From Candidatus Thiodiazotropha sp. (ex Epidulcina cf. delphinae) (GTDB taxonomy: Bacteria; Pseudomonadota; Gammaproteobacteria; Chromatiales; Chromatiaceae), in assembly GCA_025656505.1 (NCBI GenBank), contig JAHXHR010000001.1, positions 1 to 33,719 on the forward strand: a DNA stretch of 33,719 nt, in the 5' to 3' direction. This document shows, in pieces, positions 1-33,719 of the stretch. A program made the translations under genes and the position numbers. Position 1 is the first letter of the stretch. Each line of letters opens with the position of its first letter. A model generated the notes under the pieces. It saw only the letters and a list, made by a program, of their open reading frames with translations. It ran no database searches and was not told the DNA's origin.

Positions 1-75
1 ACCCGATATGAGCGTTTAGCCATTACTTATCAAGCCATGCTCAGTTTGGTAGCCACTGTTATTTGGCTTAATTGA
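1..75 (+). pseudogene. C-terminal end of an IS5-type transposase (cut by window edge)
   Basis: Frame 1 reads 24 residues from the first base to a TGA at 73-75. The peptide starts TRYERLA and ends in a hydrophobic stretch closing with VIWLN, the usual ending of IS5-group DDE transposases (R-Y-[DE]-K/R-x-A, then a short hydrophobic tail ending IWL). The rest lies outside the window, so I cannot tell whether the gene is intact. The sequence after the stop (GAACGCCCC) is followed by CTAG at 85-88, which would fit a four-base target duplication of the IS5 type. That the insertion sequence ends near 84 is an inference. Confidence 0.55.
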
Positions 76-91
76 GAACGCCCCCTAGTAT

Positions 92-328
92 CTCAAGTTT
101 CGGCGTTCGTCCTGTTCCCATATTCTACGAGCTTCGTAGGGTGAGGCTCTGCCGCACCGTAACTTGAAGTCCTGGAACCCAAGGTATTGGTCAAGGGGGC
201 GCAAAGTGAAAAACCCCCTCATAGCAAACAGGAGCGCAACCCGGCATGGTGCGGCAGGGGCGGCACCCTGCGCCCTGTTCACAACATAGAACACGGAAAC
301 GAGTTGAATTTGAACTCCGAAACTTGAG
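92..328. repeat. 237-base element with inverted ends (CTCAAGTTTCGG family)
   Basis: The stretch begins with CTCAAGTTTCGGCGTTC at 92-108 and ends with its near-perfect reverse complement at 312-328 (16 of 17 bases match). A third copy of this end, with a longer match to the right-hand arm, lies at 16933. The interior has no convincing gene. The small open frames across it on both strands look like chance products of the inverted structure. It resembles a non-autonomous (MITE-like) element, but mobility is an inference. Confidence 0.55.
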
Positions 329-647
329 CTGGTATTTCGAGGGAAAAAACCCCGGCGCTCGTTCCTTGGACGCCGGGATCTTATGTCGCACTGATTGGTT
401 GGCAAAAGGTTTCGGTCCGTGGACGTCCCTGTTCATTTCGTGTCTCCCTGACATCCCTATATGCGACGTGTTTAAGTCTAGGTGAACAACCTCGGATAGT
501 ATGTAGGTTTGTTCCCGTTTTGGGGTAGGCTTTTTCTGACATGGATTCGTTGACCGGCTTGATTCCGTTGTCGCTCTTTTGAAACAATCCCCACCTTTAG
601 TCGAATTGACACCGCAAACCGACTACCCACTCCCAGAGGAATCACCG
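329..647. other. Non-coding stretch before the DUF1015 gene
   Basis: No gene is supported here. A GC-rich hairpin pairs CCCGGCG (351-357) with CGCCGGG (371-377) around a 13-base loop. No run of T follows closely, so it is not a clear terminator. The upstream extension of the DUF1015 frame from 579 is not used because it lacks a ribosome site and family similarity. I found no clear sigma-70 promoter. Confidence 0.4.
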
Positions 648-1889
648 ATGTCGTTGATCAGAGCATTTCCCGGATTGCGACCCGCCGAGGGGCGGGCCGC
701 AGATGTTGCCGCACCGCCCTATGACGTGATGAACGAGGCGGAGGCGCGTGAGATGGCTCAAGGGCGTCCCTGGAGTTTTCTGCATATTTCCAGGCCTGAG
801 ATAGACCTCCCCGAGGGCGCCGACCCCTATGCGCCGCAGGTGTATGCCAAGGCGGCTGAAAATCTGCATAAAATGCAACAGGATGGGATCTTGGTGCGCG
901 ATGCCAAGCCCTGCTACTACGTCTACCGACTGACCATGGGCTCCCACACACAGACAGGTCTGGTGGCAGCCGCTTCTGTTGATGCCTATGACAATAACCG
1001 CATCAAGAAGCATGAATTCACCCGCCCGGCCAAGGAGGACGACCGGGTCCGCCAGATCGATGTACTGAATGCCCAGACCGGACCGGTGTTCCTGGTCTAC
1101 CCCAGCACGGCCGCTGTCGATACCCTGTTGAGTCAGGCTTCGCAGTCCCGTCCCAATATGGATGTCACTGCCGGGGATGGTGTGCGCCACCGGATTTGGA
1201 TCTTGGATGATGACACCCTGGTGGCACGCTTGACTCGGGAGTTCGAGTCCATGGGCGCACTCTATGTGGCCGACGGTCACCATCGCTCCGCCGCGGGTTC
1301 ACGGGTGGGCGCGTCGCGCAAAGCCGCCAACCCAGACCATACCGGTGAGGAGTCGTATAACTATTTTCTGAGCGTCATCTTTCCGCACAATCAAATGCAG
1401 ATCCTCGATTACAACCGGGTGGTCAAGGATCTGAACGGACTCGATACAGCGGCCTTTCTCGTACGTGTGAAAGAGTCCTTTCTGGTCGAATCCAGTCAGC
1501 AACCCGTCAAACCGGGTGAGACGGCGGAATTCGGCATGTATCTGGATCGACGCTGGTACCGTCTGCGTCTCGACCCGGCGCGTATTCCAAGCGATGATCC
1601 GGTAGCCAGGCTGGATGTGAGTCTATTGGCGGATAATCTGATCGAACCTATACTCGGTATTTCCGATCCACGCCGCGACGGCCGAATCGATTTCGTCGGC
1701 GGTATCCGAGGCCTCTCGGGTTTGCAGCAACGGGTCGATTCGGGAGAGATGGCGGTGGCCTTTTCTCTTTTCCCCACCGCTATGGAAGACCTGATGGCGG
1801 TTGCGGATGCCGGGGAGGTGATGCCGCCCAAGTCGACCTGGTTCGAGCCGAAGCTGGCGGACGGGTTGGTAAGTCACGTACTCGATTGA
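648..1889 (+). CDS. DUF1015 family protein
   Basis: A 413-residue protein of the DUF1015 family, whose biochemical role I do not know. Family marks are visible: an N-terminal AFPGLRPAEG followed by VAAPPYDVM (about 20-28), SFLHISRPEIDLPEG (43-57), the basic-acidic IKKHEFTRPAKEDDR segment (119-133), and VADGHHRSAA (208-217), the most conserved stretch. No signal peptide or membrane helix is seen, so it is probably cytoplasmic. I chose ATG 648 because the family motif begins right after it and AGAGGA sits 6-12 bases upstream. It ends 22 bases before relA on the same strand, so the two may share a transcript. In other bacteria the family often sits near serine biosynthesis genes; none is seen here. 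Confidence 0.88.
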   Translation: MSLIRAFPGLRPAEGRAADVAAPPYDVMNEAEAREMAQGRPWSFLHISRPEIDLPEGADPYAPQVYAKAAENLHKMQQDGILVRDAKPCYYVYRLTMGSHTQTGLVAAASVDAYDNNRIKKHEFTRPAKEDDRVRQIDVLNAQTGPVFLVYPSTAAVDTLLSQASQSRPNMDVTAGDGVRHRIWILDDDTLVARLTREFESMGALYVADGHHRSAAGSRVGASRKAANPDHTGEESYNYFLSVIFPHNQMQILDYNRVVKDLNGLDTAAFLVRVKESFLVESSQQPVKPGETAEFGMYLDRRWYRLRLDPARIPSDDPVARLDVSLLADNLIEPILGISDPRRDGRIDFVGGIRGLSGLQQRVDSGEMAVAFSLFPTAMEDLMAVADAGEVMPPKSTWFEPKLADGLVSHVLD

Positions 1890-1911
1890 TGCCGGTAGCG
1901 AAGAAAAGAGC

Positions 1912-4116
1912 ATGGTAACCACCACCAGCAGTCTGCCCGAAGGGGATAGCGCCGATGCGGCCGTAGTAACGCACTGGCTGGCAATGCTGCCGGTCGAGTT
2001 CGACGAGCAGGACCGCCTGTTCTTGCGCAAGGCTGCCGATCTTGCCCTGGCGGCGAATCCCGAGAGACGCATCTCGAGCGGTGAAACCCAATTGAGGCAT
2101 GCCCTCTCCGTGGCCGAGGTCCTGGTCGGTCTGCGCATGGACAGGGAGACCTTGGCGGCGGCCATGTTACAGGGGGTGCTCAAGGCATCATCGATCGGTA
2201 TCAAGACGCTCAGGAAAAGGCTTGGAGAGAATACCGCGCATATGGTGGACGATCTGGCGCGTATCGGCCTGTTGACCGATCTCTCATCCGAGGTCTCACT
2301 GGAGGATGAGGAGGAACATGCGGAGAATTTGCGCCGTCTGCTGCTGGGGATCGCAGAGGATGTGCGGGTGGTATTGGTCGTGGTGGCGGAGCAGCTCCAC
2401 CTGATGCGCTCTGCGCGTGGACTTCCCCAGGAGTTGAGACACCGTCTGGCCAAGGAGACCCGGGAAATCTACGCCCCTCTTGCCAACCGGTTGGGTATCT
2501 GGCAAGTGAAGTGGGAGCTGGAAGACCTGGTGTTGCGTTTCCTCCGCCCCGACGAATACAAGCGTATCGCCGGTCAGCTCGACGGTCGACGGGCCGATCG
2601 GGAGGCGTTCATCAGAGAGGTCATCGACCTGCTGCGGGAGAAGTTTCTTGCTGCGGGCGTCAATGCCGGAATCAGCGGACGGCCGAAGCACATCTATAGC
2701 ATATGGCGAAAAATGCAACGTAAAGCGGTGGATATCGAACAGATTTTCGATCTCCGGGCGGTGCGGGTGTTGGTGCCTGATATCGCTCAGTGCTATGCCG
2801 CGCTCGGTGTGGTGCATGGGCTCTGGAAACACATTCCCGGCGAGTTCGACGACTATATCGCCACCCCCAAGGTCAATCTCTATCAATCGATCCACACCGC
2901 TGTGATCGGCCCGGAGGAGAAGACCCTGGAGATCCAGATTCGCACCCCCGATATGCACCACCATGCGGAGTTGGGCGTGGCCGCCCATTGGCGCTACAAA
3001 GAGAATGCCAAGCAGGATAGCGATTTCGAACGGCGTATCGTGAAAATGCGTCAGTGGTTGCAGAGGAAGGGGGAGGGTGAAGAGGGTGCTGATCTGTTGG
3101 ATGGGTTGGATACGGAGATGGAGGCAACCCGCATCTATGTCCTGACGCCTGTGGGTAAGGTGGTCGAACTGCCCAAGGGCTCGACCCCGCTCGATTTTGC
3201 CTATACCATCCATACGGACATCGGTCATCAGTGTCGGGGAGCCCGGGTGGACGGCCATATCGTGCAGTTGAACCGTTCCCTGCGCAGTGGCGAAACCGTC
3301 GAGATCCTGACAGCCAAGAGCGGGACTCCCAGTCGGGACTGGATCAACCCGCATCTGGGTTATCTGCATAGCTCCAGGGCCCGCAACCGGGTCAAACAGT
3401 GGTTCAAGCATCTCGATTATGGGCATCATGTAGAGTTGGGGCGCGCTGCCCTTGAGCGTGAAATGATCCGACTATCGATAAGCGAAAAGCCGGATTTGAG
3501 TGCGGCGGCGGCGAAACACAATCTGCAGCATGCCGAGGATGTTTATGCGGCGATCGGCAGGGGCGATCTGTCGCCGATCCAGGTGGCGGGCCTTGGCGGC
3601 AGGGAGAAGCCTGGGAGGCGCACGAAGCCCGTCCCGACGATGCCCCGCAAGCAGGAGGCGGTCAAGGGCGAAGTGGTGGTGGCCGGCGTCGATGACCTGA
3701 TGACCGGCTTGGCGCGGTGCTGCAAACCGGTTCCCTATGATCCGATCATCGGTTTTGTCACCCGGGGTCGGGGAGTCACCGTGCATCGGCGAGATTGCCC
3801 GAATATTCGCGCCCTGCAGGAGGAGGAGGGAGAACGCCTGGTCAACGTGCATTGGAGCGATGGACTGCCCGATACGCAATATGCGGTGGATTTTCTGGTG
3901 GTCGCCGGCGATCGAAAGGGGTTGTTGAGGGATATCTCTTCCATCCTTACCAATGACGATATCGACGTCATCGGCGTCAATACCAACAGCGATCGCAAGA
4001 CCGACTCAGCCAGTATGCGTTTTACCGTCGAGGTTCGGAATATGGAACAACTCAGCCGGCTGTTGTCGAAAGTGGAACAGTTGCCGGATGTGAACTTGGT
4101 CAAGCGATTGCTATGA
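1912..4116 (+). CDS. relA: GTP pyrophosphokinase RelA, (p)ppGpp synthetase
   Basis: A 734-residue protein (E. coli RelA is 744). It makes (p)ppGpp from ATP and GDP/GTP when uncharged tRNA sits on the ribosome. The N-terminal region (about 55-180) aligns with the HD hydrolase domain but lacks the histidine-aspartate pair (AAAMLQG where an HD motif is expected), as in monofunctional RelA rather than SpoT. The synthetase domain (about 240-370) shows FDLRAVRVLV, the acidic EFDDYI typical of RelA, YQSIHT and EIQIRT. A TGS domain follows (RIYVLTPVGKVVELPKG, about 405-465), then a Cys/His region with CCKPVP and HRRDCPN (about 605-635) and a C-terminal ACT domain. One small oddity is LYQSIHT where many relatives have GYQSIHT. 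Confidence 0.95.
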   Translation: MVTTTSSLPEGDSADAAVVTHWLAMLPVEFDEQDRLFLRKAADLALAANPERRISSGETQLRHALSVAEVLVGLRMDRETLAAAMLQGVLKASSIGIKTLRKRLGENTAHMVDDLARIGLLTDLSSEVSLEDEEEHAENLRRLLLGIAEDVRVVLVVVAEQLHLMRSARGLPQELRHRLAKETREIYAPLANRLGIWQVKWELEDLVLRFLRPDEYKRIAGQLDGRRADREAFIREVIDLLREKFLAAGVNAGISGRPKHIYSIWRKMQRKAVDIEQIFDLRAVRVLVPDIAQCYAALGVVHGLWKHIPGEFDDYIATPKVNLYQSIHTAVIGPEEKTLEIQIRTPDMHHHAELGVAAHWRYKENAKQDSDFERRIVKMRQWLQRKGEGEEGADLLDGLDTEMEATRIYVLTPVGKVVELPKGSTPLDFAYTIHTDIGHQCRGARVDGHIVQLNRSLRSGETVEILTAKSGTPSRDWINPHLGYLHSSRARNRVKQWFKHLDYGHHVELGRAALEREMIRLSISEKPDLSAAAAKHNLQHAEDVYAAIGRGDLSPIQVAGLGGREKPGRRTKPVPTMPRKQEAVKGEVVVAGVDDLMTGLARCCKPVPYDPIIGFVTRGRGVTVHRRDCPNIRALQEEEGERLVNVHWSDGLPDTQYAVDFLVVAGDRKGLLRDISSILTNDDIDVIGVNTNSDRKTDSASMRFTVEVRNMEQLSRLLSKVEQLPDVNLVKRLL

Positions 4117-4297
4117 ATCGGCGGGTATTCGTGTTTACTAACCCGAGGAGTGCTACAGTGGCGTTACGATGCCTTGCCGTGGGTCGGCACACTACGGCTG
4201 AATGTCATCCAATCATCTTTCAGGTTAGCACAATTGCCGGCCAGCCTTGGCGGGGCTAAACTAACGCCTTGTTATTTTATGTGTTTTTTCTTCTCCT

Positions 4298-5428
4298 GTG
4301 TCCACGGTTAAGTATTGCGAAATACCTGTCTTGGTTAAAGAAACGATTAAAACAAACCTTCTGGACCTCGATCTGAAAGGAATGGAGGCGCTCGTCCTCG
4401 GATTGGGCTTCAAGGCATTCCATGGGCGCAATGTCTTCAAATGGATTCACAAACACGGCGTCAGGGACTTTGTCGCCATGACCGACATCTCCAAGCGTCT
4501 GCGTGAGCGATTGCAGCAAGTGGCGGAAATCGCTGTGCCGAATACGGCATTCGAACAACCCGCACGGGACGGCGCCCGCAAGTGGGTCATCGAGTTGCAG
4601 GACGGCCAGCGTATTGAGACGGTCTGCATACCGGACGATAGCCGGAACACCATCTGCGTCTCCTCCCAAGTGGGATGCGCTCTCGATTGCGCTTTTTGTT
4701 CCACCGCCCGGCAGGGTTTCAATCGCAACCTCAGTGTGGCGGAGATCATCGGCCAGGTATGGATCGCCAGCCGTGAACTCGGTGCTGCACCGAGCAATAT
4801 CGTGATGATGGGGATGGGTGAACCGCTGGCTAATATCGATGCCGTGGTGACAGCGATGAACATCATGCAGGACGATCTGGCTTACATGGTCTCCAAATAC
4901 CGGGTTACCGTCAGCACAGCGGGGATAGTACCGGCGCTCAACAGACTGCGTGAGCTGAGCGACGTCAGCCTGGCGGTGTCACTGCATGCGCCGGATAATG
5001 CCTTACGGGACAAACTGGTGCCGATCAACCGGAAATACCCCCTGGAAGCGCTGATTCCCGCCTGTCGTGAATTTGTCAGGGGAGATAAACGGCGTAAAGT
5101 GACTTGGGAATATGTCATGCTCGATGGCGTCAACGATAGTCTACAGCATGCCAAGGCATTGATTCGTCTGCTCGAAGGGACGCCTTCCAAGGTCAACCTG
5201 ATCCCTTTCAATCCCTTTCCCGGCGCCTCCTATCAGGCATCGCCCGCAGATCGGGTCGAGGCATTTCGTCAGCGGCTTAAGCGCTCGGGGCTTATCGCCA
5301 CCACGCGCAAGACTCGGGGCGATGATATCGATGCCGCCTGTGGCCAACTGGTCGGTAAGGTCAGGGATCGCAGTAGCAGAGAATTGCGCTTGGAGAGACC
5401 GGACAATCTCAAGCTGGGTATCACATGA
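4298..5428 (+). CDS. rlmN: 23S rRNA A2503 / tRNA A37 C2-methyltransferase RlmN
   Basis: A radical SAM enzyme that methylates C2 of A2503 in 23S rRNA and A37 in some tRNAs. The cluster motif CALDCAFC (CX3CX2C) lies in QVGCALDCAFCSTARQG. MMGMGEPLANIDAV, SLHAPDN and the C-terminal cysteine in GDDIDAACGQLVGKVR, which forms the methyl-carrying residue in this family, are all present. The start is uncertain. GTG 4298 gives 376 residues but has no ribosome site; TTG 4331, just before the conserved KTNLLDLDLKGMEA, is an alternative. The gene is the first of the rlmN-pilW-rodZ run and overlaps pilW by four bases (ATGA), implying coupled translation. Confidence 0.93.
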   Translation: MSTVKYCEIPVLVKETIKTNLLDLDLKGMEALVLGLGFKAFHGRNVFKWIHKHGVRDFVAMTDISKRLRERLQQVAEIAVPNTAFEQPARDGARKWVIELQDGQRIETVCIPDDSRNTICVSSQVGCALDCAFCSTARQGFNRNLSVAEIIGQVWIASRELGAAPSNIVMMGMGEPLANIDAVVTAMNIMQDDLAYMVSKYRVTVSTAGIVPALNRLRELSDVSLAVSLHAPDNALRDKLVPINRKYPLEALIPACREFVRGDKRRKVTWEYVMLDGVNDSLQHAKALIRLLEGTPSKVNLIPFNPFPGASYQASPADRVEAFRQRLKRSGLIATTRKTRGDDIDAACGQLVGKVRDRSSRELRLERPDNLKLGIT

Positions 5429-6213
5429 ATTCAATCGGTGGTTATCGACTCTTCGGCGCTTTGCTGCTTTCGCTGCTTCTTATCGGCTGTGCGTCACAGG
5501 AAAAAATGACCGATGCTACCGGCAACCTGGGACGGGAAAAGCGTACCAGTCCGGCGAAGATCTATGTCGAGATGGGAATGGCCTATATGCGCGACGGCCA
5601 ATCGGCCGTGGCCATGCAAAAGCTGAAAAAGGCGATTGCCGTGGATGATGATTTTCCTGAGGCCCACAATGTCATCGCCATCCTTTACGAGCAGTTGGGG
5701 GAGAGCGATTTGGCCGGAGTGCATTATGACCGGGCGGTAGAGCTTGACGGCCGTGATCCTTACATCCGCAATGCGCGCGGTAGTTACTATTGCCGGCGAG
5801 GCAGGTTTGAAGCGGCGGCTCAGGAGTTTCAGCAGGCGCTGTCCAACCCGCTCTATCCGACCCCTTGGGTGGCCATGACGAACGCGGGGTTGTGTGTCGA
5901 ACGCGCCGGGGAAAGGGCCGAGGCGGAGGACTTCTACCGACAAGCCCTTACCGCCAATCCGCAATATCCCACGGCGTTGTTTCAAATGGCGGAATGCTCT
6001 TTGCAACAGCAAAAGGATCTGTCCGCCCGCGCCTATCTGGAACGTTATCACAGTGAGCTTCAACCCTCTGCCGCATCCCTTTGGCTTGGTGTGCAGATCG
6101 AGAAACGATTGGAGGATCGGCGCAAAGCGGCTGAATACAAAGGCAGGCTGCTCAGGGAGTTCCCGGATGCCCCTGAGATCCAAATGCTCTACGAAGCAGA
6201 AAGACGGCAATGA
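5425..6213 (+). CDS. pilW: Type IV pilus biogenesis/stability lipoprotein PilW (PilF)
   Basis: A 262-residue TPR lipoprotein. The N-terminus is a lipoprotein signal with cleavage before Cys22 (LLLIGCASQ). Several TPR units follow from about residue 45 to 200, for example AYMRDGQSAVAMQKLKKAI and PEAHNVIAILYEQLGESDLA. In this family the protein helps the PilQ secretin assemble in the outer membrane. Position between rlmN and rodZ is the usual gammaproteobacterial arrangement and strengthens the call. It overlaps rlmN and rodZ by four bases each. No other pilus gene is in the window. Confidence 0.9.
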   Translation: MNSIGGYRLFGALLLSLLLIGCASQEKMTDATGNLGREKRTSPAKIYVEMGMAYMRDGQSAVAMQKLKKAIAVDDDFPEAHNVIAILYEQLGESDLAGVHYDRAVELDGRDPYIRNARGSYYCRRGRFEAAAQEFQQALSNPLYPTPWVAMTNAGLCVERAGERAEAEDFYRQALTANPQYPTALFQMAECSLQQQKDLSARAYLERYHSELQPSAASLWLGVQIEKRLEDRRKAAEYKGRLLREFPDAPEIQMLYEAERRQ

Positions 6214-7190
6214 ATGTCTCAAGCAAAGATGAGAATCAACCCTCCACCGGTTCCACCGAGGGGCCTGGTTCACAGTTACGCAAGGCGAGAAAGCGCCAGG
6301 GGTTGGAGCAGACCGAGATGGCGACCCAACTGCACCTCAGTCAGGCGATGATCGAGGCCCTGGAGTCGGATAATTACGAAAAGCTGCCGAAACCGGTCTT
6401 TGTTCAAGGTTACTTGCGCAACTATTCCCGCCTGCTGGGGGTTAATGAAGATGCCGTGATCGAGGCCTATCAGCGTCTGTTACCCAGCACGGATGAGAAG
6501 CCCATCTCCAAGAGTCAGGACGGAAAGTTGAGCAAAGGGCTGCATAGCGGCCATGGTGTCATGCGTCTGGTGACTTGGGGTATCTTGCTGTTGTTGGTGC
6601 TGATGCTGTTTTTTTGGTGGCAGACCCGTGTGGAACTGGAAGAGCCGGCGCCCGCCCCGGCAGGGAGTCAATTTCCGCAGCTGCCCCAGGATAGCCCTGC
6701 CGGTCAGCTTGACTTGACCCCGCTTGCCGAAGAGGAAGCGGTGATCTTCTCCACGCCGGTGGAGGAAGCGCCACAGGCGATGGACAGCGAGATAGAGGAG
6801 CCGGCGGTAACGGCCGAGGTCGAGTCGCCAATTCCTGAAGAACGTTTTCAAGCGCCGCTTGAAATCGAGGCGCCTGCCCCAGTCATCGAGACCGCCCAAC
6901 CACGGGAAGCGGTCACCGAAGAGGTCGTGGCGCCCGTCTCGAAACTACTGGTGTTCGAGTTTACCGACGCTTGCTGGACAGATGTCCGGGACCGGGACGG
7001 CAAGGTGCGCATCATCGGTGAGATGCGATCAGGGATACAGCGCACCTTGAGTAGCCGGTTGGGGCCGTTTAACGTGGTATTGGGCAATGCCCCTGCCGTT
7101 AGATTGACGGTCGACGGCCAACCCTTCGACCTTCAGCCGTTCATACGTGGCAAGGTGGCGCGCTTTACCTTGGATCCTGCCCGGTTGTAG
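6210..7190 (+). CDS. rodZ: Cytoskeletal protein RodZ
   Basis: A 326-residue protein that links the MreB cytoskeleton to the membrane and to cell-wall synthesis in rod-shaped cells. The order is typical: a cytoplasmic helix-turn-helix of the Xre/Cro type (about 20-90, LRKARKRQGLEQTEMATQL), a transmembrane helix near 113-135 (WGILLLLVLMLFFWW), a long Pro/Glu/Ala-rich periplasmic linker (about 140-240) and a C-terminal DUF4115 beta domain (VFEFTDACWTDVRDRDGK onward). The start overlaps the pilW stop by four bases. Unlike E. coli, ispG does not follow; hisS comes next after 78 bases. Confidence 0.93.
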   Translation: MNVSSKDENQPSTGSTEGPGSQLRKARKRQGLEQTEMATQLHLSQAMIEALESDNYEKLPKPVFVQGYLRNYSRLLGVNEDAVIEAYQRLLPSTDEKPISKSQDGKLSKGLHSGHGVMRLVTWGILLLLVLMLFFWWQTRVELEEPAPAPAGSQFPQLPQDSPAGQLDLTPLAEEEAVIFSTPVEEAPQAMDSEIEEPAVTAEVESPIPEERFQAPLEIEAPAPVIETAQPREAVTEEVVAPVSKLLVFEFTDACWTDVRDRDGKVRIIGEMRSGIQRTLSSRLGPFNVVLGNAPAVRLTVDGQPFDLQPFIRGKVARFTLDPARL

Positions 7191-7268
7191 CTCAAGCCTA
7201 AGGTTCCGTGGTACTCTTCACCGCTTTATCCAAACCGGCCTAGTTTCACGCCCGATTCCATAAAACCG

Positions 7269-8567
7269 ATGACGAAGCAGATCCAAGCCATACGCGGGAT
7301 GAAAGATATCCTGCCGCAGCAGACCCCTCTCTGGCAGTTCCTGGAAGATCGGGTTCGTTCAGTACTCAGTCGCTACGGTTATGCCGAAATCCGTATGCCC
7401 GTGGTGGAAATGACCGAGCTGTTCAAGCGCTCCATCGGCGAGGTGACGGATATCGTCGAGAAGGAGATGTATACCTTTGCCGGTCGCAATGGTGACAGCC
7501 TCACCCTGCGCCCCGAGGGTACCGCAGGTTGCGTGCGCGCCGGTTTGGAAAACGGTTTGATCTTCAACCAGACCCAACGGCTGTGGTATCAGGGTCCGAT
7601 GTTTCGCCACGAGCGACCTCAGAAGGGGCGATATCGTCAGTTCCACCAGATCGGTGTCGAGACGTTCGGATTGGCCGGGCCGGATACCGATCTCGAACTG
7701 ATCCTGATCACCGCCAGGATCTGGCGGGAACTGGGTCTGCACGGGCTCGAGCTTCAGCTCAACACCTTGGGTACCGCAGAGGAGCGAGGTCACTACCGCG
7801 ATCAACTGGTGAGCTATTTCCAGGCGCGTATCGACGAACTGGATGAGGACAGCCGGCGCAGGCTGGGGAGCAATCCGCTGCGCATTCTGGATAGCAAGAA
7901 CCCGCAGATGGTCGCGGTGGTAGAGGATGCTCCCACCCTCATGGCGCATCTCGGAGAAGTATCGTTGCAGCACTTCGAGCGCTTGCGTCAGGGACTCGAT
8001 GCCGCAGGGGTGAGCTATGTGCTGAATCCACACCTGGTGCGAGGCCTGGACTACTATAGCCGGACGGTCTTCGAATGGGTGACTGACAGTCTCGGCGCAC
8101 AAGGGACGGTATGCGCCGGTGGGCGCTACGACGGACTGGTCGAGCAGTTGGGCGGTAAGTCAACCACAGCGGTCGGTTTCGCCATCGGCCTGGAAAGAGT
8201 GATCGCCATGTTGGAGAGCACCGACCTGACAGAACGTCTCTGCGGACCCGATGTCTATCTGGTGATGATGGGGGAGGCGGCTGCCCGTGAAGGCATTCAG
8301 CTAGCGGAACGGTTGCGCGATGCGCTGCCCGAACTGCGCCTCGTCTGCCATTGTGGGGGCGGTGGTTTTAAGAACCAGCTAAAAAAGGCGGATAAAAGCG
8401 GTGCCCGGTACGCGCTTATTCTGGGTGAGGATGAACTTGCCCGAAACGAAATCGGTTTTAAACCGCTACGCGGTGAAGGCGAGCAACAGCAACTGGGCAT
8501 AGCGCACCTGCAAGCCAGGCTTGCACAAGCGGTAGTCCGCGCGAATGATATTGACCCGGCGACCTAA
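7269..8567 (+). CDS. hisS: Histidyl-tRNA synthetase
   Basis: A 432-residue class II aminoacyl-tRNA synthetase that charges tRNA-His. It has the expected opening [11 protein letters not shown], the class II motif around [13 protein letters not shown], motif 2 with [16 protein letters not shown], the histidine-binding signatures [12 protein letters not shown] and [15 protein letters not shown], and motif 3 [11 protein letters not shown]. The C-terminal anticodon-binding domain covers roughly 330-425. The ribosome site before ATG 7269 is weak, but the family N-terminus supports this start. It sits in the conserved hisS-yfgM-bamB-der order. Confidence 0.96.
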
Positions 8568-8615
8568 TAGGTTGCATTCAGTTAAGAAAACAGTGAGTTT
8601 GAAAGGTTACATGCG

Positions 8616-9242
8616 ATGAGCGTATATCAGACCGAAGAAGAACAGGTTGAGGCCATTAAACGCTGGTGGAAGGAGAACGGCGCCTCGGTGATCGGCGGAT
8701 TGGTCATCGGACTTGGCGGTGTTTTCGGCTGGCAGGCCTGGGGCAGCTACCAGAATCGTGTCGGCGCAGAAGCCGCCCTCGCCTTCAACCAGATGGTCGT
8801 GGCGGTAGAGCGGCGAGACAGCGCCTCCGCTGTCAAACAGGCAGAGTTGATGAGGGAGAATTTTGACGGCAGCAGCTATGCCGTATTTGCTGCGTTGGCG
8901 GAGGCGAGATTAAAGCTCGACGAGGGCGACCGGGCTGCAGCGAAGTCCCGGCTCGAAGGGGCGAATCAGCAAGCCGATCATCCCGCGTTGAAACAGCTCG
9001 TGCAGCTCAACCTAGCCAGAATCCTCCTCGATGAGGGGGAACTTGACGCCGCCGGTGAGCTAGCCGGTTCCGGTGAAGGAGGATTTGCCGGCGAATTCGC
9101 CGTATTACGAGGGGATATCGCCTTAGCCAAGGGTGACAAGGCATCGGCTGTGGCGGCCTATACCCAGGCGATGACCCTGGAGGTCGGCAATCGCAGTCTG
9201 CTGCAGATGAAGCTCGACGATCTGGCAATAGCAGCCCCTTGA
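8616..9242 (+). CDS. yfgM: YfgM family membrane-anchored TPR chaperone/ancillary SecYEG protein
   Basis: A 208-residue protein with a short cytoplasmic N-terminus (VYQTEEEQVEAIKRWWKENG), one transmembrane helix at about 24-42 (VIGGLVIGLGGVFGWQAW) and a periplasmic TPR-like domain. In E. coli YfgM binds PpiD at the SecYEG translocon and takes part in periplasmic folding. Length (E. coli 206) and position between hisS and bamB agree. The stop is 7 bases before the bamB start, so the two are very likely co-transcribed. Confidence 0.92.
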   Translation: MSVYQTEEEQVEAIKRWWKENGASVIGGLVIGLGGVFGWQAWGSYQNRVGAEAALAFNQMVVAVERRDSASAVKQAELMRENFDGSSYAVFAALAEARLKLDEGDRAAAKSRLEGANQQADHPALKQLVQLNLARILLDEGELDAAGELAGSGEGGFAGEFAVLRGDIALAKGDKASAVAAYTQAMTLEVGNRSLLQMKLDDLAIAAP

Positions 9243-9249
9243 GGCGGAG

Positions 9250-10407
9250 ATGAGGCTGATTCCGCGCTGGCCCCTCCTTTTATTACTCGCAGGTTGTAGT
9301 GTCTTCAGCGGAAAAGACAATGCAGATCCCCCTGCGGAACTGGTCGGGCTTGAGGAGGGGCTGCGCATCGAGATACTTTGGGAAAAGAGTCTGGAGGGCG
9401 CCGGCGAGACCTTGCTTAAACTGGCTCCGGTGATCAGTGACGGTGTGTTGTATATCGCAGAGCCGTCCGGCGAGGTCTTCGCACTCGATCCCCAAACTGG
9501 AGAGAAACGCTGGTCGGTGGATACCGAAAGCCCGCTCAGCGGCGGTCCAGGGGTCGGTAACGGTTTACTTGCACTGGGCACCCTGGAGGCGGAGCTGATT
9601 CTATTGGGGGCGGAAGACGGGGCGGAAAGATGGCGTAAGCGTGTCAGCAGCGAAGTGCTGTCGAGTCCGGCCATCAACGACGGGCGTGTGGTCTGCCGCA
9701 CCACGGATGGCGGTGTGGCGGCCTATGCAACCGACACCGGTGAAAAACGCTGGCTCTATGATCGCAGTGTCCCGGTGCTGACCCTGCGCGGTGACAGTTC
9801 ACCACTGATCAGCGGATCCCAGGTGTTGGTGGGTTTTGCCGGCGGAAAACTGCTGGGGCTCTCCCTGGATGCCGGACTGGTGGCTTGGGAGGCGGTGATC
9901 TCAACACCTCAGGGTCGAACCGAACTGGAGCGGGTTGTGGATATCGATGCCGATCCCAAACTGGTGGAGGGGACCGTCTATGTGACTGCCTTCCAAGGTG
10001 AAGTAGCGGCTGTCTCCGAGTCCAGCGGTGTCGTGCTGTGGCGGCGCAGTATCCCATCCCATGCCGGGTTGGATGCCAACTGGCGTCAGCTCTTTGTCAG
10101 CGACGATGCAGATCATATCTGGTCTCTGGATGCCACCAACGGCGCGACATTGTGGCAGCAGAAGGCGTTGCATGCGCGCAGACTCTCCGCGCCCGCCATC
10201 CTGGACGACTATCTTGTGGTGGGTGATTTCGAAGGCTATCTCCATTGGCTGGCCCAGGAAGACGGACGCCAACTGGCGCGAGTCAAAGTCGGCAGCGAGG
10301 CGATACGTCTCAAGCCCCTGGTCAAGGACGATATTGTTTATGTACTGGATGAGGGGGGGACCCTGAGTGCCCTGAAGGCCTATCCGGTTGAGGCCGAGTC
10401 GCATTGA
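9250..10407 (+). CDS. bamB: Outer membrane assembly lipoprotein BamB
   Basis: A 385-residue beta-propeller lipoprotein of the BAM complex, which inserts beta-barrel proteins in the outer membrane. The lipobox is LLLAGCSVF with lipidated Cys16. PQQ-type propeller blades repeat through the protein, such as [36 protein letters not shown] and [17 protein letters not shown]. Length (E. coli 392) and context (yfgM before, der after) agree. The der start codon follows the stop by one base. Confidence 0.94.
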
Positions 10408-10408
10408 G

Positions 10409-11800
10409 ATGTTGCCGGTCATCGCCCTGGTCGGGCGCCCCAATGTGGGTAAGTCCACGCTATTCAATTGCCTGACCCGCAGTCGTGATGCCCTGGTGGC
10501 CGATCAGCCGGGATTGACCCGGGACCGTAAGTACGGCACGGGTAAGCTGGGCAAGCACCCCTATGTCGTTGTCGATACCGGCGGTATCAGCGGCAATCAA
10601 ATAGGCATAGATGCATTGATGGAGCAGCAGGTCAGGCAGGCCATCGGCGAGGCTGATCACATCCTCTTTCTGCTCGACGCCAAAGAGGGGTGCAGCGCCG
10701 GCGACGAGATGATCGCCCAGGAGCTTCGCCGTAGCGGCAAGCCTGTCACCCTTGCGGTCAACAAGAGTGACGGGATGGAGGCGGACCTGGCGGCCGGCGA
10801 CTTCTATCGTTTGGGGTTCGGCGACCCCCAAGCCATCGCGGCGGTGCATGGGCGAGGGGTGCGCAATCTCATCGATCAGGTGCTCGATTCCCTGCCGCCG
10901 CAGCAACCCGAGGCGGCGCCTGAAGAGCAGGGAATTCAGATAGCCGTGGTCGGTCGTCCCAACGTAGGCAAATCGACCCTGGTCAATCGCCTGTTGGGCG
11001 AGGAGCGGGTGGTCGCCTTCGATCAGCCGGGCACCACCCGGGACAGCATCGCTATCCCTTTCACCCGTAACGACAGCCGCTATACCCTCATCGATACCGC
11101 CGGCGTCAGGCGTCGGGCGCGTGTCAGGGAGGTGATCGAGAAGTTCAGCATCATCAAGACCCTGCAATCCATCGAAGCGGCCAATGTAGTGCTCCTGGTC
11201 GTGGATGCCCGGCAGGGCGTCGGCGAGCAGGACGCCACCCTGGCGGGGCATGTGCTGGAGAGCGGCAGAGCGCTCATCCTGGTGATCAACAAGTGGGACG
11301 GCCTGTCACAGGATCAACGGGTGTGGGTCAAGAAAGACATTGAGCGCAAGCTCCCTTTCCTCAATTTCGCCCAACACCATTTCATTTCCGCCCTGCACGG
11401 TTCAGGCGTTGGGGATCTGTTCGGGCTGATCGATCAGGTCTATGCCAATGCCATGCGCGATCTCTCCACTCCGGAGCTTACCCGGTTGCTGGAGGCGCTG
11501 GTGCAGGAACATCAACCCCCGTTGGTGCATGGACGGCGCATTAAACTGCGCTATGCCCACCAGGGGGGTAAGAACCCACCGCTGATCATTATTCACGGCA
11601 ATCAGACAGAGCAGGTGCCGGACGGTTATAAGCGTTACCTGATAAGCCGTTTCCGCAAAGCGCTGAAGTTAAAGGGGACACCGATCCGTATCGAATTCCG
11701 TAGTGGCGGGAACCCCTATCAAGGCAGGACGAATAAGCTCACCGACCGGCAGATCAGGAAGCGGCAAAGACTCAAAAAGTTCGTCAAGCGCAAAGGTTAA
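10409..11800 (+). CDS. der: Ribosome biogenesis GTPase Der
   Basis: A 463-residue GTPase with two G domains in tandem, needed for maturation of the 50S subunit. Each domain has its own P-loop, GRPNVGKST at about 8-16 and again near 180, plus NKSDG and NKWDG base-recognition motifs. A C-terminal KH-like domain ends in a basic tail ([12 protein letters not shown]). I chose ATG 10409, one base after the bamB stop, rather than the upstream TTG 10388, because [15 protein letters not shown] is the family N-terminus. Its stop codon overlaps the stop of the convergent TPR gene, with no terminator between them. Confidence 0.96.
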
Positions 11801-13683
11801 TAAGGGCCGCTCTTCAGTTGAGTGAGGCGGTCCGCTGCTTCACTGCGCAACGGGAAATTCTTTCCCGTATTCAGGGCGCGTTCGATAAAGGTCACGGCCT
11901 TGACCTTGTCTTTTAAGGCGAGGTGGTTCAGTCCCATTCGGTAATAGGTCTTCGGATCAACCACCGGCGATGCGGCGGCAACTTCTTGGTATTGCTGCAA
12001 AGAGTCTTGAAATCTGCCCAGGTTAAAATAGATTTCTCCAAGGGTGTCCTTGATTCTTACGGAATCCGGGTCGATCCTTTGTGCATCCAGGGCGAATGCA
12101 AGGGCCTTGTCAGGCATGCCCTGCCGTTCCATGAGCGTTGCCGCAAGCTGATTCAGTACATACGCGGAAGGGGGGTTGGATGCAAGGTATGCTTGATATT
12201 CATCGATAGCCTTGCCTGGTTTCCCCAAGGCGTTGTACAGGTTTCCCAGATTGATATGCAACTTGGAAAATTCCGGCGCCAGTCGCTGAACTTCCCGGTA
12301 TCCGCTCAATGCCGCTTCAGGATTCCCCGAAAAGTATGAGATATCGGCACTTTCAATGATGGGTGTGATCAGCCGGGGAAACGCATCGGATACCTTTTGC
12401 AGTATCGCTTGCGCCTGTTTCGCTTGGCCGAGCTTCCACATCATGCGTGAGCGTGCAATCGCAAGGAAGGGCGCCGGTCGATCGTTTGCTTCGTTCTCTA
12501 GGATGCGCAACGCCAATGCGGTGTAGCCCTGCTCACTGAAAAAAACGCCGGCTGCCAGGGCGATTGCGTCAGCCGCCGATTGATGTTGCAAATAGGCGGC
12601 GAAATCGAATTTGGGTCGCTGGAAGTCGATATACAGATCCCCCGCATTCCTGTACGCAAGCGTAGCACCGGCAGTGTCATGCTGCGAAAGTGAAATTGCA
12701 GCCATCGCCAAATGAGGCACAGGGTAGCGAGGGTTCAGCGCGATAGCCCTTTCGGCCGCTGCCCTCGCTTGCGCATAGCGCCCTCGCGCCAGATAAACCA
12801 GTGCAAGTCCCGCATGCCCTTCCTGGGTTTGCGGATAAGTCAAGGCCAGCTTTTCAAAAGCGCTATTCGCGCCGTCATATTGCCGTAGCGAATGGTGGGC
12901 GCATCCCAGATTCAGCAGACCGATAGGGCTGTCGGCCTCGAGCTGTATCACCTTTTTAAAGGTAGTAACGGCTTGTGACGGTTGGTTCAGTAACAACTGA
13001 TTCGTGCCAAGCAATACCAGGGCAACCACTGAATCCGGCGCTGTGGCGACAAGCTGCCGGGTATAGATCTCCGATTCGGCGTAGTTCTTTTCCGCTAAAT
13101 GCAGGGAGGCAATCTTTAGTAATGCCTGTTTGTCCGCAGGCGCCTGTTGTACTATTTTTTGGTAAGTTGCAGCCGCTTTGTCATTTTTACCTTGATGGGC
13201 ATAGATGGAAGCCCTTAGGTGTAGCGCTTCCAATTTGAGATCATCGGGTGGCGTCTCCGGCAGATAATTCAGCGCCTGCACATAGTTGTCTCTTGATGCA
13301 TAAAATTTTGTTAAATTGATTTCGATTGTGGCGCCGATCTTCGGCAACCGCCTGTTCAACTCGGAAAGATGCTTGTCCAGCGCCGGATAGTTTCCCTGCC
13401 CGATCCAGCCGAGGATTAATATCAGATGGGCTTTGGCGTCTTGCGGATTGTTGTGTATGTACTGCTTGCCCAGATCTACGACTTTTGCGTAGGCGTTGCG
13501 CTTGAGCAGCGCTATTGCTTCATCATAGTCCGCCGATTGGGCGAGGAAAGGGGTGATCTGAAATTCATCGCTTGTTTTCGGTTGTATCGTCAAAGGGACT
13601 GCGTCTGAAATACGGGCCGCCGGCAAGCAATACAGCAGCAAGCCGATCGATATCAGAGGGCGAACATGTTTGCGTATGCTCAT
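11797..13683 (-). CDS. Secreted TPR-repeat protein, possibly PEP-CTERM-associated
   Basis: A 628-residue protein with an N-terminal signal sequence (basic start SIRKHVRP, then [13 protein letters not shown]) and roughly a dozen or more TPR units over the rest, for example [19 protein letters not shown] and [20 protein letters not shown]. It is probably periplasmic or exported. It resembles the long TPR proteins (PrsT-like) found with PEP-CTERM/exosortase loci, and the gene upstream on the same strand encodes a PEP-CTERM protein. PrsT proteins are usually longer and lipidated, and I see no lipobox cysteine, so that link is tentative. No clear ribosome site precedes ATG 13683. The stop overlaps the end of der. 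Confidence 0.8.
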
Positions 13684-13734
13684 GCGAGAGTAGGTTAGCC
13701 GCTAAACGGTAATCCGGCTATGGTTCGGGTTGAG

Positions 13735-13767
13735 AAAAAAACCACGAACCAGTATCTGGTCCGTGGT
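13735..13767 (-). terminator. Rho-independent terminator of the PEP-CTERM gene
   Basis: On the minus strand a ten-base stem (ACCACGGACC pairing with GGTTCGTGGT, one G-U pair) with a short loop is followed by seven T. It lies 33 bases beyond the PEP-CTERM stop and before the TPR gene start, so the two minus-strand genes are at least partly separate units. Confidence 0.85.
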
Positions 13768-13799
13768 CTTAGGAACGCCGGCTGGATTTTATTATTTGA

Positions 13800-14798
13800 T
13801 TATGAACGGCGCCTTTTCCGATTTGCCGCCACCATGCCGAACAGACCCAGGGTGGTCAGCACCAGTGTGCCCGGCTCAGGGACTGACGGTGGTGGTTCAT
13901 TGAACCCCGCTTGCCCGCTGACATAGAAAGACGCCAGGAAGATATTGTCATCCTGTGAGGCATTGATGGTGTCTACGGTGATACTGGTATCACCCAAGGT
14001 TATGAAGCTGCTCAGGTCATAATGTTCCGTATCTTGTGCATAGGTCGGGTTTACCGGGGAGAGCGGATCGTCAAAACCGCCTACCGTGATCAGGTTGCCG
14101 TTGGTGGAGCCATTGACACCGTCATCCTTGTTGCCCGCGTTTTCGGTCATCAACAGACCGTTGACTTCAACCGTCGATTTCTGGTTACAGCAACTGAAAC
14201 CGATGCCCAGCGCCATTTCGGCGAAAAAACCCGCCTCGGTCGGATCCAGAGGGTCGGCGAAATTGATGCTGGTTGTGTCACCGACGACAGAGGCGAAGCC
14301 GTCAAGGATTCCCACGGTGGCTTCCGGGAGGGCGGCATTCTCGTAAACGACTACCAGCGCTTCACCATCGGTATTATTGCCGAGTGCGGTTTCGGCAAGA
14401 TTGAAGTTATACACGCCGCCACCGCCGCCGTTGATGGTGGGCGCAACGATGCTCGTCACATCCGCCCTGAACGATGCCAGGCTGCAGCATGCCGTGGCGT
14501 TGGGTACCCGCGGACCGAATGTCACTGCGGAACCATCCACTGTGACGGCTGGTGTGCCGAGCGTAAAATAGGTCGAACTGTACAGATAGGCTGCGACGAC
14601 AGTCGAGCCCAGAGGCACCGACGCGGATATCACGCCGGCATTGGAGAGGCTGCCGAATCCGTCAGTGGAGATTGCGACGTTGCCGGTAAAGGATTGGAAT
14701 GGATCCAAGGATGCCCAGGCAGAGCCGGGCAGGGCCGTACAGGCAAGCAGGCCCGCAGCGCAAAGCCTTTTCGTCAGGGTGTGTGTAATAGGTGTCAT
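13800..14798 (-). CDS. PEP-CTERM sorting domain surface protein
   Basis: A 332-residue exported protein. The signal peptide is about 1-29 (CAAGLLACTALPGSAWA). The C-terminus is a PEP-CTERM tripartite signal: VPEPGTLVL, a hydrophobic helix, then NRKRRRS. In this system an exosortase removes the tail and the protein goes to the cell surface or extracellular matrix; no exosortase gene is in the window. The body is Ser/Thr/Gly/Asn-rich and ends in a beta-type segment (ITVDTINASQDDNIFLASFYVSG). Two vicinal cysteine pairs (ATACCSLA and FSCCNQKS) are unusual and could form disulfides. I chose ATG 14798 because GGGGAGGA precedes it; the frame upstream of it is not a signal peptide. Function is unknown. 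Confidence 0.87.
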   Translation of the reverse strand: MTPITHTLTKRLCAAGLLACTALPGSAWASLDPFQSFTGNVAISTDGFGSLSNAGVISASVPLGSTVVAAYLYSSTYFTLGTPAVTVDGSAVTFGPRVPNATACCSLASFRADVTSIVAPTINGGGGGVYNFNLAETALGNNTDGEALVVVYENAALPEATVGILDGFASVVGDTTSINFADPLDPTEAGFFAEMALGIGFSCCNQKSTVEVNGLLMTENAGNKDDGVNGSTNGNLITVGGFDDPLSPVNPTYAQDTEHYDLSSFITLGDTSITVDTINASQDDNIFLASFYVSGQAGFNEPPPSVPEPGTLVLTTLGLFGMVAANRKRRRS

Positions 14799-14904
14799 GA
14801 AATCGATCCTCCCCTGTTTACACTTCAATGCTTGATGGTCTTTGAATATCCAAAATGGTTGGATACTCAACTTTAATCAGGGTCAGTCCGTTATTGTCAG
14901 ATCA

Positions 14905-14921
14905 GGCAATTACTATGCCTT
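14905..14921 (-). promoter_or_regulatory. Possible sigma-54 promoter of the PEP-CTERM gene
   Basis: The minus strand reads AAGGCATAGTAATTGCC, with GG at 14918-14919 and GC at 14906-14907 separated by ten bases and TTGC in the -12 box. This fits the GG-N10-GC rule. The start of transcription would be near 14894, giving a leader of about 95 bases. PEP-CTERM genes are reported to be RpoN/PrsR-controlled in some bacteria, which makes the match meaningful, but the -24 box (AGGCAT) is only partly consensus. Confidence 0.4.
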
Positions 14922-15000
14922 CTGACTTTTATGGGTTATATATTTTTATATAAATCAATATGTTATTGTTCATTGCTGACTCGTCGTATATTTTTTCCAG

Positions 15001-15120
15001 CCCCTCGGTAACGGGGTTCTTGTAAAGAATCCCGACAACAAAGCCCTTGATATAGCTGCCGGATCAGGCATGGCGGCAGGTGTCCTTGTCGCCTATGCCC
15101 TTCAACAGGCATGGCGGTGA
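15001..15120 (+). pseudogene. Possible gene remnant in the 14.8-15.3 kb gap
   Basis: The 540 bases between the PEP-CTERM gene and the radical SAM gene are mostly AT-rich and hold no full gene. One frame, without a start codon, reads 39 residues to TGA 15118-15120 and includes NPDNKALDIAAGSG and then AGVLVAYALQQAWR, which looks like a membrane-helix end of a real protein. The same stretch carries a repeated AGGCATGGCGG (15066 and 15107). I do not recognise a family and this may be chance. Confidence 0.2.
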
Positions 15121-15340
15121 ATCAAAAAATTCAAATTGTAATCCTCCGTAAACCCCTTATCCCTCGGGCCTTTATTGATCGTTGTTTAAAAAATGTTTGA
15201 CGGGTCGATGAGGATAGAATCCGGGGGGGCGGGACTATCGGCAACCGGTGTAAAATTACCCGACAACGCTCATGCGATCGGCGCGGTTTGATATGCTTCG
15301 ATCCGCCGCTTATTCGATTGGAAAATATCATAGGATTACG

Positions 15341-16633
15341 ATGAAGCTACCCTATCCCGAGAGGCTCCAGGGGTTGATCCTTCAGGCTGGATTGGATCGA
15401 TTGCCGGCAAAGCCGCTAAAATTCCTTGCCGAGCAGGCGGTTCGCTTTCGTTTTACCTCACAAGAGTTGCGCCAGTTGGGCGACATGGCGCTTGATCTGC
15501 AGATGTGGGGCGAATCGACCATCGAGACGCTCTGGCCCGTACAAGAGTGGGACGGGCTTTCCCATAAACAGCGTCGTCAGCGCATTTTGGCGCAGATCAG
15601 CGCCCAGTGGAGGCAGCTCAAATTATCGCCCAACCACTATCCTCAACGCTTTGCCGGAAAGGGTTTTTCGCCGCAACGGATCAAAAGGCTTACCATTGAG
15701 CGAGATAAGCTCGGGCTCGGTGTTTGTCCGGTGGCTTCCCCGCAGACTCGATGCTGTAATCTGCTGACTTTGGATGCGGTGGAGAATTGCGGTTTCGATT
15801 GCAGCTATTGCAGTATCCAATCCTTTTATCATGGTGATGAGGTGCGTTTCGACAGTGGCTTTGGCGAAAAGCTGGCCCGGCTCGAGATCGATCCCGACAG
15901 GTTCTACCATATCGGCACCGGCCAATCCTCCGACTCCCTGATGTGGGGTAATCAGGCCGGGATACTGGAGGCCCTGCTTGAGTTCGCCCGGCGCCATCCG
16001 AACGTTATCCTCGAACTCAAGACAAAATCCAAGAACATCAGTTATCTGCTGAAGACGAATGTGCCGCCGAATCTCCTCTGCACCTGGTCGCTTAACACCC
16101 CGACCCTGATCGCAAACGAAGAGCACCTGACCGCGTCGCTGGATGAGCGGTTGCGATCAGCGCGCCGGCTCGCTGATCGCGGGGTATTGGTGGGTTTTCA
16201 TTTTCATCCTATGATCCACTACGATTATTGGCGGGAGGATTACGGTTTGCTGTTTCAACGTTTGCTGCGGGAGTTCACGGCCGACGAAATCGTCCTGGTG
16301 TCGTTTGGCACGCTGACCTATATCAAGCCCGTGATCAAGCAGTTGCGATCCCGCAAGGATTTTCACAGCAAGATCCTGCAGATGCCGCTGGTCGAGTGCG
16401 ATGGCAAGCTTTCCTACCCACAGACGATCAAACAGGAGATGTTCAGTTTCGCCTACCGCTCATTGCAGGCTTGGCATGACAAGGTCTTTTTCTATCTATG
16501 CATGGAGAATCAGCGTCTTTGGCAGCCGGTGTTCGGTTACGAATATCCATCTAACCGGGCCTTTGAAGCAGCCATGCAGCAAGCCTATTCAGACAAGATC
16601 CGCCGGCGAAGAAGAGATGGATATGGATCATGA
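15341..16633 (+). CDS. Spore photoproduct lyase family radical SAM protein
   Basis: A 430-residue radical SAM protein. The cluster motif is CGFDCSYC (CX3CX2C) in DAVENCGFDCSYCSIQSFY. Downstream segments GVLVGFHFHPMIHYDYWREDYGLLF and the SSDSLMWG stretch align with the spore photoproduct lyase (SplB) fold. By my alignment from memory, the SplB hydrogen-donor cysteine (Cys141 of Bacillus, in SCTSD) corresponds to GQSSD here, so the cysteine is missing and true photoproduct repair is doubtful. The host would not form spores in any case. A 150-residue N-terminal extension is not found in SplB. ATG 15341 is chosen for the AGGA upstream and the conserved start; an ATG at 15272 lacks support. The product is likely cytoplasmic; substrate unknown. 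Confidence 0.8.
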   Translation: MKLPYPERLQGLILQAGLDRLPAKPLKFLAEQAVRFRFTSQELRQLGDMALDLQMWGESTIETLWPVQEWDGLSHKQRRQRILAQISAQWRQLKLSPNHYPQRFAGKGFSPQRIKRLTIERDKLGLGVCPVASPQTRCCNLLTLDAVENCGFDCSYCSIQSFYHGDEVRFDSGFGEKLARLEIDPDRFYHIGTGQSSDSLMWGNQAGILEALLEFARRHPNVILELKTKSKNISYLLKTNVPPNLLCTWSLNTPTLIANEEHLTASLDERLRSARRLADRGVLVGFHFHPMIHYDYWREDYGLLFQRLLREFTADEIVLVSFGTLTYIKPVIKQLRSRKDFHSKILQMPLVECDGKLSYPQTIKQEMFSFAYRSLQAWHDKVFFYLCMENQRLWQPVFGYEYPSNRAFEAAMQQAYSDKIRRRRRDGYGS

Positions 16634-16932
16634 CCGACAGTGGTGGAGAGCCACTGGGGATGATCGCCATTGTCTCCCTGATGGCCTGGGGATTGGGCTA
16701 TTTCGGACAGCCCCACATCCTGGCTCGTTTCAAGGCGGTCAGGGATGCGGGTTTCGTCCCCAAGGTTGGGCGAATCGCCATGAGTTGGGTATTTGTCAGT
16801 CTCACTGCCGCCTGTCTGGTGGGGTTGGTAGGGATTCTGATTTTCGAGACCTCGTTAGGGGATGCGGAAAAGGTCTTTATCCGTCCGGTGATGCTCCATG
16901 GTCATTTTGTGCGCACGCCAATATTTTTCCAA
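16630..16932 (+). pseudogene. putP: Truncated sodium/proline symporter PutP (SSS family)
   Basis: The frame opens at an ATG overlapping the stop of the previous gene by four bases and at once reads IAIVSLMAWGLGYFGQPHILARF, the middle of PutP (about residue 230 of 500). It goes on through a further helix to DAEKVFI, then loses similarity. Both the first half and the last third of the transporter are missing. Family similarity ends just before a dispersed repeat begins at 16933. The open frame runs on to 16995 through the repeat, but that tail is not PutP. It is a gene remnant left by deletion and repeat insertion and cannot make a transporter. Confidence 0.75.
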
Positions 16933-16987
16933 CTCAAGTTTCGGCGCTCAAATTTAACTCGTTCCCATGTTCTATGTGGGAACGCAT
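16933..16987 (+). repeat. Third copy of the CTCAAGTTTCGG repeat
   Basis: The stretch begins CTCAAGTTTCGGCGCTC and continues with a palindrome CGTTCCCAT/ATGTGGGAACG (about 16959-16984). It matches the right arm of the element at 92-328 in reverse orientation (CTCAAGTTTCGGAGTTC, then a similar CTCGTTTCCGTGTTCTATG). It sits exactly where putP similarity is lost. Confidence 0.6.
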
Positions 16988-16993
16988 TATCCT

Positions 16994-17018
16994 AAAAACC
17001 GCAGTGGGACGGGGTGAA
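16994..17018 (+). repeat. Solo left end of the AAAACCGCAG repeat family
   Basis: The sequence AAAAACCGCAGTGGGACGGG and the following GTGAA match the left end of the 282-base element at 26905, with one base changed and one A more. No right end is seen within 300 bases. It directly follows the CTCAAGTTTCGG repeat, so two repeat families abut here. Confidence 0.55.
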
Positions 17019-17210
17019 ACATCCGGGCTAACCTGTCTTTGTCAAAATGGCAGAAAAAATTTCCTATATAAAATATAGAAATAGTCACTTTTAGCCAAAA
17101 TCACCTGCCGATTTGTCAGGTTTGGTGGGGTAGGTGGCAGTGACGATTCAATAAGCGGTAAATTCAAAAAGGTCAATATAAAACAATAAGATACTTATCG
17201 ATTTGGAATG

Positions 17211-17228
17211 TTGGAATGCTATTTGCAT
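17211..17228 (+). promoter_or_regulatory. Possible sigma-54 promoter of the FeS/NrfD/cytochrome operon
   Basis: TTGGAATGCTATTTGCAT has GG (17213-17214) and GC (17225-17226) ten bases apart, with TGG and TTTGCA boxes very close to the sigma-54 consensus. Transcription would start near 17238, about 200 bases before the first gene. The rest of 17019-17435 is AT-rich and holds no gene; an upstream activator site is not evident. Confidence 0.45.
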
Positions 17229-17435
17229 TAGCTCTCCGAAATGCACGTTGTGTGTGCTGATTTACGGATGCAGAACAAATTATAAGTAGGCCGAGAGCGC
17301 GGTATGCCTGAGTTATCAAGCCAGTACCCAGCATGGAACCAAGCCAACCCCGGGATCCAAACCGGATGGGCAGGCGGATTGTTCTGACAGCATGCGTTCA
17401 AGGACTTCGGAACCGCCCACGAGGAGGGGTTGAGT

Positions 17436-17759
17436 ATGTTGAAACGATCGAAAGCTGCGATCCGGCAGTGGTTTTCTCCTGATCAGGCCGCCCAAGCCCG
17501 GGAAGACGACAAGGTCTGTTCGGTAAGGCGCGGTTTTTTCAAGAGGGCGGCCGTTGCCGCCGTCTCCGTTGCCGGCACCGCAGGGTTGGCGAAAATAGTG
17601 GTTGATTCATCCCCTCAGCCCAAGTTGCAAGACAAATACGCCAAGGATCACCTGGCCGGCGAGCAGGAATTGATGGAGTGGGAGTATGTGTTGATGTCTG
17701 AGCGGGAGAAGGCTGACATGGTGCAAGCGTTCATCGACAACTACTCCGATCAGGTCTGA
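17436..17759 (+). CDS. Small Tat-targeted protein of the electron-transfer operon
   Basis: A 107-residue protein with a twin-arginine signal after a long n-region: VRRGFFKRAAVAAVSVAGTAG at about 30-50. The short mature part ends in LMSEREKADMVQAFIDNYSD (86-105). That segment mirrors LMTDEEKKEAVTRLEHRYSE at 62-81 of the next gene product, which also follows a Tat signal, so the two look related. It has no metal-binding motif; Cys28 is its only cysteine. It recalls the small Tat proteins encoded near formate dehydrogenases, but I cannot assign it to a named family. It may be an accessory subunit of the complex below. ATG 17436 is chosen over TTG 17430 because GAGGAGGGG lies just upstream. Confidence 0.75.
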   Translation: MLKRSKAAIRQWFSPDQAAQAREDDKVCSVRRGFFKRAAVAAVSVAGTAGLAKIVVDSSPQPKLQDKYAKDHLAGEQELMEWEYVLMSEREKADMVQAFIDNYSDQV

Positions 17760-17911
17760 TTAGGCTTGTTGGCGGAACTGGCTTGGTTGTTCAGGGCCGA
17801 TAGTGGGGGCTTTGCTGAATGGCTGATCGCTCCAGTGGCAGCCGCATGCTTGTCTCGACCACCGTTTAGCTGTCCCATTTTATTCGATTGCCAATCGACT
17901 AGAGGATAGAT

Positions 17912-18943
17912 ATGTCAAAAGAAGAGACCAAAGTGAAGGGGCCGAACGGCACCTCCCGTCGTGATTTCCTGCGTAAGGCGGGCAGTTACACGGCGGCATC
18001 GCTCTCCGGGACGGCCATGCTGCTCTCCGATCCCAAACCGGCTAAGGCGACGGCCAACGTTTCCTGGGCCGAGCATTTTCAGAAAAACTATCGCCTGATG
18101 ACGGATGAGGAAAAAAAGGAAGCGGTCACGCGACTAGAGCATCGCTATTCAGAGGAGTTCGGAAAAAAGGTCGAAGTTGATGATGCGCCGGCGATGGACG
18201 GGGTTCTGTTCGGTTATGCGCTCAATATCCAAAAGTGCATCGGATGCCGCCGTTGCGTCAAGGCCTGTGTTGCCGAAAACAATCAGTCCCGGGGGGAGAA
18301 TCAGCAGATCGAATGGATTCGTGTGTTGCGTATGGAAAAGGGCAAGTTCTCGGCAGAGGACAGGGACCGGCAGGGCTATCCCGAGGATTATGGCGTTCAG
18401 GTCGGCGGCAATGCCTATAAACCCGCAGGTGTTGTGCTGGAGGGTCAGCACTACTACGAACCCGACCTGGTTCCGGAAAAAGATGCCTTTTATCTGCCCA
18501 TGCAGTGCATGCAGTGCGAGAAACCTCCCTGCGTCAAGGTCTGTCCGGTCCGAACCACCTACCGTGATCCCGATGGCATTGTCGTCATTGACTACAACTG
18601 GTGTATCGGCTGCCGCATGTGCATCGGCGCCTGCCCCTACTGGGCGCGGCGTTTCAACTGGGGGGAGCCTGATCTTCCGGCGCAGGAGATGAACCCGGAC
18701 ACCCATTATCTGGGTAACCGTCCGCGCATGAAAGGTGTGGTCGAGAAGTGCACATTCTGTGTTCAGCGCACCAGAAAGGGCCGTTGGACCGCCTGTGTCG
18801 AGGTCTGTCCGGTGGGCGCCAGAAAGATGGGTAACCTGTTGGACCCCGAAAGCGACGTTCGCAAGGTATTGGCAAGCAAAAAGGTGTTCCGTTTGCGCGC
18901 GGACTTGAATACCTATCCAAAGTTTTTCTACTTCATGGAATAA
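17912..18943 (+). CDS. Tat-exported [4Fe-4S] ferredoxin subunit (NrfC/DsrO/HmcB-like)
   Basis: A 343-residue electron-transfer subunit. The Tat signal SRRDFLRKAG (15-24) implies folded export to the periplasm. Sixteen cysteines form four [4Fe-4S] sites: 109/112/115/119, 199/202/207/211, 231/234/237/241 and 280/283/295/299, including CIGCRRCVKAC and CIGCRMCIGACPYWARRF. This is the layout of DmsB/NrfC/PsrB/DsrO proteins, which carry electrons between a periplasmic partner and a membrane quinone subunit. The partner NrfD-type gene follows after 11 bases. The segment 62-84 before the first cluster is shared with the upstream small protein. No catalytic molybdopterin subunit is encoded nearby. GAGGATAGAT precedes the start. 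Confidence 0.9.
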   Translation: MSKEETKVKGPNGTSRRDFLRKAGSYTAASLSGTAMLLSDPKPAKATANVSWAEHFQKNYRLMTDEEKKEAVTRLEHRYSEEFGKKVEVDDAPAMDGVLFGYALNIQKCIGCRRCVKACVAENNQSRGENQQIEWIRVLRMEKGKFSAEDRDRQGYPEDYGVQVGGNAYKPAGVVLEGQHYYEPDLVPEKDAFYLPMQCMQCEKPPCVKVCPVRTTYRDPDGIVVIDYNWCIGCRMCIGACPYWARRFNWGEPDLPAQEMNPDTHYLGNRPRMKGVVEKCTFCVQRTRKGRWTACVEVCPVGARKMGNLLDPESDVRKVLASKKVFRLRADLNTYPKFFYFME

Positions 18944-18954
18944 GGGGCTGTCTC

Positions 18955-20211
18955 ATGAAACGCTTTATCCAATTCGTAATCGATTTTCTGCGCAGTGGTT
19001 TCACCGGGGGCGTTTTGTTCTGGGCCTGGATGCTGTTCCTCTCTTTTTTTATCATGCTCTGGGGTTATGGCGAATTTGTCCAAATCAGAGACGGCATGAT
19101 CGTCACGGGCCTGAACGACCAGGTCAGTTGGGGATTCTACCTGGCCAATTTTGTCTTTATGGTCGGTGTGGCCGCCGCCGCAGTGACCGTGGTCTTTCCC
19201 GCCTATGTGTATAAGCACCGTGAGCTGCATCGGATTGTGGTGCTTGGGGAGATGTTGGCGATTGCCGCCGTCATTATGTGTCTGCTCTTCGTCACCGCCC
19301 ACATGGGCCGGCCTGACAGACTCTGGCATATCTTTCCGGTGATCGGTATCTTCAACTGGCCTCACGCCATGCTGACCTGGGATGTGCTCGTGCTCACCGG
19401 CTATCTGCTATTGAATATCGTCGGTGGTTTCTATTTCCTCTACAAGAAATATTCAGATGCCGAACTGAATAAGGCATTTTATCTGTCAGTGGTCTATATC
19501 GCTATCGTCTGGGCCTTGAGTATCCATACGGTGACGGCCTTTTTGATCAATACCATGCCGGCGCGCCCGATGTGGTTTCATTCGATGATGCCGATCAAGT
19601 TCATTACGACCGCCTTTGCCGCCGGTCCCTCGTTGATTATTATCGTCTTCCTGCTGGTGCGTCGGTTTACACCGTTAAAGATTGCCGATGAGGCCTTTCA
19701 CGTGTTATCCCAGATTGTTGTCTGGTGTCTCGGCATTGCCTTGTTCCTGACCCTGTCGGAGATCGTCACCGAACTCTATCCCAGCACCGAGCACTCCCTG
19801 GGGCTTCAATATCTGATGTTCGGTCACCACGGGTTGAATTCGCTGGTTCCGTTCTTTTGGACCGCTATGGTGTTGATGATCGGCGGCTTCATTTTATTGC
19901 TGATCCCTAAGGTCAGAAAGAACCTGATGGCCCTGCCCTTTATTTGCATCGCGGTTTTTATCGGCATCTATATCGAAAAAGGCGTGGGTCTGATGTTGCC
20001 GGGTGTTACACCGACACCGATTGGTGAATTTGCCGAATACACGCCGAGCAGCATTGAATTCATGGTTGTCGGCGGTATCTGGGCCATTGGTTTTTTCATT
20101 CTGACCGTGCTTATCAAAGGCGCGAGCGGCGTTCTGCTGAGTGAAGTTCGTTACACAGAGAAAGCGAGCCCGTCGATTCGGGGTGAACAGACAAGACCGG
20201 CAACGATCTGA
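18955..20211 (+). CDS. NrfD/DsrP/HmcC-type quinone-binding membrane subunit
   Basis: A 418-residue integral membrane protein with about ten transmembrane helices, longer than the eight-helix NrfD/PsrC forms and like the DsrP/HmcC branch. Typical segments are GLNDQVSWGFYLANFVFMVG near helix 2, HMGRPDRLWHIFPVIGIFNW between helices 3 and 4, and WALSIHTVTAFLI in helix 5. In this family it exchanges electrons between the quinone pool and the periplasmic iron-sulfur subunit, without haem of its own. It follows the ferredoxin gene closely and precedes the tetrahaem cytochrome, so the three probably form one membrane complex. Direction of electron flow cannot be read from sequence. Confidence 0.9.
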   Translation: MKRFIQFVIDFLRSGFTGGVLFWAWMLFLSFFIMLWGYGEFVQIRDGMIVTGLNDQVSWGFYLANFVFMVGVAAAAVTVVFPAYVYKHRELHRIVVLGEMLAIAAVIMCLLFVTAHMGRPDRLWHIFPVIGIFNWPHAMLTWDVLVLTGYLLLNIVGGFYFLYKKYSDAELNKAFYLSVVYIAIVWALSIHTVTAFLINTMPARPMWFHSMMPIKFITTAFAAGPSLIIIVFLLVRRFTPLKIADEAFHVLSQIVVWCLGIALFLTLSEIVTELYPSTEHSLGLQYLMFGHHGLNSLVPFFWTAMVLMIGGFILLLIPKVRKNLMALPFICIAVFIGIYIEKGVGLMLPGVTPTPIGEFAEYTPSSIEFMVVGGIWAIGFFILTVLIKGASGVLLSEVRYTEKASPSIRGEQTRPATI

Positions 20212-20263
20212 ACACAATACTTGGTAATTACGCGGATTTCACTGATTTCAGGAGAGAAAAACA

Positions 20264-21064
20264 ATGACTATCTATCATCTGTTCGGACCGGTTATCAGCT
20301 TGTGCCTGTTGGCGGCTGCGTCGGTTGCTTCTGCTGCCGGGGATACAGTCCGGAAAGATGAAAAAACGTGTTTTGAGAGCAGAAAGGGACTGAGCCAAGT
20401 CAGGAAACACGAGATCGAACCCGGCGTGATGAACGTGAAGTGTTCACCGATCACGGGGGGCGTTCTGTTCTGGGGCGATCCCTTCGACGGGACCATACCG
20501 ATGGGCGATATGCCGGTGGAAGCGGACTACTCGCATGAAGAGGCGGTGGTAAAGCCGCGTGAGCCGCAAATCGATCGCAACAAACTGCTGACGATTTGTG
20601 CCATGGCCTGTCATAATGGTGAGTATGTTCCCTATCCTGAAAACAAGCTCGCCCGGCCGCTGAGGATGCATAAGGATATCGTACCGGACTCGATGCAACT
20701 GAAACATGGCAAAGGGGCGATTTGGTGTCTGGACTGCCACCACGCCGTCACCCGAACCAAGCTGATCGATCATTATGGTAATGAAGTCAGCTTTAATCAG
20801 TCGCAGAAGCTGTGTGGAAAGTGTCATGGGCAAGTCTATCGGTCTTGGCGTAACGGCATCCACGGCAAGCGTATCGGTATGTGGCGGAAAGGTGGGAAGA
20901 AGCGTTGGTGGACCTGCACCGAATGCCATAATCCGCACGATGTGGAGCAGGGCGGGAGAAATTCAGGGTTTGCCCAACTTAACCCGGAGCCGGCGCCGAT
21001 GCTGCCGAAAGGAATGAGCAATGCGGACCATGAACGTGGTCACGGAGAGGAGCATGGGCGCTAG
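20264..21064 (+). CDS. Periplasmic tetrahaem cytochrome c with one CX3CH site
   Basis: A 266-residue protein with a Sec signal peptide (about 1-25, ISLCLLAAASVASA). Four haem sites are visible: CAMACH at 112-117 with three residues between the cysteines, then CLDCH (155-159), CGKCH (184-188) and CTECH (218-222). Two more cysteines (36 and 60) precede the haems and could be axial ligands or a disulfide. The C-terminus is His-rich. It is presumably the periplasmic partner of the FeS/NrfD pair, as DsrJ is in DsrMKJOP, but DsrJ has three haems and no clear similarity is evident. It is not NrfA: no CXXCK site. GGAGAG precedes the start. Confidence 0.88.
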   Translation: MTIYHLFGPVISLCLLAAASVASAAGDTVRKDEKTCFESRKGLSQVRKHEIEPGVMNVKCSPITGGVLFWGDPFDGTIPMGDMPVEADYSHEEAVVKPREPQIDRNKLLTICAMACHNGEYVPYPENKLARPLRMHKDIVPDSMQLKHGKGAIWCLDCHHAVTRTKLIDHYGNEVSFNQSQKLCGKCHGQVYRSWRNGIHGKRIGMWRKGGKKRWWTCTECHNPHDVEQGGRNSGFAQLNPEPAPMLPKGMSNADHERGHGEEHGR

Positions 21065-21170
21065 TGTAGGAGACTAGACTGTACTGGTGTGTGTTCAGTC
21101 CGTTGAATCAATAAGAGATAAAAAGGGATGGGCCGATGATTGTAGCAACCGTATTGTGCGGAGGAGCACC

Positions 21171-21917
21171 ATGACGAGTTTTCAAACAAAAGAAGACACC
21201 AGGCGGGAGGCGTTCGAGACCATCTGGGAGTCCAAAATCAATGCAGTGTTTGCGGATGTTGCCGCAGCCTATGACAAGGCCAACGATTTCGCCAGCCTGG
21301 GAATGCTGAAGGGGCTGCGTCGCCGCTTCATAGCCAGCATCGATGTTGAACCGGGCCAGCGGGTGCTTGATGTCTGTGCCGGAACCAATGTCGTTGGTAT
21401 CGAGTTACTGAAGAAGCAGCCGGAGCTTGATGTCTATGCTGTCGATCGCAGTGACGCAATGCAACGGGTCGGCAAGGAGCGGGCCACGCAACAGGGTTTT
21501 GATATCAAGGGCCGCATCTGCGATGTGCATCAATTGCCATTTCCTGACAATCATTTCGATGTGGTGACCCTGCAGTACGCGACGCGGCACTTGCGGGTCA
21601 TTGATGTTTTCTCGGAGATCAATCGGGTGCTGAAGCCGGGCGGCAAGTTTTATCATTTCGATATGCTGCGACCAGCCAATAAGCTTGTCGAAGAGGTTTA
21701 CTGCCTCTATCTGAAAGGTTGTCTCACGGCGATCTCCTGGGCCATTCGCTCCGGACCCGACGCCATGGCCTGCCACAGCTATTTTGTCGATGCCATACGG
21801 CTGTTCTATTCAACGGACGAGCTTTCCCGTCTACTTTCGGAATTGGGTTTCGACGGTGTTACCGGCCGGTCGCTGCTAGGCGGAACCGTTGCTATTCACG
21901 AGGCATGCAAGGCATAG
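21171..21917 (+). CDS. UbiE/MenG-like SAM-dependent methyltransferase
   Basis: A 248-residue class I methyltransferase. The SAM-binding motif is VLDVCAGTNVVGIELL (about 63-78), followed by VYAVDRSDAM, the acidic loop ICDVHQLPFPDNHFDVV and NRVLKPGGKFYHFDMLRP, which is the UbiE/MenG layout. The UbiE segment that normally reads GLRN is ATRHL here, and motif I is altered, so it is a paralog rather than the housekeeping quinone methylase. Encoded between two cytochromes of a quinone-linked complex, it may modify a dedicated quinone; that is an inference. ATG 21171 is chosen for its GGAGGAGC ribosome site; the GTG at 21087 has no support. Confidence 0.82.
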   Translation: MTSFQTKEDTRREAFETIWESKINAVFADVAAAYDKANDFASLGMLKGLRRRFIASIDVEPGQRVLDVCAGTNVVGIELLKKQPELDVYAVDRSDAMQRVGKERATQQGFDIKGRICDVHQLPFPDNHFDVVTLQYATRHLRVIDVFSEINRVLKPGGKFYHFDMLRPANKLVEEVYCLYLKGCLTAISWAIRSGPDAMACHSYFVDAIRLFYSTDELSRLLSELGFDGVTGRSLLGGTVAIHEACKA

Positions 21918-21981
21918 GCGAGAGGTAGCGCACGCACCTTATATCAATATCTGTCCGGCCTTACCATCGAGGATTCACACA

Positions 21982-22308
21982 ATGACGACTTACAAGTCGC
22001 TGATCATAGCCATTGGCGCCATCACCGCTTCAATGCCGGTCCATTCGGAACAGGCGCTCGATGCCGAAGGGCTGTATAAGGAACGGGCCTGTATCGCTTG
22101 CCATGGTGCGGAAGGCAAGATGCCTGTGATGACGGAGTATCCGAAAATCGCGGGGCAGCCCGCCCCCTATATACTGGCGCAGATGAAGGATATCAAAAGC
22201 GGTGTGCGCAATAATGCCCATGCGGTGGCGATGAAAAACGCGATGCATCTGATCAATGATGCAGAGATGGCCGTCATCGCCGAATGGCTCGCCGGCTTGC
22301 CGAAATAG
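21982..22308 (+). CDS. Class I cytochrome c (c4/c5/c553 type)
   Basis: A 108-residue periplasmic monohaem cytochrome. The signal peptide is about 1-23 (SLIIAIGAITASMPVHS). The haem site is CIACHG at about 37-42, with EYPKIAGQPAPYILAQMKDI and a methionine-rich AVAMKNAMHLI that likely supplies the axial Met, and a C-terminal helix AVIAEWLAGLPK. This resembles one half of cytochrome c4. It is a good candidate for the soluble electron carrier of the operon. ATG 21982 follows GAGGATT. A hairpin spans the stop. Confidence 0.87.
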   Translation: MTTYKSLIIAIGAITASMPVHSEQALDAEGLYKERACIACHGAEGKMPVMTEYPKIAGQPAPYILAQMKDIKSGVRNNAHAVAMKNAMHLINDAEMAVIAEWLAGLPK

Positions 22309-22332
22309 GCAATAGTATCAGGGCTCTATTTC
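22301..22332. terminator. Possible bidirectional terminator hairpin
   Basis: CGAAATAG (22301-22308, including the cytochrome stop codon) pairs with CTATTTCG (22325-22332) around a 16-base loop. It lies between two convergent genes. There is no run of T, so it may be a weak or Rho-assisted end. Confidence 0.4.
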
Positions 22333-22335
22333 GTG

Positions 22336-22794
22336 TCAGCCGCTCCAGAGGGCGTCGGTCAGAGCGACGATCTGTGCATAGTAGACCTCCCGGTCCAGAT
22401 CCAGGGCGGTGGAAGCGAAGAGTTCTGCGTCGTCTGCGGTTGCCAGGTCCCCATAGTTGACCAGCACCGACTGATAGAGGATCAATGCCGGCAGCACTTC
22501 AGGGTGGTTCTCAAAGTGCTGATGCAGAGAGATCACATAGCCATCATCCGGGTTATCCGAGACCGGCGCTGTTTTGCCGAATAGGCCGGGTTCAATGCCA
22601 TCGGAGACAAAGCGGATCTCGACCGGGTGGCGAATACATTTTCTGTCCTTGAGCATCTGCAGCAAGGCGGGGTAGTCGATGACGGGGCCGTAGCGGGCGC
22701 GGATCTGTTTCGCCTTCTCAATCGCATGCGTGGAGACAGCGCTGTGAATCGCTTTGCCGGCGCGCTTTCTAACCTTGTTTATTTTTTGTTCCAT
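22336..22794 (-). CDS. Unrecognised 152-residue protein
   Basis: I do not recognise this protein. It is soluble, with a basic N-terminus (KINKVRKRAGKAIHSAVSTH) and an acidic second half containing DNPDDGYVISLHQHFENHPEVLPALILYQSVLVNYGD. No signal peptide, metal-binding motif or membrane helix is seen. The frame is open over its full length with normal codon use, and it is convergent with the cytochrome gene and divergent from the next small gene. It is probably a real gene, perhaps lineage-specific. Confidence 0.65.
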   Translation of the reverse strand: MEQKINKVRKRAGKAIHSAVSTHAIEKAKQIRARYGPVIDYPALLQMLKDRKCIRHPVEIRFVSDGIEPGLFGKTAPVSDNPDDGYVISLHQHFENHPEVLPALILYQSVLVNYGDLATADDAELFASTALDLDREVYYAQIVALTDALWSG

Positions 22795-22886
22795 AATATT
22801 ATTGCTATTTATTTGGACATAGGATTACAGATACATGATAACCGAATCCGACGCGCATTGCGTATCGCGTCCAGCCGAGGATACCG

Positions 22887-23273
22887 ATGCCGGAATATCG
22901 ACTGAAATTTACTGAGAACAGCGAGGAAACCGAGCAAGAGGATGAGTCGAGACAGCGCACCCTTGATGAGCTCAACGCCTTCGTCGAAACAATGGACGCC
23001 CGCCCCCTTGCGATTGTTACCCTGGATAAGGAACAGAGCGCGCTATGGGATCAGGAGGGTGATACCGACTACCAGGACGCCTACGGACGACAGATCATCG
23101 GGCAGGTCAGCGATGGCGTCACTGAGACGCTGGTTATCCGTAATTGCGAAGGGCTTCCTGTCGCTTTGGCAGCCCGGAATGGAGATGCCGGATGGCAAGG
23201 CATCGGCATCGATAAGCGGCTGCGCTTCGAGATCGCCACAGCCCTGCACAACGATGAAACTGAGTTTGAATAA
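22887..23273 (+). CDS. Unrecognised 128-residue acidic protein
   Basis: I do not recognise this protein. It is small, acidic and without signal or membrane segments; it begins PEYRLKFTENSEETEQEDES and contains RPLAIVTLDKEQSALWDQEGD. A GAGGATACCG ribosome site precedes ATG 22887. It is divergent from the 152-residue gene with 92 bases between, so both promoters probably lie there. Its stop is followed within a few bases by a dispersed repeat. Confidence 0.6.
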   Translation: MPEYRLKFTENSEETEQEDESRQRTLDELNAFVETMDARPLAIVTLDKEQSALWDQEGDTDYQDAYGRQIIGQVSDGVTETLVIRNCEGLPVALAARNGDAGWQGIGIDKRLRFEIATALHNDETEFE

Positions 23274-23276
23274 CCG

Positions 23277-23355
23277 GGGAATAGGCAAATCGAAGTTAAT
23301 AGTTTGCCTATCAGTAGGTTAGTATGGGAATGGAGCGGTCAACTACGGTTTTTAG
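23277..23355 (+). repeat. Copy 1 of a 79-base repeat (solo right end)
   Basis: This stretch matches 27111-27188 closely over its whole length and ends with GCGGTCAACTACGGTTTTTA, the right end of the AAAACCGCAG family with one change. It contains a perfect 9-base stem, ATAGGCAAA (23281-23289) with TTTGCCTAT (23303-23311). No left end is found close by. Confidence 0.7.
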
Positions 23356-23501
23356 GATCATACTTTAACCTTGTGCGATAGATCGCTGTGTAGCATCGAG
23401 GTTGGTGTGATATTGGTTCCCGACAATGGATGGGGATGGATCGCCGGCGCTGAACGGTGTGCAAACCCCAGGATGTTTACAGCGTGACATAAGGAGTGGA
23501 C

Positions 23502-24176
23502 ATGGGAAGAAGAGGTGAACACAACAAGGCCGAAATCGAGGCTATGGCCCTTGAGGCGGCTGAAGGGATTATTGAGAAAGAGGGTTATTCCGGTCTTTCG
23601 GCGCGGAAGGTTGCATCCGCCATGGGCTATACAGTCGGAAGTCTCTACTTCGTATTCAAGAATTTGGATGAACTGGTGCAACGGGTGAACGGCAGAACCC
23701 TGGATCAACTCTACACCACCCTGGCGGAGGGATTGGACGATTGCCTTGTCCCGCAGGAGTGTCTGTACGCCTTGGGTTTCGCTTATCTTGATTTCGCCAC
23801 CCGGCATACCCACCGCTGGCGCATGGCTTTTGAGCGCCGGCCCCGAAATGAAGGTCTGCCGCTGGAAATTCATCAGGATAAGATGAATCGTTTATTCGTC
23901 TTGGTGGGAGATCAACTCCAGGCGCTGGCGACACGGCATTCGAACGAGGAGATCGCGCTCGCGGCCAGAGCCCTGTGGTGCGGTATTCATGGCATCGCGA
24001 TCCTGACGATCACAAGCGATCTGCGGAGTGAAGGTCAGCAATCGGTTCGGCAACTCACCGAACATCTGATCGGTCACTATCTCTCCGGTTTCAGTGTTCA
24101 GGAACGTGACGCCCAAACCGGGGCTGAGGAGAGCGGAATATTTAACGCAGGCGCGATATCCGCCCGCTCACTGTGA
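23502..24176 (+). CDS. TetR family transcriptional regulator
   Basis: A 224-residue repressor-type regulator. The N-terminal helix-turn-helix covers about 12-58 (GIIEKEGYSGLSARKVASAMG and then YTVGSLYFVFKNLDELV). The C-terminal part, AMAFERRPRNEGLPL to CGIHGIAILTITSDL, resembles the TetR_C WHG ligand-binding domain. ATG 23502 is chosen since AAGGAG lies 5 bases upstream. Its target is unknown; divergent or adjacent genes do not point clearly to one. The ligand is unknown. Confidence 0.87.
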   Translation: MGRRGEHNKAEIEAMALEAAEGIIEKEGYSGLSARKVASAMGYTVGSLYFVFKNLDELVQRVNGRTLDQLYTTLAEGLDDCLVPQECLYALGFAYLDFATRHTHRWRMAFERRPRNEGLPLEIHQDKMNRLFVLVGDQLQALATRHSNEEIALAARALWCGIHGIAILTITSDLRSEGQQSVRQLTEHLIGHYLSGFSVQERDAQTGAEESGIFNAGAISARSL

Positions 24177-24337
24177 GCAAGCAGCTTCGGGAGGGAGGTG
24201 CTTCTTGGTGGAAAAAACCGCAAAACCCAGTAAAATGCTTGGTATATTGGGACGGTTTTCGTGTAGAATCCATCGCCATTATTTTCAGTAAACAAGACGG
24301 ACCCCTTATAGCCGGTCCGCATCAGGAGTAACTGACG

Positions 24338-25429
24338 ATGTCTGAACTGACGCAAGAATCCGTAACCGAGGCCATCAAGGGATATCTCGAACCTCACCTG
24401 GAAAAGGATCTGGTAACCGCCAAGGCTCTCAAAAGTGTGGAGATCAATGGCGGCAAGGTAAAGGTCGCCATTGAACTCGGTTTTCCCGCCAAGGGTTGTT
24501 TCGACGACATCACTACTGCGGTGAAGGAAAAGGTCGCCGCGTTGGCAGGGGTGGATTCCGTTGAAATGGCTATTACCAGCAAGGTTGTTGCGCACTCGGT
24601 ACAGAAGGCCCTCAAACCTATCGACAATATCAAGAACATCATCGCAGTCGCTTCGGGCAAGGGTGGTGTGGGCAAATCGACTACCGCTGTCAATCTGGCG
24701 CTTGCCCTGGTGGAAGAGGGGGCAAAGGTCGGTGTGCTGGATGCCGATATCTACGGACCTTCACAACCGCGCATGCTTGGTATCAACGGCAGGCCGGAGT
24801 CGAAAGACGGCAAGACCCTGGAGCCTATGGAAAGCTACGGTTTGCAGGCCATGTCGATCGGCTTCCTGATTGATGAGGAGACCCCGATGATCTGGCGTGG
24901 TCCGATGGTCACCCAGGCCCTGGAGCAGTTGCTTAACGATACCAATTGGGCCGATCTCGACTATCTGGTGGTTGATCTGCCTCCGGGTACCGGGGACACT
25001 CAGTTGACCTTGGCGCAAAAGGTGCCGGTCTCCGGCGCCGTGATTGTCACAACCCCCCAGGACATCGCTCTGCTGGATGCCCGCAAAGGTTTGAAGATGT
25101 TTGAAAAGGTAGAGGTGCCGGTGTTAGGTATCGTAGAAAACATGAGTACCCATATCTGTTCCAACTGTGGTCACGAAGAGCACATCTTTGGTCAGGGCGG
25201 CGGTTCCTCCATGGCGGACCAGTACAGCGTGGACCTTCTCGGTTCATTACCGCTGGATATTCGTATTAGGGAAGAGACCGATCGCGGCAAGCCGACCGTG
25301 GTGGCGGAGCCTGAGGACCGTATTTCGCAGATTTATCGTGAAATCGCACGCAAGACGGCGGCCAAGCTGTCGCTTCAGGCAAAGGATTATGCAGCCAAGT
25401 TTCCCAATATCGTTATCCAGAATAACTGA
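24338..25429 (+). CDS. apbC: Iron-sulfur cluster carrier ATPase Mrp/ApbC
   Basis: A 363-residue P-loop ATPase that binds and hands on [4Fe-4S] clusters to apoproteins. An N-terminal MIP18/DUF59-like domain (about 5-85) is followed by the deviant Walker A SGKGGVGKST (about 106-115), DADIYGPSQPRML, PPGTGDTQLTL and the cluster-binding CSNCG (in HICSNCGHEEHIFG). It ends with KFPNIVIQNN. AGGAG lies upstream of ATG 24338. Its single-gene unit ends at the strong palindrome at 25493. Confidence 0.95.
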   Translation: MSELTQESVTEAIKGYLEPHLEKDLVTAKALKSVEINGGKVKVAIELGFPAKGCFDDITTAVKEKVAALAGVDSVEMAITSKVVAHSVQKALKPIDNIKNIIAVASGKGGVGKSTTAVNLALALVEEGAKVGVLDADIYGPSQPRMLGINGRPESKDGKTLEPMESYGLQAMSIGFLIDEETPMIWRGPMVTQALEQLLNDTNWADLDYLVVDLPPGTGDTQLTLAQKVPVSGAVIVTTPQDIALLDARKGLKMFEKVEVPVLGIVENMSTHICSNCGHEEHIFGQGGGSSMADQYSVDLLGSLPLDIRIREETDRGKPTVVAEPEDRISQIYREIARKTAAKLSLQAKDYAAKFPNIVIQNN

Positions 25430-25492
25430 CACTATCCTCCAACCTACCCAGGAACCCCTGTTAGGCCCCGTAGTGTAAGGCTTAAATCCACA

Positions 25493-25526
25493 AAAACCGC
25501 AGTTGACCACGGTCAACTGCGGTTTT
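25493..25526. terminator. 16-bp perfect palindrome, terminator after apbC
   Basis: AAAACCGCAGTTGACC (25493-25508) and its exact reverse complement (25511-25526) are separated by two bases. The hairpin with flanking A and T runs can terminate in both directions. Its arms are the same sequence that ends the 282-base element at 26905-27186, so it may be a minimal form of that repeat. Confidence 0.75.
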
Positions 25527-25983
25527 ATTGAGTCGCCGAGGGCTACTGAATTCTCAGCATGTCTACGATGCTATATTTCTATGGTGCTTCGGACGGCTAG
25601 TAATAATAGCGACATGCATCTCGGTAACATCAGCCTATCGATTGATGGAGATGTATGTATTCAGGTTGCTGTCTGTATACGATATGTGCTCAATGAGTTT
25701 TGCACCGATGGGAACCCTCTCACGCTATGAATGGGGCTTGATGAATAGCTTATTAGGCTATGGACTCAATTGCAGGGGCATCGTCTGGAGCGGTGTCCGA
25801 CGGCCGGAGGCCGGCCCGAAGGGCGAATGACAAGGATGTCATTGGTAATATCGGCCCCTGAACAACGAGATCGGCGCGATCATCGCGTTCCCGGATGAGA
25901 CGTCCGGGCTAAGTGTACGGCTGCGGTATTGCCGATCAGGATGCGCCACGGTTTTATCCGTTTTACCCTGCCTTGATGCAGGG
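25527..25983. other. Non-coding stretch with REP-like hairpins
   Basis: No gene is supported between apbC and rnt. The palindrome GGCCGGAGGCCGGCC (25802-25816) and, ten bases on, AATGACAAGGATGTCATT (25826-25843, 7-base stem, 4-base loop) form two adjacent hairpins like REP/BIME units. A third hairpin, CCCTGC/GCAGGG (25966-25983), begins right after the rnt stop on the minus strand and could stabilise or end that transcript, though no T run follows. Confidence 0.5.
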
Positions 25984-26634
25984 TCAGGACGTGCCCGTAC
26001 TCCCCCAAGGTTTTTCCTGGGATAGTCGCTGCCATTGGTTGATGACGGTGCAAAAAAGCTTCGCCGTCTGTTCAGTGTCATAAATCGCCGAATGGGCCTG
26101 GGAACTGTCCCAATCCAGGCCTGCGCACTGCGCTGCTCTGGCAAGTACGGTTTGACCGTAGGCGACACCGGCAAGGGTGACGGTGTCGAAGGTGCTGAAC
26201 GGATGGAAAGGGTTGCGCTTAATGCCGCATCTTTCAACAGCGGCATTGAGGAATCCGAGGTCGAAGAAGGCATTATGGCCAACCAGGATGGCCCTTTTGC
26301 ATCCGCTCGCCTTGATCGCTTTGCGAATCGGGGGGAAGAGTAGATTCAGCGCTTGCGATTCCGGAAGGGCTTGGCGGAAAGGGTGGTCAGGATCGATGCC
26401 GTTGAATTCGAGCGCTTTCGGATCGATATTGGCGCCTTCAAAGGGGGTTAGATGAAAGGCGAGACGCTCGGCGGGATAGAGCATGCCTTGATCATCCATG
26501 GCAATGGTTGTGGCGGCAATCTCGAGCAGGGCGTCCCGTACTGCATCGAACCCACCGGTTTCCACGTCGACGACTACGGGTAAGAAGCCCCGAAAGCGTT
26601 GTGCGATTGCGTTGTTGTAGGTGATGTCACTCAT
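25984..26634 (-). CDS. rnt: Ribonuclease T
   Basis: A 216-residue DEDDh 3'-5' exoribonuclease that trims tRNA and other stable RNA ends. The catalytic carboxylates are in [11 protein letters not shown] (about 21-31) and [13 protein letters not shown] (about 119-131), and the catalytic histidine lies in [14 protein letters not shown] (about 182-195). An [11 protein letters not shown] start and overall length agree with E. coli RNase T (215). The gene stands alone on the minus strand. Confidence 0.95.
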
Positions 26635-26904
26635 CCCTCAAAGAATAAAGAAAGTGTCGATTCATTTCGACTTTTTTATTACTTTGAAAGAATACTCGTG
26701 TTCTTTCAACCTAACGATTGGTGATTATTACCGGGATACCACCGTCAACTACGAAGCACTCAGCGTAGGGCGTAATGCGCCACGTTGGATCAAGATGCTG
26801 AATAAGTACGGCTACATTACTGCCTGAGTAGCATTACACTGTTTTTTTGAGACCGTATTCGGTAAGGGAGAACTATGTCTTACGCACAGAGTATCTTTCA
26901 CAGT
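26635..26904. other. Non-coding or decayed stretch upstream of the repeat element
   Basis: A 68-residue frame (26621-26827, plus strand) overlaps the start of rnt and contains DTTVNYEALSVGRNAPRWIKML, which reads like a piece of a real protein, but I know no family and its start is not credible. Hairpins GTCGA/TCGAC (26656-26671, then six T) and TGAAAGAA/TTCTTTCA (26685-26708) lie inside it. At 26875 an ATG with GGGAGAA upstream begins a frame (SYAQSIFHS) that runs directly into the repeat element, so an older gene may be interrupted here. Confidence 0.3.
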
Positions 26905-27186
26905 AAAACCGCAGTTGGACGGGGTGAAGTGTGCGCTTGCGGGGGTGCAGGGCAAGGGTCGCTCCTGCATATCCCTGTGCTTGCGACACTTGTGCATCCC
27001 TGCACGGCGCGCAACAACGCGGAATCGTCATGCTATTCCAAGGCGTTGCAACGCAGCCATGCGCCACCGCAAGCGTGCCATTCGCCCCGTAGCGTGGTTC
27101 ACCCGACCGGTGAATAGGCAAACCGAAGTTAATAGTTTTTCTATCAATGGTTTAGTATCAAAATGGAGCGGTCAACTGCGGTTTTT
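26905..27186. repeat. 282-base MITE-like element with AAAACCGCAGTTG ends
   Basis: The left end AAAACCGCAGTTGGAC and the right end GTCAACTGCGGTTTT are inverted repeats of each other, 13 bases exact and one extra G on the left. The interior is GC-rich, holds repeated TGCATCCCTG/TGCATATCCCTG and GCTTGCG motifs, and has no credible gene. Its last 76 bases form the 79-base repeat also seen at 23277. Confidence 0.65.
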
Positions 27187-27188
27187 AG
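27111..27188 (+). repeat. Copy 2 of the 79-base repeat
   Basis: Nearly the same as 23277-23355, including TGGAGCGGTCAACTGCGGTT at the end. The internal stem is decayed: ATAGGCAAA faces TTTTTCTAT. It is the right-hand part of the 282-base element. Confidence 0.7.
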
Positions 27189-27278
27189 CTTCAATCGGGT
27201 AGCTGTCGATCCCGATTTTACCGGTGGGTGGTTAGGCTGTATGATAGCGGTTCGAGGTTGTGATCTTGGAATACATGT

Positions 27279-28064
27279 ATGAGTCTGATCGCCGTGATTA
27301 AAAGGATTGTCGTCACATCCCTGTCTCTAATGGTTCTATCGGGATGCGCCACCGTGAAAAGCAATCATCCCTCCGATCCTCTCGAGTCTTTCAATCGCGG
27401 GGTAGATCAATTCAATCGGGATTTTGATCAGGCGGTCGGGAAGCCGGTGGCCAAAGGTTATCGGTTTGTCACTCCCTCTGCATTGGATTTGGGGATCAGC
27501 AATTTTTTCAATAACCTGGCGGATGTTCCCTCGGCCGCCAATAATCTGCTGCAACTCAAACCGGGTCGCGCACTGTCCGATATCGGGCGGGTCTGCATCA
27601 ACTCCACCATCGGTTTGCTCGGACTGTTTGACGTGGCTTCCGATATGGGTATTCCCAACTATAAAGAAGACATGGGCCAGACATTGGGTTATTGGGGCAT
27701 GGGAGACACTCCCTACTTTGTGATGCCGTTTCTGGGACCTACAACACTGCGAGATCTGCTGGGCCGGTTTGGTGATACCCTGATCAATCCTATCAGTTAT
27801 CCCTCGCAAGGCGCTTATTTGTCACTGACCACTTTGCAATACATCGATATTCGCGCCGATCTTTTGGAAGCGGGAGATGTCTTGGATGAGGCCGCTGTGG
27901 ACCGATACTCCTTTGTCAGAGAGTTCTATTTGCAGCGACGGGATTCGCTGATCAAGAACGGTCCGAATCATATGGATGACGATGAACTGTTCGACGAGAG
28001 CCTGTTTGAGGACGAACCGCCGATACAGGAGGGGGATGGGCGCGGGTTGAGCGATCAACCTTGA
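27279..28064 (+). CDS. mlaA: Outer membrane lipid-asymmetry lipoprotein MlaA (VacJ)
   Basis: A 261-residue outer membrane lipoprotein that removes misplaced phospholipids from the outer leaflet and passes them to MlaC. The lipobox is VLSGCATV with Cys23. Family signatures are DPLESFNRGVDQFNRDFDQAVGKPVAKGY (about 32-60), ISNFFNNLADVPSAANNLLQ and GMGDTPYFVMPFLGPTTLRD. The C-terminal tail is strongly acidic (MDDDELFDESLFEDEPP). The other Mla genes are not in the window, which is common. The ribosome site is weak. Confidence 0.94.
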   Translation: MSLIAVIKRIVVTSLSLMVLSGCATVKSNHPSDPLESFNRGVDQFNRDFDQAVGKPVAKGYRFVTPSALDLGISNFFNNLADVPSAANNLLQLKPGRALSDIGRVCINSTIGLLGLFDVASDMGIPNYKEDMGQTLGYWGMGDTPYFVMPFLGPTTLRDLLGRFGDTLINPISYPSQGAYLSLTTLQYIDIRADLLEAGDVLDEAAVDRYSFVREFYLQRRDSLIKNGPNHMDDDELFDESLFEDEPPIQEGDGRGLSDQP

Positions 28065-28100
28065 ATCATAGCCAATGGTAGGTCCGGAAATAAGACGATC

Positions 28101-28131
28101 TCTCTCGCAAAGGCGCAGAGATCGCCAAGGA
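28101..28131 (+). repeat. Short dispersed repeat of the CTCGCAAAGGCGCAGAG type
   Basis: TCTCGCAAAGGCGCAGAG followed by ATCGCCAAGGA matches a short intergenic sequence that I recall from many bacterial genomes. Only one copy is in the window. Its nature is unknown to me. Confidence 0.35.
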
Positions 28132-28156
28132 AAGGGCGCCCGGCTGTTGCGCCCTT
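28132..28156. terminator. Possible terminator hairpin between mlaA and pyrC
   Basis: AAGGGCGC (28132-28139) pairs with GCGCCCTT (28149-28156) around a nine-base loop, between two convergent genes. No T run follows, so efficiency is uncertain. Confidence 0.4.
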
Positions 28157-28196
28157 GCGGGGGCTGCTGCAGCGAGAAACTCTTTGCGTACTATTT

Positions 28197-29255
28197 TCAG
28201 CTTATCCGGTCCGCTTGGCGAGAAATGCCGGCTAATCTCCAATCGATCGTTTTCCCTGCTCCGAAAGGCACGACCCGATCCTGGCCGAATTGGTAGCTTT
28301 CAGGTGCAACCCAGCTATGTTTTTCCAGGGTGATGGTTCCCCGGTTCCTCTGCAAGCCATAAAAATCGGCGCCATACAGGCTGGCAAAGCCCTCCAACCT
28401 ATCCAGTGCGCCCGCTTGTTCGAAGACCTCGGCATAGAGTTCAATCGCGGCATGGGCGGTATAGCAGCCGGCGCATCCGCAGGCAGCCTCCTTGGCGTGC
28501 TGCGGATGGGGGGCGCTGTCTGTGCCGAGGAAGAAGTGCGGGTCGCCACTGGTTGCCGCCTCGATCAAGGCCGCTTGGTGAGTGCCCCGTTTCAGGATCG
28601 GCAGGCAGTAGTAATGAGGACGAACACCACCTGCCAACAGGGTATTTCTGTTGTGCATCAGGTGTTGCACGGTGATGGTGGCGCCCATGCGGCCATCGCA
28701 ATCGCTGACGAACTCGACCGCATCCTTGGTGGTGATGTGCTCGAAAACCATGGGTAGTGCCGGAAAATCCCGCTTCAAGGGTATCAGGTGGCGTTCGATG
28801 AAGACCTGTTCCCGATCAAAAATATCCACCTCGGGATCGGCTACTTCGGCATGAATCAGTAATGGAAGCCCCTCTTTCTGCATTGTCTCAAGCACGGGGT
28901 AGCGTTTGCGGATATCGGTCACCCCGGCATCGGAATGGGTCGTCGCGCCCGCCGGATATAGCTTTATACCCTGTACGATTCCGCTCTGCCTGGCCCGCAC
29001 GATCTCCTCGTGACCGAGAAGATCCGTCATATACAGCGTCATCAATGGGGTAAAAGCGCTATCGGCCGGCAGGGCATTGAGAATGCGCTGCCGGTATGCC
29101 ATTGCCATCTCAGTGGTGGTGACGGGCGGGGACAGGTTGGGCATCACGATGGCGCGGGCAAAGCGCTCGGCAGTGGCTGTCACCACAGAGGCCATCGCTT
29201 CGTCGTCACGCAGATGAAGGTGCCAGTCGTCAGGTCGGGTAAAAGTGATTTGCAT
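28197..29255 (-). CDS. pyrC: Dihydroorotase (class II, PyrC)
   Basis: A 352-residue zinc amidohydrolase that closes carbamoyl aspartate to dihydroorotate in pyrimidine synthesis. The metal-binding HLHLR lies in DDWHLHLRDDEAM (about 8-20). The lysine that is carbamylated in this family lies in GIKLYPAGATT (about 100-110). VFEHITTKDAVEFV, GGVRPHYYCLPILKRG and FFLGTDSAPHPQHAKE carry further ligands and the catalytic aspartate. Length agrees with E. coli PyrC (348). It is a single gene on the minus strand. Confidence 0.95.
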   Translation of the reverse strand: MQITFTRPDDWHLHLRDDEAMASVVTATAERFARAIVMPNLSPPVTTTEMAMAYRQRILNALPADSAFTPLMTLYMTDLLGHEEIVRARQSGIVQGIKLYPAGATTHSDAGVTDIRKRYPVLETMQKEGLPLLIHAEVADPEVDIFDREQVFIERHLIPLKRDFPALPMVFEHITTKDAVEFVSDCDGRMGATITVQHLMHNRNTLLAGGVRPHYYCLPILKRGTHQAALIEAATSGDPHFFLGTDSAPHPQHAKEAACGCAGCYTAHAAIELYAEVFEQAGALDRLEGFASLYGADFYGLQRNRGTITLEKHSWVAPESYQFGQDRVVPFGAGKTIDWRLAGISRQADRIS

Positions 29256-29319
29256 GGGGTGGGGGACCGGTCTATGGGGAAGGTATCGAGGAGACTCTTA
29301 GTTAATCTCTATATCAAAG

Positions 29320-29333
29320 TCAATTATTATTGA
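29320..29333. promoter_or_regulatory. Palindromic operator candidate upstream of the sulfur-globule genes
   Basis: TCAATTATTATTGA is an exact inverted repeat (TCAAT, four bases, ATTGA) ending 10 bases before the -35 box. It is the inverse of the FNR half-site order, so it is not a standard FNR box. A dimeric regulator could bind here; this is only a sequence-based suggestion. Confidence 0.3.
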
Positions 29334-29343
29334 AAATAGAAAT

Positions 29344-29372
29344 TTGCCTATTTTAGAAAATGCTAATATTCT
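29344..29372 (+). promoter_or_regulatory. Sigma-70 promoter of the sulfur-globule genes
   Basis: TTGCCT (29344-29349) and TATTCT (29367-29372) are 17 bases apart in an AT-rich stretch, with transcription starting near 29379 and a leader of about 70 bases ending in GAGGAGAG. No other good promoter is seen before the gene. Confidence 0.5.
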
Positions 29373-29447
29373 ATATCACGAAAGCTACGTAGTCTCTGCT
29401 TTCTCAGACAACATTACGACCACATTCTATCTCGAGGAGAGTGAAAA

Positions 29448-29789
29448 ATGAAAAAGACCGTTAAAGCTGTTGCTGCCGCTGCTCTGATTGTCGCTTCCGC
29501 ATCGGCTTCCGCATGGTGGGGGGGGCCGGGCTGGGGTAACCGTGGCTGGAACAACGATGGCTGGGGTGATGGATTCGGCGACTTCAGTTTCGGCATGAGC
29601 GGTAGTGCTCGTGGTTCCGGCTATGGCCGTGGCAACAACAACTACCGTGGCCACGATGGCTATGGTCCCTATGGCTACGGCGCTCCCTACGGCTATGGCG
29701 CCCCTTACGGTTATGGGGCTCCTTATGGCTACCCGGCAGCTCCTCCCGCACCTGCAGCGCCCGCCGCACCGGCTGCTCCCGCTAAATAA
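29448..29789 (+). CDS. Sulfur globule protein (CV1-like envelope protein)
   Basis: A 113-residue exported structural protein. The signal peptide ends at about 22 (SASASA, then WWGG). The mature part is rich in Gly, Tyr, Trp, Asn and Pro: [20 protein letters not shown], then three exact GYGAPY hexads (residues 76-93) and a Pro/Ala tail. This composition marks the sulfur globule proteins of purple and colourless sulfur bacteria (CV1-CV3 of Allochromatium), which coat periplasmic sulfur grains. A strong GAGGAGAG site precedes ATG 29448, consistent with high expression. It is followed by a second, related gene with no terminator between. Confidence 0.87.
29673..29726 (+). repeat. Three 18-base tandem units coding GYGAPY
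   Basis: The three units encode the same hexapeptide but differ at third codon positions, so the repeat is conserved at protein level and is old enough to have drifted in DNA. Confidence 0.75.
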
Positions 29790-29873
29790 AGCAGCTAAAA
29801 GGACACGCTGCACAGGGACGTGCGAAATCAGATGAGCATGGTTTTCACAACATAATATTTTCGGGTAATCAAG

Positions 29874-30500
29874 ATGAGAAAGATTTCTATCATTGCTGTT
29901 GCCATCGCTATGGCAACCGTCTCCGCTACCGCGAATGCGTGGTGGGGTAACAATTGGGGCGACGATTTTCTCGGTGACGGTTTCGGCGCCGGTGATTTTG
30001 ACTTCTCTTTCAACATGCATGCTCGCGGCGATGGCCGTGGTTATGGCTATCCCTACTATGGTTATGCGCCCTATGCCGTACCCGCACCGGCACTGACTGA
30101 GGAGCAACAGGCTGCCATGGTCGAACAGCGTAAGGCATTCGCCGAGCAGCAACAAAAGGCATTCGAACAGGCCGTCGCCGCACAGCGTGAATATGCCGAG
30201 AGATTCAATGCCGATCCTCGCGCCGCCAGGGAAGCCGGGATGAAGGCGATGCAGGAGCGGATGCAAGCGCAACGTGAACAGATGCAGGCCCGTTTCGACA
30301 GTATGGCGCCTGTCAGGCCTGAGATACCGGAAGCGATGGTAAAACGTATGGAAGAGTCCAATGCTCGCCGTGATGAGATGATCAAAGAGATGGAGACACG
30401 CCGCATTGAAGCGATACGGCAGATGGAAGAGCGTCGTAGAGTGGCCATCGAACGCAAACCATTCGAAATGCCGGTTTCCGAGTCTCGCAAAGAGATCTGA
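29874..30500 (+). CDS. Sulfur globule-type protein with long charged coiled-coil extension
   Basis: A 208-residue exported protein. The signal peptide ends at about 22 (ATANA, then WWGNNWGDD), the same cleavage context as the upstream gene. The region 23-68 is like that protein: GDGFGAGDFDFSF, HARGDGRGYGYP and YYGYAPYA. The rest (about 74-208) is quite different, a Glu/Arg/Gln/Met-rich helix, EEQQAAMVEQRKAFAEQQQ and ERMQAQREQMQARFDS, that should form a long coiled coil. Such an extension is not found in the classical CV1-CV3 proteins. It may anchor or cross-link the globule shell. The ribosome site is weak; expression may depend on the upstream gene. Confidence 0.78.
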   Translation: MRKISIIAVAIAMATVSATANAWWGNNWGDDFLGDGFGAGDFDFSFNMHARGDGRGYGYPYYGYAPYAVPAPALTEEQQAAMVEQRKAFAEQQQKAFEQAVAAQREYAERFNADPRAAREAGMKAMQERMQAQREQMQARFDSMAPVRPEIPEAMVKRMEESNARRDEMIKEMETRRIEAIRQMEERRRVAIERKPFEMPVSESRKEI

Positions 30501-30522
30501 GCGAGCCGTTTTTCGCTTATCG

Positions 30523-30558
30523 AAAAGGCGCATCCGGCGTGATCCGGGTGCGCCTTTT
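30523..30558 (+). terminator. Terminator of the sulfur-globule operon
   Basis: AAAAGGCGCATCCGG (30523-30537) pairs over 15 bases, with one G-U, with CCGGGTGCGCCTTTT (30544-30558) around a six-base loop. The stem ends in four T. It lies 22 bases after the stop of the second globule gene. Confidence 0.85.
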
Positions 30559-30673
30559 GTCGTTTCGTCGCCGCCATCATCGGCTGCGTCAAGGATTGCC
30601 GCCCGGCTTCTATGGTCCGCTTAATCAATAGCAAAAACAGGGTATTAAGTTAAAAAATAATCGTCTGATAACG

Positions 30674-30702
30674 CTGAAATGAAAAACGTCTTGCTGTATA
30701 TT
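30674..30702 (+). promoter_or_regulatory. Likely sigma-70 promoter of aceE
   Basis: CTGAAA (30674-30679) and TATATT (30697-30702) are 17 bases apart, and a TG lies directly before the -10 box. Transcription would start near 30709, about 100 bases before aceE. I saw no PdhR-type operator. Confidence 0.4.
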
Positions 30703-30808
30703 ACATCGGTTAATCCAAACTACTGGCAATCCGAATAGTTCTCTATCAGGCGCACGGCATGGTTTGTCGCCGGCGGTGCCTGGAGAGAGCTGTTTGCACT
30801 AGAGAATC

Positions 30809-33466
30809 ATGATGCTGAGCAGACCTGATATCGACCCGCAAGAGACGCAGGAGTGGCTGGATGCGCTGGAGGCCGTACTCGAGAATGAAGGTGTGGATCG
30901 CGCCCACTTTCTTATCGAGCGGCTGGTTGACAAGGCGCGCCGTTCCGGGGCTTATCTGCCTTTTAGCGCGAATACGGCTTATGTCAATACAATACCGGTG
31001 ACCAAACAGCAGCGTTTCCCCGGAGATCGGGCCATGGAGCGCCGTATCAGGTCATTTATCCGATGGAACGCCATGGCAATGGTGGTGCAGGCGAATCGGA
31101 TCTCGACTGAACTGGGAGGCCATATCTCCAGTTTTGCTTCCAGTGCCACCCTCTTCGATGTGGGGTTCAACCATTTTTTCCGTGCTCCCGACAAGGAACG
31201 GGACGGTGACCTGATCTTCTTTCAAGGACACTCTGCACCGGGGATTTATGCCAGGGCGTACCTTGAAGGACGGCTCAGTGAAGAGCAACTCTACAGTTTT
31301 CGCCAAGAGGTCGACGGCAGCGGCCTCTCTTCCTATCCCCATCCCTGGCTGATGCCCGGCTTCTGGCAGTTCCCTACCGTTTCCATGGGGCTGGGGCCGC
31401 TGATGGCGATCTACCAGGCGCGCTTCATGCGCTACCTGCATGACCGGGGGGTGTTGAACAGCGATCAGCGTAAGGTCTGGGCCTTTTGCGGTGACGGCGA
31501 GATGGACGAACCCGAGGCCTTGGGCGCCATCTCCCTGGCCGGGCGCGAGCGTCTGGATAATCTGGTGTTTGTCATTAACTGCAATCTGCAGCGTCTGGAC
31601 GGTCCGGTGCGCGGCAACGGCAAGATCATTCAGGAACTCGAGGCCGTATTCCGTGGCGCCGGCTGGCATGTGGTGAAGGTGGTCTGGGGAGGATACTGGG
31701 ACCCGCTATTCGCCCGGGATAAAAACGGTATCCTGCTGAAGCGCATGGAAGAGTGTGTCGATGGGGACTATCAGGCCTATAAGGCAAAGGGTGGCGCCTA
31801 CACCCGTGAGCATTTCTTCGGCAAGTATCCGGAACTCGAAGAGATGGTCGCCAACATGACCGATGAGGATATCTGGCGATTGAACCGGGGTGGTCACGAT
31901 CCGCACAAAGTCTATGCGGCCTATGCCGAAGCGGCCTCCCACAAAGGGAAGCCGACGGTAGTGCTGGCCAAGACCGTCAAGGGGTACGGTATGGGGGTGG
32001 CCGGAGAGGGTCAGAATATCACCCATTCGCAAAAGAAGATGGGAGAGGCGGCGCTGAAGGCGTTTCGAGATCGTTTCAATATCCCGATTTCCGATGACCG
32101 GATCGGTGCGGCCCCGTTTTACAAGCCGCTCGCCGACAGCCCCGAAATGAAGTATATGCATGAGCGTCGTGAGGCTTTGGGTGGCTTTCTGCCGCAGCGC
32201 CGTAGCAGAGTGGATCCCCTGCAAGTCCCCTCACTGGATAGTTTCAAGGCCCTGCTGGAGGGTAGCGGTGAACGGGAGCAGTCGACCACCATGGCCTTTG
32301 TGCGGTTGTTGAATATGCTGGTCCGTGACAAAAAGCTGGGTAAGCAGATTGTACCCATTGTACCGGACGAGGCACGCACCTTCGGCATGGAGGGCATGTT
32401 CCGTCAACTGGGTATCTATTCCTCAGTGGGACAGTTGTATGAGCCGGTCGATGCCGATCAGGTGATGTTCTACCGCGAGGATAAAAAAGGGCAGATCCTG
32501 CAGGAGGGCATCAATGAGGCGGGCGCCATGTCGTCATGGATCGCAGCCGCCACCGCCTACAGCAATCACGGGGTCAGCATGATCCCGTTCTATATCTACT
32601 ATTCGATGTTCGGCTTCCAACGCATCGGCGATCTGGCCTGGGCGGCGGGAGACATGCAGGCGCGCGGTTTCCTGATCGGGGGCACCGCAGGGCGCACCAC
32701 CCTGGCGGGTGAAGGGTTGCAGCATCAGGACGGACACAGCCATATCATCGCATCGACGATTCCCAACTGTGCCGCTTATGACCCGGCCTTCGCTTATGAA
32801 CTGACGGTGATTGTGCAGGATGGCATGCGCCGCATGTATCAGCGGCAGGAGAATGTTTTCTATTACATCACGGTGATGAACGAAAACTATCTTCAGCCCG
32901 CGATGCCCAAAGGTGCGGAACAGGGCATAGTGCGCGGCCTCTATCCTTTCCGCAAGGGCGGCAGGCACAGGTTACGGGTACAACTGCTGGGCAGTGGCGC
33001 GATCCTGCGCGAGGTGATCGCCGCGGCGGAACTGCTGGAGAAAGACTTCAAAGTTTCGGCCGATGTGTGGAGCGTCACCAGCTTCAATGAATTGCACCGT
33101 GACGGTGTGGATGTGGATCGCTGGAATACCCTCCATCCGGAAGAGAGTCCGAAGGTCAGTTATGTCACCGAACAGTTGACGGGGCGGAAGGGGCCGGTAG
33201 TGGCGGCTACGGACTATATTCGCAGCTATGCGGAGCAGATTCGTCCCTTCGTTACAGCTCGCTATAGCGTGCTCGGCACCGATGGTTTCGGTCGTAGCGA
33301 TATGCGCAGTCAGTTACGCAAGTTCTTCGAAGTCGATCGCTATTATGTTGCCGTCGCGGTATTGAAGGCACTAGTGGATGAGAAAGAGATTAAACCGGAA
33401 GTGGTCACCCAGGCGATTAAAAAATATAAGATCGACCCGGAAAAGCCCAATCCCAGCACGGTATAG
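30809..33466 (+). CDS. aceE: Pyruvate dehydrogenase E1 component (homodimeric AceE)
   Basis: An 885-residue thiamine-diphosphate enzyme (E. coli AceE 887) that decarboxylates pyruvate and passes the acetyl group to the lipoyl domain of AceF. The ThDP/Mg motif is GDGEMDEPEALGAISLAGRE followed by NLVFVINCNLQRLDGPV (about 230-270). SFASSATLFDVGFNHFFR (about 110-127) and IGDLAWAAGDMQARGFLIGG (about 612-631) are family segments. It begins DPQETQEWLDALEAVLENEG, as the family does. Two ATGs (30809, 30812) are possible; the ribosome site is weak. aceF follows after 103 bases. Confidence 0.96.
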   Translation: MMLSRPDIDPQETQEWLDALEAVLENEGVDRAHFLIERLVDKARRSGAYLPFSANTAYVNTIPVTKQQRFPGDRAMERRIRSFIRWNAMAMVVQANRISTELGGHISSFASSATLFDVGFNHFFRAPDKERDGDLIFFQGHSAPGIYARAYLEGRLSEEQLYSFRQEVDGSGLSSYPHPWLMPGFWQFPTVSMGLGPLMAIYQARFMRYLHDRGVLNSDQRKVWAFCGDGEMDEPEALGAISLAGRERLDNLVFVINCNLQRLDGPVRGNGKIIQELEAVFRGAGWHVVKVVWGGYWDPLFARDKNGILLKRMEECVDGDYQAYKAKGGAYTREHFFGKYPELEEMVANMTDEDIWRLNRGGHDPHKVYAAYAEAASHKGKPTVVLAKTVKGYGMGVAGEGQNITHSQKKMGEAALKAFRDRFNIPISDDRIGAAPFYKPLADSPEMKYMHERREALGGFLPQRRSRVDPLQVPSLDSFKALLEGSGEREQSTTMAFVRLLNMLVRDKKLGKQIVPIVPDEARTFGMEGMFRQLGIYSSVGQLYEPVDADQVMFYREDKKGQILQEGINEAGAMSSWIAAATAYSNHGVSMIPFYIYYSMFGFQRIGDLAWAAGDMQARGFLIGGTAGRTTLAGEGLQHQDGHSHIIASTIPNCAAYDPAFAYELTVIVQDGMRRMYQRQENVFYYITVMNENYLQPAMPKGAEQGIVRGLYPFRKGGRHRLRVQLLGSGAILREVIAAAELLEKDFKVSADVWSVTSFNELHRDGVDVDRWNTLHPEESPKVSYVTEQLTGRKGPVVAATDYIRSYAEQIRPFVTARYSVLGTDGFGRSDMRSQLRKFFEVDRYYVAVAVLKALVDEKEIKPEVVTQAIKKYKIDPEKPNPSTV

Positions 33467-33484
33467 ACAATGAGTAGGGCGCCA

Positions 33485-33520
33485 CGGTCTGCCGACACAC
33501 AAAAGGTGTGGGATAGACCG
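33485..33520 (+). promoter_or_regulatory. Two-part hairpin in the aceE-aceF gap
   Basis: CGGTCT (33485-33490) pairs with AGACCG (33515-33520), and inside it CACAC pairs with GTGTG around an AAAAG loop. Without a T run it is probably an mRNA processing or stability element rather than a terminator. Confidence 0.4.
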
Positions 33521-33569
33521 ATGAGCCTGAATGAAACAGATGATGCCTAAACGGCAAAGAGGATGAGAC

Positions 33570-33719
33570 GTGGGTAAAACAACAGATGTGCTGTTACCTG
33601 ATATTGGAGATTTCGAATCGATCGAGGTCATTGAAATCCTTGTTTCCGAGGGTGACGAAGTCAGTATTGAAGAGTCTCTGCTGACCCTGGAGAGTGATAA
33701 GGCCACGATGGAGATTCCG
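33570..33719 (+). CDS. aceF: Dihydrolipoyllysine acetyltransferase E2 (AceF), N-terminal part
   Basis: The window ends 50 codons into this gene. A GTG start (33570) after an AGAGGATGAGA site opens a biotinyl/lipoyl domain: [19 protein letters not shown], then [14 protein letters not shown], in which the lysine of SDKAT is lipoylated. The acetyltransferase and E1/E3-binding domains lie beyond the window. AceF is the core of the pyruvate dehydrogenase complex, accepting acetyl from AceE. Confidence 0.93.

Follow-up and report, generated by a model that had tools for sequence, protein, structure and literature searches.

Alternative complex III (ActABCDEF) has an ActB subunit with a Mo-like domain, two NrfD proteins, and the pentaheme protein ActA. 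A TMH1-DsrOhPh-tetraheme locus of cable bacteria, named pACIII, is also in print, as an uncharacterized locus (PMC13047784, PMC11976967). Its authors propose transfer from the quinone pool to the periplasm, name the locus as a candidate step between the quinone pool and the conductive fibers, report relatives of these genes among Gamma- and Betaproteobacteria, and call TMH1 unique to cable bacteria; they also state that these proteins were undetected in proteomics of Desulfolithobacter dissulfuricans, and they still call for biochemistry of the locus (PMC13047784).

We analyzed a stretch of 33,719 nt (the window) from contig JAHXHR010000001.1, assembly GCA_025656505.1, of Candidatus Thiodiazotropha sp. 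(ex Epidulcina cf. delphinae), a Candidatus Thiodiazotropha relative that is a sulfur-oxidizing clam symbiont. It contains a six-gene set that is probably a quinol:cytochrome c electron-transfer module of the DsrOhPh-tetraheme (pACIII) kind. Genes for a DsrO-like FeS protein (below the DsrO cut-off), a DsrP-like NrfD protein, and a tetraheme cytochrome are adjacent, at a locus distinct from the genome's dsr cluster (G000:C17). Compared by description, the window and cable-bacteria loci share these three proteins, a one-helix small protein, and a position apart from dsrMKJ. The window locus differs in two further genes, for a class I cytochrome and a UbiE-family methylase, and in its small protein, which carries a twin-arginine motif and has homologues in gamma and "delta" loci. 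The preliminary description had matched this composition to no named complex, a claim now superseded because DsrOhPh-tetraheme and pACIII were already published (PMC13047784, PMC11976967). In the open-licence literature, as far as its text was accessible, no description was found of such a locus with the methylase, NrfD-cytochrome fusions, or a DmsA-like operon.

Like alternative complex III, the window locus combines an NrfD protein, FeS clusters, and multiheme and monoheme cytochromes; however, it has one NrfD protein, its multiheme protein is a tetraheme, and no Mo-like ActB domain is fused to the FeS protein. Matches of the locus to ActB were confined to the ActB FeS part. QrcABCD and the NapA- and DmsA-linked NrfD systems likewise have an FeS/NrfD pair with multiheme cytochromes, but the window locus has no Mo-type subunit.

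Gene content and protein families

The genes of the locus are listed in Table 1. The preliminary description of six same-strand genes from these families was borne out by the ORF list, the Pfam and NCBIfam matches, and the Cys and helix counts, and its gaps of 11–150 bases were right within two bases (measured 11 to 152; from 5' to 3', they are 152, 11, 52, 106, and 64 bases). Promoter-like sites were at about the shuffled level (4 compared with a mean of 4.2), and terminator-like sites were near it (8 compared with 5.7).

Table 1. Genes of the six-gene set (17436-22308 of the window)
Gene product	Position	Strand	Evidence
Small protein, twin-arginine motif and one hydrophobic helix, 107 aa	17436..17759	+	hydropathy, conserved place
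DsrO-like FeS protein, twin-arginine signal, 16 Cys for four 4Fe-4S clusters	17912..18943	+	NF045797, alignment
DsrP-like NrfD membrane protein, about ten helices	18955..20211	+	PF03916, NF045798, hydropathy, tree
Periplasmic tetraheme cytochrome c, 266 aa	20264..21064	+	four heme motifs, alignments
UbiE-family methyltransferase paralogue	21171..21917	+	PF01209, TIGR01934 below cut-off
Class I monoheme cytochrome c	21982..22308	+	PF00034

Neither Pfam nor NCBIfam gave a family for the small protein at E 0.001, and hydropathy showed a single helix; the protein is weakly similar to the FeS protein's N-terminal part. The FeS protein matched 4Fe-4S dicluster families and scored 187 bits with the DsrO model NF045797, under the cut-off of 200. 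Its 16 Cys are conserved in all 71 aligned sequences, the window one included, which is enough for four 4Fe-4S clusters; the genome's own DsrO also keeps them. The NrfD protein (PF03916, E 6.8e-33) scored 353 bits with the DsrP model NF045798, over the cut-off of 350. NF045798 is a model of sulfate-reducer DsrP, and the genome's own DsrP, which has a very long branch, scored only 57 bits. In the tree, the module clade had support of 94/91, just below the tool's star, and the canonical reductive DsrP clade had 100/100. By tree and model scores, the module NrfD lies outside that clade yet is nearer the reductive type.

The heme motifs of the window's tetraheme cytochrome (Cytochrome_C7, E 1.1e-5) are one CX3CH and three CXXCH, and all 80 relatives examined likewise have four. 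The proximal His of the four motifs together with H148, H200, and H225 are conserved in 81 of 81 cytochromes; position 136 is His in 61 of them and Met in 20. In the window protein the candidate distal ligands, at 136, 148, 200, and 225, are all His, although the structure model is weak (AlphaFold, mean pLDDT 63.9). The conserved proximal His and the four distal candidates make open heme sites unlikely. A fold search with this weak model gave one meaningless match (E 5.5), and a comparison with PDB sequences gave NrfB as the sole match (E 0.0034).

The methylase matched Ubie_methyltran (PF01209, E 1.9e-35) and, at 148.6 bits, missed the curated cut-off of 158.35 for TIGR01934. A canonical UbiE (277 bits), to which it is 31% identical, is encoded elsewhere in the genome. 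The module methylase may tailor the quinone. The class I cytochrome matched Cytochrom_C (PF00034, E 2.9e-8).

Conservation and neighboring genes

A sequence scan of contigs kept 80 of 165 relatives, with no cable-bacteria name among the 80. The core order FeS-NrfD-cytochrome was found in 72 of 80 related loci, and the other eight start at contig ends. NrfD is immediately upstream of the cytochrome in 76; the two form a single reading frame in three, and NrfD is cut off in one. In all 16 full-length relatives of the same GTDB family, NrfD, the tetraheme cytochrome, and the class I cytochrome occur together, the last adjoining the module in each (on the opposite strand in L051). The FeS gene and the small gene, the latter in the equivalent place, are present in 14 of the 16, the remaining two being truncated by contig ends; the methylase is present in eight. 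Small-protein homologues were found in 29 of the 80 wider loci. Because the genes stay together in the 16 same-family relatives, we conclude that the arrangement is not due to chance. Two loci, L105 and L106 (genomes G223 and G224), have an in-frame NrfD-cytochrome fusion, which argues for one complex. In these fusions the former signal peptide has become an extra helix, as fits a periplasmic cytochrome. A third candidate fusion, in L119 (Piscinibacter aquaticus), was not counted, its NrfD tail being read as out of frame.

With six catalytic queries and at most 10 kb per side, often less, a Mo-enzyme match was found in 9 of the 80 related loci, so the earlier statement that no catalytic gene lies beside the module mostly holds. 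The matches in L116 and L121 had only 29–30% identity and were not read as partners. In four Rhodocyclales loci (L108, L109, L110, and L123), the module is flanked by a DmsA-DmsB-TorD set on one side and a two-component system on the other. In the phylum of the genome carrying L083, sister modules adjoin NapA-like enzymes; L193, L196, and L201 were typed, and only L201 exceeded the NapA equivalog cut-off. Another sister module, L200, adjoins an ExtM-like 11-heme protein (215 bits, cut-off 800). The catalytic queries found no catalytic neighbor in the retrieved stretch of 6 of the 11 sister loci. The NapA-like and ExtM-like neighbors suggest that electrons exit the quinone pool.

The window genome has a DmsA-like operon elsewhere (G000:C52) that is anchorless in the stretch examined; the genome's only DmsC-family match belongs to a separate Mo-enzyme locus on C49. 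It is plausible that this anchorless operon is the partner of the module in this genome. The DmsA-like enzyme occurs in 14 of 17 module carriers of the family and in 38 of 177 other family genomes. Beyond the genus, module and enzyme are weakly associated (4 of 7 compared with 36 of 175; Fisher p 0.04, uncorrected for kinship). The enzyme was found in only 6 of 50 distant carriers and was not found in the other 44, so no general partner is known. A catalytic subunit co-conserved elsewhere in the genome had been named as evidence against the original reading; the anchorless operon does provide such a candidate, but, by these counts, it is not strictly co-conserved.

Electron path and alternatives

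From the observed gene content, conservation, motifs, fusions, and neighborhoods, the neighboring genes most likely build a small membrane complex that passes electrons from membrane quinones to cytochromes beyond the inner membrane. The earlier proposal of an electron-transfer module linking the quinone pool and periplasmic cytochromes is supported to this extent. NrfD would bind quinol, the type of which is a matter of prediction, close to the periplasmic side of the membrane. The electrons would then cross the four clusters of the FeS protein to the tetraheme cytochrome, which would deliver them to soluble carriers, for example the neighboring class I cytochrome. Having no catalytic subunit of its own, the module could be joined to various periplasmic enzymes, and in the window genome the anchorless DmsA-like enzyme would be one candidate among its putative physical partners. 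We know of no biochemistry for any module member.

The NapA-like neighbors of the sister modules and the four Rhodocyclales DmsA-like operons indicate that the most likely direction of electron flow is from quinol to the periplasm. We consider it unlikely that the module works in reverse, like QrcABCD, with periplasmic oxidations of sulfur compounds or soluble cytochromes feeding the quinone pool. Qrc, an NrfD-family complex, is reported to pass electrons from cytochrome c3 into the quinone pool (PMC13059093), and the host genome has dsrA and a dsr cluster; those same neighboring enzymes argue against this direction, as do the 34 of 67 carriers without dsrA over the cut-off, four of which have fragments. 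An alternative, in which the module is the dedicated anchor of the DmsA-like enzyme (quinol to NrfD/FeS/cytochrome to multiheme protein to Mo enzyme), is less likely. It would account for the single operons of the four Rhodocyclales loci, the closeness of module and enzyme in some Thiodiazotropha (L064 and L072), the missing anchor and lone DmsC-family match in the window genome, and the high frequency of the enzyme among family carriers. However, 38 family genomes, including G173 and G184 of the Thiodiazotropha genus, have the enzyme without a full-length cytochrome, and the scarcity in distant carriers and the weak association outside the genus also speak against it. A broader proposal, which we regard as rather doubtful, is that of a portable quinol dehydrogenase common to anchorless DmsA-like, NapA-like, ExtM-like, and Qrc/Phs-like enzymes in cable bacteria and animal symbionts, the Thiodiazotropha version using a quinone methylated by its own UbiE paralogue.

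The module is very unlikely to end in the tetraheme protein as a terminal enzyme resembling MccA or a nitrite reductase, one of the options of the preliminary description. The locus has no catalytic gene, and the cable-bacteria report likens the architecture to MccACD, but conservation of all four heme motifs and of the four distal candidates (His, or His/Met) speaks against catalysis, as do the models in that report, which have His-His at all four hemes (PMC13047784). That the locus is a stray DsrOP half of the Dsr complex, or a substitute for that half, is still harder to credit. The locus resembles DsrMKJOP in its DsrO- and DsrP-type subunits, 16 Cys, and about ten helices, and its DsrP score, unlike its DsrO score, is over the cut-off. 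However, dsrM, dsrK, and dsrJ were not found beside the FeS and NrfD genes among the window ORFs, the NrfD lies outside the canonical DsrP clade, and at its TMH2 site all 73 aligned sequences have His, where Asp is reported in DsrP1 and DsrP2 (PMC8076601). A separate dsr cluster of this genome lies on G000:C17 (sequence reading and a dsrA family match on the same contig), with distinct DsrO and DsrP. Because of this cluster, and because fewer than half of the 67 carriers (33, with fragments in four more) had dsrA over the cut-off, we conclude that the module is not a Dsr complex; the latter count also leaves the suggested specific tie to sulfur oxidation unsupported. It is improbable that the module does the work of complex III where cytochrome bc1 is missing, as the name pACIII proposes. 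PF13631 had no match in 8 of the 67 carriers, including G016 (estimated 100% complete) and the fusion genomes G223 and G224, and only weak matches in five more, so that a strong cytochrome b is missing in 13. Several of the genomes without a match, however, are MAGs whose completeness is low or unknown. PF13631 was over the cut-off in 59 carriers, with at least 119 bits (a strong cytochrome b) in 54; the window genome also has a strong match, and the module precedes bc1 genes in four loci. The module thus does not replace complex III in most carriers.

The relatives supply more tractable host groups (Azonexus, Sulfuritalea, and Propionivibrio). Such hosts make the function testable, as do the naturally fused NrfD-cytochrome proteins, the methylase linked to the module, and a candidate for the partner enzyme.

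One point against quinol-to-periplasm transfer is that the window NrfD has Ala at position 138, a site kept as Ser in 56 of the 73 aligned sequences; Ser at this position is considered important for the quinone site (PMC8076601; for QrcD, PMC13059093). A strict link between Ala138 and the methylase was rejected because of exceptions both ways: seven loci (L064, L065, L067–L070, and L072) have Ala138 without the methylase, and three (L076, L081, and L082) have the methylase without Ala138.

The module and its gene order

Profile searches agreed with the preliminary description of each of the six genes, which lie where that description placed them; the intergenic gaps are 152, 11, 52, 106, and 64 bases. 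The NrfD protein has, as described, approximately ten hydrophobic helices and the small first protein has one, and the 16 cysteines of the FeS protein were conserved in all 71 aligned sequences, including that of the window. Reading of the translations identified the genes upstream of the module as housekeeping genes. The genome of the window (3.43 Mb, 99.65% complete) has its nearest named relatives, among the best 80 of 165, in Candidatus Thiodiazotropha (cytochrome 89% identical), the chemosynthetic symbionts of lucinid clams.

Coordinates of the module genes, neighboring genes, and genes of interest in other loci
Feature	Locus	Positions	Strand
Short ORF	window	16630-16995	
Small protein	window	17436-17759	+
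FeS protein	window	17912-18943	+
NrfD	window	18955-20211	+
Tetrahaem cytochrome	window	20264-21064	+
UbiE-family methylase	window	21171-21917	+
Class I cytochrome	window	21982-22308	+
Downstream protein a	window	22336-22794	-
Downstream protein b	window	22887-23273	+
NrfD running into cytochrome gene	L119 (Piscinibacter aquaticus)	8762-10768	
Histidine kinase	L064	8157-10025	
Histidine kinase	L109	11216-13114	
Cluster F5 protein	L109	10853-11215	

Full-length relatives of the cytochrome were found in 17 of 194 genomes of the same family; these 17 include 10 of the genus's 12 genomes. All 16 family neighborhoods besides the window contained the NrfD, tetrahaem, and class I cytochrome genes; 14 had the FeS and small genes, the other two loci being cut at contig ends, and 8 had the methylase gene. 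A scan of named genomes gave 165 relatives, of which the best 80 were retained; these span Gammaproteobacteria, Betaproteobacteria (Rhodoferax, Propionivibrio, Azonexus, and Sulfuritalea among them), and 'Deltaproteobacteria' MAGs. In these 80 loci, conservation of order, which the preliminary description had suggested checking for all six families, held for the FeS-NrfD-cytochrome core: the cytochrome gene lay directly downstream of NrfD in 76, shared the NrfD reading frame in 3, and had a cut-off NrfD in 1, and FeS was upstream of NrfD in 72, the remaining 8 starting at contig ends. Of the other genes, the small gene was recognised in 29 of the 80, the methylase in 14, and the class I cytochrome in 25 (two of them weakly).

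The methylase is a UbiE-family paralogue, scoring under the curated cut-off and 31% identical to the canonical UbiE of the same genome. Distant module loci in Gammaproteobacteria (L076, L079, L081, and L082, the last with its copy on the opposite strand) have a methylase 56-60% identical to it. Its family and position allow the guess that it tailors the quinone used by the module.

The short ORF directly upstream of the module gave a partial sodium:solute symporter family match only and looks like a gene remnant. Downstream proteins a and b had no Pfam match at E 0.1; they were near the module in 23 and 22 of the best 80 of 165 loci, all close relatives, in which their orientation varies. Another small protein (cluster F5, ~113 aa) was encoded in 24 of the same 80, mostly directly 3' of the cytochrome gene or divergently ahead of the FeS gene; an NCBIfam search with the L109 copy gave no match. 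Seven gammaproteobacterial loci (L080, L082, L086, L087, L088, L099, and L100) had, by reading, a TatA/TatB-like gene near the module.

Haem ligands and the NrfD protein

The tetrahaem protein had been considered as a possible terminal enzyme. Four haem motifs were present in the window cytochrome and all of its best 80 of 165 relatives. In these 81 sequences H148, H200, and H225 were invariant, besides the four proximal histidines, and position 136 held His in 61 sequences and Met in the other 20. All 20 Met136 sequences carry betaproteobacterial names or families, but His136 persists in some betaproteobacterial loci (for example, L092 and L109). A His/Met swap is the pattern expected of a haem ligand, and we infer that positions 136, 148, 200, and 225 provide the distal ligands. 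No haem would then be open, and catalysis by this cytochrome is therefore unlikely.

In loci L105 and L106, NrfD and the cytochrome are fused in-frame, and what was the signal sequence forms an extra helix that separates the two. These fusions argue for the presence of both proteins in one complex and put the NrfD C-terminus and the cytochrome on opposite sides of the membrane. In L119 the NrfD tail is apparently out of frame, which could be either a genuine shift or a sequencing error.

The protonatable residue of NrfD TMH2 was His in all 73 sequences, the window included. According to PMC8076601, ActC, DmsC, NrfD, and SoeC likewise have His, whereas both DsrP groups have Asp. The residue held to line the quinone entrance was Ser in 56 of the 73 and Ala in 17, including the window.

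Dsr, complex III, and the published counterpart

The DsrP model scored the window NrfD at 353 bits vs 57 bits for the genome's own DsrP. Membership of the module in the Dsr complex was nevertheless rejected, because this genome has a separate dsr cluster on contig C17 (DsrM, K, L, J, O, and P identified from the sequences, and dsrA over the cut-off) and because the module's NrfD lies apart from the canonical DsrP clade. In a tree of 55 sequences the window NrfD fell in a module clade (support 94/91, just below the tool's star); canonical DsrP (100/100) and a sister group each stood apart from this clade, and the genome's own DsrP had a very long branch. The module is not tied to sulfur oxidation, for which a role in electron disposal had been suggested: dsrA was over the cut-off in 33 of the 67 genomes with the module cytochrome (carriers), with fragments in four more (G241, G212, G025, and G002). 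Nor is the module a stand-in for complex III in most carriers, since cytochrome b was over the cut-off in 59 of the 67 (at least 119 bits in 54); it is also present in the window genome. The eight carriers with no cytochrome b match include G016 (estimated 100% complete) and both fusion genomes, G223 (L105) and G224 (L106); in these eight the module may well be the sole quinol:cytochrome c route. Four 'Deltaproteobacteria' loci (L083, L089, L094, and L097) have Rieske, cytochrome b, and cytochrome c genes downstream of the module.

The preliminary description knew of no named complex of this make-up; a like locus is in print. PMC13047784 describes a TMH1-DsrOhPh-tetrahaem locus with relatives in Gamma- and Betaproteobacteria, also in genomes without sulfur metabolism, expressed in Candidatus Electronema aureum and undetected in Desulfolithobacter dissulfuricans, its role being left open by the authors. 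The same locus is named pACIII, a candidate alternative complex III, in PMC11976967, and DsrOP homologues are reported for Candidatus Electrothrix scaldis in PMC10926707. The window locus is thus a member of a named, uncharacterised kind. No link of the locus to a methylase, NrfD-cytochrome fusions, or Mo-enzyme neighbors was met in the available portions of the literature searched.

Candidate partner enzymes

In L108, L109, L110, and L123 (Propionivibrio, Azonexus, Sulfuritalea, and a Rhodocyclaceae MAG), the module lies within an operon-like run. The run also encodes a DmsA-like Mo enzyme (in L109, 617 bits on TIGR02166, whose cut-off is 778) along with DmsB and TorD, a multihaem protein, and a two-component pair of histidine kinase and response regulator. 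The window genome has an orthologue of this enzyme (77%) with DmsB and TorD; no anchor gene was beside it in the 12 kb viewed, which reach close to the contig end, and the genome's sole DmsC-family match is at a different Mo-enzyme locus. A catalytic subunit co-conserved elsewhere in the genome, which the preliminary description had named as a finding that would count against it, is found in part: the DmsA-like enzyme occurred in 14 of 17 module carriers of the family (52 of its 194 genomes), but in only 6 of 50 distant carriers. The association within the family (Fisher p 8e-7; 0.04 leaving out the genus) is not corrected for kinship.

Sampling of the phylum of L083's genome (20 of the listed regions, sorted by BLAST labels) gave 5 canonical dsr clusters and 4 loci of the window type (L203-L206). 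The other 11 are sister loci whose NrfD is more distant (40-46% identity), and 10 of them have a weakly similar cytochrome. Mo enzymes adjoin four sister loci: L193, L196, and L201 (NapA-like, only L201 exceeding the equivalog cut-off) and L197 (not typed). L200 adjoins an ExtM-like 11-haem protein, and the queries used found no catalytic neighbor for the other six. The window-type loci L205 and L206 adjoin Qrc/Phs-like Mo enzymes that score below curated cut-offs. The general picture is of a portable connection of quinones with the periplasm, most likely working in the quinol-oxidising direction.

In all 10 copies (L064, L109, and relatives), the histidine kinase that adjoins the module and the DmsA-like operon, or lies between the two, carries an N-terminal CXXCH and is possibly a haem c sensor. 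Several DmsA-like operons (L144, L145, L146, L151, L152, and L153) also encode a Gly-Met-Ser-repeat protein.
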